Assembly (NCBI RefSeq): GCF_900096955.1
Contig: NZ_FMYL01000003.1
Location: forward strand, 62,001 to 126,000
Reading direction: 5' to 3'
DNA from: Acinetobacter boissieri
GTDB lineage: Bacteria > Pseudomonadota > Gammaproteobacteria > Pseudomonadales > Moraxellaceae
DNA length: 64,000 nucleotides
The notes below the pieces were generated by a model that was not told the DNA's origin, ran no database searches, and saw only the letters and a list, made by a program, of their open reading frames with translations. A program made the position numbers and the translations under genes. Below, in pieces: positions 1 to 64,000 of this stretch; within the stretch, counting starts at the first letter, position 1, and the number at the start of each line of letters is the position of its first letter.

Positions 1-108
1 ACTCACTTGCTTATACTGTGCCACAGTTAATATATTTCATTTTACACACATCAAAATGCTACTTTAGTAATTAAGTACATGATTGTGTACATACCACTTG
101 AGTGCTTT

Positions 109-1929
109 ATGGCTGTATCTAAAAAGTCTGTTGATATTAAAAACATACGCAATTTCTCTATTATTGCTCACATTGACCACGGTAAATCTACCTTGGCAGA
201 CCGTTTTATTCAAATGTGCGGTGCTTTAGAAGATCGTGAAATGCAAGCACAGTTCCTTGATTCAATGGATATTGAGCGTGAGCGTGGTATTACCATTAAA
301 GCGGCTTCGGTCACGTTGTACTACACCCATTCAAATGGGCAAGAGTATCAACTGAACTTTATTGATACCCCAGGCCACGTTGACTTTTCTTATGAAGTTT
401 CTCGTTCATTGGCCGCTTGTGAAGGTGCATTATTGGTTGTAGATGCTGCGCAAGGTGTAGAGGCACAATCTGTTGCAAACTGTTATACCGCTATAGACCA
501 AGGTCTTGAAGTCTTGGCTGTACTGAACAAAATTGATTTACCGCAAGCCGAGCCTGAGCGTGTTATTCATGAAATTGAAGAGATTATCGGTATAGATGCA
601 ACAGATGCACCGACATGTTCTGCAAAAACAGGGCTTGGCGTAAAAGATGTTCTAGAGCGTTTAGTTGATGTTATTCCTGCACCCGAAGGTGATAGAGAAG
701 ACTCACTACAGGCATTGATTGTGGACTCGTGGTTTGACAACTATCTAGGTGTTGTCTCACTTGTGCGTATTAAGCAAGGACGTATCCGCAAAGGCGATAA
801 AATGCTGGTGAAGTCTACTGGCCAGTCACACGTTGTCACATCTGTGGGTGTATTTAGTCCAAAACACACAGAAACAGGTATGTTGGAAGCTGGTGAAGTC
901 GGCTTTGTGATCGCAGGTATTAAAAATATTTTTGGTGCACCTGTTGGTGATACTCTTACTTTGGTTGGTACACCTAACGTTACATCATTACCTGGTTTTA
1001 AAAAGGTAAAACCACAAGTATATGCAGGTTTATTTCCAATCGATGCCAGTGACTTTGAACCTTTCCGTGAAGCATTACAGAAACTACAAATTAACGACTC
1101 TGCACTATTCTTTGAACCTGAAAGTTCAGATGCACTTGGTTTTGGTTTTCGCTGTGGCTTCTTGGGTATGTTGCACATGGAAATTGTGCAAGAGCGTTTA
1201 GAGCGTGAGTATAATTTAGATCTTATCACCTCTGCACCTACAGTAGTCTACGAAGCCTTGACTAAAGGTGGTGAAGTTGTTTATATCGACAGTCCATCAA
1301 AAATGCTAGATGGTACATTGGTTGAAGACTTACGAGAGCCTATTGCAGAATGTCATATTCTTGTGCCTAAAGAATACTTAGGTAACGTTATTACACTGGC
1401 AATTGAACGCCGTGGCGTACAAAAAGACATGAAGTATTTGGGTAATCAAGTATCTATTACATTTGATGTGCCAATGGCTGAAGTTGTGATGGACTTTTTT
1501 GATAAATTGAAGTCATGCTCAAGAGGTTTTGCATCATTAGATTATAACTTTACTCACTTCCAAAGCTCAAACTTAGTGAAAGTAGATGTGCTCATTAATG
1601 GTGATAAAGTGGATGCTCTTGCAATGATTTGCCATCGCAATGAAGCGCGTCAACGTGGTAACTCATTGGTTGAAAAAATGAAAGACCTGATTCCTCGTCA
1701 GATGTTTGATGTTGCGATACAAGCCGCTATTGGTGCACAAATTATTGCTCGCTCTACAGTCAAAGCAATGCGTAAAAACGTGTTAGCAAAATGTTATGGT
1801 GGTGATGTTTCTCGTAAGAAAAAATTGCTTTCAAAACAAAAAGAAGGTAAAAAACGAATGAAGCAGGTTGGTAGTGTTGAAATCCCACAAGAAGCATTTC
1901 TTGCTGCATTACAAATTGATAAAAAATAA
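109..1929 (+). CDS. lepA: Elongation factor 4 (back-translocating GTPase LepA)
   Basis: Ribosome-associated translational GTPase that acts on stalled or mistranslocated ribosomes. I start it at ATG 109 (606 residues) because the protein then begins [17 protein letters not shown], the usual LepA N-terminus; an in-frame ATG at 79 would add ten atypical residues. G1 (AHIDHGKS) is at about residues 20-27, the switch I region (RERGITIKA) at 57-65, G3 (DTPGH) at 86-90 and G4 (NKID) at 140-143. EF-G-like domains follow and the C-terminus is the Lys-rich LepA-specific domain. lepB follows after 16 bases, so the two are probably cotranscribed as in most gammaproteobacteria. Confidence 0.97.
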
Positions 1930-1945
1930 TCATTAGGATAAGTCC

Positions 1946-2809
1946 ATGGATTTTGATTTTAATTTGATCCTCGTTCCCGTTACTTTAATCTTATTTATAG
2001 TATGGTTACTTGATAAATTGCTTTTTAAGCAACGTGCAAATAACGGACGTGGTAATGAAAATTTTATCGTCACATGGGCTTATGATTTTTGGCCTGTTTT
2101 AGCGATAGTACTGATTTTACGCTCGTTCTTATTTGAGCCATTTAATATTCCATCAGATTCTATGGTGCCAACATTAGAAACAGGTGATTTTATTTTGGTG
2201 AATAAGTTTGATTATGGTGTGCGTTTACCAGTGATTAATAAGAAAGTTATTGATATTGGTGAACCAAAGCGAGGCGAAGTGATTGTATTTCGCTATCCAG
2301 TCAAACCAAGTGTGAGCTACATTAAACGTGTTGTCGGCTTGCCTGGAGACCGAATTGATTTTAGATCAGGTACTTTATTTATTAATGGTCAAAAAATAGT
2401 ATCTGTGAGTACAAGCTTTAGTCGTGAAAAAGATAAACTTTCTTCTTTTTCGACCAGCTATCGTTTAGAAACACTGGGTGAACATCAACATCTTGTACGT
2501 TATTTAGCAGATAGAAACCCGTTGATTGAACAGTTTAATTATGCGCAAAGTCAAAATGATGCATCTTTGATTCCTTTTGTTGCAAAAGATAATTCAACCT
2601 TTATTCAAAGTAATGGGGCAGATTGGTCAGTCACTGTACCAAAAGGTAATTACTTTGCTATGGGTGACAATCGTGATGAAAGTTCAGATGGTCGTTTTTG
2701 GGGCTTTATTCCTGAAGAGAATTTGACAGGTCGTGCGGTATATATATGGATGCATAAAGAACCAGGTTTGAATTTACCAACGTTTAATCGTAACGGTACA
2801 ATTAACTAA
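1946..2809 (+). CDS. lepB: Signal peptidase I
   Basis: Inner-membrane serine-lysine protease that removes signal peptides from exported proteins. Two hydrophobic segments near the N-terminus (about residues 5-25 and 48-62) anchor it. The catalytic Ser lies in IPSDSMVPTL (about residue 72) and the catalytic Lys in YIKRVVGLPGDR (about residue 127); the box MGDNRDESSDGRFWG is near the C-terminus. At 287 residues it is of normal size. An AGGA ribosome site precedes the ATG. Second gene of the lepA block; 208 bases separate it from rnc. Confidence 0.97.
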   Translation: MDFDFNLILVPVTLILFIVWLLDKLLFKQRANNGRGNENFIVTWAYDFWPVLAIVLILRSFLFEPFNIPSDSMVPTLETGDFILVNKFDYGVRLPVINKKVIDIGEPKRGEVIVFRYPVKPSVSYIKRVVGLPGDRIDFRSGTLFINGQKIVSVSTSFSREKDKLSSFSTSYRLETLGEHQHLVRYLADRNPLIEQFNYAQSQNDASLIPFVAKDNSTFIQSNGADWSVTVPKGNYFAMGDNRDESSDGRFWGFIPEENLTGRAVYIWMHKEPGLNLPTFNRNGTIN

Positions 2810-2864
2810 GTAAATATTTAACATCAAGTTATGTTAAAATGTTCCATACTCTTTGTAACGAAGC

Positions 2865-2895
2865 TTATGCACCTTTTTCACTAAAAGGTGCATAA
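2865..2895 (+). promoter_or_regulatory. Perfect 13-bp hairpin in the rnc leader
   Basis: TTATGCACCTTTT (2865-2877) pairs perfectly with AAAAGGTGCATAA (2883-2895) around a TCACT loop. No U-tract follows, so it is a poor intrinsic terminator. It stands about 120 bases before the start of rnc. In E. coli, RNase III cleaves a stem-loop in its own leader to limit its expression; this hairpin is a candidate for the same role. That function is inference. Confidence 0.5.
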
Positions 2896-2917
2896 ATATT
2901 ATGAGGCCATCAGTTAA

Positions 2918-2946
2918 TTGTTACAATGACTTCAAATTTGTTACAA
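2918..2946 (+). repeat. TTGTTACAA direct repeat, 20-bp spacing
   Basis: TTGTTACAA occurs at 2918-2926 and again at 2938-2946. The period is 20 bp, close to two helical turns, so a protein bound to both would sit on one face of the DNA. The repeat lies in the lepB-rnc gap. It may be an operator or chance in AT-rich DNA. Confidence 0.3.
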
Positions 2947-3017
2947 CACACTATCATCATATTTAAGGATTCATTGCACAAAAGCACAAAATCCTCCTTT
3001 AACTTTCGAGAGAGCAG

Positions 3018-3722
3018 TTGACCAAAGGAACATTTAAAAAGCTAAATTATCAGCGTTTGACTTTAAATATTGGCTATGAATTTCAAAGCAGTGATTTATT
3101 ACAGCTTGCTTTAACACACCGTTCGGTCAGTCATAAATATAATTATGAACGATTAGAGTTTCTAGGTGATTCTTTGCTAGGTATGATCATTGCAGATTAT
3201 CTTTACCACAGTTACCCACATGAAAATGAGGGGCGACTAACCCGCATGCGTGCAACTTTAGTCAGACAAGAAGCACTTGGTAAAATTGCAAATGATTTAA
3301 AACTCAGTGAACATTTAATTATGAGCACAGGTGAACTTAAATCGGGTGGGCACCATCGAGAATCTATCTTAGCAGATACTGTTGAAGCAATTATTGGCGC
3401 AATTTATACAGATTGTAGTGACTTAGATGCACTCAAAGAAATTATACTGCGTTGGTATAGCCCTTATTTAAGTCATATAGCACCAACGGACCAACTTAAA
3501 GATCCGAAATCTCGCTTACAAGAATACTTGCAAGCCCGCAAAAAACCATTGCCAATTTATGAAGTAACCCATATACAGGGTGACGCACCAAACCAACACT
3601 TTCAAGTCCTATGTCAAGTGAGTGACTTTTCAGTAGTGTATGGTGAGGGGAGTAGCCGAAGATTTGCAGAGCAAGCTGCTGCGGCAGAAATTTTGAAATT
3701 ATTGGAGCAAAAAACTGCATGA
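3018..3722 (+). CDS. rnc: Ribonuclease III
   Basis: Double-strand-specific endoribonuclease for rRNA processing and mRNA turnover. The start is TTG 3018, preceded by GAGAGAG; the next codons (MTKGTFKK) resemble related RNase III N-termini. The signature NYERLEFLGDSLLG spans about residues 42-55 and carries Glu44, Glu47 and Asp51. A second acidic cluster, DTVEAIIGA, lies near residue 120, and a dsRNA-binding domain fills about 160-230. The stop overlaps the era start as ATGA, indicating translational coupling. The DUF4845 gene found between lepB and rnc in Pseudomonas and many relatives is absent. Confidence 0.96.
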   Translation: MTKGTFKKLNYQRLTLNIGYEFQSSDLLQLALTHRSVSHKYNYERLEFLGDSLLGMIIADYLYHSYPHENEGRLTRMRATLVRQEALGKIANDLKLSEHLIMSTGELKSGGHHRESILADTVEAIIGAIYTDCSDLDALKEIILRWYSPYLSHIAPTDQLKDPKSRLQEYLQARKKPLPIYEVTHIQGDAPNQHFQVLCQVSDFSVVYGEGSSRRFAEQAAAAEILKLLEQKTA

Positions 3723-4747
3723 CGATGCCATCTGACCACAACAACGATGACAACACCCAAGCTTCTGAAAAAAATGATCTCGTGGATCAATTTTTCAAGT
3801 CACAAGATATTCAAATTCCAGCTGACTTTAAAAGCGGTTTTGTTTCGATTGTTGGTCGCCCAAATGTTGGTAAATCAACCTTAATGAACCACTTGCTAGG
3901 GCAAAAGCTTTCGATTACTTCTCGTAAGCCACAGACGACTCGCCATAAAATTATTGGTATTGATAGTCGTGAAAAATCACAAGCCGTGTATGTAGATACA
4001 CCGGGTATGCACAAAAAAGAAGTGCGCGTGATGAATAAAATGATGAACAAGGCTGCATACTCAGCATTGCGTGATGTTAACCTAGTTTTGTTTGTTATTG
4101 ATGGTAAAAAGTGGACACAAAATGACGAGTTAGTGCTTGAAAAGCTAGCCAATGCAGAGATGCCTGTCATTTTAGTTATTAGTAAAATTGATACATTAGA
4201 AGATAAAAAAGCACTACTTCCACTGATTCAAGAGCGTACAAAACTCATGAATTTTGTAGAAATTGTGCCTGTATCTGCACTTAGAGGTGCAAATTTAGAG
4301 CATTTAAGAGAGATAATCTCAAAGTATTTACCATTTGGCCAACCACTTTATGCTTTTGACCAAGTAACAGACCGTTCAGAACGCTTTTTAGCCAGTGAAA
4401 TTATTCGTGAAAAAATTATGCGTCAGCTTGGCGAAGAGCTCCCGTATGATTTAACGGTACAAATTGAATCATTTAAAACTGAAGAACCTAGTGTAAACCC
4501 AAAAACGGGCAAAACAAAACCTGCATGTATGTATATCGATGCTACAATTTTTGTTGACCGCATTGGGCAAAAAGCCATTGTGATTGGTGATAAAGGGGCT
4601 AAACTGAAAAAGATTGGCATGGAAGCTCGTATAGACATGGAAAAAATGTTTGAGCATAAAGTTATGCTGACCTTGTGGGTGAAAGTTAAAGGTGGCTGGT
4701 CTGATGACGAGCGTGCGCTTAAAAGTTTAGGTTATAGCGATATCTAA
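3719..4747 (+). CDS. era: GTPase Era
   Basis: Ribosome-assembly GTPase that binds the 3' end of 16S rRNA. G1 (GRPNVGKST) lies near residues 46-54, G3 (DTPGM) near 95, G4 is SKID, and a C-terminal KH domain contains VIGDKGAKLKKIG. A 40-residue polar N-terminal extension precedes the G domain, which makes it 342 residues, longer than the roughly 300 of E. coli Era. The ATG overlaps the rnc stop; an ATG two codons later (3725) is an equally possible start. Confidence 0.96.
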   Translation: MTMPSDHNNDDNTQASEKNDLVDQFFKSQDIQIPADFKSGFVSIVGRPNVGKSTLMNHLLGQKLSITSRKPQTTRHKIIGIDSREKSQAVYVDTPGMHKKEVRVMNKMMNKAAYSALRDVNLVLFVIDGKKWTQNDELVLEKLANAEMPVILVISKIDTLEDKKALLPLIQERTKLMNFVEIVPVSALRGANLEHLREIISKYLPFGQPLYAFDQVTDRSERFLASEIIREKIMRQLGEELPYDLTVQIESFKTEEPSVNPKTGKTKPACMYIDATIFVDRIGQKAIVIGDKGAKLKKIGMEARIDMEKMFEHKVMLTLWVKVKGGWSDDERALKSLGYSDI

Positions 4748-4773
4748 GTCATTATCTAAAAAGAGGTGAGGTC

Positions 4774-4950
4774 ATGGTGAAAGTATGTTCTGTCTTAGCA
4801 TGTGTACTATTATTGCAAGGGTGTATTACGAGCGTTGTGACTTTACCTGTGAAAGTAGCCTATAAAACAACCAAAGGTGTTGTCAAAGGTACAGCAGCAG
4901 TGGTTGGTGCTGTTATTCCAGATGGCGATGATAAAAAGTCAAAAGACTAA
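4774..4950 (+). CDS. Small lipoprotein (NF038104-like)
   Basis: 58-residue ORF. A short hydrophobic N-terminus ends in the lipobox LLQGC (Cys at about 17), so the mature protein is a lipid-anchored peptide of about 42 residues with a Val/Ala/Gly/Lys-rich segment (KTTKGVVKGTAAVVGAV) and an acidic-lysine tail. AGAGGTGAGG gives a good ribosome site. Its stop abuts the recO ATG directly. It resembles the small lipoproteins annotated as NF038104 in Acinetobacter, from memory. Function unknown. Confidence 0.8.
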   Translation: MVKVCSVLACVLLLQGCITSVVTLPVKVAYKTTKGVVKGTAAVVGAVIPDGDDKKSKD

Positions 4951-5652
4951 ATGCGAAATCAATGTTTACATGGTTATGTGATTCATGCACGTAAGTACAA
5001 AGAGCGTAGCCATATTATTCATTTTTTTAGCCAAGAGTATGGTCGGATTGATGGGGTAGTACGTCAAGCACTACCGCCATTATTTCAACCTGTTGTGCTA
5101 TATGCTTCTGGAAAAAGTGAACTAAAAACATTTAATCAGTTAGAGATTGACCATCAGCCTATTTTTTTGCAGGGCGAGGCTTACTTTTGTGGCTTTTATT
5201 TAAATGAGTTATTGCTCAAGCTATGTCCACTCGAAGATGCTTTAATACAATTATATCAACAATATCACTGTACAATTGATGCATTGCAGTATTTACATAA
5301 AAATAGCCAAGACAAAAATTATCTCAAACAATCATTACGTCAATTTGAATATGTATTATTAAAAGAACTAGGATATGACATTGACTTTAGTGTAGATCAT
5401 TTAGGGCAACCCTTAATAGAGCAAGCACATTATCAATTTTTTGTAGATCAGGGATTTGTACAATCAAACCTAAATCAGTCTTTTCAAGGTAAAGACCTTT
5501 TATCCTTACTGTCTTTTCCCACAGTATCTTTAACGAATGTACAACTTTTAATACTAGGCCGTTTATATCGTCAAATGATTAGCCATTTACTGGGTGATCG
5601 CCCTTTAAAAAGTCGTCAGCTGTGGCTACAGTATTATCAAAATCAACATTAA
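4951..5652 (+). CDS. recO: DNA repair protein RecO
   Basis: Recombination mediator that works with RecR to load RecA on SSB-coated DNA. The N-terminal OB-fold begins with GYVIHARKYKERSHIIHFFSQ, typical of RecO, and a helical C-terminal domain follows (233 residues). The start lies immediately after the stop of the small lipoprotein gene, so translation is probably coupled. Position between era and pdxJ is the conserved order in Pseudomonas and Acinetobacter. The sequence diverges quickly in this family, so the call also rests on context. Confidence 0.9.
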   Translation: MRNQCLHGYVIHARKYKERSHIIHFFSQEYGRIDGVVRQALPPLFQPVVLYASGKSELKTFNQLEIDHQPIFLQGEAYFCGFYLNELLLKLCPLEDALIQLYQQYHCTIDALQYLHKNSQDKNYLKQSLRQFEYVLLKELGYDIDFSVDHLGQPLIEQAHYQFFVDQGFVQSNLNQSFQGKDLLSLLSFPTVSLTNVQLLILGRLYRQMISHLLGDRPLKSRQLWLQYYQNQH

Positions 5653-5664
5653 TGAGGAATGACT

Positions 5665-6405
5665 ATGTCTATTTTGTTAGGTGTAAATATTGACCATGTG
5701 GCAACACTTAGACAAGCACGTGGCACACCGTATCCAGATCCTGTAAAAGCTGCATTATGTTGCGAGAAAGCTGGTGCAGAAGGGATTACTTTACATTTAC
5801 GTGAAGATCGTCGCCATATACAAGATGATGATGTTAGACGTATGCGTCCTTTACTTCAAACACGTATGAATCTAGAAATTGCAGTGACTACAGAAATGGT
5901 CGAATTTGCCAAAGAGATTAAGCCACAACATATTTGTTTTGTACCAGAACGTCGTCAAGAACTAACCACTGAAGGTGGATTAAATGTTGTTGGTCAATTA
6001 GACAAAGTGCGCACAGCAACGCAAGCCTTGGTTGCGGTTGGTTGTGATGTTTCATTGTTTATTGATGCAGACTTTGCTCAAATTGATGCAGCGATTACTT
6101 GTGGTGCACCTACCATTGAATTGCATACAGGTGCATATGCAGATGCAAATACTGTAGAGGAACAATATGCTGAACTACAGCGTATTACTAAAGCTGTCGC
6201 TTATGCGAAGAATAAAGGCTTAGTTGTGAATGCAGGACATGGTTTAAACCTAGAGAATATTGCTCCAATTGCCAAAATTGAAGGCATTCATGAGCTAAAT
6301 ATTGGTCACTCTATTATTGCCGATAGCGTATTTGTTGGTTTAGAAACTGCTGTAAAACAGATGAAACAAGCGATTGCCAATGCAGAGGGTATATGTCAAG
6401 CGTAA
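5665..6405 (+). CDS. pdxJ: Pyridoxine 5'-phosphate synthase
   Basis: Condenses 1-deoxy-D-xylulose 5-phosphate with 3-amino-2-oxopropyl phosphate to give pyridoxine 5'-phosphate, the last ring-forming step of the DXP-dependent vitamin B6 pathway. TIM barrel of 246 residues with [14 protein letters not shown] near the N-terminus, [14 protein letters not shown], and NAGHGLN near residue 190. I prefer ATG 5665 over ATG 5659 because GAGGA (5654-5658) is then about 7 bases upstream. Its end overlaps miaE by 13 bases. Confidence 0.96.
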
Positions 6406-7037
6406 ATTATGATGAGCTAATGCAACCTGTGATTGCATTTTTAGGTTGTACAACTCCGCAAGCATGGTTAGATACTGCTAAAAATAATTTAGAATTATTA
6501 ATGCAAGACCATGCAAATTGCGAAAAAAAAGCAGCCAGTACAGCTATGAACTTAATGTTTAGATACAGTTTTTTCTCAGACTTACAGGTTAGACTGGCAC
6601 AGCTTGTACGTGAAGAAATGCTACACTATGAGCAAGTTTTGGGCTTTATGCAAAGACGTGGTCAAGCATGGCAATCGTTAAGTGCAGGGCGTTATGCAGG
6701 TGGCTTACGTAAAGAAGTAAGAACATATGAGCCAGAAGCGCTAATTGATATTTTAATTATTGGTGCTTTTGTAGAAGCACGTTCGTGTGAGCGTTTTTAT
6801 GCTTTAGCTCCAATTGTTGATGACGAGCTTGGTCGTTATTATCGCTATTTACTCAAGTCAGAATCTAGACATTATGAAGACTATATCGCACTTGCAAAAG
6901 AGGTTGCAGAAACCCATAAACTAAAAAATATTAATGAAACGATTTCTTTGCGTGTTGATTTTTTTAGGGAAGTAGAGAAAAAACTTATTTTAGAGCCAGA
7001 TGACGTATTTCGCTTTCATAGCGGTACGCCACATTAA
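6393..7037 (+). CDS. miaE: tRNA-(ms2io6A)-hydroxylase
   Basis: Non-haem diiron enzyme that hydroxylates the isopentenyl group of 2-methylthio-N6-isopentenyladenosine at tRNA position 37. Ferritin-like helical fold of 214 residues with candidate iron ligands in REEMLHYEQ (about residue 70), the Glu in FVEARSCER and ESRHYEDY (about 165). It overlaps the pdxJ end and closes the plus-strand block; a hairpin terminator follows. Confidence 0.92.
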
Positions 7038-7041
7038 AAAG

Positions 7042-7082
7042 ATGGAGTCATGAATTTCATTGAAACAAAGCCATGACTCCAT
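7042..7082. terminator. Bidirectional terminator between miaE and DUF2058 gene
   Basis: ATGGAGTCATG (7042-7052) and CATGACTCCAT (7072-7082) form an 11-bp perfect stem with a 19-base loop between two convergent genes. The flanking T-runs are weak. Confidence 0.6.
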
Positions 7083-7086
7083 TGTA

Positions 7087-7620
7087 TTACCACATTAAAT
7101 CATCAGGAATCGCATAAGCTGCATATGGGTCATTCTCGTCAGTCGTTTGGGTGTTTTCTTCAGACTTGTTCCATAAAATAAAGCCTTCCATTTTCTGTTC
7201 AATACGTTCAGCCAATGCTGTGGCGAGTAATACGTATGGAGTCGCTTTTGCAACTACAAGACTTCCTGCAACCAATGCATTATAAACTTGTTGATTAATA
7301 TATATTTTTTTAATTTTTTGCTCATCTATAAACTGATATGCAATTTCACCTTCAGTTTTTTCAATTTTATGTTGTTGAATCATTTGTTGAATATTTGCTT
7401 TAAGTGTTCTTTGTTCAAGTTGTTTTTGTTTTTCTGCATTTAGTTCAAGGTCTTTTTGCTGTTTAGATTGCTGCGTTTTTTCAATATCAGCGATTAAAGA
7501 TGCTTTGTGGTCTTGTCCGGTGCGTTGCTCGTGTTGTGCCTGTTTTGTGATTTTTTTTGCTTTTTTAGAGTCAACTAGACCCGCCTTAAGCAACTGAGCT
7601 TGCAGTGCATTTTTAACCAT
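7087..7620 (-). CDS. DUF2058 family protein (YaiL-like)
   Basis: 177 residues from ATG 7620. The N-terminus (MVKNALQAQLLKAGLVDSKKAKK) is the hallmark of the DUF2058/YaiL family, sometimes described as nucleoprotein or polynucleotide-associated. A long Lys/Gln/Glu-rich helical stretch spans about residues 20-85, followed by a compact domain containing the segment KIYINQQVYNALVAG. A longer ORF from 7650 exists, but the family N-terminus fixes the start at 7620. Molecular function is not established. Confidence 0.85.
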   Translation of the reverse strand: MVKNALQAQLLKAGLVDSKKAKKITKQAQHEQRTGQDHKASLIADIEKTQQSKQQKDLELNAEKQKQLEQRTLKANIQQMIQQHKIEKTEGEIAYQFIDEQKIKKIYINQQVYNALVAGSLVVAKATPYVLLATALAERIEQKMEGFILWNKSEENTQTTDENDPYAAYAIPDDLMW

Positions 7621-7843
7621 GATGTATTCCAATTCCAGTACTAAAAACAAGATACTGTATTATACGCATAAAAATAGTGAGTTACGCTGAACTTTTATCA
7701 TCGTCTATTCATCTATATGATGCAGTTTATAAAAACAATAGACCTTTATCTTTTGTACTGCCTTACATCATATAAATGATTTTATTAAGTTTTTTCTTAC
7801 ATAATTTAAAAGGAGAGAATGTAAATAATAAGTAAAGTATAGC

Positions 7844-8146
7844 TTATTGATAAAACTGAGATACTTTATTTAATATGGTTTGAAAACGTTGGTCTTTTAT
7901 TGAATAAAAAATTTGTTTTCCTGCACGGCGAGTAGTGACTACACCATTTTTACGTAAAATCATTAATTGCTGAGACAGTGTCGGTTGTACAATTTTGGTT
8001 TTCTGCTCAATTTCAGACACATTTAATTCTTCTTGAAGTAAATGACTCAAAATAATTAATCTGTCTTGGTTGGCTAAAGATTTAAGCATAGTCACAATAT
8101 CATTAGATTGTGTTCGGACAACATTCATATTCATTGCAGTATCCAT
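7844..8146 (-). CDS. ArsR-family winged-helix regulator without cysteines
   Basis: 100-residue winged-helix protein: LANQDRLIILSHLLQEELNVSEIE, then the recognition helix region VQPTLSQQLMILRKNGVV and the wing TTRRAGKQIFYSIKD. The layout is closest to BigR/SqrR/NolR-type ArsR proteins, which sense sulfane sulfur through two Cys. This one has no Cys at all, and Ser stands where the first sensing Cys would be in RLIILS. It may respond to another signal. AAGGAAA precedes the ATG. It is divergent from the permease gene across 433 bases. Confidence 0.85.
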   Translation of the reverse strand: MDTAMNMNVVRTQSNDIVTMLKSLANQDRLIILSHLLQEELNVSEIEQKTKIVQPTLSQQLMILRKNGVVTTRRAGKQIFYSIKDQRFQTILNKVSQFYQ

Positions 8147-8579
8147 AAAATATTTCCTTGGTCTATAACTTTATTGATTGAAAATATACAGAATATCTAT
8201 GCATAAAAAATGGATTTGTCATGTAAAAAAGTAAAGCTAATGCTTATTTAGCTCAATTTAAAGCCTGTTGGTAGATAATATTTTATTTGTTCTATTTTAG
8301 TGCAAAATTAATTTAAGTAATACTTTGATTTTATATGCTATCTATTATAGCTTTGCTTTTGAATGTTTGAAGTACTGGATTAAAGTTTGCTGTGAAAAAC
8401 AGAATTGATTTAAAAAACTCAGTCTTACCAATCATATAAATGAATCATCACCTACTTATGAAAGATGATCATCTTTTATTGGCATATTTGTTGCTCTAAC
8501 AAACGAAGGTTTCCATTATTTTATAAATTAATTTTATTGTTTAATCATCCAATAATACAAGCTCAATAGGAGATATACT
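8147..8579. promoter_or_regulatory. Divergent intergenic region with 16-bp palindrome
   Basis: 433 AT-rich bases with no credible gene, between the divergently read ArsR-type regulator and the amino-acid permease. The clearest element is a perfect palindrome AAAGATGATCATCTTT at 8461-8476, about 104 bases before the permease ATG, which is a reasonable operator for a dimeric regulator. Which protein binds it cannot be told from sequence. Confidence 0.45.
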
Positions 8580-10043
8580 ATGAGCAAAAATACAAGTGAT
8601 GCAATTCAAGGCGATCTACTTGGTGGACACAACCAAGACCCGCAAGATGAAGACAAATTACAACGATCTCTGACCAATAGACATATTCAACTGATTGCCA
8701 TAGGTGGTGCAATTGGTACGGGTTTATTTATGGGTACAGGAAAGACTTTAAGCCTTTCAGGTACTTCAATTGTTTTAACTTACTTAATTATTGGTTTTTT
8801 CTTCTACTTTGTAATGCGTGCAATGGGAGAGCTATTACTTTCAAATACCAATTATAAGTCCTTTGCTGACTTTGCAACAGCATATCTTGGGCCTTGGGCA
8901 GGCTTCTTTTTAGGTTGGTCGTATTGGATGAGTTGGGTTGTTACAGCGATTGCAGATATTATTGTGATTGGAGGGTATTTTCAGTTTTGGTTTCCTGATT
9001 TATCGGCCTGGATTCCTGCTTTTATTACAGTAACCACATTAACGATTTTGAACTTACTCACTGTAAAGCTATTTGGAGAAACAGAGTTTTGGTTTGCATT
9101 GATTAAGATTGTAGCGATTATTGTTTTTTTATTGGTTGGTATTTATTTGGTCGTAACTGGTTTTGTTTCACCCAATGGTGTGAAAGCATCGTTATCTCAT
9201 TTAATAGAACCTGGATCAATTTTTCCTTATGGGCTTAGTGGATTTTTAGCAGGGTTTCAAATTGCAGTATTTGCTTTCATTGGTATTGAGCTTGTAGGTA
9301 CAACGGCTGCTGAAACCAAAGACCCACATAAAACGCTACCTAAAGCCATTAACTCTATTCCATTACGTATTATTTTATTTTACGTAGGTGCTTTGGTTTG
9401 CATTATTTCTGTAACTTCTTGGGCAAAGGTATCACCAAGCCAAAGTCCTTTTGTGCATATGTTTACCTTAATTGGCTTGCCTGCAGCAGCCTTCTTAGTT
9501 AATTTTGTGGTAACAACATCAGCAATGTCTTCTGCTAATAGTGGTATTTTTGCAACCAGTCGTATGATGTATGGTTTGGCTGTTGAACGTGATGCACCAC
9601 AAAAATTTAAACAATTGTCTAAACGTAAAGTACCAATTTATAGCTTAATTTTCTCTATGTGTTGTATTGTGGTTGGTACAAGTATTTTATTTATTATTCC
9701 AAATGTTATGACTGCATTCACCATTTTCTCATCACTTAGCACAATTTTGATGATCTTTTCATATGCGATTATTTTATTATCTTATCTCGCATACCGTAAA
9801 AAAGCTCCTGATTTACATGAAGCGTCTCAGTATAAAATGCCAATGGGAATATTTATGTCGTGGTTAACACTGGTTTTTCTACTCTTTGTAACTGCAATTT
9901 TAATTTTAGATCATGACACACGTATCGCACTGTATTTTTCTCCAATTTGGTTTGGTGGGCTTTATGTCGCATATAAATACCGCAATAAAAAAGATCAAGA
10001 ACGTAATTGGATTTTAACGCATGGAAAGCGTGTAGAAAAATAG
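8580..10043 (+). CDS. Amino acid permease, CycA/AnsP type
   Basis: APC-superfamily proton-coupled symporter, 487 residues with about 12 membrane segments. The entry LQRSLTNRHIQLIAIGGAIGTGLFMG and the first-helix GAIGTGLF motif are typical of the D-alanine/D-serine/glycine (CycA) and asparagine/aromatic permease group; the long internal segment from YWMSWVV to ELVGTTAAETKDP is closest to CycA by eye. Substrate cannot be fixed. AGGAG lies ahead of the ATG. An Lrp-type regulator gene follows on the same strand after 457 bases and may control it. Confidence 0.88.
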   Translation: MSKNTSDAIQGDLLGGHNQDPQDEDKLQRSLTNRHIQLIAIGGAIGTGLFMGTGKTLSLSGTSIVLTYLIIGFFFYFVMRAMGELLLSNTNYKSFADFATAYLGPWAGFFLGWSYWMSWVVTAIADIIVIGGYFQFWFPDLSAWIPAFITVTTLTILNLLTVKLFGETEFWFALIKIVAIIVFLLVGIYLVVTGFVSPNGVKASLSHLIEPGSIFPYGLSGFLAGFQIAVFAFIGIELVGTTAAETKDPHKTLPKAINSIPLRIILFYVGALVCIISVTSWAKVSPSQSPFVHMFTLIGLPAAAFLVNFVVTTSAMSSANSGIFATSRMMYGLAVERDAPQKFKQLSKRKVPIYSLIFSMCCIVVGTSILFIIPNVMTAFTIFSSLSTILMIFSYAIILLSYLAYRKKAPDLHEASQYKMPMGIFMSWLTLVFLLFVTAILILDHDTRIALYFSPIWFGGLYVAYKYRNKKDQERNWILTHGKRVEK

Positions 10044-10500
10044 CTCTATTAGTGAATAAAATGGCCTGTTTTATACGAGTCATTTTTTATATCTAGATGA
10101 AAATAAATACCTAAAAAACTTTATAAATTCATAAAAAAATTCTTATATATTTTAAATATGGAAAAAATTATAAATTATATATTTATATGTGGAAAATTTT
10201 TTAAAAATCGGTAAAAATGACTCAAATGAAGGAAAATAATTCGAAATCAATTACGCTATATTATGACTTAGGGTGTAAGAGGGATCGAGAAAACGGTTTA
10301 AGGTATTGGGAGATACCATAAACTTGACCCAAAAGGTCTGAACTCGGCTTTTAGTGAAAACAAATTTACCCATTTGTTGAATGATATACAGTGTACAACG
10401 CAGTATATGCTAAAAGTAAACAATCTGTTTTCCCTTGACTCCAAAAATAATAATCGTAATCTAGCCATCGAAATATTTTTCACTGCCTAAAGAGAAAAAT
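10044..10500. other. 457-bp AT-rich intergenic region
   Basis: No gene, tRNA or convincing terminator seen. The left half is very AT-rich (runs such as TTATATATTTAAATATGG); the right half, from about 10260, is less so and presumably holds the promoter of the Lrp-type gene at 10501. Confidence 0.3.
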
Positions 10501-10971
10501 ATGCAATTAGACCGCTTTGATAAACAAATCCTTGAAATACTCAGCCACGAAGATTTAAACCTTAACGAATTATCTGAACGTATTAATCTATCGATTAGTT
10601 CGGTACATCGTCGTATTAAAATATTGATCGAATCTGAAATGATGACCGGTTTAAAGCGTGAGATTAACTATAATAAACTTGGTTTTAAGCTACATATATT
10701 ACTACAAGTCTCTTTAAGTAAGCACGATAGTGAAACATTTGATCATTTTTTGGCAGAGCTAGATGCAATTCCTGAAGTGATTAATGCTTTTTTAGTGACA
10801 GGGCAAAGTGCAGATTTTATTGTTGAGCTAGTCGCTAAAGATATGGATAATTACAGTGAAATTTTACTTAGACGAGTGGCTAAAATAGAAAATGTAACGG
10901 CGTTACATTCAAGTTTTGTGATTAAAAAATATAATGTGTTTAACTGTCAGCACATACTTAGCCGAGTATAG
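10501..10971 (+). CDS. Lrp/AsnC-family transcriptional regulator
   Basis: 156 residues. The N-terminal helix-turn-helix (LDRFDKQILEILSHEDLNLNELSERINLSISSVHRRIKIL) is followed by an AsnC/RAM ligand-binding domain with VTGQSADFIVELVAKDMDNY and a final strand near HSSFVIKK. Such proteins form octamers that respond to amino acids. It lies between a permease and dapC, so an amino-acid ligand and regulation of the upstream permease are plausible. AAAGAGAAAAAT precedes the ATG. Confidence 0.9.
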   Translation: MQLDRFDKQILEILSHEDLNLNELSERINLSISSVHRRIKILIESEMMTGLKREINYNKLGFKLHILLQVSLSKHDSETFDHFLAELDAIPEVINAFLVTGQSADFIVELVAKDMDNYSEILLRRVAKIENVTALHSSFVIKKYNVFNCQHILSRV

Positions 10972-10990
10972 TGTATATAAAAAATAAAAA

Positions 10991-11017
10991 AGCAGAGATA
11001 TGATCTCTGCTTTTTTA
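10991..11017. terminator. Bidirectional intrinsic terminator (Lrp-type gene / dapC)
   Basis: AGCAGAGAT (10991-10999) pairs with ATCTCTGCT (11003-11011) around a 3-base loop. A T-run follows on the plus strand and an A-run precedes it, so it can stop both convergent transcripts. Confidence 0.85.
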
Positions 11018-11022
11018 TTTGA

Positions 11023-12192
11023 CTATAAAATACGTTTGAGTCGCTGAACAACTTGTTCACACTGTTGTAAGTCTGCAACTAGTGCCATACGCACGTGGTT
11101 TTCACCAGGGTTCCCATGAGGTGTATCTCTTGAAAGATAACGTCCTGGAAGCACTTTAATGTTGGCATATTGCATTAAATGCTGTGCAAATTTCTCATCA
11201 TTATCGACTTTTAACCAGTAATAAAATCCTGCATCTGGTTTCATTAATGGCAGTACTTGGCCTAATTCACTTTGAAATAAATCAAATTTTTCCCTGTATA
11301 AAGCACGGTTATCTGCAACATGCTGTTCATCTGACCATGCCAAACAAGATGCAATTTGATGTTGCACAGGCATAGCCGCACCATGATAAGTTCTATACTT
11401 TAAATAAGGCGTTAAAATATTGGCATCGCCTGCAACAAAGCCTGAACGCATACCGGGTAAATTAGAGCGTTTAGAAAGCGAATGAAATACGACACAGTTT
11501 TTATAATCGTGTCGTCCCATCTCTGCACAGACTTCTAATAATCCAACAGGGGCTTGCTCAAACCATAACTCAGAGTAGCACTCATCTGAAGCAATAATAA
11601 ACCCATACTGGTCAGACAATTGAATAAGCTTTTTAAGTTGCTCACGAGGCATAACTGCCCCAGTTGGATTACCTGGTGTACATACAAATAAAACTGCAGT
11701 TTTTTCCCATACTGTGCTTGGTATAGCCTCGAAATCACCTAAATAGTGATTATCTTCAGTGCAGTTCACCAAATACGGCGTGGCACCTGCTAATAAGGTA
11801 GCCCCTTCGTAGATTTGATAAAATGGATTTGGCATGACAACATAAGCATTATCCTCTTTATTCACGACAGATTGAACAAATGAAAACAATGCTTCTCGTG
11901 TACCAGATACAGGAAGAACGTTTTGTTCTGAATTGATTTGTTTTAGGTGGAAACGTTGTTTAAGCCAATTTGCAATTACTTGGCGTAATTCGGGTATGCC
12001 TTTACTTGCAGGGTAGCTAGATAAATGCTGAAAATTTTGAGCTAAGCTATCAATAACAAATTGTGGTGCTGGATGTTTCGGTTCACCAATAGACAGTGAA
12101 ATGGCAGGCAAATCTGCAGGGGGTATGTCTTTAAAAAGTATGCTTAGCTTTTCAAATGGGTATGGGTGAAGATGCTCTAATAATTTATTCAT
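11023..12192 (-). CDS. dapC: Succinyldiaminopimelate transaminase
   Basis: Class I/II PLP aminotransferase (389 residues) that converts N-succinyl-L-2-amino-6-oxopimelate to succinyl-diaminopimelate in lysine and peptidoglycan synthesis. The N-terminus MNKLLEHLHPYPFEKL is characteristic of DapC, which fixes the start at 12192 and not at the ORF opening 81 bases upstream inside glnD. The PLP Lys is in SLSKRSNLPGMRSG and the Asn/Pro motif in CTPGNPTG. It lies 16 bases behind glnD, so likely the third gene of purT-glnD-dapC. Confidence 0.92.
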   Translation of the reverse strand: MNKLLEHLHPYPFEKLSILFKDIPPADLPAISLSIGEPKHPAPQFVIDSLAQNFQHLSSYPASKGIPELRQVIANWLKQRFHLKQINSEQNVLPVSGTREALFSFVQSVVNKEDNAYVVMPNPFYQIYEGATLLAGATPYLVNCTEDNHYLGDFEAIPSTVWEKTAVLFVCTPGNPTGAVMPREQLKKLIQLSDQYGFIIASDECYSELWFEQAPVGLLEVCAEMGRHDYKNCVVFHSLSKRSNLPGMRSGFVAGDANILTPYLKYRTYHGAAMPVQHQIASCLAWSDEQHVADNRALYREKFDLFQSELGQVLPLMKPDAGFYYWLKVDNDEKFAQHLMQYANIKVLPGRYLSRDTPHGNPGENHVRMALVADLQQCEQVVQRLKRIL

Positions 12193-12208
12193 AAATCGAC
12201 TACTAATT

Positions 12209-14872
12209 TTACGGTGTTGAGTTGGTAATTTGGTTTGATGCTTCATCAAGGGCAGATTTGAGCTGAAATGCAAAGTGTTCTGACTCGTCGTTAGACATCA
12301 TGCCCCCATTTTTCTTGGTTACGTAAAAAAGGTCTTCTACTTTTTCGCCAAGAGTGGCAATTTTAGCAAAATGAATGTCTAAACCCTGCATCATAAATAA
12401 ACCGCCAATTTTTGCCAATAAGCCGGGTTGATCTAATGTGGAAATTTCTATTTTATGTTGCTTGAGAGACTCATCAAGCCGTATTGTGACAGTATTTTCA
12501 ATATTAAAGTGTCTCAATTGTCGAGGGATACGTCTTTGCATAAGATTAGGGTATTCATCGACATGGCTTAAAGCGTCAAAAAGTGCTTTGATGACCATTT
12601 CTTGACGCTGTGGTTCATTAAGTAATGTACCAAAACGGTCTAAAACAATATAAGAATCTAAGCTAAAGTCGGTTTTAGAGGTAATAATACGTGCATCTTG
12701 TACATCAAGATTCATGCGATCAAGTACTGCAACAGTTGTAGCAAATAAGTTCGGTTTATCTTGTGTATAAATAAAAATCTGCACGGCATCTTGTGCTGTC
12801 TTACGATGTGCTCTGAGCTTAATAAGGGGTTGATTACTTGCTTCATGTTCTAAGATCGCATGTGTACACCATGCAATATCGTCAACAGATTCTTTTAAGA
12901 AATATTCATCGCCAAGTTCTTGCCAAACTTCTTCAACACGTTGCAGTGAAAAATTTTGAACCAACCTTTCACTGGCATAGAACTTAGTGTCTTCAATTAG
13001 CATTTGGTAGTCTACAGGCTGATCTATGCCTTTGCGAATAACTTCACGGGTTTGGGTGTAGAGTTGACGCATGAGGGATGCACGCCATGTATTCCAAAGC
13101 TTTGGATTGGTTGCATTAATGTCTGCGACCGTGAGTGTGTATAGATAATCTAAATGGTCCATGTCTTTTAGTTTAGATGCAACTTCTTGAATTACATCAG
13201 GGTCTGAAATATCTTTTTTCTGTGCGGTGAGTGAAATGAGTAAGTGATTTTCAATCAGCCATGCAATCAAATCTGTATCTTCAGGACTAATGCCATGTAA
13301 TTGGCAAAATTCGCGGGCATCTTGTGCACCTAAAATACAGTGGTCACCGTTACGACCTTTGGCAATGTCATGGAACAGTGCAGCAATCATAATAATGTCA
13401 CGTTTTTTAAGGCGTTGGTAAACAGAACTCACCACAGGAAAATCTTTGGCAAATTCAGGTTCCTTAAAACGCTCTAAGTTACGTATAAGAAACAACGTAT
13501 GCTGGTCTACAGTATAAATATGAAATAAGTCATATTGCATGAGTCCCATAATTTGACCAAATGCAGGTAGGTATTTACCCAAAATACCGTAGCGACGCAT
13601 ATGTGATAAGGTTTCATAAAGACGTTTTGATGATTGTATAATCTTTAAAAATAAATGTTGGTGCTTAGGTTGTTGTCTAAAGTTTTCATCTATGTTTTTT
13701 GCAGCCAACACGAGTAAACGTAATGTACGTGCTCGAATACCTTTAATTTCTGGGTGTATGGCAATTAAATAAAATATTTCTAGAATTGCACTTGGATTTT
13801 CAGAAAACACCCGATGATGTTGTACTGCAATTTTATGGTCAGTAATGGTAAAGCGTTCATTGAGTACAGTGACCTGTTTGGCATAGTCTGTAGATCTTGG
13901 TTCTATGACGGATTGATTAAAAAAGGCTAATAGAACTTCATTTAGTGTGGCGACTTGTTGTGCTTTACGGTAGTAACGACGCATAAACTGTTCAACCGCA
14001 TAGTTTGCAGATTGACCCTTTGGCGTATTGTAGCCAAATTTACTTGCAATATCTCGTTGATAGTCAAAAAGTAGTCTATTCTCATCACGTTTAGTTAAGC
14101 GGTGTAAGTGATGCCTTATTTCCCAATAAAATGTTTCTGCAGCTTCTAATATTTTTAATTCAAACTCTGAAATAAACCCAAGGTGTACAAGATCATAAAT
14201 ACGTCCCACTCTAAAGTGTCGCTTAGCAACCCATGCAATTTGGTTCATGTCTCGAATACCACCAGGGGCATTCTTTATATCTGGTTCTAAATTACTTTCG
14301 GTAAAGTTATGTTGAGAATAGCGTTTTTTTTGTTCTTGCATTTTTGCGTCAAAAAAAGCGCGGTCTGTCCATGCTTGATTTACAATTTGGCGGGGCCAAC
14401 GGGAAAGACGTTCATCACCAATAATTAAACGTGATTCAATCAGTGATGTTGCAATCGTAATGTCTTGGCTGGCTTGTTCCATACATGATTGTACTGTACG
14501 TACGCTAACACCGGGTTTAAACCCCGTGTCCCATAAAGAGGCAATGAACTGCGATACAGCTTGCTCTTGTGTAGTATTTAGCTCAAATTCTGAAAATAGC
14601 ATAATGTCTACATCAGAGTATGGCAACATTTCTTGACGGCCATATCCACCTACAGCGAATAAGCAAATTTCTGAATCTTCAAGTCCTGCTTTCTTCCAAA
14701 GTAGACGTAAGCTTTCATCGGTAGCATTTGATCTGGCCAATATAATATGTCGAATACTATTTCCATTTTCAAAAGACGTATCAAACTGCTGTTCAATGTG
14801 TTGATGCCATTTTTGAATAGATGCATGGCCTTCATGGCTCGCCAGATAGTCAGAAAGGGAAGTAAACTTCAT
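12209..14872 (-). CDS. glnD: Bifunctional uridylyltransferase / uridylyl-removing enzyme
   Basis: Nitrogen sensor that uridylylates PII proteins when glutamine is low and removes the UMP when glutamine is high. 887 residues: nucleotidyltransferase domain with [15 protein letters not shown] (about 72-88), linker domain, HD domain with the hydrolase motif [14 protein letters not shown], and two C-terminal ACT domains that bind glutamine (the last contains [14 protein letters not shown]). All expected active residues are present. It sits between purT and dapC with gaps of 17 and 16 bases. Confidence 0.97.
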
Positions 14873-14889
14873 AAATATTGGCCTTATTT

Positions 14890-16092
14890 TTATGCTTTAA
14901 CAGTAATTTTTTGTGCTGCATCTCTTGCAAGATGACGTGCTTCTTCTGTATTTGTGGCACGTGCAGTGACCACACCCATTCGGCGTTTTTTAAAACCTTC
15001 TGGTTTGCCAAATAGTCTTAAGTCTGTATCAGGATGGCTTAATGCTTGTTCAATATGTTGATAGTTCAAGTTCTTGCTGTCTACACCAGCATATACAACT
15101 GCGCTTGCCGCAATACTATGTTGTGTTGTATTAACAGGCAAACCTAAAATAGCACGAGCATGTAATTCAAATTCACTTTGGAATTGTGAGGCGAGGGTAA
15201 CTAGACCTGTGTCGTGTGGGCGAGGAGAAACTTCGCTAAACCAAACATCATCACCTTTAACAAACAGCTCCACACCAAAAATACCGCAACCACCAAGTGC
15301 TGTCGTTACTTTTTCAGCAATCTCTTTGGCTTTGTTCAAGGCCTGTTCAGTCATTGCTTGGGGTTGCCAACTTTCAATATAGTCGCCATCTTGTTGTTGG
15401 TGTCCAATCGGAGAGCAAAAATGTGTTTCAATGGATTGCGTATTTGGATTTTTTGCACGTACAGTCAATAAGGTAATTTCAAAGTCAAAATCAATTTTAG
15501 ATTCAATAATGACTTTGCCTTGATTGATACGGGCTGTTTCCATAGCATACTTCCAAGCAGCATCGACTTGATCTGCATTTTTTACATAGGACTGCCCTTT
15601 ACCGGAAGATGACATAACAGGTTTAACAAAATTAGGATAGCCAATTTCATTAGACGCCTTTCTAAACTGTTCTAGTGAGTCAGCAAAGCGATATTCTGAG
15701 GTTGGAATTGAGAGTTCTTCAGCAGCTAAACAACGTATACCTTCGCGGTTCATGGTTAAGCTGACTGCTTTTGCAGATGGAATAATAGTTGCAGTATTAT
15801 TATTTTCAATTTCAATTAGTACATCTGTAGCAATTGCTTCAATTTCAGGCACAATCAGTTGCGGTTTAACAGTATCTATAAGGTTTCTGAGCGCCGTTGG
15901 GTCAGCCATATTAAGTGTGTGGCTATAATGTGCAACTTGCATTGCAGGTGCATGGTCATAGCGGTCAGCTGCATGAACTTCTACACCTAGGCGCTGTAGT
16001 GAAATAACTACCTCTTTACCTAACTCACCAGAACCAAGTAATAAGACTTTAAATGCAGTGGGTTGTAGTGGTGTACCAAGTGTAACGCTCAT
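14890..16092 (-). CDS. purT: Formate-dependent phosphoribosylglycinamide formyltransferase
   Basis: ATP-grasp enzyme that uses formate and ATP for the third step of purine synthesis. The start at ATG 16092 gives 400 residues beginning MSVTLGTPL and is preceded by AAAGGAAA; the longer ORF to 16215 has an atypical extension. Visible motifs are [20 protein letters not shown] (first nucleotide fold), MSSSGKGQS (ATP-grasp glycine loop) and [14 protein letters not shown]. Probably first gene of a purT-glnD-dapC transcript. Confidence 0.96.
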
Positions 16093-16261
16093 GGATTTTT
16101 CCTTTGTTTGTTGTAACCTGAAGTTAAATATACTAACCCAATTCAAGTTATTTGAATAATCTATTATAAATGTTGTCTGCTTGACAATCGAACAACTCGT
16201 ATATAGTTGAGGCAATTTAATTAATCTTATAGCATAGCAAGATACGCCGTGATGATAAGAG

Positions 16262-16741
16262 ATGAAACATATGTGGGTGACTATGCGACAGATAACAATA
16301 TTGACAGTAGTAGCATGTGCTATAGCACTCGCAGGGTGTAATCAAAAAGACGAACCCAAAGTAGTGATTAAACCTGCGCCTAAACTAACGAAAGATGCAA
16401 CGCAATACGCCAAAGAAAGTTGGGCATTGATGACCCAAATAGATAATATGCTGTCAAACAGTCATTTAAATCAAAATCAAATTGATGATGATATACGTAA
16501 ACCATTGCGTGAATTAGGAAACCGTTGGATGATTAATATAAAAATGGGGGATTCTGTTGCTGAAGGTAACTTTGCTTTATGTCGCAAAGCGATGGTGAGT
16601 TTAGATAGTGTTGCACGTGCAATACAAACCCAAGAAGATAGTCACAAAATTGAAGATGCGAAAATATTATATTTAAGAGATAAAGCATTATGCAAAAATG
16701 CTTTAGATAATCCTGAACTTGGCAACAGTAAAGACATTTAA
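16262..16741 (+). CDS. Putative lipoprotein, unknown function
   Basis: 159-residue ORF. A hydrophobic N-terminus ends in the lipobox ALAGC (Cys at about 26 from ATG 16262), followed by a Lys/Pro linker and a helical domain with two further Cys (in [10 protein letters not shown] and DKALCKNAL) that could form a disulfide. In-frame ATGs at 16271 and 16283 are alternative starts; the one at 16283 ([10 protein letters not shown]) gives a more usual signal peptide. I do not recognise the family. A hairpin terminator follows at once. Confidence 0.75.
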
Positions 16742-16745
16742 ATAT

Positions 16746-16775
16746 AAAAAAGGAAGGTTAAAACCTTCCTTTTTT
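16746..16775. terminator. Bidirectional intrinsic terminator
   Basis: AGGAAGGTT (16751-16759) pairs with AACCTTCCT (16762-16770), flanked by A5 and T5 runs, between the convergent lipoprotein and small exported-protein genes. Confidence 0.85.
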
Positions 16776-16792
16776 ATATTTAAATGAATAAA

Positions 16793-17041
16793 TTAAGTTT
16801 TTGGCTTTTCAACCTTGTCTTTGGTTGCCACTTTTTCTTTAGTTGATTCTACTTTTTTCTCAACTTTAGCTTTTTTATCTTCAGTTTTTTTTGCAGTTGC
16901 CCCAGTTGCTACCACACATTTACCACCTTTATGATGTGGACCTTCACCACCTTGTAATGTTGTACCTTTAGGGCAAGCAAATGCAGTTGCGCTGAGTGCA
17001 GATAGACTTAATGCAATGATTGAACAAGTAATTTTTTTCAT
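16793..17041 (-). CDS. Small exported lysine-rich protein
   Basis: 82 residues. A clear Sec signal peptide ends near ATAFA-CPKG. The short mature core CPKGTTLQGGEGPHHKGGKCV has two Cys that may pair, and the last 35 residues are a low-complexity Lys/Glu/Val/Thr repeat (KKAKVEKKVESTKEKVATKD). Similar short periplasmic proteins occur in Acinetobacter without known function. The gene is followed by the bidirectional terminator at 16746-16775. Confidence 0.75.
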   Translation of the reverse strand: MKKITCSIIALSLSALSATAFACPKGTTLQGGEGPHHKGGKCVVATGATAKKTEDKKAKVEKKVESTKEKVATKDKVEKPKT

Positions 17042-17173
17042 TTTGAGCCTATATTTTAATAACAGGTGATATTACCTAAAATAAGAATAAAGAAGTTTTG
17101 ATTATGCAAGCAAGTCTATAAAAGTAATTGTTATAGTACTTGCTGTTTTTTTATAGTTAAAATTAATGTTGAA

Positions 17174-17398
17174 TTAATATTTATTCAATTTCGTCTGTCT
17201 TGCTTTTAGGTCAAATATGGCCCAAGTAGCAAAAGCAGCACTTGCCAACAAAGCATACAAAAAGTGCGTTACTTGTAAATTGCCTTGTATTGTACCTTGA
17301 ATAGCAAGCGTTAACATAAGTGCGCAGGTTGTGAGTAGATAAACAATGACATTAGGGTAAGATTTTATATTACTTACTTGAGCTTTGAGTGAATTCAT
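17174..17398 (-). CDS. Small membrane protein, unknown function
   Basis: 74 residues with two predicted membrane helices (about 17-38 and 45-64) and a short basic C-terminus. GAGGA lies 7 bases before the ATG, so it is likely expressed. No family recognised. Confidence 0.6.
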   Translation of the reverse strand: MNSLKAQVSNIKSYPNVIVYLLTTCALMLTLAIQGTIQGNLQVTHFLYALLASAAFATWAIFDLKARQTKLNKY

Positions 17399-17565
17399 AC
17401 GGTCGTCCTCTAGCTAGAAATTATTGTTTAACCATTATAGTCTAAATAAAAGAAAATTATCTACCACTTAATTGTTAAAGAAATATGACAAAGTTTTTTT
17501 TTGAGTAAAAATGTAGTCGATACAATCGTATTTATAATATTTTGGAATTAAACAGTATAAAGAAA

Positions 17566-17587
17566 GAGGGGAGAATCCCCCCTTTTA
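17566..17587 (-). terminator. Probable brnQ terminator
   Basis: Short G4/C4 hairpin (GGGGAGAATCCCC) just beyond the brnQ stop, with a few T residues on the minus strand. Weak but well placed. Confidence 0.45.
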
Positions 17588-17589
17588 GA

Positions 17590-18885
17590 TTAAGATGCTT
17601 TTACTTTATTGAGTACAAGTGCAATCACAAAAACAAAGACACAAGGAATAAGCCATGCGAGATTTTGTTCTGAGAGCGGTAGTTTTTGTAATATCTCTGG
17701 AACTAAGCTTTGAAAGCGAGAGGCTTTAATCCCTTCAATAATACCAAAAATGAAAGCGACAGCCGTTACTGGAACAAAAATACGTTGTGAGTTTGAAAAT
17801 AACCCTGTAAAAAAGCTTAAAATAATAACAACAATCGCAGGTGGATAAATTGCACTCAGTACTGGAACTGAAAAAGCAATAAGTTTATCTAGCCCTAAGT
17901 TTGAAATCATAAATGCAAAAACCACAAGAATAATTACCAATGTTTTATAAGATATTTTTGTGAGTTGATGAAAGTAGCTTGCACAAGAACATGTTAAACC
18001 AATTGCAGTCACGACACAGGCTAAAATAATTAATGCCGTTAAAAATATTGTACCAGATGAACCAAATGCATGTTGTACATAAGCATTTAATATAACAGCA
18101 CCATTAGTCGCATTAGGCGTTAAAGGATAACTCTGAACTCCAAGGCGAAATAAACATAGATATAGTGCAGTTAATCCAATACCAGCAATAATACTGGCAA
18201 TAAAAGTATACTTAAAAATCAATTTAGATGAAGTCACACCACGCGACTGAACAGCTTGAACAATGACAATACCAAATACTAAAGCACCCAATGTGTCCAT
18301 CGTTAGATAACCATTAACAAGGCCTTCTGAAATAGGGCGATCAATATAGTGTCCTGTAGGTGCTGCGAAGAAATGTAATGAAATAAACAAAGTGCTTATA
18401 CATAAAATGCTTAGAGCAACCAGTTTTAAGGGTGCCAATATATAACCAATCGTATCTAAGATTTTATGAGGATATAAAGAAACAATTGCAACAATTGTAA
18501 AATAGATTGCACTGTATATAAGTGTAGGTAAAACACCATGTCCAAAATGCGGCTCTATACCAATAGCATATGACACAGTTGCTGTACGTGGCGTTGCAAA
18601 TAAAGGCCCTACAGCTAAGTAACAAGTAATGGTTAGAATTAAGCTTGCAATTTTTCCAAGTGGTGAACTTAATGCTTCTATTGATCCACCTACACGAGCC
18701 AATGCAATAATTGTCAGTACTGGCAAGCCTACAGCTGTAATTAAAAAGCCCAAAGAGGCTAGCCAAACATGTTCACCAGCTTGTTGGGCTACAATTGGAG
18801 GAAAGATAATATTACCCGCACCAATAAATAAGGCGAAGGTCATAAACCCAAGTGCTAAAATATCCCTTAGATTGAGCTGCATCAT
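17590..18885 (-). CDS. brnQ: Branched-chain amino acid transport system II carrier protein
   Basis: LIVCS-family sodium- or proton-coupled symporter for leucine, isoleucine and valine. 431 residues with about 12 membrane helices; the family opening GFMTFALFIGAGNIIFPPIVAQQAG is intact, as is GPLFATPRTATVSYAIG near residue 95. CAGG lies upstream of ATG 18885. It is read alone, with a divergent gene upstream. Confidence 0.95.
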   Translation of the reverse strand: MMQLNLRDILALGFMTFALFIGAGNIIFPPIVAQQAGEHVWLASLGFLITAVGLPVLTIIALARVGGSIEALSSPLGKIASLILTITCYLAVGPLFATPRTATVSYAIGIEPHFGHGVLPTLIYSAIYFTIVAIVSLYPHKILDTIGYILAPLKLVALSILCISTLFISLHFFAAPTGHYIDRPISEGLVNGYLTMDTLGALVFGIVIVQAVQSRGVTSSKLIFKYTFIASIIAGIGLTALYLCLFRLGVQSYPLTPNATNGAVILNAYVQHAFGSSGTIFLTALIILACVVTAIGLTCSCASYFHQLTKISYKTLVIILVVFAFMISNLGLDKLIAFSVPVLSAIYPPAIVVIILSFFTGLFSNSQRIFVPVTAVAFIFGIIEGIKASRFQSLVPEILQKLPLSEQNLAWLIPCVFVFVIALVLNKVKAS

Positions 18886-19057
18886 AAAGTTGCCTGAATT
18901 TTTGAAATTGCCTAATTCTAGTGCAAAAAATAAGATTAAACATTATTTTTACATCTCGTTGGTTAATTTTGGTGCAATTTTTTGTTTTTTTAGATAAGTA
19001 TTCTAGAGTTATTTAGGTTTATTTTAGTGTTAAACTGTTTGTAGTTATAATACTCTT

Positions 19058-19069
19058 AAATAGCCTAAG
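19058..19069 (+). repeat. AAATAGCCTAAG motif, copy 1
   Basis: Exact 12-mer, followed by CAA where most copies have TAT. It lies between brnQ and the aminopeptidase gene, 28 bases before that gene's ATG, and about 8.5 kb left of the dif site with its reading direction toward dif. Confidence 0.75.
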
Positions 19070-19097
19070 CAATAATATGCTTAAAAAGCAGGAACCC

Positions 19098-19892
19098 ATG
19101 TTCAATACAAAAGTAAATATCAAAAGTAGTCATGACATTGAAAAACTAAGAATAGCTGGTAAATATGCAGCTGAAGTTCTCGAAATGATTACTGAACATG
19201 TCAAAGCAGGTGTATCTACAGCTTATTTAGATAATATATGCCACGATTTTATTGTGAAAGAATTAAAAGTAATACCCGCGAACATTGGTTATTGTGGCTA
19301 TAGTAAAACAACATGTATTTCTAAGAATGAAGTGGTCTGTCATGGTATTCCATCAGAGCAAGAAATATTAAAAGAAGGGGATATTATTAATATTGATGTC
19401 GCTATTATTAAAGATGGCTATTACGGTGATACAAGTCGAATGTATTGCGTAGGGCAGGTTAAACCAGAACATAAATCACTTATTCTAACCACTTACGAAG
19501 CCATGCTTGCAGGTATACATCAGGTTAAACCTGGCGCAACACTTGGTGATATAGGTTTTGCAATACAAACAGTCGCTCACAAAAATGACTATAGTATAGT
19601 TAGAGAATACTGTGGTCATGGTATTGGTAAAGGCTACCATGAACAACCTAATATTTTACATTATGGGCAAAAAGGGCAGGGGTTAAAATTAAAAAAAGGG
19701 ATGGTATTTACAATAGAGCCTATGGTAAATATGGGGAAAGCAGGGGTAAATGAACTAAATGATGGTTGGACCGTAGTAACCCAAGACCGATCCTTTTCCG
19801 CCCAGTGGGAGCATATGGTGGCTGTGACAGACCATGGTTTTGAGTTACTCACTCCATGGCCAAATGGTACAGGAAAATTTCCACATATCTAA
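19098..19892 (+). CDS. map: Type I methionine aminopeptidase
   Basis: Removes N-terminal Met from new proteins. 264 residues from ATG 19098, chosen because AGGAA lies about 6 bases upstream; an ATG at 19077 has no such site. The two metal Asp are in NIDVAIIKDGYYGDTSR, the metal His in YCGHGIGKGYHEQP, the two Glu in FTIEPMVN and SAQWEHMV, and the substrate-gating His in VVCHGIP. It is not next to rpsB, where the main map gene usually sits, so it may be a second copy. The 12-bp motif flanks it on both sides as a direct repeat. Confidence 0.9.
   Translation: MFNTKVNIKSSHDIEKLRIAGKYAAEVLEMITEHVKAGVSTAYLDNICHDFIVKELKVIPANIGYCGYSKTTCISKNEVVCHGIPSEQEILKEGDIINIDVAIIKDGYYGDTSRMYCVGQVKPEHKSLILTTYEAMLAGIHQVKPGATLGDIGFAIQTVAHKNDYSIVREYCGHGIGKGYHEQPNILHYGQKGQGLKLKKGMVFTIEPMVNMGKAGVNELNDGWTVVTQDRSFSAQWEHMVAVTDHGFELLTPWPNGTGKFPHI
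19674..19681 (+). other. KOPS-like octamer GGGCAGGG
   Basis: Matches the E. coli FtsK-orienting consensus GGGNAGGG and lies on the plus strand left of dif, the expected direction. It is inside the aminopeptidase gene, and one copy alone has little weight. Confidence 0.35.
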
Positions 19893-19936
19893 AAAGTAAT
19901 GGGTTAAGGAGCCAAGATTTTTACTTTGTTTAATTA

Positions 19937-19948
19937 AAATAGCCTAAG
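19937..19948 (+). repeat. AAATAGCCTAAG motif, copy 2
   Basis: Exact 12-mer followed by TAT. It is 45 bases after the aminopeptidase stop and 65 bases before the YagU-like gene, 7.6 kb left of dif and pointing toward it. With copy 1 it brackets the aminopeptidase gene as an 879-bp-spaced direct repeat. Confidence 0.75.
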
Positions 19949-20013
19949 TATATTTTTAATTAAAAATTAATATAAAAGTACTAAATTTAATCAACAAACC
20001 AAAGGGAAAAAAT

Positions 20014-20565
20014 ATGCTAGGAAAGCAAATCGACTTAAAAATACTATTTTTAGGTACAATTGTAGCGGGTTTTATTAGTTCTCTTGTAAAATGGGGCTCA
20101 GAAGTCAATATGCCGCCTCGTATGACAGGAGAAATTTCTCCTCCCGCCGCACATATTGATGCATGGCTTGGACCATTAGGAGTTCATTCAAATAGCTTAG
20201 ATTATATGTACCAAGGACATTTAGTTGGTGGGGCAGTCACTTTATATCACTGGATATTTAGCTTTATTTTTGCTTTTGTCTATATATTCTTATCTGCATT
20301 TTATCCAAAAATAAGAGCATTATATGGAGTAGTATACGGCATAGTCATTACCATTGTTATGCATGGATTTCTTATACCAGCACTTGGTTTCAGACATTTA
20401 GCATATGATTCAAGTGCAACAGGTTGGCTTTGGAATTTAAATAGTTATGAGTTTTTTAGTGAAATTCTTGGTCATATTTATTGGTCATTTTCAATTGAAG
20501 TGTCATTTGTTTTTATTCTAGCAATATTACATAAACCAATTAAAGGCAATTGGACAAGTAAATAA
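20014..20565 (+). CDS. YagU-like (DUF1440) inner-membrane protein
   Basis: 183 residues with four to five membrane helices. The pattern FLGTIVAGFISSLVKWGSEVNMPPR, a conserved His-containing helix VYGIVITIVMHGFLIPALG and the C-terminal segment SEILGHIYWSFSIEV resemble YagU/DUF1440 proteins, which E. coli work links to acid resistance. AAAGGGA precedes the ATG. It is followed by a strong terminator. Family assignment is from memory of the pattern. Confidence 0.75.
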   Translation: MLGKQIDLKILFLGTIVAGFISSLVKWGSEVNMPPRMTGEISPPAAHIDAWLGPLGVHSNSLDYMYQGHLVGGAVTLYHWIFSFIFAFVYIFLSAFYPKIRALYGVVYGIVITIVMHGFLIPALGFRHLAYDSSATGWLWNLNSYEFFSEILGHIYWSFSIEVSFVFILAILHKPIKGNWTSK

Positions 20566-20590
20566 ATTTTGAATGAATAAAGCTATTAAA

Positions 20591-20629
20591 AAAGAGGCTA
20601 TCATTTTTATTTGATAGCCTCTTTTTATG
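20591..20629. terminator. Bidirectional intrinsic terminator (YagU-like gene / ychF)
   Basis: AAAGAGGCTATCA (20591-20603) pairs with TGATAGCCTCTTT (20612-20624), with T-runs on both strands, between two convergent genes. Confidence 0.9.
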
Positions 20630-20631
20630 TT

Positions 20632-21723
20632 TTAAACGTTAAAGCGGAAATGCATTACATCGCCATCTTTTACAATATAAGTTTTCCCTTCTAAACGCCA
20701 TTTTCCAGCATCTTTAGCACCAGACTCTCCATTAAATTGAATAAAGTCATCATATGCAATCACTTCAGCTCGAATAAAGCCTTTTTCAAAATCTGTGTGA
20801 ATAACACCTGCAGCTTCAGGGCCAGTTGCACCAACCTTCACAGTCCAAGCACGAACTTCTTGTACACCTGCTGTAAAATACGTTTGTAAGCCAAGTAGAC
20901 CATAACCTGCACGAATCACCACATTTAAACCTGGTTCTTCCATACCCATAGCTTCTAAAAACTCAGCACGGTCTTCATCTTCTAATAACGAGATTTCTGA
21001 CTCAATTTGATTACACAATGGTACAACAATTGCATTTTCTTTCTCAGCAAGATCACGTACGGCGTCTAGGTGAGGATTATTCTCAAAACCATCCTCTGAG
21101 ACATTTGCAATATACATGGTCGGCTTTAGTGTCAAAAGACCATAACCACGAAGTAGTTTATGATCATCTTCTGATAAATCTGCAGCACGGGCAGGTTGGC
21201 CTTCATTCAAAAGTGGTAGAATCTTTTCTAATACTGCTTTTGTAGCAATCGCATCTTTATCACCACTTTTTGCATTTTTTGCTAAACGAGTTACAGATTT
21301 TGTAACAGTTTCTAAGTCAGAAAGTGCAAGCTCTGTATTTATCGTTGCAATATCATCGAGTGGGTCTATTTTTCCGTTAACGTGAATAACATTTTCGTCT
21401 TCAAAGCAACGTACTACGTGAGCGATTGCATCTGTTTCACGAATATTTGCCAAAAATTGGTTGCCAAGACCTTCTCCCTTAGATGCACCTGCCACTAAAC
21501 CCGCAATATCTACAAACTCCATTGTAGTAGGTAGCACACGTTGTGGCTTTACAATTGCTGTTAGTTTTTCTAGTCTTGAGTCTGGTACAGGCACTATACC
21601 TGTGTTTGGCTCAATGGTACAAAAAGGAAAGTTTTCAGCAGCAATTGCTGCCTTAGTTAAGGCATTAAAAAGTGTTGACTTGCCAACATTCGGTAGACCA
21701 ACAATACCGCAATTAAAACCCAT
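20632..21723 (-). CDS. ychF: Redox-regulated ATPase YchF
   Basis: Obg-family P-loop protein (363 residues) that hydrolyses ATP in preference to GTP and binds ribosomes. G1 [14 protein letters not shown] is at about 8-21, G3 [16 protein letters not shown] near 70, and the G4 position reads NVSED in place of NKxD, which explains ATP preference. A coiled-coil insert and a C-terminal TGS domain (ending VMHFRFNV) follow. Free-standing, minus strand. Confidence 0.96.
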
Positions 21724-21885
21724 GAAGTACTCACAAAAATGTTATATGAATTGTCCGTAATTCTACATTAAAGTAAAAATAAAGTCAGGAATAACTGTTT
21801 TTATGATAATTTTATGCGCAATTTTTATTATTTGCTTATAATATCACATATAAAAATAAGTCTGGATTATTAGAGTAAAGAGCAT

Positions 21886-22647
21886 ATGCGTACTTTGTAT
21901 CAATTTCCGTTATCTCACTTTTGTGAAAAAGCACGTTGGGTTTTAGATCATAAAGAACTTGATTATGTTGCACATAATTTAACACCTGGAATACATCGTT
22001 TTTTTACGCAACGTAAAGCTAGTGTAAATACACTTCCTTTATTAAATGATTGTGGACATTGGATTGCTGACTCTACAAAAATTACAATACACTTAGATCA
22101 ATGCTACCCAGAAAATAATTTAGTTCATCATAATCCAACAATAAATAGACACATACTAGAAATGAATGACTTAGCGAATGAATTGGGTAACTATGTACGG
22201 CGTTGGGTCTTAGGAGGTATTATTTTACCTAATAGCCATTCTATAGATATTCTAATTGGTGAAAAAGGATATTTAAAAAAGTTTAAAAAATATAGCAAAC
22301 CTATGCTTTCTTTGGTATTGAGAAAACACTTTCAGTTAAACACTCACGATTTAAATGAGATTGAAGCACATATTTTAAATATAATAAATATATTCAATCA
22401 GCAACTTTTAAAAACAAATACAGGTTATATGGTTCAGGATTATTTAACACTTGCTGATATTGCAATATGTAGTATGGTTGCACCAATATTGAATGTAGAA
22501 GGTACACCTTGGGAAGTAGAACAGTTACAATCTAATGAAGAATCAAACATATTAAAAAATAAAATACTCACACTTCCTCTTGGTGAATATGTTAATCACA
22601 TATACAAAAATCAGCGTAATGCTAGAGTAGATTGGCGTGGTATATAA
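21886..22647 (+). CDS. Glutathione S-transferase family protein
   Basis: 253 residues. The N-terminal thioredoxin-like half begins LYQFPLSHFCEKARWVLDHKELDY, the usual GST entry with SHFCEKAR at the glutathione site, and includes LPLLNDCGHWIADSTKI. The C-terminal helical domain contains MVQDYLTLADIAICSMV, the common GST N-capping segment. Substrate unknown. AGAGCAT precedes the ATG. It is AT-rich and stands alone between ychF and sbp; the following 233 bases hold no gene. Confidence 0.85.
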   Translation: MRTLYQFPLSHFCEKARWVLDHKELDYVAHNLTPGIHRFFTQRKASVNTLPLLNDCGHWIADSTKITIHLDQCYPENNLVHHNPTINRHILEMNDLANELGNYVRRWVLGGIILPNSHSIDILIGEKGYLKKFKKYSKPMLSLVLRKHFQLNTHDLNEIEAHILNIINIFNQQLLKTNTGYMVQDYLTLADIAICSMVAPILNVEGTPWEVEQLQSNEESNILKNKILTLPLGEYVNHIYKNQRNARVDWRGI

Positions 22648-22837
22648 AATTAAGAGTACAATAATTTTTAGGACATAAGAAAAATATCTGTTCTGAATTT
22701 AGTATATAGGTTTAGCAGCCAATCGTATTCACTTTAAACCGATACATAAAAGCAATCAATAAACATCTAAACCAGACATATTTAGTTGCTAAATATCGTA
22801 TTTCATAAATAAAAGATCTAAAACTTACGGCGTAAAA

Positions 22838-22866
22838 AAAAGCACCTTTTTATATGGTGCTTTTAA
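22838..22866 (-). terminator. Intrinsic terminator of the sulfate-binding protein gene
   Basis: AAAAGCACC (22838-22846) pairs with GGTGCTTTT (22856-22864), with a T-run on the minus strand, 17 bases after the stop. Confidence 0.8.
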
Positions 22867-22880
22867 ATTAAAATAAAAAA

Positions 22881-23879
22881 TTATTTTTTATAGATTTGAT
22901 CAAAAATACCGCCATTTGAGAAATGAATCTTTTGCGCATTTGCCCAACTACCAAATACCGAATCAATAGTAAACAACTGCAACTTTGGAAACTTACTCGC
23001 ATACTTTAAAGCAACTTCTTTGTTTCGAGGTCTAAAGTTGTATTGTGCTGCTAGATCTTGGCCTAAAGGAGAGTATAGGAAATTTAAGTAACCTTTTGCG
23101 ATTAAACGATTACCATTTTCGTCTACTGTTTTATCTACAATTGCGACAGAAGGTTCTGCTAAAATTGAAATAGATGGATAAACGATTTCAAACTCACCTT
23201 TTGGTAAGTTCTGTTGCGCCAATAATGCCTCATTTTCCCAAGTCAGTAAAACATCACCAATATTTCTTTCAGTAAATGTTGTCATAGATGCACGTGCTGC
23301 AGAATCTAATACTTTAACGTTCTGATAAATATTAGTCACTAACTGACGTGCTTTCGCATCATTACCACCAGGCTGTTTAAGTGCATATCCCCAAGCTGCT
23401 AAATAAATCCATCTTGGTGCACCACCTGTTTTAGGATTAGGGGTAATTACCTCTACACCTGGTTTAGCTAAATCGTTCCAATCTTTAATCTGTTTAGGAT
23501 TACCCTTGCGAACTAAGTAAACAATAGTGGAGGTATAAGGGGCAGAGTTGTTTGGAAATTGTTTTTGCCAATCTTTGCGGATATATCCTGCATTTGAAAT
23601 TTCGTCTATATCATTTGCTAAAGCCAATGTCACGACATCTGCTTTTAATCCCGTAGCAACAGCACGGGCTTGTTTACCAGAGCCACCATGCGATTGTTTA
23701 AAATCAATTCGTTGACCTGTTCTGCTGTACCAATACTCTCCAAACGCTTTATTGTAGTCTTTATAAAATTCACGCGTTGGGTCATAAGACACATTTAAAA
23801 AGCTTTTAGTTTCAGCTGCAATGGCTGATGTTGAAGACAAAATCAGGCCTAAAACACCCATTAAAAATATTTTTTTCAT
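22881..23879 (-). CDS. Sulfate/thiosulfate ABC transporter substrate-binding protein
   Basis: Periplasmic receptor of the CysP/Sbp family, 332 residues. The signal peptide is cleaved near SAIAA-ETKS. The mature protein opens with LNVSYDPTREFYKDYNKAF and has the SHGGSGKQARAV loop that binds sulfate, then TGGAPRWIYLAAWGYA. The permease and ATPase genes are not nearby, so this is an orphan receptor that must use a transporter encoded elsewhere. Its upstream neighbour on the same strand is a cysteine desulfurase, suggesting a sulfur-supply context. Confidence 0.92.
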   Translation of the reverse strand: MKKIFLMGVLGLILSSTSAIAAETKSFLNVSYDPTREFYKDYNKAFGEYWYSRTGQRIDFKQSHGGSGKQARAVATGLKADVVTLALANDIDEISNAGYIRKDWQKQFPNNSAPYTSTIVYLVRKGNPKQIKDWNDLAKPGVEVITPNPKTGGAPRWIYLAAWGYALKQPGGNDAKARQLVTNIYQNVKVLDSAARASMTTFTERNIGDVLLTWENEALLAQQNLPKGEFEIVYPSISILAEPSVAIVDKTVDENGNRLIAKGYLNFLYSPLGQDLAAQYNFRPRNKEVALKYASKFPKLQLFTIDSVFGSWANAQKIHFSNGGIFDQIYKK

Positions 23880-24081
23880 ATAAATCCCTAATTTAATCTA
23901 ACAATATGCCAATCATTGAAATCGAAAGATCTAAGGCATTCTGCTGTAAATGACACAATAAAATTGTAAAACTATAATAAATTAAAATTATAGAGAGTTA
24001 TCTGTAGTTGTATAACAACAATACGATATAAACTTATATAAGTAAGTAATATGTATTAATTACTCATTATTAAGCAGTGCA

Positions 24082-25248
24082 TTAATTAAATGTCACAATC
24101 TGAGTCGTTTGTTGAACGTACTCTAAATGATGAAGTAAATCATCAATATTTTTCTCAGTCGTATATTTTCCAAAACTAAAACGAATTGCATTTTTCGCAA
24201 GATCTTCAGTTCGATCTATAGCAACTAAAACATGTGACGCACCCGATTTACCAGAATTACATGCTGAACCGCTAGACACAGCAGCGAATGCTTTCACGGC
24301 GTTAATGAGTACAAAAGGGTTGTCTGCTGTAAATGACACATTTAAGTAATTAGCAACTCGCTGTTCTGAATCACCATTCAGGACAATACTCGTCATCTCT
24401 GTTAAACCATCAAATAATTTTTTTTGCAAAATACCAAGGCGTTCTTGCTCTATATGTAAGTTCGATTTAGCGATTTTAAATGCTTCACCCATACCTACAA
24501 TTTGATGTGTTGCCAATGTTCCCGAACGACAACCTTGCTCATGGCCACCACCATGAATTTGTGGTTCAATTTCAAATGTTTTTTGATGATTTACGTACAA
24601 GGCACCAATACCTTTAGGCCCATATACTTTATGCGCAGATAAACTTAACAAATCAATATTAAATGCATGTACATCTATAGCTAGCTTACCTGCGGCTTGC
24701 GCTGCATCAACATGAAAAAAAATGTCATGCTTTTTAGCAATTTCACCAATCGCTTGAATATCTGTAATTGTACCAATTTCATTATTAACCATCATGAGTG
24801 AAATAAGCACAGTATCTGGACGAATAGCTTCTTGTACAGCTTCTGGCGTAATAAGCCCTGTATTGGTTTTTGGTTTAAGGTAGGTTACTTCAAAACCTAA
24901 AGTTTCCAACTTAGCACAGCTATCTAAAATTGCTTTGTGTTCAATTTGACTAGTAATGATATGTTTACCACGAGAGGCATAACGCTCAGTAACGCCTTTC
25001 AATGCAAGATTATTTGACTCAGTTGCACCAGAGGTCCAAATGATTTCATCTGCTGATGCACCAATCAATACAGCGACATCACTACGTGCTTGTTCTACTT
25101 TTTGTCTTGCTTGTTGCCCAAAAGGATGACCATTTGAAGCTGGATTACCAAATGTACCAGTAAAAGAAAGGCTTTGTGCCATTATATCTATAATTTCAGG
25201 ATAAACTGGTGTGGTTGCAGCATAATCTAAATAAATTTGCTGTTTCAT
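24082..25248 (-). CDS. Cysteine desulfurase (NifS/IscS family)
   Basis: PLP enzyme that removes sulfur from cysteine as a persulfide for Fe-S clusters or tRNA thiolation. 388 residues from ATG 25248 (MKQQIYLDYAATTPVYPE), chosen by the family N-terminus and an AGGGA site; the ORF start at 25317 adds non-family residues. The PLP Lys is in SLSAHKVYGPKGIGALY, the catalytic His in TSQIEHKAIL and the loop Cys in SSGSACNSG. It has no isc or suf neighbours, so it is probably an additional copy and not the housekeeping IscS. Confidence 0.92.
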   Translation of the reverse strand: MKQQIYLDYAATTPVYPEIIDIMAQSLSFTGTFGNPASNGHPFGQQARQKVEQARSDVAVLIGASADEIIWTSGATESNNLALKGVTERYASRGKHIITSQIEHKAILDSCAKLETLGFEVTYLKPKTNTGLITPEAVQEAIRPDTVLISLMMVNNEIGTITDIQAIGEIAKKHDIFFHVDAAQAAGKLAIDVHAFNIDLLSLSAHKVYGPKGIGALYVNHQKTFEIEPQIHGGGHEQGCRSGTLATHQIVGMGEAFKIAKSNLHIEQERLGILQKKLFDGLTEMTSIVLNGDSEQRVANYLNVSFTADNPFVLINAVKAFAAVSSGSACNSGKSGASHVLVAIDRTEDLAKNAIRFSFGKYTTEKNIDDLLHHLEYVQQTTQIVTFN

Positions 25249-25537
25249 ATCCCTAAACTCTCCAAATGAATTTTTTCGATTTAAATATAACAAAAAGTGA
25301 TAAAGAAGCATAGACATAATACTTAGTCAAAACCATTTGAATTAAAATATCACAAGTGTTATCTAGTTCTTATTATTTCATATTTTGACTAAATGTATTC
25401 ATCTCAAAAATAAATAAAAAATCATATTTAAATATATAAAATTGCATTAGATTTTCACTTATTTTAATAGTCATAAAGCTTATATTTGTTTTAGCATAGC
25501 AAACATCGTTTATTAAAAAATTATAAGGTCATTTATT

Positions 25538-26989
25538 GTGGTCAATATTAGAAACCTAACAGATCTAGAACAGCAAATAAAAGAAGACTTTACTCATCTA
25601 AACATCCCAAAAAAATCGTGGATGATTCCAAGAAATCATTTAGAAAATGAAAAAAATCATATTGATGTAGCAATTATTGGTGCGGGCATGTCTGGTTTAG
25701 CACTGTCTTTAGCTTTATATACGGAAGGGATTAACGCTATTGTTTTTGATCAGTGTAAAGAGGGCGAAGAGGGGCCTTGGAAAAATACTGCGCGTATGGA
25801 AACGCTTAGATCTCCTAAACAAGCCATTGGCCCTGCCTTAAGCTTTCCATCACTTACATTTCAGGCTTGGTTCAAAGCTCAGTTTGGACAAGAACACTGG
25901 GAATTACTTGATAAAATTCCTCGGTTACAATGGCATGACTACTTACAGTGGTTTAAAAAAGTAACTCAGCCATATATTCTTTATGAGCATAATCTCATTG
26001 ATTTAAATGTAGGAGAAAAGGGAAGTACATTGTATTTTAAAAATTTAGCCAATGGAGAAATTCAAACTTATATGTCTTCTCATACAATATTGGCTATGGG
26101 GATTGATAGTTTTAGTTCGCCTAACATACCTACATTTATGAATAATGTCTCAAATCATCGCTGGGAGCATGCGTATCATCGTAGTAATTATCATAAATTC
26201 AAGAATCTAGATATTGGTGTCATTGGTTATAGTGCGGGTGCAATGGATAGTTCTGCCACAGCATTAGAATGTGGTGCAAAAAGTGTAGAAATATTATGTC
26301 GTTGTAAGGATTTTCCACGGGTAAATAGAGGAAAAGTTGCATTCAATTCAGGATATCTAAATTCTTATCCATATTGGTCTGATCAACAAAAATGGGATTT
26401 TAATTATTACTTAAAACAAGAAAGAACACCTGCACCACATGGTAGTACACTTAGAGTATCTCATCATAAAAATGCATACTTTAACTTTGATGAACATGTC
26501 GTATCAGTGAAAGAATACCAAAATAAGATTCATATACAAACAAAAAAACATCACTTTATATTTGATTATTTAATTTTAGCGACAGGTTTTTCTCTAAACT
26601 GGTCAAAATATTCATGGCTGTCTTATATAAGAGATCATACAAAGCAATGGAAAGATCAATATATTTCAAATGAACTACCTGATAATTCACTTTCTCAAGC
26701 ACCTTATTTAACAACTAATTTTGAGTTTATTGCAAAATCAAAGCAGTTAGATTCTGATTTTTCTAGACTATATTGTTTTAACTATAGTGCATCGCTTAGT
26801 CAAGGGCCTTTAGTTGGTATGATTTCTGGAGTTGAACACGGTGCACCACATTTAGCAAAGGCTATTTCTCATAAAATATATTTAGATTCATTTGATCAGT
26901 ATATAAATAAGGTAAAACACAGTGAAGATTTTGAGCTTGAAGGCAACGAATGGGAAGTGACTTTACCTTATGTTACAAGACAAAGTTGA
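25538..26989 (+). CDS. FAD/NAD(P)-binding oxidoreductase (monooxygenase-like)
   Basis: 483 residues from GTG 25538 (AAGG about 11 bases upstream). The first dinucleotide fold, HIDVAIIGAGMSGLALSLALY (about 42-62), binds FAD; the second, IGVIGYSAGAMDSSATAL (about 228), would bind NAD(P)H but has GYSAGA in place of the usual GxGxSA. DYLILATGF in the C-terminal third is the common motif of flavin-containing monooxygenase-like enzymes. Substrate unknown. It is AT-rich, about 550 bp from dif, and followed by a DUF2805 gene on the same strand. Confidence 0.8.
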   Translation: MVNIRNLTDLEQQIKEDFTHLNIPKKSWMIPRNHLENEKNHIDVAIIGAGMSGLALSLALYTEGINAIVFDQCKEGEEGPWKNTARMETLRSPKQAIGPALSFPSLTFQAWFKAQFGQEHWELLDKIPRLQWHDYLQWFKKVTQPYILYEHNLIDLNVGEKGSTLYFKNLANGEIQTYMSSHTILAMGIDSFSSPNIPTFMNNVSNHRWEHAYHRSNYHKFKNLDIGVIGYSAGAMDSSATALECGAKSVEILCRCKDFPRVNRGKVAFNSGYLNSYPYWSDQQKWDFNYYLKQERTPAPHGSTLRVSHHKNAYFNFDEHVVSVKEYQNKIHIQTKKHHFIFDYLILATGFSLNWSKYSWLSYIRDHTKQWKDQYISNELPDNSLSQAPYLTTNFEFIAKSKQLDSDFSRLYCFNYSASLSQGPLVGMISGVEHGAPHLAKAISHKIYLDSFDQYINKVKHSEDFELEGNEWEVTLPYVTRQS

Positions 26990-27108
26990 ATTTAATGTGG
27001 GTGCTTATTGTACATATTCATATTTAGTGTTTTACTATTATTTCAAAGTAAAGACGTATCTGTTCACCTTAAAGCAAAATAAATCAAACTACAGAAATAC
27101 AAAACAGC

Positions 27109-27148
27109 AGAGGTATATACTATGACATCAATAATATGACATCAATAA
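27109..27148 (+). promoter_or_regulatory. Tandem duplication of a start site creating a 5-codon upstream ORF
   Basis: TATGACATCAATAA occurs twice in direct succession (27121-27134 and 27135-27148). The ribosome site AGAGGT (27109-27114) is 7 bases from the first ATG (27122), which reads MTSII and stops at TGA 27137-27139. That stop overlaps the second ATG (27136) of the DUF2805 gene as ATGA. The second ATG is 21 bases from the ribosome site, too far for normal initiation, so expression probably needs termination-reinitiation. Confidence 0.75.
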
Positions 27149-27396
27149 AAGATTTTTCGGCTGAGGATCTATCAAGAGTTATTGAAATGGCATGGGAGGA
27201 TAGAACACCTTTTGAAGCAATTGAATATCAGTTTGGACTCAATGAATCAGAGATTATTAATTTGATGCGAACCCATATGCAACCTGGGAGCTTTCGTTTA
27301 TGGCGAGAGCGCGTAACAGATCGAAAAACCAAACATCTAAGACTGAGATCACCTGAAGTAAGTCGAGCATATTGTTCAAGACAATATAAAGTTTAA
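27136..27396 (+). CDS. DUF2805 / TIGR03643 family protein
   Basis: 86 residues with the family core DLSRVIEMAWEDRTPFEAIEYQFGLNESEIINLMR and a basic C-terminus (WRERVTDRKTKHLRLRSP) ending in YCSRQYKV. The helical pattern suggests a helix-turn-helix-like nucleic-acid binder, but function is not established; relatives are often found near photolyase/cryptochrome genes, which are not seen here. The start is disturbed by a 14-bp tandem duplication. It ends 137 bases before the dif site. Confidence 0.8.
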   Translation: MTSIKDFSAEDLSRVIEMAWEDRTPFEAIEYQFGLNESEIINLMRTHMQPGSFRLWRERVTDRKTKHLRLRSPEVSRAYCSRQYKV

Positions 27397-27532
27397 TCAA
27401 AGTAAATGAGTAGCTGTTTCTTATAGCAAATAATAAAAAATATTGAAACATGGAGTTAGTGTAGCTACTCATTTAATCCAAGTATTTATAACAGATATAC
27501 ATAGATCTAATTACTATTTTTGGATATATCCC

Positions 27533-27560
27533 ATTTCGCATAAGGTATATTATGTTAAAT
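27533..27560 (+). other. dif: Chromosome dimer resolution site dif (XerC/XerD)
   Basis: Left arm ATTTCGCATAA (27533-27543), 6-base spacer GGTATA, right arm TTATGTTAAAT (27550-27560). The E. coli dif site differs at only 4 of 28 positions (three in the outer XerC arm, one in the spacer); the XerD arm is identical. It is alone in an intergenic gap of 270 bases, as expected for the chromosomal site and unlike the paired pdif sites of Acinetobacter plasmids. Genes to the right are mostly minus strand and those at the far left plus strand, which fits a terminus here. Confidence 0.9.
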
Positions 27561-27666
27561 AGGATATTATGCAACTCTAGATTACTACTTTAAACCTAAT
27601 CATTTAGCCTTCTCCGTTGTTACTTAATTATCTATAAAAAGTGGCTATATAGGCACAAAATAAAAT

Positions 27667-28254
27667 TTAGTTAAACAATTCATTACGAATAATATATTCA
27701 ATATGGCGCTGAAACATATCGTGATCCAATCCACGTAACCCTAGATTACAAATGTTTTCTAGCCCACACACAAATGTAATCAGCCGCCATGCAATATCAG
27801 TTGAATTGGTATTCTTTTGAATAACATATTCTTTGTTTACTACACCCAATTCTATTAAGTCTTTAATGCTGGTATGCCATTGCTCCATTGTTAAGTTATA
27901 CGCTTTTTGAATTTCTTCATCTTGAGCCAAAATTACTTCAGCTTCATTCCATAACTTCAAATAAGGCTGTACTTGCTGAATATCTTCACATCCCAGTGAA
28001 ATAGATATTTTTGTGTACCAATTATCAGTTTCGACTGATTTTTCAATCATCGTTAATTGATTCATTAAGCAAGTAAATACTTCAGCTTTTAAATGAGATG
28101 CGGATTTGAAATGATGATGCACTTGCCCTGTAGATATCTGTGCCTCAGTGGCTATACGCCTTACCGTCATAGCACTCAGACCATCTTTTAATGCAAGCCT
28201 CATTGCCACATCTAAAATCATTTTATGCCGTTGCGGTTTATTTAAGTAACTCAT
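27667..28254 (-). CDS. TetR-family repressor (AmvR/SmvR-like)
   Basis: 195 residues from ATG 28254; an upstream TTG at 28263 is less likely. The helix-turn-helix AMTVRRIATEAQISTGQVHHHFKSASHLKAEVF is typical TetR, followed by an all-helical ligand domain. It is divergent from an SmvA/AmvA-type efflux pump, and two palindromes lie in the 120-bp gap, so local control of the pump by cationic biocides is likely by analogy with SmvR and AmvR. Confidence 0.88.
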   Translation of the reverse strand: MSYLNKPQRHKMILDVAMRLALKDGLSAMTVRRIATEAQISTGQVHHHFKSASHLKAEVFTCLMNQLTMIEKSVETDNWYTKISISLGCEDIQQVQPYLKLWNEAEVILAQDEEIQKAYNLTMEQWHTSIKDLIELGVVNKEYVIQKNTNSTDIAWRLITFVCGLENICNLGLRGLDHDMFQRHIEYIIRNELFN

Positions 28255-28303
28255 AAAAATCAAACCCGTACATATATAGCGTTATTTTTATCATAAAATA
28301 AAA

Positions 28304-28355
28304 TTGGACATTTGTTCAAGTTAAATATAACCTTATATTTTGAACAAGCGTCCAA
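28304..28355. promoter_or_regulatory. Twin operator and promoter of the efflux pump gene
   Basis: TTGGACATTTGTTCAA (28304-28319) and TTGAACAAGCGTCCAA (28340-28355) are each near-palindromes of the form TTGRAC-N4-GTYCAA and are inverted copies of each other, centres 36 bp apart. The first overlaps a plausible -35 (TTGGAC, 28304-28309), with TATAAC at 28326-28331 as -10, so a bound TetR dimer would block the pump promoter. This start lies 20 bases before the pump ATG. Confidence 0.7.
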
Positions 28356-28374
28356 GTTTAGTTTTAGGTGCTAA

Positions 28375-29856
28375 ATGAAACAAAAATATATTATTCTTAC
28401 TGCTATTATTCTGATTTATTTACCTGTCACCATAGATGCCACTATTCTTTATATTGCAATGCCAACGCTCAGTGCTGCATTAAATTTAAGTAGTAGTCAG
28501 CTACTATGGGTACTCGATATCTACTCTTTAATTATGGCAGGTCTTATTCTACCGATGGGTGCGTTAGGTGACCGTATCGGTTATAAAAAACTCATGCTTA
28601 TTGGTGCAACAGTTTTTGCGCTCGCCTCTTTTATGGCTGCATTTTCTAATAGCGCATACATGCTTATTGGTGCTCGTGCACTACTAGGATTAGGTGCTGC
28701 AATGATTTTGCCTGCAACCCTTGCTGGTGTTAGACAAACATTTACTAATGATAAGCAAAGAAACTATGCTCTAGGCATCTGGAGTACTGTGGGTGGCGGT
28801 GGCGCTGCAGTTGGCCCATTACTAGGCGGATTTATCTTAGAATATTTTGACTGGGGAATGATATTTTTAATCAATATTCCAATTATTTTAGTCGTCATTT
28901 TTTTAAGTCTTAGATATATTCCCAAGCAAAATACCAACAAGAGTCAAAACCTCCACTTAAAACAGGCTTTAATTTTAATCTCGGCTATTTTAATGCTCAT
29001 TTACGCTGTGAAGTCTGCATTCTATGCTATAAATATGAGTGTATTTTTACTATTTTCGCTAGGTTTATTGTGTTTGATTTATTTCATTCGAAATCAAAAA
29101 AAATCTATAAACCCAATGATAGATGTAAGTCTATTTAAAAATAGAATCATTTCCACCAGTATTGTAATGTCTACTTTTGCAATGATTGCATTGGTCGGCT
29201 TTGAGCTTTTACTCTCTCAAGAGTTACAGTTGATTTACAATTACACTCCACTTGAAGCAGGTATGTTTATTCTACCATTTATGCTCGCAATAAGCCTTGG
29301 TGGTCCTATTGCAGGATATGTTATGAATAGATATCCCCTATATAAAATTGCAACTGTAGGTATGTTTTTTTGTGCATTGAGTTTTCTAGGATTAGCGAAT
29401 ATAGACTTCCAAGACGATGCAATGAGTGCTTGGTTTTGGATGGTTGTAATGGGACTCAGTATTGAGATTTCTTTTTTATCATCAACATCTGCAATTATGT
29501 CTTCAACACCATCACACAAAGCAACAGCTGCAGGTGCAATTGAAGGTATGGCATATGAGCTTGGTGCTGGACTAGGTATTACTATTTTTGGCTTATTGCT
29601 CTCTTATTTTTATACAGCATCATTTATTGTTCCTGAACAAATTACGACATTAGAAATACAGTATGGAGTTACAGAAACACTTAATGTGGCGACATCTATT
29701 GAAGATAAACAAATATCTCAACAGTTAGTTGACGCTGCTCATCGTTCTTTTTCATTCGCTCATCAACAAGTGCTTTATGTTGCTAGTGGTGTATTCTTGA
29801 GTTTATCTATTTTTGTGTATATGCGTTTAAAAAACACACCGTATAATCCAATTTAA
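28375..29856 (+). CDS. MFS multidrug efflux pump, SmvA/AmvA type
   Basis: DHA2-family proton antiporter of 493 residues with 14 membrane helices. LDIYSLIMAGLILPMGALGDRIGYKK is motif A and the run GGGGAAVGPLLGGFILEYFDWGMIF is the antiporter motif C. The N-terminus (VTIDATILYIAMPTLSAALNLS) matches SmvA/AmvA pumps, which export quaternary ammonium compounds, chlorhexidine and dyes. It is divergent from a TetR gene with operators over its promoter. Confidence 0.9.
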   Translation: MKQKYIILTAIILIYLPVTIDATILYIAMPTLSAALNLSSSQLLWVLDIYSLIMAGLILPMGALGDRIGYKKLMLIGATVFALASFMAAFSNSAYMLIGARALLGLGAAMILPATLAGVRQTFTNDKQRNYALGIWSTVGGGGAAVGPLLGGFILEYFDWGMIFLINIPIILVVIFLSLRYIPKQNTNKSQNLHLKQALILISAILMLIYAVKSAFYAINMSVFLLFSLGLLCLIYFIRNQKKSINPMIDVSLFKNRIISTSIVMSTFAMIALVGFELLLSQELQLIYNYTPLEAGMFILPFMLAISLGGPIAGYVMNRYPLYKIATVGMFFCALSFLGLANIDFQDDAMSAWFWMVVMGLSIEISFLSSTSAIMSSTPSHKATAAGAIEGMAYELGAGLGITIFGLLLSYFYTASFIVPEQITTLEIQYGVTETLNVATSIEDKQISQQLVDAAHRSFSFAHQQVLYVASGVFLSLSIFVYMRLKNTPYNPI

Positions 29857-29912
29857 GTTTGATTTGATGTGTATCGATGTTTAGCTTTTGACTAAACATC
29901 AATACACGCTAT

Positions 29913-31148
29913 TTAATTAAATCGCTCTATACTATACATAGAGGTATCAATATCAGATGTTTCATTAAATATCATTTCTTTAATGAGCCGTGCTGTAATG
30001 GCACATTGCGTTAAGCCTAAATGGCCATGACCAAATGCATAAAATAAACGATCACAAGACATTGAACGACTAATCACAGGCAAGCTATCTGGCGTACTTG
30101 GACGATGACCTGACCATACAGTACCTATCGTCTGTTTTAAGTCCGGAAAATATAATTGAGCCAATTTCACCAAAGCATCTGAACGCTTATAATTGGGTGG
30201 ATTGTTTAAGCCACCAAACTCAGCAGCTCCACCTATACGTAACCCACATGTTAAAGGTGTTATTACAAACTTTCGTTCAGCAAATACAATTTCACGTGAT
30301 ATTTTAATATCAGGGTTTCTAATCGTTGTATTATAGCCTCTTTCACTTTCCAGATAACATTTTTCACCCTGTTGCTTCGTTAAACAGGATGACCATGCAC
30401 CTGTAGCTAAAACAACTTTGTCAGCGGTATACACCGTTTTTCTGCCTTCTAAAGACATATTATTTGGAGATTTTTGAATAGAATTTACTTCATCTTGAAT
30501 AAACTTAACCCCGTGCTTGATTAACCATGTTCTTAATTGATCTACAATATACTTAGGATCTGTAACATAACCTGCTTGAGGAACAAACATGCCATGTTTT
30601 ACTCTTTCACCTAAAGCAGGTTCATACTTTCTTGCATCATCACCTGACAAATACTCTGTGATAATTCCTGATTTTATACGCAAGGCCCACATGTTTTGAT
30701 CTTGTTGAAAGCCAATATCACTTTCATAAACAACTAATGCACCCTTTTGTTTTAGCGCATCAATCACCCCAATGTCTTTAAACATTGGAATCATGTCACG
30801 ATAAGCATGTGTATTCAGTGCAACTAAGGCTTGATGTGAACGTAGAGCATGTTGTTCTTTGCTAGCAAGATAAAAGCGATAGAGCCAAGGTAGTAGCTTT
30901 AAACTATAATTAGGGCGAACAGACAGTGGACCTAATGGATTGAGCATCCAACCAGGCACCTTCCAAAATACACCAGGTACACTTGCAGGATTGACTTCCA
31001 TGACGGCAATAGAGCCAGCATTACCAAATGATACTTTATCTCCTGCGGGGTCACGATCAATAACTGTAATAGAGTCCCCTGCTTTATATAGCGTATATGC
31101 GATTGAAAGACCAATGATACCTGCACCTAGTACAATTATATTTTGCAT
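29913..31148 (-). CDS. FAD-dependent D-amino acid dehydrogenase (DadA family)
   Basis: 411 residues. The N-terminal fold MQNIIVLGAGIIGLSIAYTLYKAG binds FAD; GLRIGGAAEFGG and TVWSGHRPSTPDSLPVIS are DAO-family hallmarks, with FGHGHLGLT near the end. It lies 85 bases behind a 4-hydroxyproline epimerase on the same strand, so the likely substrate is cis-4-hydroxy-D-proline, giving the second step of trans-4-hydroxy-L-proline breakdown. Other D-amino acids remain possible. The remaining pathway enzymes are not in the window. Confidence 0.87.
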   Translation of the reverse strand: MQNIIVLGAGIIGLSIAYTLYKAGDSITVIDRDPAGDKVSFGNAGSIAVMEVNPASVPGVFWKVPGWMLNPLGPLSVRPNYSLKLLPWLYRFYLASKEQHALRSHQALVALNTHAYRDMIPMFKDIGVIDALKQKGALVVYESDIGFQQDQNMWALRIKSGIITEYLSGDDARKYEPALGERVKHGMFVPQAGYVTDPKYIVDQLRTWLIKHGVKFIQDEVNSIQKSPNNMSLEGRKTVYTADKVVLATGAWSSCLTKQQGEKCYLESERGYNTTIRNPDIKISREIVFAERKFVITPLTCGLRIGGAAEFGGLNNPPNYKRSDALVKLAQLYFPDLKQTIGTVWSGHRPSTPDSLPVISRSMSCDRLFYAFGHGHLGLTQCAITARLIKEMIFNETSDIDTSMYSIERFN

Positions 31149-31233
31149 ACCCTATCCTTAATTTTTGTCCATTTGCATCATGTCCTGTGCATGCACTTAT
31201 TAAATTTATTTTAGATTTGACTACAAGGTGTAT

Positions 31234-32160
31234 TCAAATACCCCAAATAAAGACATCGTTATCTTCTAAAATCAGCGTTGTTTCCGCACTGATTGCAGCA
31301 GAGCCACGAATAATTGGCTGTATACCAACATCTAAAGGTTCATAATAGGCTTCAAATTGACTACCAATAATACTGGCCTGTCGCCATATCTCATAAGGTT
31401 CTAATTTTTTATCTGCAGCAAGACATGCTAATTTGGCACTCGTACCTGTGCCACAAGGTGATCTGTCGTACTCTCCACCGGGACATAACACAAAACTACG
31501 ACTATTTGCATCAGTATCTGTAGTAAACAATTCGATATGATCGATGATTGCGCCGTGTTCCCCAAAAATATTTTGAGCCTGTAATTCTTTTTGTAAATCG
31601 AGTGAAAATGTACTTAATTCAGGAATATTTTTTTTATCAATAACTAAACCATGGTCATTTACTAAAAAGAACCAGTTACCACCCCAAGCAATATCACCTT
31701 TAACTTCACCGTATTTTTTACTATCAACAATAACGTCTTTTTTGTATCGCCAAGAGATAACATTTTTTATACTGACAGAACCATCATCATGCAAAGTTGC
31801 AGTGATATCGCCTACAGGCGTTTCTATTTTATGTGTTCCGACTTTTATTTTCCCAATATATGCCAAAGAATGTATTAAACCAATGGTGCCATGCCCACAC
31901 ATCCCTAAATAGCCCATATTATTAAAAAAAATAACCCCTGCACTAGCAGTAGGATCAACAGGCTCACAGAGTACTGCACCAACAAGGACATTATGACCAC
32001 GAGGCTCTAACATGACCGCTTTTCTATAATGATCATGTTGTGTAGATAAACATTTAAGACGATCTTGCATGGTACATAGACCCAAGTCAGGAAATCCATC
32101 AATAATTAACCGTGTTGGCTCACCGCCTGTGTGTGAATCAATAATTGATATTTTTTGCAT
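31234..32160 (-). CDS. 4-hydroxyproline 2-epimerase (proline racemase family)
   Basis: 308 residues. Cofactor-independent two-base epimerase; both catalytic Cys are present, in GMCGHGTIG (about residue 88) and [10 protein letters not shown] (about residue 236), which separates it from the Cys/Thr dehydratases. The N-terminus [18 protein letters not shown] matches 4-hydroxyproline epimerases. Followed by a D-amino acid dehydrogenase, which supports that substrate. AAGGA precedes the ATG. Confidence 0.9.
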
Positions 32161-32377
32161 ATTTGAGTCCTTATTTATTTTTTATCGTGCATAAGTACAT
32201 AGACCAATTTGCTACTACATCATGATTTATACATGTTTAATCATCTAAAATGCTTTTATATGTATATAGTATACTATATCTAAAATAAACCAATGTATGA
32301 AGTCTAATTTTTTGCTTTAAAATAAGAAAATAATGAGGTTTTTTGTTTTATAGTTAAATGATGAGTGAACCAAAACG

Positions 32378-33148
32378 CTACATGCGATATAGCGTAATAA
32401 TTGCAATGCAACCGAGTAATAGTGCAAATACTTTATGAATAATTTGCTCATGAATATAATGTTGTAGGAATCGACCAATGAACATACCAATAAACGCCGT
32501 GATTACAAAAACAAAGGTTATAGACAAAGGATAGTGGTAACCAGATGACATCTGAGTAACCAGTGCAATTGAGCCAACCAAGAAGATAATCATTAAAGAA
32601 GTTGCAGAAATACAGCACATAGAAAGGTTAGAAATTTTTTTAAGTGTTGGAACTAAAATAAACCCCCCGCCTACACCTAATAAACCTGTAACAATACCTA
32701 AAAAGATACCTAAACCTCCCAAATAACCTCTTGTTTTTGTGTTCCAAATAAATCGACCAGTAGATTCATGGGTATGACACAAATTTAATGATTTAATGGG
32801 TTTTTTAATGAAATAGCGACACGCTGAAATCAGCATAACAATGCAAAATAAAACAGTAATATAGTGTATAGGAATAATTTTACTTAAAGTCACGCCAATA
32901 TATACGGATGGAATAGATAACAATGCAATCCAAATAGCCGCTTTATAGCGTACAGTATGCTGTAGTAATCCTTGTATGGTCCCTGCTCCAGATGCAATTG
33001 TTGTAGCAATAAGTGCAATAGGCGCAGCCTGTGACACACTCCAAGACTGTGACCACATGAGTAAAGGTATTGCAAGTACGCCACCCCCAGCTCCAGTAAG
33101 ACCTAGCACAACACCAATAAATATACCTTCGCAGGCCAACAAGAACAT
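32378..33148 (-). CDS. TauE/SafE family sulfite/organosulfur exporter
   Basis: 256 residues with about eight membrane helices in two repeats, each with the glycine-rich start: GVVLGLTGAGGGVLAIPLL near the N-terminus and VTGLLGVGGGFILVPTL at about 155. It follows a persulfide-dioxygenase-like gene after 22 bases, the common pairing in which the enzyme makes sulfite and the exporter removes it. After it, 217 bases without a gene precede the epimerase gene. Confidence 0.88.
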   Translation of the reverse strand: MFLLACEGIFIGVVLGLTGAGGGVLAIPLLMWSQSWSVSQAAPIALIATTIASGAGTIQGLLQHTVRYKAAIWIALLSIPSVYIGVTLSKIIPIHYITVLFCIVMLISACRYFIKKPIKSLNLCHTHESTGRFIWNTKTRGYLGGLGIFLGIVTGLLGVGGGFILVPTLKKISNLSMCCISATSLMIIFLVGSIALVTQMSSGYHYPLSITFVFVITAFIGMFIGRFLQHYIHEQIIHKVFALLLGCIAIITLYRM

Positions 33149-33170
33149 AACCGTCTCTTATAATGTAATA

Positions 33171-33872
33171 TTAATGGTAGTCTCTTGGCGATTTACCACA
33201 CAATTTATTTGCAGGTAAGGCCTGATCTATTTGTGCAGGATAAGCTAAGTCTAAATGATCCATAATATTAATGAACTGTGCTTTACTAATACCTAAAGCC
33301 AGTCGTAAATTATATTTTTTTTCATGTCCGATACTAGAAGATAAATTACCTTTATAGTCATGTGCTGGATACACTATCGTCTCATCTGGTAGTGTAAATA
33401 ACTTGTTGTAAACGCTTTCGTATAGATGTTCTGCAGAGCCACCTTGAAAATCTGTTCTACCACAACCACCAATGAGCAGAGTATCGCCTGTGAAAACATA
33501 GCCTTTTACATAATAAGATGTACATGCACTGGTATGCCCAGGGGTAGCAAGTGCCTTAATACATTGTTCTCCAAAGCGAAATTCACAGCCATCTGTCATA
33601 AAAATATCTGCACACTCTACTCCAGCATTTTTATGTACAACTGATTTTGCTTGCGTAGATATTCTTAGACGATCAGACGCCGTGATGTGATCTGCATGTA
33701 TATGTGTTTCAAAAATATATTGTAGATTTGCATTATGTTCTTTAACTTCTGCAAGATATTTATCTAGATCACACTGTACAGGGTCAATAATAATGGCTTC
33801 TTTACTATATGGACACATCAGAAAATAACTGTATGTCGCACTTTTTGGTTCAAAAAATTGTTTAATATACAT
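33171..33872 (-). CDS. Metallo-beta-lactamase-fold persulfide dioxygenase (ETHE1-like)
   Basis: 233 residues. The metal motif THIHADH is at about 56-62, further ligands in TPGHTSACTS, FTGDTLLIGGCGRTDFQGGS and YPAHDYKG. The GRTDFQGG block is the mark of ETHE1/Blh sulfur dioxygenases that oxidise glutathione persulfide to sulfite, with a single iron. First gene of a two-gene unit with the TauE exporter, suggesting hydrogen sulfide or sulfane sulfur detoxification. No rhodanese domain is attached. Confidence 0.88.
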   Translation of the reverse strand: MYIKQFFEPKSATYSYFLMCPYSKEAIIIDPVQCDLDKYLAEVKEHNANLQYIFETHIHADHITASDRLRISTQAKSVVHKNAGVECADIFMTDGCEFRFGEQCIKALATPGHTSACTSYYVKGYVFTGDTLLIGGCGRTDFQGGSAEHLYESVYNKLFTLPDETIVYPAHDYKGNLSSSIGHEKKYNLRLALGISKAQFINIMDHLDLAYPAQIDQALPANKLCGKSPRDYH

Positions 33873-33958
33873 GCTAAAATACTTCTTTTATATGATATTT
33901 ATATATACTTATAACATATTAAGATATAGATAAACAAACTATTCCAAACAATTTTAAT

Positions 33959-33993
33959 AAAAAAACGGCCTAAATATAGGCCGTTTTTTTATT
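33959..33993 (-). terminator. Intrinsic terminator of sodA
   Basis: CGGCCTA (33966-33972) pairs with TAGGCCG (33977-33983), with A6 and T7 flanks that extend the stem and give a strong U-run on the minus strand. Confidence 0.9.
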
Positions 33994-34004
33994 AAAATTA
34001 GAGA

Positions 34005-34619
34005 TTATTTTGCTAAAGCTTCTTGATAACGACGTGAAACTTCTGCCCAATTCACAACATTATAGAATGCGGCAATATATTCAGGACGACGGTTTTGATA
34101 TTTCAAGTAGTAAGCATGTTCCCACACATCTAAACCAAGAATAGGTGTATTACCATGCATTAATGGAGAATCTTGGTTTCCACTGCTCTCAACGACAAGT
34201 TTCTTGTCTGCAGTCACGCTTAACCACGCCCAACCGCTACCAAAGCGTGTTAAAGCAGCTTTAGTAAATGCGTCTTTAAATGCATCTAGGCCATCTAATT
34301 CGTTTTCAATAGCAGCTGCAAGTTCACCTTCAGGTACGCCACCGCCTTGTGGGCTCATCACTGTCCAAAATAAAGAATGGTTAGCATGGCCACCACCATT
34401 GTTTTGTACAACACCTTTTAAGTTTGCAGGCACATCTTTAATTTTCGCAACAAGTTCTTCAACAGGGAGCTGTTCCCACTCTGTACCCTCAATAGCCGCA
34501 TTAATATTATTGATATAAGTTTGATGATGCTTGGTATGGTGGATTTCCATTGTTGTTGCATCTAGATTTGGCTCTAGTGCATCATATGCATATGGTAGTG
34601 ATGGTAATGAGTAAGCCAT
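34005..34619 (-). CDS. sodA: Superoxide dismutase, manganese type
   Basis: Converts superoxide to oxygen and hydrogen peroxide. 204 residues from ATG 34619 ([17 protein letters not shown]), the classic SodA opening; the ORF start at 34661 adds 14 unrelated residues. Metal ligands sit in [22 protein letters not shown] and [21 protein letters not shown]. These blocks resemble E. coli SodA more than SodB, so I call it Mn-type, though cambialistic use of Fe cannot be excluded. No signal peptide, hence cytoplasmic. Confidence 0.92.
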
Positions 34620-35511
34620 TTTTATGTCCTTATTAACTATAAATAATTTCATGAATAACAATACGATAAACTGAAGTTTATTTCAATATAAAGCACTACT
34701 TCTAGTAAAAGACTCTATCGTATGTGCCTTAAAGATACTATAGTATTTTATTGACAGTATGTAATTTAACATAAAGCATTTTATTGAGATCGTATATCAG
34801 AACAATTAAAAAAAGTAACTGAAATTTAAAAGTTGTGTAACACAATTTCGTACTTTATGATGAATCTATACGCCATATATTGCTTTATTTAGCACTACTC
34901 TTTCAAATTAGATCTATTATAAGTATGAAAAAACTGAAAATTTTATCAAATAAAATCAAAATCTATTAAAAAACCACTTACTTTAAATCTAAAATGTATG
35001 TTATTTAGTCCAAAAATAAATGGCCATTACGACATGGTAAAATTGCACAAAATTAAAATTTTTAAACAGATTTACATGTCAAGACTAAGATTCTAGTCAA
35101 CTGATTTAACTAAAACACAATTGTATTAGCTATATTTGACGCCGTACCAGTTAAAGATGCATCTATAAACACAGTGACATTTAACAAGGCCTCACTCTAT
35201 CTAATAACCTAATTTTTTCTTTTCTGATAATTTCTATATTTCGCTAGATAAGACCTATACTAAATGACAGCTTTTTTTATTTTCGACAACAATTAGATAC
35301 TTAAAGTAGTCATCGTTTTTGTGATTTTTTGCCCCAAATATAATACTTTGTATGTATATCCTACCTAGACAACATATATTTTTTAATTGTAACCAAATAC
35401 CAAGTTTTGGTGTAGTGGATTTTACTTTATTAAATTTTGTGATTTTTTATAGTTATCAATATTTGTATTGATATGCTTTATTGCTTCTAATTTATCAACT
35501 ATTTTAGCTAA

Positions 35512-35553
35512 TTTTTTCTTTTTTTCTTTTTTTCTTTTTTCTTTTTTTCTTTT
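35512..35553 (+). repeat. 42-nt homopyrimidine tract with regularly spaced C
   Basis: Uninterrupted T/C run with single C at 35518, 35526, 35534, 35541 and 35549, so a T6-7 unit repeated with a period of 7-8. It lies about 200 bases before the ABC1 kinase ATG. Such tracts slip easily in replication and can alter promoter spacing or form triplex DNA. Confidence 0.85.
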
Positions 35554-35612
35554 ATTATTTTATTTAGATATTTTTCCAATATTTCCATTTCTAAAATAAA
35601 AGCTTAAAAATA

Positions 35613-35624
35613 CTTAGGCTATTT
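35613..35624 (-). repeat. AAATAGCCTAAG motif, copy 3
   Basis: Exact 12-mer on the minus strand followed by TAT (plus strand reads TACTTAGGCTATTT). It is 8.1 kb right of dif and points toward it, 129 bases before the ABC1 kinase ATG. Confidence 0.75.
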
Positions 35625-35753
35625 TTATAGTATCTTTTGGTTATTTATTGGTACAAGCGCATATTTTTTAATTACAATAGTTTTTGTTATGATTGTATGA
35701 TTACGTTTGTTATTCAATTTAATAAACATCAAACCGAACAAAGGATTTTCTCT

Positions 35754-37121
35754 ATGCCTGATCAAAAAGATATATTAAAAAATCTAAAGACATCTTCTAT
35801 TGATCGCCGTTTTTCTATTGCTAAAGCTTCTTTTTTAGCTGGAACACGCTGGGCTACATCAAATGCGACTTCTTTTTTTGCAAGCGATGAAGAAAAAGAA
35901 CGGAAGCGTAAAAAAGTACTGACTGAACAAGCTAATTATTTGGTGTCAGAAATTGGAAAGTTAAAAGGTTCTATTGTAAAAATAGGCCAAATGATGGCGT
36001 TATATGGAGAGCATTTTTTACCTAGAGAAGTAACAGATGCGCTTAATACACTAAACAACCAAACGATTGCAGTGGATTGGAATGCCATCTCCCCTCACCT
36101 TATACAACAACTAGGTAATAAAATAAATGACTTAGAGGTCGACCCCAATCCAATTGGTACTGCTTCTCTCGCTCAAGTACATAAAGCAGTCTTAAAATCT
36201 ACAGGTGAAGTGCTCGTATTAAAAATACAATACCCTGGCGTTGCGAGCGCAATAGATTCAGATATGAATCTATTTAAACAAATGCTTAGATTGACCAATC
36301 TACTGCCACAAACAAGAGAGTTTGACCAATGGTTTGAAGAAGTGCGTGACATGATGCACAGAGAAGTGGATTATACATTAGAAGCACAAACAACATTACG
36401 CTTCGCAAATTATTTAAAAGATGACATGCGTTACGTTGTACCACAAATTATTGAAAAATACTGTACAGACCAAGTGCTCTGCATGAGCTATGAATCTGGT
36501 TTGCCTGTAAATAGCCCTAAAGTATTGTCACTTTCACAGCAAAGACGTAACAAAATTGGTGAAGCATCACTAGAAATTGCTGTGAAAGAACTCTTTGTTT
36601 GGGGAGAAATGCAGACGGATCCAAATTTTGGTAACTATTTAGTTCGACTTGCCGAAACAGACGAAGAAGTAGATAAAATCGTTTTGTTAGATTTTGGCGC
36701 AATTCGTCAATTTGATGAAGAAATGCTTACGCTAGCTCACAATTTAATTCATGCAGGCTACTTACATAGCTTAGATCAAATGGTTGATGCGATGAAAGGT
36801 TACCCCTTCTTTGACCAAATTCCTGAAAATATTAAGCCGGATATGGCTAAAGTATTTTTACTCGCAACTGAACCGTTTAGTAGTTTAAGCAATAATTCGG
36901 ATATTCCGGAAGGGATTATGAATAATCAAGACCAATATGACTGGAAAAAAAGTCAACTACACCAACGTGTGATGCAACGGGCAAGTAAATCTATGGCTTC
37001 ACGTTACTTTAGTGTTCCTCCTAAAGAGTTTATGTTTATTAGTCGTAAATTTATAGGTGCTTACACTTTTATGACAGTTATTGCAGCTCAAGCAAATATT
37101 AGAAAAAGTTTAAATTTTTAG
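35754..37121 (+). CDS. ABC1/AarF-family atypical kinase (UbiB-like)
   Basis: 455 residues from ATG 35754, with AAGGA 9 bases upstream; the ORF opening at 35637 has no ribosome site. The KxGQ motif (KGSIVKIGQMMALYGE, about residues 72-88), the Ala-rich loop PIGTASLAQVHKAVL, the conserved Lys in VLKIQYPG and the acidic DFG-like VLLDFGAIRQF are the UbiB-family signatures. It lacks the long C-terminal membrane helices of true UbiB, so it is probably a cytoplasmic ABC1 paralogue. Role unknown, possibly lipid or quinone related. Confidence 0.88.
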   Translation: MPDQKDILKNLKTSSIDRRFSIAKASFLAGTRWATSNATSFFASDEEKERKRKKVLTEQANYLVSEIGKLKGSIVKIGQMMALYGEHFLPREVTDALNTLNNQTIAVDWNAISPHLIQQLGNKINDLEVDPNPIGTASLAQVHKAVLKSTGEVLVLKIQYPGVASAIDSDMNLFKQMLRLTNLLPQTREFDQWFEEVRDMMHREVDYTLEAQTTLRFANYLKDDMRYVVPQIIEKYCTDQVLCMSYESGLPVNSPKVLSLSQQRRNKIGEASLEIAVKELFVWGEMQTDPNFGNYLVRLAETDEEVDKIVLLDFGAIRQFDEEMLTLAHNLIHAGYLHSLDQMVDAMKGYPFFDQIPENIKPDMAKVFLLATEPFSSLSNNSDIPEGIMNNQDQYDWKKSQLHQRVMQRASKSMASRYFSVPPKEFMFISRKFIGAYTFMTVIAAQANIRKSLNF

Positions 37122-37133
37122 TGTTTGTTGTTT

Positions 37134-37168
37134 TTACCTGATAGATACTTAGGCTATTTATCAGGTAA
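37134..37168. repeat. Hairpin presenting motif copy 4 in its loop
   Basis: TTACCTGATA (37134-37143) pairs perfectly with TATCAGGTAA (37159-37168). The 15-base loop holds most of the motif, whose 12-mer spans 37148-37159 on the minus strand and is followed by TAT. It starts 12 bases after the ABC1 kinase stop and may end that transcript, although no T-run follows. Copy 4 is 9.6 kb right of dif and points toward it. Confidence 0.75.
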
Positions 37169-37419
37169 GACTAAAGTATGATGTCATCTTTCGCCCATAG
37201 ATCTTTAGAACAAAAATGTATCTCCTTGATGAAAAATAAATTAAACTACTGAAATATATATATATTTAAAAATAAAAAATAAATTATTTTCAAATATAAA
37301 AGAAGTCAATATGCTAATCATTTTAATATTTGATAGTTATTATTTCGACTTTGAATATCTTTTTAAAGTAAAATTGGTTCAATTTCATCTTCAAATGTAA
37401 ATACTTTGGGATTCAACCA

Positions 37420-38706
37420 ATGGATACACAAACTCATTCTCCCGATAAAAAACCAAAATTTTATCAAGTGCTTTATATACAAGTCATTTTTGCTATTACT
37501 TTAGGTATTATTTTAGGACACTTCTACCCAAGCGTTGGTGAAAGTCTTAAACCGCTTGGTGATGCGTTTATCAATATTGTCAAAATGATTATCTCACCTG
37601 TGATTTTCTTAACTGTAGTCACTGGTATTGCGGGTATGAAAAATATGGGAAGCGTTGGTCGTGTTACAGGTAAAGCAATGCTTTACTTCGTGACCTTTTC
37701 TACCCTTGCATTATTTGTAGGTATGATTGTTGCCAATGTCATTCAACCCGGCCATGGTTTAAATATTAACCCTGCAACATTACAAGCAGATAAAGTGAGT
37801 CAGTATGTTGAAAAAGCACATGACTCGACTATTGTCGGCTTTTTAATGGGTATTATTCCAAAAACTTTACTTAGCCCATTGGTGGGTGGCGATATTTTGC
37901 AAGTGTTGGTTGTTGCGGTATTGTTTGGTATTGCTCTTGCATCAACAAATGATAAATCTCAACCAATTATTGATTTTTTAAATACCCTGACTGTACCCGT
38001 GTTTAAACTTGTAGGCATGCTCATGAAGCTTGCACCAATTGGTGCATTTGGTGCAATGGCTTTTACAGTCGGTAAATATGGTGTTGGTTCTATTGGGAAT
38101 TTAGCGCTATTAATTGCTACTTTTTATATTACGTCTATTTTATTTATTGTTGTCGTTCTTGGTGCAGTTGCACGTTATAACGGCTTTTCAATCATTGCGC
38201 TTATTCGCTATATAAAAGATGAATTATGGTTAGTACTAGGTACAAGCTCGTCAGAGGCAGCTTTACCAAACCTTATGCGTAAAATGGAAAATGCTGGGTG
38301 TGAAAAGTCTATTGTGGGTTTAGTTGTACCTACAGGCTATTCTTTTAACTTAGATGGTACCAATATTTATATGACGATGGCTGCTCTATTTATTGCTCAA
38401 GCATGTAATATTGATTTAACGATTGGCCAGCAACTTACCCTTTTACTTGTTGCTATGATTAGCTCTAAAGGTGCAGCAGGTGTTACAGGTGCTGGTTTTA
38501 TTACCTTGGCTGCAACACTTTCTGTAGTACCTGACGTACCCGTTGCAGGTATGGCACTTATTTTAGGCATAGATCGTTTTATGTCAGAATGCCGTGCATT
38601 AACTAACTTCATTGGTAATGCTTGCGCAACGATTGTTGTTGCACGGTGGGATAATTCTTTAGACAAAGAACAATTGGATAAAGCGTTAAATTCAAATAAA
38701 AGATAA
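37420..38706 (+). CDS. dctA: C4-dicarboxylate:cation symporter
   Basis: DAACS-family carrier that imports succinate, fumarate and malate. 428 residues, eight helices plus two re-entrant loops. [18 protein letters not shown] (loop HP1), [20 protein letters not shown] (helix 7), [20 protein letters not shown] (loop HP2) and [19 protein letters not shown] agree with DctA more than with GltP. Direct-repeat copies 4 and 5 flank it. fumC, encoding an enzyme for one of its substrates, is nearby. Confidence 0.92.
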
Positions 38707-38722
38707 GGTTTAACTTATCTCT

Positions 38723-38752
38723 AAAAAAGCCCAGTTTTTACTGGGCTTTTTT
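38723..38752 (+). terminator. Intrinsic terminator of dctA
   Basis: AGCCCAGT (38728-38735) pairs with ACTGGGCT (38740-38747), with A6 before and T6 after, 17 bases past the stop. Confidence 0.9.
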
Positions 38753-38768
38753 ATTTCTCTTAAGTATA

Positions 38769-38780
38769 CTTAGGCTATTT
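38769..38780 (-). repeat. AAATAGCCTAAG motif, copy 5
   Basis: Exact 12-mer on the minus strand followed by TAT. Bases 38775-38777 are also the TAG stop codon of the minus-strand hypothetical gene, so that gene ends inside the motif. It is 11.2 kb right of dif and points toward it. Confidence 0.75.
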
Positions 38781-39257
38781 AAGGATTGCTTTTAGCACAT
38801 CATCAGAAACGTAGCCTTGCCATAATTGTCTTAACGTCGGTAAATAAAACTTCTCACCAATATCAACAAGTTCTGCATCAATTGCAGCATGTAATTGGTG
38901 TAAAAATAAGTAGTCTTTTTCTATGGTTGCACGGTCTTTATAAACGACAACCTGTTGCCTTGCTTTTTTCACAATTTGGTCAGCAAATTCACGACTTTTA
39001 AACCCAGCTAAGGCCGTTAGACGTATTTCAACAACGCCCCAACCAGACACAAGTAATTTAAAAATCTCAAAATCATGTCGAGTTGACTCCCACTGCATTT
39101 CTTCTAAATTATTATCTGTAGGCAATACCGGTAGTAATAGCTCCATCACACTTGGGAATATTTTTTTAAAGTTAAGTATAAATTTGACCGCTTGCGTCCC
39201 TGGGTAGTCTTTAAACTGTACCTGTTTTTTGGTATCTGTAAGATAAACATCAAACAT
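38775..39257 (-). CDS. Hypothetical protein, 160 residues
   Basis: Soluble, mixed alpha/beta composition with Lys/Gln-rich helices in the second half (SREFADQIVKKARQQVVVYKDRATIEKDYLF). No signal peptide, membrane segment or recognised motif; no Cys. ATG 39257 is 188 bases from the fumC terminator. The stop codon lies within motif copy 5. It looks like a real gene by length and by the lack of an overlapping alternative, but I do not recognise the family. Confidence 0.65.
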   Translation of the reverse strand: MFDVYLTDTKKQVQFKDYPGTQAVKFILNFKKIFPSVMELLLPVLPTDNNLEEMQWESTRHDFEIFKLLVSGWGVVEIRLTALAGFKSREFADQIVKKARQQVVVYKDRATIEKDYLFLHQLHAAIDAELVDIGEKFYLPTLRQLWQGYVSDDVLKAILK

Positions 39258-39410
39258 AGAAAATCATCATAAAACAAAAGTGCCATTGTAAAACATAAGG
39301 TGCTTAGAGCTATAGTTTTTTTATATGATTTTAATTTTAACGAATGTGGTTAATGCTCTTAGAGCCTGAGTTATGCTTAATTTATAAAAGATATACTAAA
39401 ATATTTGAAA

Positions 39411-39440
39411 AAAGCACCTCTTCAGTTAAGAGGTGCAAAA
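39411..39440 (-). terminator. Intrinsic terminator of fumC
   Basis: GCACCTCTT (39414-39422) pairs with AAGAGGTGC (39428-39436), with T6 on the minus strand. Confidence 0.85.
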
Positions 39441-39445
39441 GATAT

Positions 39446-40840
39446 TTACTTCACATTGGCAGAAACCATATTTTCAGGTCTTACCACGGCGTCAAACTGT
39501 TCCTCTGTGACAAGGTTAAGTTCAACAGCCACTTGTTTGAGTGTTTTACCTTCTTTATAAGCAGTTTTTGCGACTTTAGCTGCATTTTCATAACCAATAA
39601 TTGGATTAAGTGCAGTTACCAACATTAATGAGTTATGCAAAAAGTACTCAATTTTATCTTTGTTTGGCTCAATACCCACTGCACAATGGTCATTAAAGCT
39701 GTTACATGCATCGCCGAGTAAGCGAACAGATTGTAATATATTAAATGCGATCACAGGCATAAAGACATTGAGCTCGAAATTCCCCGATGCACCCGCAATA
39801 CTAATGGTTGTATCATTACCTAACACTTGCGCCACCACCATTGTCATGGCTTCACTCTGTGTTGGATTTACCTTACCTGGCATAATACTTGAACCAGGTT
39901 CATTTTCAGGAATACGAATTTCACCAAAACCACAACGTGGGCCACTGGCGAGCCAACGAATATCATTGGCAATTTTATTTAAACTCACAGCCAACGTTTT
40001 TAATGCGCCAGATGCAAAAACAACTGCATCTCGTGCAGCCAAAGCTTCAAACTTATTTTCTGCAGTTCTAAACGGTAGTCCCGTAAGCGTTGCTAAGTGC
40101 TGTGCCGCTTTCTCTGCATACGCGGGGTGCGCATTTAATCCAGTACCTACAGCTGTACCACCAAGGGGTAATTCATACAAACCATTTAATGCATGTTCTA
40201 GACGCAATAAGGCATGATCGAGTTGTGATACATAACCACTAAACTCTTGTCCTAAAGTTAACGGCGTTGCATCTTGTAAATGTGTACGGCCAATCTTCAC
40301 AATGGGTGCAAACGTCTCAGATTTAGCATGTAAAGTATCACGTAAGCGTGTCACTGCAGGAATGAGTAACTCATGTATATGTAAAGCGGTTGCCACATGT
40401 ATAGCAGTTGGAAAAGAGTCATTGGTCGATTGTGCACGATTTACATGATCGTTTGGATGAACGGGGTATTGCGCCCCTAAAGGCTGACCTAGCTTTTGAT
40501 TAGCAATATTAGCAATAACTTCATTACAGTTCATGTTACTTTGCGTACCAGAACCTGTTTGCCAAACGACCAATGGAAACTGTGCATCCCACTGCCCTGC
40601 AATAACCTCATCTGCTGCATCAATGACTGATTTGGCAATATTTTGTGGGATTTGTGCTAACTCTGCATTAGTTATCGCTGCTGCTTTTTTAACAAGCCCC
40701 ATACCAGAAATTAAAACACGTGGTAAATGCTCTGAACCAATTTTAAAGTTCTGCAGACTACGCTGTGTTTGTGCCCCCCACATCGCATGACTTGGCACTT
40801 CAACGTCACCCATGGTGTCATGTTCTATACGCATATCCAT
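39446..40840 (-). CDS. fumC: Class II fumarate hydratase
   Basis: Iron-independent fumarase of the citric acid cycle, 464 residues. The family signature [20 protein letters not shown] carries the catalytic Ser loop, [15 protein letters not shown] contains the active-site His, and [12 protein letters not shown] lies near residue 100. AAGGAG precedes ATG 40840. Heat-stable class II enzymes are often used under iron limitation or oxidative stress. Divergent from the tus genes. Confidence 0.97.
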
Positions 40841-41034
40841 TGTTAATTACTCCTTATAAACACGTTTTTAATCAATGGCACTAGTAATAAAACATTAAAC
40901 AGATATAAACAAGAATCATTTCGTTGTTTTTAGCGATTTTTTAAACAATGATTCACAGAAAAAATTATTCAAGCAATGACGTATTGTATACGGCGTTTTA
41001 TACTAATCACATTGAATCATGACACATCCACTCA

Positions 41035-41403
41035 ATGAGCACACTTATTTTAGTTACCGCACCGCCAAGTACTATTTTTGCATGGCATGCCTTAGGTTTG
41101 GCACAAGCACTCAAACAAAAAAGTTCACCGTTTACAGTATTTTTCTATCAAGACGGCGTTTATGTGGCTAATGCATTAAATTGGGTACAAAATGACCAAC
41201 GCAACTTAACCCATGAATGGCAAGCACTAGAGATTACTCTACCCGTTTGTGTAAGTGCAGCATTACAACGTGGGATTACAGATCAAGACAATGCAGAACG
41301 CCATCAGCTAAATACATCAAATCTCGCGGCTCAATTTAAACTGGTAGGTTTAGGTGATCTTATAGAAGCATTCGGTCAAGCCGAACGTATAATTCAATTT
41401 TAA
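41035..41403 (+). CDS. tusD: Sulfur relay protein TusD/DsrE
   Basis: 122 residues. Accepts persulfide sulfur for 2-thiolation of tRNA wobble uridine. ILVTAPPSTIFAWHALGLAQAL is the family N-terminus and LPVCVSAALQRGI holds the active Cys at about residue 78. First of four contiguous genes tusD-tusC-tusB-tusE; the gap to tusC is 11 bases. The ribosome site is weak. Confidence 0.9.
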   Translation: MSTLILVTAPPSTIFAWHALGLAQALKQKSSPFTVFFYQDGVYVANALNWVQNDQRNLTHEWQALEITLPVCVSAALQRGITDQDNAERHQLNTSNLAAQFKLVGLGDLIEAFGQAERIIQF

Positions 41404-41414
41404 GGCGTAGCTCA

Positions 41415-41765
41415 ATGAAAAAAATACTTGTTGTGCTCAATCAGGCCAATATTACCCAATTACAAACCCTAGAAAGCTTATCCGCCACTTTAGTCTTTGC
41501 AACTTTTGGCCATGACGTTAGTGTACTATTGCAAGATGCCGCACTTAGCCTAATGAGTCCCAAAGCAAAATTCAACACACAACAACATGCTTTTAAATTT
41601 GCAAGCAACTTGGTTGAAAGTCTTGAGCTATACGATATTGAGCATATTTACATTGAACAACAGCAAAAAGACCACCCTTTTGCACAAAATACACAAATAA
41701 ATGTTCATCCTATTGTGTTTGATGCCACATTTATTCACACCTTTGACCAAGTCATTTATTGGTAA
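41415..41765 (+). CDS. tusC: Sulfur relay protein TusC/DsrF
   Basis: 116 residues, DsrE/F-like fold, partner of TusD and TusB in a heterohexamer. LSATLVFATFGHDVSVLLQDAALSLM is the conserved core. It has no Cys, consistent with a structural and not a catalytic role. The gap to tusB is only seven bases. Confidence 0.87.
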   Translation: MKKILVVLNQANITQLQTLESLSATLVFATFGHDVSVLLQDAALSLMSPKAKFNTQQHAFKFASNLVESLELYDIEHIYIEQQQKDHPFAQNTQINVHPIVFDATFIHTFDQVIYW

Positions 41766-41772
41766 TCTAGCT

Positions 41773-42042
41773 ATGCAAAACCCAACACTCTTTTTAATAC
41801 AAAGCAACTATGCAAATACGGAAAAACAACTACAACGACTCAGCGCATTACTCCAAGCAGACGATGCCATTGTTTTAATGGGTGAAGCCATATTACATGC
41901 TCACCGTATACAAACAACATATAAAGTTTATGTATTAGACAGTGAGAAACAACTTCTAACAATACAAACTCCACACGTGATTGACTACCCCTCATTTGCA
42001 GACCTAATTTTGCAGTATGCCAAAGTCGTACGTATTGCGTAA
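41773..42042 (+). CDS. tusB: Sulfur relay protein TusB/DsrH
   Basis: 89 residues from ATG 41773 (MQNPTLFLIQSNY). A longer ORF from 41701 would overlap tusC widely and is not family-like. ALLQADDAIVLMGEAIL is the typical DsrH core. Third gene of the relay operon; it ends 25 bases before tusE. Confidence 0.85.
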   Translation: MQNPTLFLIQSNYANTEKQLQRLSALLQADDAIVLMGEAILHAHRIQTTYKVYVLDSEKQLLTIQTPHVIDYPSFADLILQYAKVVRIA

Positions 42043-42067
42043 ACAACCGTTTAGAGATGAACATCAA

Positions 42068-42382
42068 ATGACTTTACAATTCGAGTTAGACCAAGACGGT
42101 CACTTAATTGACCACAACACATGGAATGCAGAAGTTGCGCAAATCCTTGCTAACAACCTAGATATTCAATTAGAGGCTTGGCATTTAACTGTGCTTGAAC
42201 ATGTCCGTTTATTTTACCAACAATATGACCATGCACCCAGTACACGGCCACTGATTAAATTTCTAACAAAACAAGACCCAAGTATTAATAATGCAATTTT
42301 GCAACAAGGGTTTAATACAGGGCTAGTTGCGCGACAACTGTGCAGACTCGCTGGATTGCCTAAACCTGCCAACTGTCTATAA
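42068..42382 (+). CDS. tusE: TusE/DsrC-type sulfur carrier with two C-terminal cysteines
   Basis: 104 residues from ATG 42068, with AGAGATGA 8 bases upstream. The C-terminus reads RQLCRLAGLPKPANCL: the penultimate Cys carries persulfide sulfur, and a second Cys stands exactly ten residues before it. That spacing is the CysA/CysB pair of DsrC; E. coli TusE has only the last Cys. It may form the intramolecular di- or trisulfide known for DsrC, while operon context still indicates tRNA thiolation. Confidence 0.9.
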   Translation: MTLQFELDQDGHLIDHNTWNAEVAQILANNLDIQLEAWHLTVLEHVRLFYQQYDHAPSTRPLIKFLTKQDPSINNAILQQGFNTGLVARQLCRLAGLPKPANCL

Positions 42383-42389
42383 GCTAAAA

Positions 42390-42854
42390 CTACGGCAAAA
42401 TACGTCTTAACCCAACAACACAGCTACGACTGTCAGCTGAACCACAAAACTGAATATTATTGGCATCTTGCCAATGTACATAGTACTGCAGCACTTCATT
42501 GTTCACTGGGGTTGTTTTACCTGAACAGTCTGGCTGTGAATTATTAGATGTAATTTGTAAAGCCAATCCTGAGACAGGACCATTGTCAACAGAGGGTTGG
42601 TATTCATACAGGCCTGTTGACCACTCTTGGTTACTATTCACCACAACTTTGTTATTATCTTTAAAGTTATAGTATTCAACACACTGGCTATTTGGCATCG
42701 CCATACCCCATAATCCAGAAATCACAGGACGTTGAACAATAGTAATGTCGCCATCAGGCTGAGTGACTTTACTTTTTGTTGTTGCACTGGGTTCATCAGC
42801 AAGGACTGACATTGAACCTAAAAGCAATACACTTAATATCAATAATTGCTTCAT
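42390..42854 (-). CDS. Exported hypothetical protein
   Basis: 154 residues with a Sec signal peptide cleaved near SVLADEPS. The mature protein has four Cys (in SQCVEYY, PDCSGK, QFCGSAD, RSCVVG) that could form two disulfides, and a beta-rich, lipocalin-like pattern (GLWGMAMPNSQCVEYYNFKDNNKVV) reminiscent of small periplasmic barrels. Convergent with tusE, with a 7-base gap. Family not recognised. Confidence 0.7.
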   Translation of the reverse strand: MKQLLILSVLLLGSMSVLADEPSATTKSKVTQPDGDITIVQRPVISGLWGMAMPNSQCVEYYNFKDNNKVVVNSNQEWSTGLYEYQPSVDNGPVSGLALQITSNNSQPDCSGKTTPVNNEVLQYYVHWQDANNIQFCGSADSRSCVVGLRRILP

Positions 42855-43000
42855 ATTATCCTTTTATATTAAAACGAATCTCTTTATCAAAATTTAGCAT
42901 AAATCACCGTCAAATATTGTTTATTTTTATATACATGATTCATCAGCATCGTATTTAATTTCATAGTACTATGAAAAGATAAGCTTTCAGTGAGACTGGC

Positions 43001-44413
43001 ATGCAAACACAAGATACGATAGACCAACTACACAAACAATTCCAAGATCAACAGCATGCCTATGCCAAACAACCTTACCCAAATAGCAACCAACGTAAAC
43101 AGTGGTTAAAACAACTACTGGTCCAATTACAACAACATGAAAATACGTTATGTCATGCCATCTGCCAAGACTTCTCCCACCGCAGTATAGATGAAACACG
43201 TATTGCTGAAATCATACCCAGCTTATCTGCCATTAAATATTGTATTAAACACCTCGAACAATGGATGCAACCGAGCAGTAAACGAGTAGGACTTTTGTTT
43301 CAACCTGCAAAAGCATATGTTATGCCACAACCTTTGGGTGTTGTTGGTATTATTGTACCGTGGAATTATCCTATTTATTTAGCCATAGGACCACTATGCC
43401 AAGCGCTCGCCGCAGGTAATCGTGTCATGCTAAAAATGAGCGAATTTACCCCACAATTTTCCCAATGCTTTCAAGATATTATTTCAAACAGCTTTCCAAG
43501 TGACCTTGTATGTGTCGTTACAGGTGATACCAGCATTGCACAGGCTTTTTCACAATTGCCATTTAATCATTTGCTATTTACAGGCTCTACAGCAGTTGGA
43601 AAACACATCATGCGCGCTGCTTCAGAAAACCTTACCCCTGTAACACTAGAATTAGGCGGTAAATCACCTGCAATCATTGCACAAGACGCAGACTTTGATG
43701 AAGCTATACAGCGCATTGCTTTTGGTAAAGCCATGAATTCAGGACAAACCTGTGTAGCACCAGACTACGTGTTGGTACATAGCACTCTAGAACAACAATT
43801 TATTGAAAAATATCTTTTAGCATTACAAAAATTCTACCCACACATTGAAAATAACCCGGACTACACTGCCATCATTAACCAAAAACAACTCGAACGACTA
43901 CAGCATTACCTTCAAGATGCCAAGCAACACGGCGCAACCATACATACCATGACAGGCCAAACATCTGGGCGAAAAATAGCACACTGTGTGATTCAACAAC
44001 CAACTACAGCGATGAAAGTCATGCAAGAAGAAATTTTTGGCCCGATTTTACCTGTGATCAGCTATACACACATTGATGAAGCAATTGAATACATTAACCA
44101 AGGGGCTCGACCTTTGGCGCTGTACTATTTTGGCTTTAATCGCACACAACAACAATACGTCCTACAACACACACACAGCGGTGGTGTATGCTTTAATGAA
44201 ACACTCATGCATGTGGCTCAAGAAGACTTACCTTTTGGAGGTGTTGGTGCATCTGGCATGGGAAGTTACCACGGCATAGAAGGCTTTAAAACTTTTAGTC
44301 ACGAAAAATCTGTCTTTGTAAGGCCAAAACTGAGTTTTATGAAAATGATCTATCCACCTTATGGCCAATGGTTACAAAAGAAACTCTTTAAGCTCTACTT
44401 TAAAAAACCTTAA
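43001..44413 (+). CDS. Class 3 aldehyde dehydrogenase (coniferyl aldehyde dehydrogenase-like)
   Basis: 470 residues. NAD(P)-dependent oxidation of aldehydes to acids. The catalytic Glu is in VTLELGGKSPAII, the catalytic Cys in NSGQTCVAPDYVLVH, and PWNYPIYLAIGPLCQALAAGN binds the cofactor. NSGQTCVAPDY and a hydrophobic C-terminus (KKLFKLYFKKP) are typical of class 3 and CalB-type enzymes; fatty or aromatic aldehydes are both possible. Single-gene unit. Confidence 0.9.
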   Translation: MQTQDTIDQLHKQFQDQQHAYAKQPYPNSNQRKQWLKQLLVQLQQHENTLCHAICQDFSHRSIDETRIAEIIPSLSAIKYCIKHLEQWMQPSSKRVGLLFQPAKAYVMPQPLGVVGIIVPWNYPIYLAIGPLCQALAAGNRVMLKMSEFTPQFSQCFQDIISNSFPSDLVCVVTGDTSIAQAFSQLPFNHLLFTGSTAVGKHIMRAASENLTPVTLELGGKSPAIIAQDADFDEAIQRIAFGKAMNSGQTCVAPDYVLVHSTLEQQFIEKYLLALQKFYPHIENNPDYTAIINQKQLERLQHYLQDAKQHGATIHTMTGQTSGRKIAHCVIQQPTTAMKVMQEEIFGPILPVISYTHIDEAIEYINQGARPLALYYFGFNRTQQQYVLQHTHSGGVCFNETLMHVAQEDLPFGGVGASGMGSYHGIEGFKTFSHEKSVFVRPKLSFMKMIYPPYGQWLQKKLFKLYFKKP

Positions 44414-44607
44414 AACCCAAATGAAAATTTGGCACTTTTTAACATTGCCTATTTTCGTAAAAATTAGCAAGATATGCGCAATATTTTATATTGCACTCCA
44501 TATCTAATACGATAAAAACGCATAAAAGATGCGAGATATTGGATTAAATCAACAAACATTGCAAACAACTTGCAAAAAATGGCGATCTACGGATCAGGAC
44601 AAATAAC

Positions 44608-45045
44608 ATGCATTCTCATATTCTTGTGATACATGGACCAAACCTTAATCTGTTGGGTCAAAGAGAGCCTGAAGTCTATGGACACCTTACACTTGATGAT
44701 ATTAATCAGAACTTAACACAACATGCTGCACAGCAGTCTTGTCAACTCAGCCATTTTCAAAGCAATGCAGAGTTTGAAATTATTAATCAGATCCACCAAG
44801 CTGTGCAAAACAACATTCAGTTTATTATTATTAATCCTGCTGCTTTTACCCATACCTCTATTGCAATTAGAGATGCTTTACTCGGGGTAAATATTCCATT
44901 TATTGAAGTCCACCTTTCAAATGTACATGCAAGAGAGCCATTTAGACACCATTCTTATCTAAGCGATAAAGCCAAAGGTGTCATTTGTGGTCTTGGAGCA
45001 TATGGTTATACAGCAGCATTAAATTATGCTCTTTCAACACTTTAG
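44608..45045 (+). CDS. aroQ: Type II 3-dehydroquinate dehydratase
   Basis: 145 residues. Third step of the shikimate pathway by trans-dehydration. [21 protein letters not shown] at the N-terminus carries the active Tyr; [16 protein letters not shown] and [17 protein letters not shown] hold the substrate-binding Asn, His and Arg. 34 bases before accB, the common aroQ-accB-accC arrangement. Confidence 0.97.
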
Positions 45046-45079
45046 TTTTCCACTTATTTAAACAAGGAATATTCATATC

Positions 45080-45505
45080 ATGGACATTCGTAAAATCAAA
45101 AAACTGATTGATCTAATGATCGAATCTGACCTACAAGCAATTGAAGTTAAAGAAGGCGATCAGTCTATTGCTTTAACACGCCGTAGCCCAGAACCAATTT
45201 ACACCACCAATGCAATTGCAGCACCAAGTGCACCAGCAACGTCTGCACCTGTGGCAAAAGTATCACGTGGTAGTGTTGAAACAGCGCCTATGGTTGGCGT
45301 ATTTTATGCAGCATCTAACCCAGGTGAAAGTCCATTTGTACAAGTGGGCCAAACAGTTTCTGCGGGTGAAACATTGGGTATTATTGAAGCCATGAAAATC
45401 ATGAACCCAATTGAAGCCACTCAAAGCGGTGTTGTAGAGGAAATTTTGGTTAAAAATGGCGAAGTGATTGAATTTGGTCAACCATTATTCCGTTACCGCG
45501 CATAA
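45080..45505 (+). CDS. accB: Biotin carboxyl carrier protein of acetyl-CoA carboxylase
   Basis: 141 residues. An N-terminal helical region (MDIRKIKKLIDLMIESDLQAIEVKEG), an Ala/Pro/Ser linker at about 45-62, and the C-terminal biotinyl domain with the biotinylated Lys in EAMKIMNPIEA (about residue 107). Works with AccC in malonyl-CoA synthesis. AAGGAA precedes the ATG. Confidence 0.97.
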   Translation: MDIRKIKKLIDLMIESDLQAIEVKEGDQSIALTRRSPEPIYTTNAIAAPSAPATSAPVAKVSRGSVETAPMVGVFYAASNPGESPFVQVGQTVSAGETLGIIEAMKIMNPIEATQSGVVEEILVKNGEVIEFGQPLFRYRA

Positions 45506-45520
45506 TTACGGAGTATCACC

Positions 45521-46888
45521 ATGTTGCAAAAAGTACTCATTGCAAACCGAGGTGAAATCGCACTGCGTATCACTCGAGCTTGTAAAACACTCGGTATTAA
45601 AACTGTTGGTGTCTACTCAGACGCAGACAAAGACCTTATGCACTTACGCTTTGTAGATGAAGCGGTCTGTATTGGACCTGGTGCAACCAGTGAAAGTTAC
45701 CTAAATATTCCTGCGCTACTTACAGCAGCAGAAGTAACAGGTGCAGATGCCATTCACCCAGGTTATGGCTTTTTATCTGAAAATGCAGAATTTGCAGAGA
45801 TGGTTGAAAGCTCAGGCTATATTTTCATTGGTCCAAGACCTGAACATATTCGCCTCATGGGGAATAAAGTATCTGCGATTACTGCTATGCGTAAAGCAGG
45901 TGTACCTACTGTACCTGGCTCACAGCATGCAGTTACCCCAAGCAATGCCAAAGAAGAAGCTGCAAAAATTGGTTTTCCTCTTATTGTAAAGGCAGCATCT
46001 GGCGGTGGTGGTCGTGGTATGCGTATTGTAGAACGCATAGATACCTTACTTGAGTCTGTACAAGCTGCTCAGCGTGATGCAGAAATGTGGTTTGGTGATG
46101 ATACGGTCTATATGGAACGTTTTTTACAAACCCCTCGCCATGTTGAAGTACAAATATTAGCTGATGGTAATGGCCACGCCGTTCATTTATATGATCGTGA
46201 CTGCTCATTGCAACGCCGTCATCAAAAAGTATTAGAGGAAGCACCTGCGCCAGGATTACCTGTACAAGCACGTGCAGATATCTTACAAGCCTGTGTAACG
46301 GCATGTGAACTCATGCAATACCGTGGTGCTGGTACATTTGAGTTTCTATTTGAAAATGATGAGTTCTTTTTCATTGAAATGAACACGCGTGTACAAGTAG
46401 AACACCCTGTAACAGAAATGGTCACAGGGATTGATATTATTGAGCAGCAATTAAGAGTAGCAGCAGGCCTAGGCTTAAGCGTTCAACAAGATGATATTAA
46501 AGTGCAAGGTCATGCCATTGAATGTCGAATCAATGCTGAAGATCCAACCACTTTTATGCCATCGCCAGGTAAAATTGAAAGTTTTTATGCGCCAGGTGGT
46601 GCAGGCATTCGCTTAGACTCGCATATCTACCCAGGCTATAAAATTCCACCGTATTATGATTCAATGATTGCAAAGCTGATCGCACATGGTAAAGACCGTA
46701 AAACGTCTTTAGCACGTATGCGCCAAGCACTTGATGAAATGATTCTTACCGGTGTAAAAACCAATATTCCATTGCACAAAGACCTGATCTTACAAGATGA
46801 AGCGTTTTGTGAAAATGCCATGGATATTCACTATTTAGAAAAGCACTTATTACAGCAGTTAGTTACCCCAACTGATGCAAAAAAATAA
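45521..46888 (+). CDS. accC: Biotin carboxylase subunit of acetyl-CoA carboxylase
   Basis: 455 residues, ATP-grasp enzyme that carboxylates biotin on Acc[17 protein letters not shown], the ATP loop [14 protein letters not shown] and [18 protein letters not shown] are all intact. It is 15 bases behind accB and ends at a very strong terminator, closing aroQ-accB-accC. Confidence 0.97.
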
Positions 46889-46935
46889 ATGCATAAAAAA
46901 GGAAGTGTTCAATGAACACTTCCTTTTTTATGCAT
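46889..46935. terminator. Long bidirectional terminator, 22-bp perfect stem
   Basis: Bases 46889-46910 and 46914-46935 are perfect reverse complements with a 3-base loop. The core is GGAAGTGTTC / GAACACTTCC, flanked by A6/T6 runs and an ATGCAT sequence on both outer ends. It separates accC from a convergent small gene. Confidence 0.93.
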
Positions 46936-46937
46936 GT

Positions 46938-47177
46938 TTAAACGACTGAAACAACTTTAATCACAATAGTTTGTGACTCTACTGCATCGGTATCATCATA
47001 TATTTTTTTTCGAGTGAGCTCTTTAGATAATACTTTAAAAGATCTATTTTGATATTCAAGATGTGTGGCAATTTTATCAAAATAGTCACTTGCTACATCA
47101 ATTTCATCTTCATACAATGCATGACCTAGCTGATATTCTTTACTTTTTAACAAAATATATTTGACCACAGTTTTCAT
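46938..47177 (-). CDS. Small hypothetical protein
   Basis: 79 residues, charged, with an N-terminal strand-rich start (MKTVVKYILLKSKEYQLGHALYEDEIDVASDYFDKIATHLEYQN) and a Val-rich end. GGAGAG lies about 6 bases before the ATG on the minus strand, and it ends at the strong bidirectional terminator, both of which support a real gene. No family recognised. Confidence 0.65.
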   Translation of the reverse strand: MKTVVKYILLKSKEYQLGHALYEDEIDVASDYFDKIATHLEYQNRSFKVLSKELTRKKIYDDTDAVESQTIVIKVVSVV

Positions 47178-47292
47178 GTGCTCTCCCTTTATCTAATATG
47201 CTTTTCTCTTAGTTGTAACAGCTTTTATAATAATGTCAAAGTTTATCCATCAGTTTTCAATAAAGTGTTCTAAATTTAGTCATACATAAAAC

Positions 47293-47326
47293 ATAAAAAA
47301 GCGCCATTTTATAATGACGCTTTTTT
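47293..47326 (-). terminator. Intrinsic terminator of aroC
   Basis: A6-GCG-C-CATT pairs with AATG-A-CGC-T6 with one internal mismatch, just past the aroC stop; strong T-run on the minus strand. Confidence 0.75.
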
Positions 47327-47342
47327 ATAAAACAAAATACAC

Positions 47343-48428
47343 TTAAATTGGTTCAAATGGCGCTACAACATCAGCATTTTGAGCACGATGACGTAAAAAA
47401 TGATCCATCAACACAATTGCCATCATGGCTTCTGCAATTGGTGTTGCACGGACGCCTACGCATGGGTCATGACGACCTTTGGTTAAAACGTCAATGTCTT
47501 CACGTTGTAAGTTAATGGTTTTACCATTGGTGGTAATACTTGCTGTTGGTTTAAGCGCAATCGCTGCACGAATGGTTTGCCCAGAAGATATTCCACCAAG
47601 CACACCGCCAGCGTGATTCGCTAAAAAACCTTGGCTTGAAAGCTCATCACGAGTTTCATGTCCAAATTGTCCTGCAACAGCAAAACCATCACCAATTTCT
47701 ACGCCTTTCACAGCATTAATACTCATTAAAGCATGTGCAAGGTCTGCATCTAAACGGTCAAATACAGGCTCACCCCACCCTACAGGCACATTTTCAGCCA
47801 AAATTTCTAATTTAGCACCACAGCTTGTACCTTGTTCACGCAATGACATGACTAATTTTTCAAAACGTGGCACGGCGTCAATATCACCACAGAAAAATGG
47901 GTTTTGTTCTACTTGTGACCAATCTAATGTCTTGGCTACTTCATTGCCAATTTGTGTAACATGACCACGAATTAAAATATTAAACTTTTCAGCCAAATAT
48001 TTCTTTGCAATCGCTCCTGCAGCCACGCGCATGGCTGTTTCTCTAGCACTTGAGCGCCCACCACCACGGTAGTCACGAAAACCATACTTATGGGTATAGG
48101 TATAATCGGCATGACCGGGTCTAAAGGTTTGAGCAATATTGCCATAGTCTTTAGACTTTTGGTCTGTATTTTCAATTAAAAGACCAATTGAGGTCCCAGT
48201 CGTTTTTCCTTCAAAGACCCCAGAAATAATTTTTACTTGGTCAGGCTCTTTACGCTGTGTTGCAAACTTCGAAGTACCCGGTTTACGGCGATCAAGATCT
48301 TTTTGTAAGTCTTCTTCAGATAGACTTAACCCAGGTGGTACACCATCAACAATCGCCATTAAACCTAAGCCATGTGACTCACCACATGTCGTTACACGAA
48401 ATAGCTGACCGATTGAGTTTCCTGCCAT
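47343..48428 (-). CDS. aroC: Chorismate synthase
   Basis: 361 residues. Last step of the shikimate pathway; needs reduced [11 protein letters not shown] is near the N-terminus, RPGHADYTY and [22 protein letters not shown] carry the FMN and substrate sites. I start at ATG 48428 ([11 protein letters not shown]) because AAGGAG is then 7 bases away; ATG 48434 is only one base from it. It follows prmB after 15 bases. Confidence 0.97.
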
Positions 48429-48443
48429 AATCATACTCCTTGT

Positions 48444-49457
48444 TTATACGGCAACAGATGATTGGAAGGTTTCTTTATATTGGCGACATTGTGCTGCCGT
48501 TAATGCAAAAATACCTGATCCACCTTTTTGAAATTTCAACCAATGAAAATCAACATGATTAAAGTTTTGACGCATAGCCCATTCTGAGTTACCCACTTCA
48601 ATCACAATCAAACCATCTTCAGTTAAATAATCTGCTGCTTGGGCTAACATTTTACGTACGAGATCCAACCCATCTTGTCCTGCAGCCAAAGCCATCTCAG
48701 GTTCATGTAAAAACTCTTCAGGCAAGTCAGCCATATCTTCTGCATCTACATATGGCGGATTGCTTACAATTAAGTCATATTGATTTTCAGCAGGAATTTT
48801 AGCAAATAAGTCCGATTCAAGTAGCGCAACTTGATATTGTTTACTGTGGTGCTCTACGTTCAATGCTGCTACTTCTAAAGCATCACGAGATAGGTCTGTC
48901 GCATCTACTTCAGATTCGGGAAACGCATCGGCAAGTGCAATTGCAATACAGCCAGAACCTGTACACATGTCTAAAATACGTCGTGGTGTTTTTGCTTTTG
49001 TTTGCTCTGGTAGCGCATTCAAAGCCTCACGCATCGCACCGTGTTCGTCTAAGAAATACGGTGCGAAACGCTGATCTATTAGCTCTGCAATAGGTGATCG
49101 TGGAATAAGCACACGTTCATCGACATAAAATGGTTTCTTACAGAAATACGCAAGATTTAATAAATATGACGTTGGAATACGTTCATTTACACGGCGTTCA
49201 AACAATGTCAAAACTTCTGTTTTCTCACTTGGAAGAAGTTTTGCATCTAGAATTTCTGCATTAGCTTCCCAGTCTAGTGCCAGTGTTTGTAGAACCAATG
49301 CTGCACTTTCTGCAAAGAAGTCTTCTGTACCCTGACCAAGATGTGCGTCGTACTGACGTAATACCGTTACGCCAAAGCGAATAAAGTCTCGTATTGTTGT
49401 TAGGTTTTCAGCGGCTTCTGCTAGGCTTTCTGAGCGAATGGTCAAACGTTGATCCAC
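48444..49457 (-). CDS. prmB: Ribosomal protein L3 N5-glutamine methyltransferase
   Basis: 337 residues. SAM-dependent methylation of a Gln in L3, partner of ribosome assembly. The SAM-binding motif is ILDMCTGSGCIAIALADAFP and the catalytic NPPY lies in LIVSNPPYVDAEDM. The N-terminal helical domain and the length distinguish PrmB from the shorter PrmC. Operon prmB-aroC, the common order. Confidence 0.94.
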   Translation of the reverse strand: MDQRLTIRSESLAEAAENLTTIRDFIRFGVTVLRQYDAHLGQGTEDFFAESAALVLQTLALDWEANAEILDAKLLPSEKTEVLTLFERRVNERIPTSYLLNLAYFCKKPFYVDERVLIPRSPIAELIDQRFAPYFLDEHGAMREALNALPEQTKAKTPRRILDMCTGSGCIAIALADAFPESEVDATDLSRDALEVAALNVEHHSKQYQVALLESDLFAKIPAENQYDLIVSNPPYVDAEDMADLPEEFLHEPEMALAAGQDGLDLVRKMLAQAADYLTEDGLIVIEVGNSEWAMRQNFNHVDFHWLKFQKGGSGIFALTAAQCRQYKETFQSSVAV

Positions 49458-49567
49458 GCATTACTCCATCAATATAGATAAAAATATGCGTTATTCTAAC
49501 GTGTTTTATGGGTATTGATAAGCTTAAAGCCATGCATGTCCAAATAAAGCAAATAATAATGGTATGG

Positions 49568-49888
49568 CTAGAGTGTAAAGCCAACATAACGCTTATAATC
49601 TGCTACCCCTAAACTCATCATATAAATGGTTAAGCTTGCTAAAGATGAACCTTGTATATGTTGCCAGACATTTAACTCTTGATGATGTATTTCATCAACA
49701 CTGACGGCTAAGGTCTGCTCAAAGTCATCTGCAACATACTCAAAACCTAAATCTAGTGCAATAAATGCAGTATGTTCACACGGTTGTATATATTGTGTCT
49801 TAGCCCAATCCAATACACAATGTTGACAACTGGGACAAATAATATTCGGCTGTGTTTGTTGTTCTAAATCTATAACATGATATGACAC
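49568..49888 (-). CDS. Hypothetical protein with CxxCxxC motif
   Basis: 106 residues. IICPSCQHCVLDW near the N-terminus with a further Cys-His pair (QPCEHTAFIAL) about 15 residues on could bind a zinc ion. The rest is acidic and unremarkable. Read alone on the minus strand between prmB and the HAD gene. Function unknown. Confidence 0.65.
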   Translation of the reverse strand: MSYHVIDLEQQTQPNIICPSCQHCVLDWAKTQYIQPCEHTAFIALDLGFEYVADDFEQTLAVSVDEIHHQELNVWQHIQGSSLASLTIYMMSLGVADYKRYVGFTL

Positions 49889-49937
49889 AATACATCCTTT
49901 GTTGTTTAAATCGGTTAAACATTAAATGCTTAGGTTA

Positions 49938-50549
49938 TTAAAACTTGCCCAGTATTGGTAGTGGGTCTTGCCCATACATATAAGGTTGCGTTGCGAGTGA
50001 TAACATCGCTACATCTTCAAGTGTGTTGCCGTATGCGTAAATTTGTGAATATGTATTGAGATCATAACGCTGTTCTACACGGCGTTTTTTTTCTAACCCA
50101 CTACAATCTGGTGTTTTATAAAAACCTGTTAATTGTCCATTTTTACTGTCAACTTCAGAGCTAATCAGGTCTACCTTTAGGCGATCACATAGAGGTTTTA
50201 AATAAATATCGACTGAAGCAGACACAATAACCACATCATGGCCCAATGCCTGATGTTGTTTGAGCTGTGCCAACAGTTGTGGATTTAAATACTTCTGTAA
50301 TACATCGGTATAACTCATGGCATCATGTTGTACATGGTCCAACGACTGACCAGAAAACATATTATAAAATAGCTTTTTTCGCATTTTATCTGCTGAATAT
50401 AAACCCAAATAATAATGGTTAATCCAAGGTAAAATAGATAGCCCTGTTTTCAGTACGTAACGGGCTTTAAAGGTATAAAAAATAAAGCCTGTAAAGCTAT
50501 CTTTTAAGTACAGTGTGCCATCAAAATCAAAAAGTGCTAAAGATTTCAT
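49938..50549 (-). CDS. HAD-superfamily IB phosphatase
   Basis: 203 residues from ATG 50549 (MKSLALFDFDGTLYLKDSF). Motif I is DFDGT, motif II VIVSASVD, and motif III/IV is in YAYGNTLEDVAMLSLA, where the second acidic residue is Glu-Asp. The pattern matches the SerB-like IB family that hydrolyses phosphoserine or lipid phosphates; substrate unknown. The ATG overlaps the stop of the DUF1615 gene as ATGA. A degenerate motif copy (10 of 12 bases) follows the stop at 49929-49940. Confidence 0.88.
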   Translation of the reverse strand: MKSLALFDFDGTLYLKDSFTGFIFYTFKARYVLKTGLSILPWINHYYLGLYSADKMRKKLFYNMFSGQSLDHVQHDAMSYTDVLQKYLNPQLLAQLKQHQALGHDVVIVSASVDIYLKPLCDRLKVDLISSEVDSKNGQLTGFYKTPDCSGLEKKRRVEQRYDLNTYSQIYAYGNTLEDVAMLSLATQPYMYGQDPLPILGKF

Positions 50550-51745
50550 GAACGACCCGACCGTGTACGTTGCATACAAGCCACATAACGACTATTTACT
50601 TTTGAAGCATACCAGTTGGTATTATAATTTTTACTCAGTTTTGGCCCTGAGATAATCACTTCTGGCATGATTGCATAAGTCAATGCTTTTCCAAACTTTT
50701 GTTGATACAAGATTTTTACTTCGTTGTACGTTTGTGTTTTTTCAAAATCAATTTGCTTTTCTTGTTTTAAATCGCTTCGTACCTGTTTGGCTGAAATATT
50801 TACCGCATGATCAGCAAACAATCGATTTATTGCAAGCTCTGACTGGCTTCGGTCCGTCTGTATGTTTTCATTTTTATCATAAAGCAACAGATCACCATCT
50901 AATGAGAGTTTGGTTTTGGTTAGTTTAGTCAAAGCTTGTTGAAACGATGCATTACGGCTTGAGTACATCCCCGAATTATAGTCAGCAAAACGGTAAATCG
51001 GCTTTGCATAACCCGCTTGGTATAACATTAAACGATGTATACCATAATACAAACCACCATATTGAGTGTACAAATCATCTCTCAGCTCGTAAATATTCAC
51101 ACTATTACGTTGATGATCTTGTGCATAATTAATCAATACCTGCATTGAACCCAATGTAGTAATCGGATTCATACGTTCGCCAATATCTTGTCCAATCAGT
51201 TTTGCAGCGCCTGTAATCGCACTCACATGATAATGCTTCGTCATATAATCAAAAATTTGACGATATAAAATATCTAGATCTTTTTCTGTTTTAACTTTTC
51301 TCATTTGTGACAAATAACTATTGTCTGCACTTGGCTGTGTTTTTAATACGTTCAAAAAATACTTTGCAACAGGGGCACCAAAACGATCACCTAATTTTTC
51401 AGAGAATTTTTCCTCAAGGCGATTATTTACTTCTTTCACTGCTTTATCGCCTAAATTGGGCACTTGTGGATTGGCCACAAAGTTAGATTCTTGATCTACA
51501 ATCGCAACAATACTACAGACGTTCGTTTTTGTTTTCTCAATACTTAAAGTATCCATAATACTGTAAATATCTTTAGCCCAAGACACTCGGTCATGTACAC
51601 GTGATGGAATAAGATTTTTAATATTTTTTTCAGTTAAAATAGGCGTATCTTCATCTGTAGCGACATTATCTTTACCACAAGACACCACACCAAAACACAG
51701 TATCATAACCGTACAAGTACGAAAAAATTTAGAACAATGTCGCAT
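50546..51745 (-). CDS. DUF1615 lipoprotein, lytic transglycosylase-like
   Basis: 399 residues. The signal peptide ends in the lipobox GVVSC (Cys at about 23). VCSIVAIVDQESNFVANPQVPNLG near residue 80 resembles the catalytic Glu region of lysozyme-like transglycosylases, and GSMQVLINYAQ and FADYNSGMYSSRNASFQQAL match the GxMQ and AYNxG-type blocks of that fold. Probably acts on peptidoglycan from the membrane. Translationally coupled to the HAD gene by a 4-base overlap. Confidence 0.82.
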   Translation of the reverse strand: MRHCSKFFRTCTVMILCFGVVSCGKDNVATDEDTPILTEKNIKNLIPSRVHDRVSWAKDIYSIMDTLSIEKTKTNVCSIVAIVDQESNFVANPQVPNLGDKAVKEVNNRLEEKFSEKLGDRFGAPVAKYFLNVLKTQPSADNSYLSQMRKVKTEKDLDILYRQIFDYMTKHYHVSAITGAAKLIGQDIGERMNPITTLGSMQVLINYAQDHQRNSVNIYELRDDLYTQYGGLYYGIHRLMLYQAGYAKPIYRFADYNSGMYSSRNASFQQALTKLTKTKLSLDGDLLLYDKNENIQTDRSQSELAINRLFADHAVNISAKQVRSDLKQEKQIDFEKTQTYNEVKILYQQKFGKALTYAIMPEVIISGPKLSKNYNTNWYASKVNSRYVACMQRTRSGRS

Positions 51746-51911
51746 AGAAAAACCTAAACTTTACTAAAAAGAACCACTGAGCAGTGGCTCAGAATTGTAA
51801 GGTCTTTTCAAATGAAAGTATATTTTTTAACAGCAAATTATGACGATTTTTTATTTGAAAAAACATTTTTTATTTGTATAGTAGATAAGTTATAAATTTA
51901 TATTCATTACT

Positions 51912-52130
51912 ATGAAACTCCACTTTTGCCCCAAAAAACAGAAAATTTTCATTCAACAAAAAAATGGCGACACAGTCAGTGAGCAAGATGTAACGTACGA
52001 CAGCCTACTACTGACAGGTGCATTTATTTCAATGTGCCATGAAGGTGCTGTGACTATAAACGGGCAAGATGGTCAACCTATTTTTGACATAGAAGTTAAT
52101 TATCATCCAAAAAACAAAGACGCCGTATAA
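51912..52130 (+). CDS. Small hypothetical protein
   Basis: 72 residues, no signal or membrane segment. FICPKKQKIFIQQKNGD-like beta content (actual start MKLHFCPKKQKIF), then a hydrophobic SLLLTGAFISMCHEGAV and a beta-rich end. Its TAA stop lies inside the loop of the following terminator. No clear ribosome site. Family not recognised. Confidence 0.6.
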   Translation: MKLHFCPKKQKIFIQQKNGDTVSEQDVTYDSLLLTGAFISMCHEGAVTINGQDGQPIFDIEVNYHPKNKDAV

Positions 52131-52145
52131 ACAGCGTCTTTTTAA
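52116..52145. terminator. Terminator overlapping a stop codon
   Basis: AAAGACGC (52116-52123) pairs with GCGTCTTT (52134-52141), followed by T residues. The stem lies over the last codons of the 72-residue gene; on the other strand it also serves proB. Confidence 0.75.
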
Positions 52146-52158
52146 AACCTAAAAATGA

Positions 52159-53298
52159 TTAATAAATTACCATTTGGTCTCTATGAATCATTTCTAAAGA
52201 ACCTAGCACATTCGCACCAAGTACTTGTTTAACTTTATCTGTGGCTAAACCTTTAATGATTTCAGCATGTTTCGCACTAAAGTTAACTCGACCTACAGCA
52301 ACACGCTGCCCTTGTAAGTCGACACACTCAACCACATCACCACGTTCAAAATGACCTTGTACGCCTTGAACACCCACCGGTAATAAACTGCGCTGTTGTG
52401 CTTTAATTGCAGTGACTGCACCATCATCTAGCAATAAACGTCCTGCTGTTTGTAAATGCGCCGCCAACCACTGCTTACGTGCAGCAATTGGGTCACCATC
52501 TACCACAAACAACGTACCTAGCTCTTCGCCTTGCATTAAACGTACTAAAACTTGTTCACTGTCACCACTGGCTACAATCGTGTCACAGCCTGAACGTGCT
52601 GCCAATCGTGCTGCTCGTACCTTAGTCACCATACCGCCACGACCTAACGCGCCACCATCGCCTGCCATACTAAACAGCTCATCATCAAGTGCTGGCACAG
52701 TTGAAAGCAATTTTGCATCTGGATTATGGCGTGGGTCTGCGTTAAACATACCTTGTTGGTCTGTCAGTATGACAAGTAAGTCTGCATTGACTTGACAGGC
52801 AACCATGGCTGCCAGCGTATCATTATCACCAAACTTAATTTCATACGTCGATACAGTATCATTTTCATTAATAACAGGAATAACACGCCAATCAATCAAA
52901 TGTTGCAAAGCATCACATGCATTTAAATAGCGTCTACGGTCACTCAAATCGTCATGCGTAAGCAATACTTGAGCTGTTTTAATGTCGTGTTGATCAAGCA
53001 CACTCGACCATGTTTGTACTAGTCCCATTTGGCCTAGTGCAGCACATGCTTGTAAGCTCGGAAGATCTATGGGTCGCTCAGCAAGTTTCATACGTACAAC
53101 ACCTTCTGCTACTGCACCTGAAGACACCAAAATAATTTGGTGCCCTGCATGGTGTAATTGTGCAATTTGATGTGCCCAATGAGAAATTGCTTGTATGTCT
53201 AAGCCTCGACCATTTGCTGTGAGCAAAGATGAGCCTATTTTGACCACTATACGCTGACAACGTTCTAACTGACGTTGTCCATCGACGACCTTAATCAT
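52159..53298 (-). CDS. proB: Glutamate 5-kinase
   Basis: 379 residues. First step of proline synthesis, phosphorylating glutamate. The amino-acid kinase domain starts [15 protein letters not shown] and has [17 protein letters not shown] and [12 protein letters not shown]; a C-terminal PUA domain covers about 285-370. It lies 17 bases behind obgE, so obgE-proB is likely one transcript. proA is not in the window. Confidence 0.96.
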
Positions 53299-53315
53299 GA
53301 TCTCCTCACTCGTAC

Positions 53316-54605
<1,290 letters not shown>

Positions 54606-54653
54606 CTACTATTCTTTCTGGATACGCATACTATTTACACGAATCTATGTTTT

Positions 54654-55592
54654 TTAAGAAGATTTACTATTTTTTTCAGCTGATTTTGCAATTTTAGTCA
54701 GCCATAATTGACGATGCTGGCGCTTTTTATATAAATGTAGCGTACCTTCGATAATTAAAATCACAACAGCAAACCAAATGGGTGCATACCCCCAAATTTG
54801 AGTTGTAGTCAGTCGTTCACCAATGGCCAATGAAGCAAGTGCAAGTAATACAGGCTCCAGGTAACTCAGTAACCCAAATAACACCATAGGCAAATAACGG
54901 CTAGCCAAAATATAAGAGCCCAAGCCAAGTGCACTGAATATGCCTAAACCTGCAATCACCACAATAAGTTGAGGTTGATCTATAAAAGTATGCCAAGGTT
55001 GTGCCCATGTAGACACAAAGTAAAAAGCCACAGGCAACATGAGTACGTTATCAAACCAAAAACCGCCTAAATGGTCAGTCTGTATCGCTTTTCTTAAAAA
55101 GAAATAGGCAGAATAACCCACAGCAACCAATATCGTTTCCCATGCAATACTACCCACTTGCCAAATTTGAATAACAACACCAACCAGTGCAAACAGTACT
55201 GCGGTTTTTTGGAGTCTTGATACTTTTTCTTTATAAACGACTGAACCTACCAGAACCAATACTAAAGGCAGTAAAAAGTAACCCAATGATACTTGCATAC
55301 CACGCCCATGCATCGGTGCCCATAAAAATAGCCATAGTTGCAAACCACCTAAAATTGCTGTTGCAATCATACCCAATATAAGCTTAGGATCACGGCATAT
55401 ACGCTGAAAAATCTCTGTAATACGCTGTATATCTTTGGTAAAACACATGAACACAGTCAAAAATGGCAATAAAGAAATCATGCGCCAGCCAAAGGCTTGG
55501 GAACCATCAAACACGTGCAATAATTGACTGTAAAAGTACAATACACCAAACATACTTGAGGCAAGCACAGAAAAAATAATCCCTTGAACCAC
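54654..55592 (-). CDS. rarD: RarD-type EamA-family transporter
   Basis: 312 residues from a GTG start at 55592, with GAGG 6-7 bases upstream. Ten membrane helices in two EamA repeats; SMFGVLYFYSQLLHVFDGSQAFGWRMISLLP, MHGRGMQVSLGYFLLPLVLVLVGSVVYKEK and FGLLSYLEPVLLALASL fit RarD. Chloramphenicol-sensitive (RarD) proteins are presumed exporters; the substrate is not known. Confidence 0.9.
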   Translation of the reverse strand: MVQGIIFSVLASSMFGVLYFYSQLLHVFDGSQAFGWRMISLLPFLTVFMCFTKDIQRITEIFQRICRDPKLILGMIATAILGGLQLWLFLWAPMHGRGMQVSLGYFLLPLVLVLVGSVVYKEKVSRLQKTAVLFALVGVVIQIWQVGSIAWETILVAVGYSAYFFLRKAIQTDHLGGFWFDNVLMLPVAFYFVSTWAQPWHTFIDQPQLIVVIAGLGIFSALGLGSYILASRYLPMVLFGLLSYLEPVLLALASLAIGERLTTTQIWGYAPIWFAVVILIIEGTLHLYKKRQHRQLWLTKIAKSAEKNSKSS

Positions 55593-55664
55593 ACTTTACC
55601 TCATTACTCAAATAAGACGTTTATTTACATTGAAAGAATTTTTATTGCTTTTAAGTGACCTAAA

Positions 55665-56222
55665 TTAATGTTCTATCTGTAAGGTCGCTTTAAAATCTGA
55701 AACATCATACCCAATTTGTTTGGCATATTCTAAATAACTTTGCCATACACTATTGGAAATATGTGGCGTTCTCGCCAATAGCCATAAATATTTACGTGCT
55801 GGGTCTCCAACCAATGCCGTTTGGTACTGGTCATCTCGTTTTAAAATCCAATAATCACCACGGCCTATAGGTAACCCACGAATGGCTTTAGGCAAAAAGC
55901 TCACTTCTAACTGGCTATTGTGAGGTGCATTTAAAATAAATGCCTCGCCATTCGCAACGCTTTTTTGTTTGTCTTCCTTAATACAACTATTTTCTACACT
56001 TAGTGTACCTTGTGCTGTAAGTGCATAACGGGCTTGTACATCTTGAACACAACTGCGCTGAAAAAACATCGGTTTGCGGGCAATTTCATACCATGTACCC
56101 AAGTATTGATTAACATTGACCGAATCGACAGCTCGTATAGGCGCTATCGCACTATTATCTGCCATTACGGCATGACATTGTAATGACAAAAAAATTGCAA
56201 AAAAGATATGCTTTATTTTCAT
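55665..56222 (-). CDS. Periplasmic lipocalin (Blc-like)
   Basis: 185 residues from ATG 56222. The signal peptide ends near AVMA-DNSA. The lipocalin first block NQYLGTWYEIARKPMFFQRSC is intact, followed by GRGDYWILKRDDQYQTALVGDP and KYLWLLARTPHIS, both bacterial-lipocalin blocks. E. coli Blc is an outer-membrane lipoprotein, but no proper lipobox is present here, so it is probably soluble in the periplasm. Binds lysophospholipids in relatives. Confidence 0.88.
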   Translation of the reverse strand: MKIKHIFFAIFLSLQCHAVMADNSAIAPIRAVDSVNVNQYLGTWYEIARKPMFFQRSCVQDVQARYALTAQGTLSVENSCIKEDKQKSVANGEAFILNAPHNSQLEVSFLPKAIRGLPIGRGDYWILKRDDQYQTALVGDPARKYLWLLARTPHISNSVWQSYLEYAKQIGYDVSDFKATLQIEH

Positions 56223-56257
56223 ATTGGATGCTCTTATTGAATAAAGTCTCATTCAGC

Positions 56258-58273
56258 TTACTGTAATGCATAAGATTTTAAGCGTGAAATTTCATCTCGT
56301 AACCGTGCTGCATCTTCAAACTGTAATTCTTTAGATGCTTTAAGCATGTCTTTTTCAAGTTTAGCTAAATGTTTAGCAAATACTTTAGGGTTTGCAAGTA
56401 TATACTGCTCATCTGCGCTCAAAGTATCTGTTGCCGCGACAACAACTGCACCCTCATCATCTGTGATATCTTCACCGGCATCAAGCTCTTTAACCACTTT
56501 TCTAATGGTGCTTCGTGGTGTGATTCCATGTTCAAGGTTAAATGCAATTTGTTTTTGTCTACGGCGGTCAGTTTCATCAATCGCTTTTTGCATTGAGTCT
56601 GTAATACGGTCTGCATATAAAATAGCCTTACCTTTTACATTTCGAGCAGCACGACCAATGGTTTGTATGAGTGAACGTTCAGAGCGTAAAAAGCCCTCTT
56701 TATCTGCATCAAGTATCGCAACCAGCGAGACTTCCGGCATATCTAAACCTTCTCGCAACAAGTTAATACCAATCAGAACATCATAAATACCACTGCGTAA
56801 ATCATGAATAATTTTTACTCGTTCGACTGTATCTATGTCTGAATGCAAATATGCCACTTTTACCGAGTATTCTTTTAAATAAGAAGTTAAGTCTTCAGCC
56901 ATACGTTTGGTTAACGTCGTAATCAGTACTCGCTCGTCATTTGCACTGCGTATATTAATTTCAGATAGAACATCGTCGACTTGGGTGAGTACAGGTCTAA
57001 TTTCAATTTCAGGGTCAATCAAACCTGTTGGACGAACGACCTGTTCGGCAATTTGTTCTGCCTTTTCAAGCTCGTATTTGGCAGGTGTTGCACTCACAAA
57101 TAAAGTTGTAGGAACAATTCTTTCCCACTCCTCAAATTTCATGGGACGGTTATCTAAGGCGCTCGGTAAACGAAAACCATAGTTGACTAAGTTTTCTTTA
57201 CGCGAGCGGTCACCTTTATACATTGCACCAATCTGTGGCACACTCACGTGTGATTCATCAATAATTAGCAATGCATCTTCAGGAATATAGTCAAATAGTG
57301 TGGGTGGTGCCTCTCCTGCTTGACGGCCAGACAAATGCCTAGAGTAGTTTTCAATCCCGTTGGAATAACCCAGTTGCTGAAGCATTTCTAAATCATAGCG
57401 CGTGCGCTGTTCAATACGCTGTGCTTCAAGCAGTTTATTTTCTGCAGTAAAATGAGCGATCTGACCTCGAAGTTCTTCTTTTATAGTGTCAATCGCACGG
57501 TGTAAATTGTCTTTCGGGGTAACGTAATGGCTTTTAGGGTAAATGGTAATACGTGACACTTTACGCACAAGTTTACCGTTAATCGGGTCAAACCAGCGTA
57601 TTGAGTCAACTTCATCATCAAATAATTCTATACGTACCGCATATTGGTCAGATTCCGCAGGAAAAATATCAATAATTTCACCTCGTATACGATAAGTCCC
57701 TCGTAAAAATTCAAGCTCGTTACGCATATATTGCATTTCAACCAAACGGCGAATAATCTCATCTCGGTTTACTCGGTCGCCTTCCACCACATGCAATAGC
57801 ATTTGCATATACGCTTGTGGGTCACCCAAACCATAAATTGCAGATACAGAAGCCACAATAATGGCATCTTTTCGCTCTAATAGTGAGCGTGTTGCAGACA
57901 GACGCATTTGGTCAATATGGTCGTTAATGGCCGAGTCTTTTTCAATAAATGTATCTGATGATGGTACATATGCTTCTGGCTGATAGTAGTCATAGTAACT
58001 AACAAAATATTCTACCGCATTATAAGGAAAAAATGATTTAAACTCGCCATATAGTTGTGCAGCAAGGGTTTTATTGTGTGCCATAATAATGGTTGGGCGT
58101 TGCGTTTGAGCAATTACATTCGCCATAGTATATGTTTTACCTGAGCCTGTTACGCCAAGTAACAACTGATTTTTTAAACCACGCTCAATACCAGACACAA
58201 TTTTTTTAATCGCTTCTGGTTGGTCACCTGCAGGTTGATAGTCTGTGACTAGATCAAAAGGCTGTTCGCTCAA
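56258..58273 (-). CDS. uvrB: Excinuclease ABC subunit B
   Basis: 671 residues. Damage-verifying helicase of nucleotide excision repair. The start is TTG 58273 with GAGAG 7 bases upstream. Walker [13 protein letters not shown], the beta-hairpin [21 protein letters not shown] that opens DNA, Walker [11 protein letters not shown], helicase motif VI ([10 protein letters not shown]), and a C-terminal UVR domain. Divergent long gap upstream; no LexA-like box seen. Confidence 0.97.
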
Positions 58274-58419
58274 AATATTCTCTCAAGTTATAGTACACGC
58301 CGTTGTTTATTGATATTGGGTGTATATGTTTAGGAATCAAGCATAAAATGCCTATGTCATTATGACAAGAGAAGAAAAGTAATCACACTTGAATCTATAG
58401 GTATTTGATGGCTGAGATA

Positions 58420-58454
58420 AAAAACCCTACCATTTCAAAATGTGTAGGGTTTTA
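58420..58454 (-). terminator. Terminator of the ABC transporter gene
   Basis: AAAACCCTAC (58421-58430) pairs with GTAGGGTTTT (58444-58453), with T residues on the minus strand. Confidence 0.8.
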
Positions 58455-58479
58455 TTGGTTTTAACAACACTCCAAAATA

Positions 58480-60315
58480 TTACTCGACCAAGAAGCCACC
58501 TGTTTGTTTTTTCCACAAGTTGGCATATACGCCGTTATGTTCAAGGAGTTCCGCATGCGAGCCTTGCTCAATAATATCGCCTTGGTCTAACACAATAATC
58601 CGATCCATTTGTGCAATGGTAGAGAGTCTGTGTGCTATAGCAATGACCGTTTTGTCTTGCATAAGCTCAGTTAAGTTCTGTTGAATAATGCTTTCAGCAT
58701 CTGAGTCTAAAGCACTGGTTGCCTCATCTAAAATAAGAATCGGTGCATTTTTCAGTAAAACTCTTGCAATGGCAATACGTTGGCGTTGACCGCCAGATAA
58801 TTTTACACCTCGCTCACCTACTTCAGCCTCTAAACCAACTCGGCCTTTACTATCAATTAAAAATGGTAAGAAATCTTCAATATGCGCCTGTTTGAGTACC
58901 TTTTGAACATCTTGATCTGAAGCATCTAACTTACCATATTTAATATTTTCTTGAATAGAACGGTGCAACAGTGAAGTATCTTGGGTAACTAGCGCAATAC
59001 AATGTCTTAAACTTTCTTGTTGAACTTTAGAAATGTCTTGACCATCTATTTTAATCGCACCACTTTTTACATCATAAAAGCGTAATAGTAGCTGAATAAG
59101 TGTAGATTTACCTGCACCTGAGCGACCGACCACACCAATTTTCTCACCTGCTTTTATGGTAAAACTCAAGCCATTAAAAACATGTTTTTTATGGTATGAA
59201 AATGCCACATCATCAAACTTAATCTCACCTCGTTTTAAATCAAGTGGTTTTGCATCTTCAACATCTGTAATCAGTACTGGCTTACTTAAAGTTTTTTTAC
59301 CATCTTGAATGGTTCCTACATTTTCAAACAATCCTGCCAATTGCCACATAATAAACTCACTCAAACTACTGAGTTTTAAAATCATGGCTGTTGCGGCTGC
59401 AATCACCCCCACACCAATTTGACCGTGTTGCCATAAATAAATGGCTGTACCAAGCACACCAATAAAAAGCACTGCACTCATGAATTTCAAACATATTTCA
59501 AACCCTGTAGTGAGTCGAAACATTTTCAGCAGTGCAGTTAGAAAACCATTCATAGATGATTTACTGTAATCTAGCTCTTGCTGTGTATGTGCAAAGAGTT
59601 TTACTGTTTGAATATTGGTATAAGTGTCTGTAATGTGACCTGTAATGATTGAACGTGTATTTGCCGTATCCTGTGCAGCTTTTCCAAGCTTAGGTACAAA
59701 GTAAAAAATAGCAATAATAAAAATAACAAACCAAATAAATAACGGCACTAGTAGTTGAGGCGATGTTGCTCCTAGCAAAATGCTAATCGACAAGAAATAC
59801 ACTAAAATATGAATGATTACTTCAGTAATAATGAGAAAGAAATCTCTGACTGCCCATGCGGTCTGCAATACCTTTGCAGTCAATTTCCCTGAAAACTCAC
59901 TACTAAAAAAATCTAAACTCTGTTGTAAAAAAATATTGTGAAAACGCCAGCGTAATCGCATTGGAAACAGTGGCACTAAAATTTGATGCTTTACCATAGA
60001 CAGCACAGATACCACGACTACATTCAATAACAGTAACATGACCAATTGAATCAATTGTACTTTATAGTCTTGCAAAAAATGTGTTGGTGTACTTGCATTA
60101 ATCCAGTTAATAATATCGCCCATAGCACTAAATAAATAGGCTTCTAAAGCAGAAGTGATTGCTGTTAATACCACAGCAATCAGTAAATATTTTCTTACAC
60201 CATCGGTACATTCCCATAAAAAAGCAAAAAACTTGTCAGGCAATGGCGTGTTCTTATATTGGTCGGGGTATGGATTTACCCTTTGCTCCAACCAATCCAG
60301 CAACTTACTTTTCAT
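58480..60315 (-). CDS. ABC transporter ATP-binding/permease (type I exporter)
   Basis: 611 residues from ATG 60315 (MKSKLLDWLEQRVNPYP). Half-transporter: six membrane helices (about 45-310) and a C-terminal ATPase with GRSGAGKST, LSGGQRQRIAIARVLL, ILILDEATSALD and the His switch in IAHRLST. Closest in layout to MsbA- or Atm1-like multidrug/lipid exporters; the substrate cannot be told. It may work as a homodimer. Ends with its own terminator, 450 bases from uvrB. Confidence 0.9.
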   Translation of the reverse strand: MKSKLLDWLEQRVNPYPDQYKNTPLPDKFFAFLWECTDGVRKYLLIAVVLTAITSALEAYLFSAMGDIINWINASTPTHFLQDYKVQLIQLVMLLLLNVVVVSVLSMVKHQILVPLFPMRLRWRFHNIFLQQSLDFFSSEFSGKLTAKVLQTAWAVRDFFLIITEVIIHILVYFLSISILLGATSPQLLVPLFIWFVIFIIAIFYFVPKLGKAAQDTANTRSIITGHITDTYTNIQTVKLFAHTQQELDYSKSSMNGFLTALLKMFRLTTGFEICLKFMSAVLFIGVLGTAIYLWQHGQIGVGVIAAATAMILKLSSLSEFIMWQLAGLFENVGTIQDGKKTLSKPVLITDVEDAKPLDLKRGEIKFDDVAFSYHKKHVFNGLSFTIKAGEKIGVVGRSGAGKSTLIQLLLRFYDVKSGAIKIDGQDISKVQQESLRHCIALVTQDTSLLHRSIQENIKYGKLDASDQDVQKVLKQAHIEDFLPFLIDSKGRVGLEAEVGERGVKLSGGQRQRIAIARVLLKNAPILILDEATSALDSDAESIIQQNLTELMQDKTVIAIAHRLSTIAQMDRIIVLDQGDIIEQGSHAELLEHNGVYANLWKKQTGGFLVE

Positions 60316-60392
60316 TATTTTTCCCAGTATTATCAATATTTTATATTATAAAAGCACCACACAAATTGAGTATTATTGTCATTATAATGAAA

Positions 60393-60415
60393 AAAGCCCC
60401 TATGCTAGGGGCTTT
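60393..60415 (-). terminator. Intrinsic terminator of the TonB operon
   Basis: AAAGCCCCTA (60393-60402) pairs with TAGGGGCTTT (60406-60415), loop TGC. It follows the last exbD and a T-run lies on the minus strand. Confidence 0.88.
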
Positions 60416-60439
60416 AAAATATAGATTTTACTTCATGGT

Positions 60440-60859
60440 TTACTCACCATTCATAATGCCCATATTTTTTACACCCAATCGCTGTGCAGCTGCCATAACC
60501 AATGCAACATCTTTATAAGAAGCTTGCGCTTCTGGTTTAATGTGCACTTGATCTTGTTCAGCTTGTTTAGAAACAGCTGTCAATCTTGCTTCTAATATTG
60601 TTTTGTCTGCAACACGTTCACCATTCCACAAAATATCACCGTTTGGTTTAATGTTAATGGTAACGACCTCTGGTGGTTTTTCATTCGTTGGTGGTGATGG
60701 CGCAGGCATATTAATATTAATTGCATTATTTGGAATTGGAATTGTGATAATGAACATAATGATCAAAACCAACATGACATCAATTAATGGTGTCATGTTG
60801 ACTTCTAACATTACATCACCATCATCATCTGAGCTACTTGGGCTCGGCGTCATTCCCAT
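60440..60859 (-). CDS. exbD2: Biopolymer transport protein ExbD, second copy
   Basis: 139 residues. One N-terminal membrane helix (MTPLIDVMLVLIIMFIITIPIP, with the conserved Asp near residue 27) and a periplasmic domain ending GVKNMGIMNGE. The helix Asp is thought to carry protons in the ExbB-ExbD motor. 22 bases behind the first exbD, same operon. Confidence 0.93.
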   Translation of the reverse strand: MGMTPSPSSSDDDGDVMLEVNMTPLIDVMLVLIIMFIITIPIPNNAININMPAPSPPTNEKPPEVVTINIKPNGDILWNGERVADKTILEARLTAVSKQAEQDQVHIKPEAQASYKDVALVMAAAQRLGVKNMGIMNGE

Positions 60860-60881
60860 AACATTCTCCTTTCAATTCACC

Positions 60882-61307
60882 CTAACCACGTGCAGGCGGT
60901 TGAGTAACAAATGATATTTTTATGATGCCAGCTTGTTGCACAGTTTCAATAACTTTGCCAATTGACTCAAAGTGTGTCTGTTGATCACCACGAATATGTA
61001 CTTCTGGTTGTGGTCGCTTCACTGAATTTTCTTTCAGTTTGCTCAACAATGTATCTTGATTTGGTATGTACTGTTCATTCCAAAAGACTTGACCATCTTT
61101 ATTTACCGCAAGCGTAATATTATCCGCTTTTGCTGCATACTTTTGGTCAACTTCTTCTGGTAATTTCACAGGAATTGTATGCGTCACTACTGGTACTGTG
61201 ATTAAGAAAATAATGAGCAGTACTAGCATGACGTCGACCAATGGTGTGGTGTTAATGACGCCAATTACGTCATCATCATCACCCTCAGAACCAACGTTCA
61301 TTCCCAT
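60882..61307 (-). CDS. exbD: Biopolymer transport protein ExbD, first copy
   Basis: 141 residues from ATG 61307; the ORF opening at 61400 lies inside exbB. GGAG of the ribosome site is within the exbB C-terminal codons, so translation is coupled. An acidic start (GDDDDVIGVINTTPLVDVMLVLLIIF) leads into the single helix, with the conserved Asp. It differs clearly from the second copy, so the two may serve different TonB complexes or act as a heteromeric pair. Confidence 0.93.
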   Translation of the reverse strand: MGMNVGSEGDDDDVIGVINTTPLVDVMLVLLIIFLITVPVVTHTIPVKLPEEVDQKYAAKADNITLAVNKDGQVFWNEQYIPNQDTLLSKLKENSVKRPQPEVHIRGDQQTHFESIGKVIETVQQAGIIKISFVTQPPARG

Positions 61308-61311
61308 AGTT

Positions 61312-62214
61312 TTACTCCACAGTTTTTGATTTTGGTTGAGCAGGTGCTTCACCAGAAACCATGTTTCCACTGAGAGCAACGGCATGCACGTCTGCACCAA
61401 ATGAACGAACTTCTTCTAAAATTGCTTTATTACGACGAATTAACCAGTTATAACCCAGTACCGCAGGTACCGCAACTGCAAGACCAATTGCTGTCATAAT
61501 CAATGCTTCACCTACAGGGCCAGCAACTTTATCAATAGACGCTTGACCAGATACGCCAATCGCTGTTAGTGCATGGTAAATACCCCATACTGTACCAAAT
61601 AAACCAATAAATGGAGATGTTGAGCCCACTGTTGCTAAAAATGCAAGGCCACCGGCTAAACGACTTTGTACTTTCTCTACAGCACGTTGGATAGTCATCG
61701 TTACCCAAGTATTGAAATCAATCTTGTCTAACATGTGACTGCCGTGGTTTTGTGTAGATGAATGTGCTTTTTCAGCAATGAAACGATACGCACTTTTTTG
61801 ATCTAGTGTTTTTGCACCTTGCTCTATTGTACTTGCACTCCAAAACTTTTGGCGTGCCAACTGACCTTGCTTTTTCACTTGTTGTTGTTCAAGGAACTTG
61901 GTCACAATGATATACCATGTACCTGCAGACATCAGTAACATAATAATTAAAGTACCACGAGCAACGAAGTCACCTTCACGCCATACTGCACCTAAACCAT
62001 ACGGATTTTCCACTTTCTCTGAAGTAGCTGCAGCAGCTGGCGGTGTAGGTTGAACTGAAGAAGATACCATAGCAGGTGCTTTTTGCTCTGTTACTACTTG
62101 TGATGCAGCAGGTTTTTCTTCTGCCATGCTGTAAGTAGATACAAAACTTGCACTACATAGTGCAACCATTGCAGAGGCTTTTGCGACTTTTTTCAATAAA
62201 GATGCTTTTTCCAT
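61312..62214 (-). CDS. exbB: Biopolymer transport protein ExbB with signal-like N-terminus
   Basis: 300 residues, longer than E. coli ExbB (244). A predicted signal peptide (LLKKVAKASAMVALCSASFVSTYSMAEEKP) and an Ala/Pro linker precede the three-helix core: GTLIIMLLMSAGTWYIIV, the conserved GLAFLATVGSTSPFIGLFGTVWGIYHAL and EALIMTAIGLAVAVPAVLGYN. This long form occurs in Acinetobacter and Xanthomonas-type systems. Provides the proton channel that powers TonB. Confidence 0.93.
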   Translation of the reverse strand: MEKASLLKKVAKASAMVALCSASFVSTYSMAEEKPAASQVVTEQKAPAMVSSSVQPTPPAAAATSEKVENPYGLGAVWREGDFVARGTLIIMLLMSAGTWYIIVTKFLEQQQVKKQGQLARQKFWSASTIEQGAKTLDQKSAYRFIAEKAHSSTQNHGSHMLDKIDFNTWVTMTIQRAVEKVQSRLAGGLAFLATVGSTSPFIGLFGTVWGIYHALTAIGVSGQASIDKVAGPVGEALIMTAIGLAVAVPAVLGYNWLIRRNKAILEEVRSFGADVHAVALSGNMVSGEAPAQPKSKTVE

Positions 62215-62247
62215 GTTCGTCTTCCAAATCTATTTAAATGTATAAAC

Positions 62248-62964
62248 TTAATCAAGTTTAAAGGTATATTCCAAACTAATTGATCCAGCTACAGCAGAAC
62301 CATCTTTCATTGCAGGTGCAAATACGCATTTTTTATATGCATTTACAGTTGCTTTATCTAAGTTTCTAGACCCAGATGATTTTGCAACTTTTGCATTCGC
62401 AACATGACCATCAGCGCCAACATCAAGCTCTAATTTCACAGTACCTTGCTCTTCATTTGCAAGCGCTTCTTGAGGGTACTGCGGTGTTGGACAGCTTGCC
62501 GAAGCACTTCCTGATACACCTTTTGTTTCACCTTTTGGCTTTTCAGGTGCTGGTGGCGCAGGTGTTGCAGTCACCTCTTTTGCAGGTGGACTCGGTGGTG
62601 CTTTTACTTCACTTTGTGTCGTCACCTTCGGTGCATCTGCCTGTACTGGCGGTGCAATTTGTGGTTTTGGCACAAATGGTGCTGGTTTTACTGGTTTAGG
62701 CGTTGGTTTCGGATCAGGTTTTGGAACAACTTTTTCCTTAACAGGTTTCGGTGTTTCTTTCGGCTGTATAATCGGTTTAGGCGGTGGTGGTGGCTTTACA
62801 GGTTGAATAATTTGCATTTCAACCGGCGGCTCGACTGGTTTAATAATTGGTTTATCAAGACCTGTTACTAAGGCATAAATTAACAAGCCGTGAAGTAAAA
62901 CAACTATTCCTATTCCTATGAATCGCTTTGTAGAACGTTCTTTGCCGTCCTGTGAAAAATTCAT
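62248..62964 (-). CDS. tonB: Energy transducer TonB
   Basis: 238 residues from ATG 62964. A single N-terminal helix (IGIGIVVLLHGLLIYALV) retains the His needed for coupling to ExbB-ExbD. A long Pro/Lys-rich spacer covers about 40-135, and the C-terminal TonB box-binding domain starts near SASCPTPQYPQEALANEEQGTVKLE and ends GSISLEYTFKLD. First gene of tonB-exbB-exbD-exbD, just behind the TonB-dependent receptor. Confidence 0.94.
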   Translation of the reverse strand: MNFSQDGKERSTKRFIGIGIVVLLHGLLIYALVTGLDKPIIKPVEPPVEMQIIQPVKPPPPPKPIIQPKETPKPVKEKVVPKPDPKPTPKPVKPAPFVPKPQIAPPVQADAPKVTTQSEVKAPPSPPAKEVTATPAPPAPEKPKGETKGVSGSASASCPTPQYPQEALANEEQGTVKLELDVGADGHVANAKVAKSSGSRNLDKATVNAYKKCVFAPAMKDGSAVAGSISLEYTFKLD

Positions 62965-62986
62965 AATAGTTGCACCTATATTGCAA

Positions 62987-63014
62987 GCAGCCAAATATAA
63001 AATATATTGGCTGC
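62987..63014 (-). terminator. Hairpin between the receptor gene and tonB
   Basis: GCAGCCAA (62987-62994) pairs with TTGGCTGC (63007-63014) around a 12-base AT loop. No T-run follows on the minus strand, so it may attenuate and not stop the receptor transcript before tonB. Confidence 0.4.
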
Positions 63015-63058
63015 CAAGTTCACAATTAATCGTTGGATAAACTTGAAAGTTTTACCAA

Positions 63059-64000
63059 TTAAAATTTATATGTTACACGACCAAAGTAGGTACGTCCCAT
63101 CGCATCACTATAACGTGCGTCATAGCCCATTTGGAAATTATCTACAACATTTGACTTCGGTGGCTGTGCATTTAACACATTTTTAATACCTAGAGTAATA
63201 CTGGTATTCTTAAAGCCAGTATACGAACCTGAAAGATTATACAGTGTATAATTTGATACTTTGTGGTTTTGATCACTTACGTTTTGATCTACATACCCTT
63301 TAAAGAAAGTTTGTTGTAAATTTAGGCTCCATGTGTCGTAGCTCCAGTTTACATTTGCATTATGTTTCCAACGAGTAATGACAGATCCAAAGTTTGAATT
63401 ATATTGACCAACAGCACTATACCACTGACCACCTTTTTCAGTTTGGAATTTATATCTATCTACATAAGTACCATCAATGCCTAGTGTTAAACGACCATAC
63501 TGAGACATTGGGCTACGCCATTGAATACCTAAATCTATACCAGATGTTTTCGTGCCGCCCATATTCTGTAGACTTTCATTCACATAATCTAAAGAACCAT
63601 CTGATTTACGTACATAGTTTGCCGCATATTTTACAGGATCTGAGAAAATTGCGCTTTCTGTAGGAGCACTTACCTGATTTTTGACTTCAATATTAAAGTA
63701 GTCTACAGATAATACGACATTTTTAATTGGCTCATACACAAAACCAACCGTAAATGTTTTTGATTTTTCTGCCTCTAGGCTTGAATTACCACCAGTTTTG
63801 GCATAGAACTGTGTATTACAGTCGCGTACTGCATTACCACCAGCAGTAGGTGTACCACCTTTACACAGCACAGGGTCATTCCAGCTCGCCGCAGTATAGG
63901 TTTTATAGTTGGCACTATGCATTTCATACAAACTTGGTGCACGGAAGCCTGTAGAGAAGCTACCACGCATCATAAACTGTTTTACCGGTTCCCAACGTAA
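63059..64000 (-). CDS. TonB-dependent outer-membrane receptor, C-terminal part
   Basis: Gene runs off the right edge; the last 313 residues are visible. RWEPVKQFMMRGSFSTGFRAPSLYEMHS is the classic plug/barrel-repeat region, followed by many alternating beta strands and ending in an aromatic residue (RVTYKF), as expected for a barrel inserted by the Bam machinery. CNTQFYAKTGGNSSLEAEKSKTFTVGFVYEP is also typical. Substrate cannot be told from this part; position before tonB-exbBD suggests shared control. Confidence 0.9.
   Translation of the reverse strand, partial: LRWEPVKQFMMRGSFSTGFRAPSLYEMHSANYKTYTAASWNDPVLCKGGTPTAGGNAVRDCNTQFYAKTGGNSSLEAEKSKTFTVGFVYEPIKNVVLSVDYFNIEVKNQVSAPTESAIFSDPVKYAANYVRKSDGSLDYVNESLQNMGGTKTSGIDLGIQWRSPMSQYGRLTLGIDGTYVDRYKFQTEKGGQWYSAVGQYNSNFGSVITRWKHNANVNWSYDTWSLNLQQTFFKGYVDQNVSDQNHKVSNYTLYNLSGSYTGFKNTSITLGIKNVLNAQPPKSNVVDNFQMGYDARYSDAMGRTYFGRVTYKF

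Follow-up and report, generated by a model that had tools for sequence, protein, structure and literature searches.

The 28-bp sequence at positions 27533-27560 of the window (i.e., the whole 64-kb stretch of DNA analysed here, corresponding to C11:62001-126000) is very probably the main dif of the chromosome in the host Acinetobacter, as judged from its sequence and its position. The chromosomal dif is the site at which XerC and XerD resolve chromosome dimers, so that daughter chromosomes are separated before cell division. As a finding, the dif at 27533-27560 is correct and ordinary, of a well-known kind, with one unusual core. The site and its predicted parts are as follows:

27533-27560, 28 bp: dif site, ATTTCGCATAA-GGTATA-TTATGTTAAAT
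27533..27543, + strand: predicted XerC-binding arm of dif, ATTTCGCATAA (8/11 vs the presumed E. coli dif; relatives show arm or outer-base variants of the same form, among the matches listed)
27544..27549, + strand: central region (core), GGTATA, predicted place of strand exchange (5/6 vs the presumed E. coli dif; the usual core is TGTATA)
27550..27560, + strand: predicted XerD-binding arm of dif, TTATGTTAAAT (11/11 vs the presumed E. coli dif)

Compared with what we take to be the E. coli dif sequence, the window 28-mer is identical at 24/28 positions and differs at three bases of the XerC arm and one base of the core, in line with the 24 matching positions and identical XerD arm of the original prediction; the core was described there as matching, which holds for five of its bases but not for the first one, G instead of T, and the wording was slightly too strong. 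Inner inverted repeats, CATAA/TTATG, surround the 6-bp core. A relaxed dif pattern gave a single match in the window, with 0 mismatches, while dinucleotide shuffles of the window gave a mean of 0.11 matches at ≤3 mismatches, with at least one match in 11/100 shuffles. Leaving aside the site itself, read on either strand, the best other 28-mers of the window exhibit 5 mismatches over the 22 arm positions; scored against the consensus of the genus, the site differs at 1 position and the next 28-mers of the window at 7. Throughout the draft genome (2,690,205 bases, 29 contigs, 99.96% complete), it was the sole match at ≤3 mismatches, and a looser two-arm pattern retrieved nine more sites, of which contig C21 holds six and C28, C15 and C17 hold one apiece. 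The site sits in a gap of 270 bases, from the end of a DUF2805 ORF at 27396 to the low end of a TetR ORF at 27667. It had thus been rightly described as single and intergenic, and the search for a second or better dif suggested at the time returned no better one in the draft genome.

The position of the site with regard to replication was considered from the GC skew, computed on C11 alone, i.e., a contig of 265 kb representing about 10% of the genome. In bins of 10 kb, the raw skew was positive throughout the first 80 kb (8/8 bins) and negative from there on (19/19 bins), a sign change from plus to minus of the type expected of a terminus; the 80-90 kb bin, in which most of the left flank of dif lies, was already slightly negative. 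The maximum of the cumulative raw skew was located at C11:82,652, i.e., 6,881 bp to the left of dif (C11:89,533), and a change-point in the raw skew fitted 16.7 lnL units better at 82.6 kb than at dif. When the skew was taken at third codon positions and corrected for strand, with ORFs called mechanically and breakpoints tried each 500 bases from 20 to 250 kb, the best breakpoint fell at 88.5-89.5 kb, next to dif. In proteobacteria, the median distance from dif to the skew peak is given as 7,277 bp (PMC2731167). The interval defined by these analyses is:

20652..27533, no strand: from the raw cumulative GC-skew maximum to dif, strand-composition switch (skew analyses)

The terminus had been placed within the window, and this is supported, the skew changing sign on C11 here only, at a resolution of 10 kb. 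The change of gene orientation around the site, also part of the original prediction, is roughly right as a pattern of the window, but along the contig it is gradual, with 59 plus and 20 minus ORFs to the left of dif and 71 plus and 93 minus to the right; it is the GC skew and not gene orientation that constitutes strong evidence of a terminus. KOPS-like words point mostly toward dif (GGNAGGG, 20/25; GGGNAGG, 16/21; GGGNAGGG, 3/4), but they are few, GC skew alone could cause such a lean and the KOPS of the host genus may differ. No match to a MatS-like pattern was found on C11.

The surroundings of the site could be compared with Acinetobacter rathckeae, whose strain EC24 was the sole relative with a species name among the matches to the FAD-protein ORF left of dif (75% identity). 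In this species, dif reads ATTTCGCATAA-TTGGTA-TTATGTTAAAT and occupies the collinear place, so that 0/22 arm bases and 4/6 core bases differ from the window site (Fisher p 0.0007, for one genome pair). Of 104 ORFs of ≥80 aa within 60 kb of dif, searched against 120 kb of A. rathckeae, 85 were matched, and 85/85 had the same order and orientation over approximately 100 kb. The 19 unmatched ORFs comprise eleven on the far left and four on the far right, which probably fall outside the compared A. rathckeae stretch, two more that immediately precede the window, and a tetR and smvA-like pair at dif. Within the window, 59/61 ORFs are collinear and the two unmatched ones are precisely this pair, the first two genes right of dif (27667-29856); it may have been gained in the genome of the window or lost in A. 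rathckeae. With all 85 matched ORFs collinear, rearrangement near the terminus is not seen. The original statement, which called insertions and rearrangements common in this region, is therefore half right, failing for rearrangements but agreeing with the unmatched ORFs (19/104), those of the window being directly beside dif. Scans of the 64-kb window for tRNA genes and Rfam families returned nothing. The immediate neighbours are:

27136..27396, + strand: DUF2805/TIGR03643 ORF, next to dif on its left side and likewise found left of it in A. rathckeae
27667..28263, - strand: TetR-family regulator ORF, right neighbour of dif, unmatched in the A. rathckeae region
28375..29856, + strand: SmvA-like MFS efflux ORF, unmatched in the A. 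rathckeae region (684 bits to NF011571, cut-off 701)

Among known systems, the closest counterpart is the main dif (dif1) of Acinetobacter, e.g., TGTTCGTATAA-TGTATA-TTATGTTAAAT in A. baumannii A1 (PMC10132070), or that of ADP1 (PMC2731167). The window site shares with dif1 its 28 bp, the succession of XerC arm, 6-bp core and XerD arm, an identical XerD arm, the intergenic location and a terminus position by GC skew; unlike in dif1, the core starts with G and not T, and the outer bases of the XerC arm differ, as they do between species. The two-arm XerC/XerD layout is also that of Acinetobacter pdif and secondary sites, with a core one base from GGTGTA (PMC6449649; PMC11705084; PMC12907356), but the pdif sites described there are paired around gene modules, mostly plasmid-borne and often with the XerD arm TTATGTTAATT, whereas the window site is single and at the terminus.

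Over the genus, CGNATAA-TGTATA-TTATGTTAAAT is present in 140/175 genomes. The other 35 genomes were read by hand, and among the matches listed three have TGTATA with a changed end of the XerD arm (G117, G123, G153) and 24, including the genome of the window, have an altered core, eight being left outside the core classes (G005, G030, G044, G128, G129, G136, G146, G164). The main dif of relatives was assigned by sequence and not by skew, with two candidates in G120 and a XerD arm also changed in G069. Among the matches listed, the first core base is T in 23/24 altered-core genomes and G only in that of the window, a count that leans to T since 12 of the 23 other altered cores came from a search in which the first core position was fixed as T and ≤3 mismatches were allowed, the other search leaving this position open. 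Likewise, GGTATA with these arms was found, among the matches listed, only in the genome of the window. Across the order, CGNATAAGGTATATTATGTTAANT occurs in 1/390 genomes, again that of the window, and only 3/390 belong to the genus, so that the rarity within the genus rests on the genus-wide searches; the exact 28-mer was absent from the named-species collection. A main chromosomal dif in Acinetobacter, whose central region varies more than its arms, is already described (PMC6449649; PMC2731167). A title-level search found no title devoted to core turnover of this dif, and no claim of being unpublished is made.

As regards the machinery, profile searches of the genome indicate that XerD is encoded (350.6 bits, cut-off 329.6), together with one FtsK_gamma domain (90 bits, cut-off 30.6) and a second recombinase whose best profile is XerC, at 319.1 bits and hence below the XerC cut-off of 335.15. 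The site, its position and these genes are observed; that strand exchange would take place at 27533-27560 we infer from the pathway established in E. coli and A. baumannii. Following this pathway, sister chromosomes joined as a dimer by recombination would have both dif copies brought together by FtsK at the septum, the gamma domain of which would activate XerD for exchange of a first pair of strands at the core, and XerC would then exchange the second pair, yielding two monomers. Sites of this kind are acted on by XerCD in A. baumannii, where FtsK-gamma controls cleavage; plasmid sites there recombine if they have closely related central regions, and one pair tolerates a single difference between them (PMC11705084). 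Since dimer resolution joins two sister copies whose cores are identical, a change from T to G at the first base of the core should be no obstacle to it.

It could be argued that the site is a stranded pdif or secondary dif of the plasmid dif-module system, the real dif lying elsewhere. The core would fit, GGTATA being one base off GGTGTA, a common pdif core (PMC11705084; PMC10132070), as would the presence in the same genome of six two-arm sites on the plasmid-like 76-kb C21 and one on C28; furthermore, among the matches listed, GGTATA also occurs at apparently secondary sites with changed XerD arms in G009 and G107. This reading is nonetheless very unlikely. The site is at the skew switch, on a 265-kb contig that is collinear with a chromosome contig of A. 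rathckeae and not a plasmid, its XerD arm TTATGTTAAAT is that of the genus main dif, the collinear A. rathckeae region has its dif at the same place, and the draft genome holds no better dif candidate. With no partner site at ≤3 mismatches in the window, there is no inverted pair flanking a gene module, and it is on position and absence of such a partner that a pdif is disfavoured.

That the site is a former dif inactivated through its core change, dimer resolution being lost or moved, appears extremely unlikely. While the window site is alone among the assigned main dif sites of the genus in having G at the first core base, among the matches listed, pdif sites of A. baumannii recombine with cores whose first base is G or C (PMC11705084), cores vary in the 24 assigned genus sites (among the matches listed), both arms are intact, and Xer genes as well as FtsK-gamma are present. 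A chance match would be favoured by the AT-richness of the window and by arms that are themselves AT-rich words, but with 0 mismatches where 0.11 matches are expected even at 3 mismatches, 1 mismatch to the genus consensus against 7 for the next 28-mers, and a position at the skew switch, its probability is negligible. The points against a primary dif are the raw skew peak 6.9 kb away, the 80-90 kb bin that is already slightly negative, the XerC candidate under the cut-off, KOPS-like words that are few and confounded by GC skew, and a core unique among the genomes compared.

Besides the primary dif of the window, the dif sites of relatives were considered for elements lying next to them, over 78 sites, i.e., that of the window plus 77 of relatives, a set deliberately enriched in altered cores and hence not random. 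The literature describes IS1202-family elements that sit 5 bp away from the XerC arm of dif (PMC10132070), as well as filamentous phages using dif and Xer, with a suggestion to that effect for A. baumannii phages (PMC5357621; PMC11209303). In 22/78 dif sites, one of two motifs of IS-end type (14 and 8 sites, respectively) lies 4-8 bp to the left of the XerC arm, against none of the shuffled flanks; the family name IS1202 is taken from PMC10132070, and the comparison of a transposase-like ORF beside dif with others covered one site with an IS-end motif (G026). An IS1202-family insertion at the window dif was rejected, the IS-end motifs being absent there, with 10 and 12 mismatches in 23 at best.

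On the other side of the site, a flank designated R1, right of the XerD arm and with a short inverted repeat, was observed at 26/78 sites and is absent at that of the window. A 150-base R1 query was matched in 17/29 genomes tried, and, with copies also present away from dif, R1 was dropped as a working accessory element. Away from dif, 11 copies were inspected: 7 follow a stretch that ends in TTAAAT, which in one case lies three bases further left, and the other 4 do not. This suggests that R1 flanks may be leftovers of successive integrations of elements at dif. In G078:C1, two near-identical dif copies at 1,431,975 and 1,439,005 lie 7.0 kb apart with the same orientation and left flank, the arrangement expected from integration of an element at dif. 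In G005, which has the same left neighbour (DUF2805), the XerC arm is followed by a different sequence, TGGCTGATTATGTTACTT, among the matches listed; beyond this arm, close to where the examined stretch ends, come a 7-base gap and TTATGTTACTT and then an inverted repeat. Perhaps an element is integrated at dif there.

The 76-kb contig C21 has six pdif-like sites between 4,948 and 38,589, with differing cores, none of them GGTATA. Over its first 15 kb, stretches are in common with 118 plasmid records (115 from Acinetobacter), with repM and mobC genes among those listed and none covering 80% of the query. By this sharing, the sites on C21 resemble the pdif sites known from plasmids of the genus, and C21 is a probable plasmid.

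Because the arms are equal between the window site and A. rathckeae while 4/6 core bases differ, core turnover between fixed arms is mildly interesting. It is conceivable, if rather improbable, that the dif core of the genus turns over between fixed arms under the drive of mobile elements hijacking XerCD, where a new core would be a poor partner for phages or modules with the old core, or would itself be the leftover of an element. For the organism, the dif at 27533-27560 marks the replication terminus of the genome and as such orients the genes of the window relative to replication. For the genus, the core comparison provides a small testable case of whether elements exploiting Xer shape the chromosome's own site of dimer resolution.
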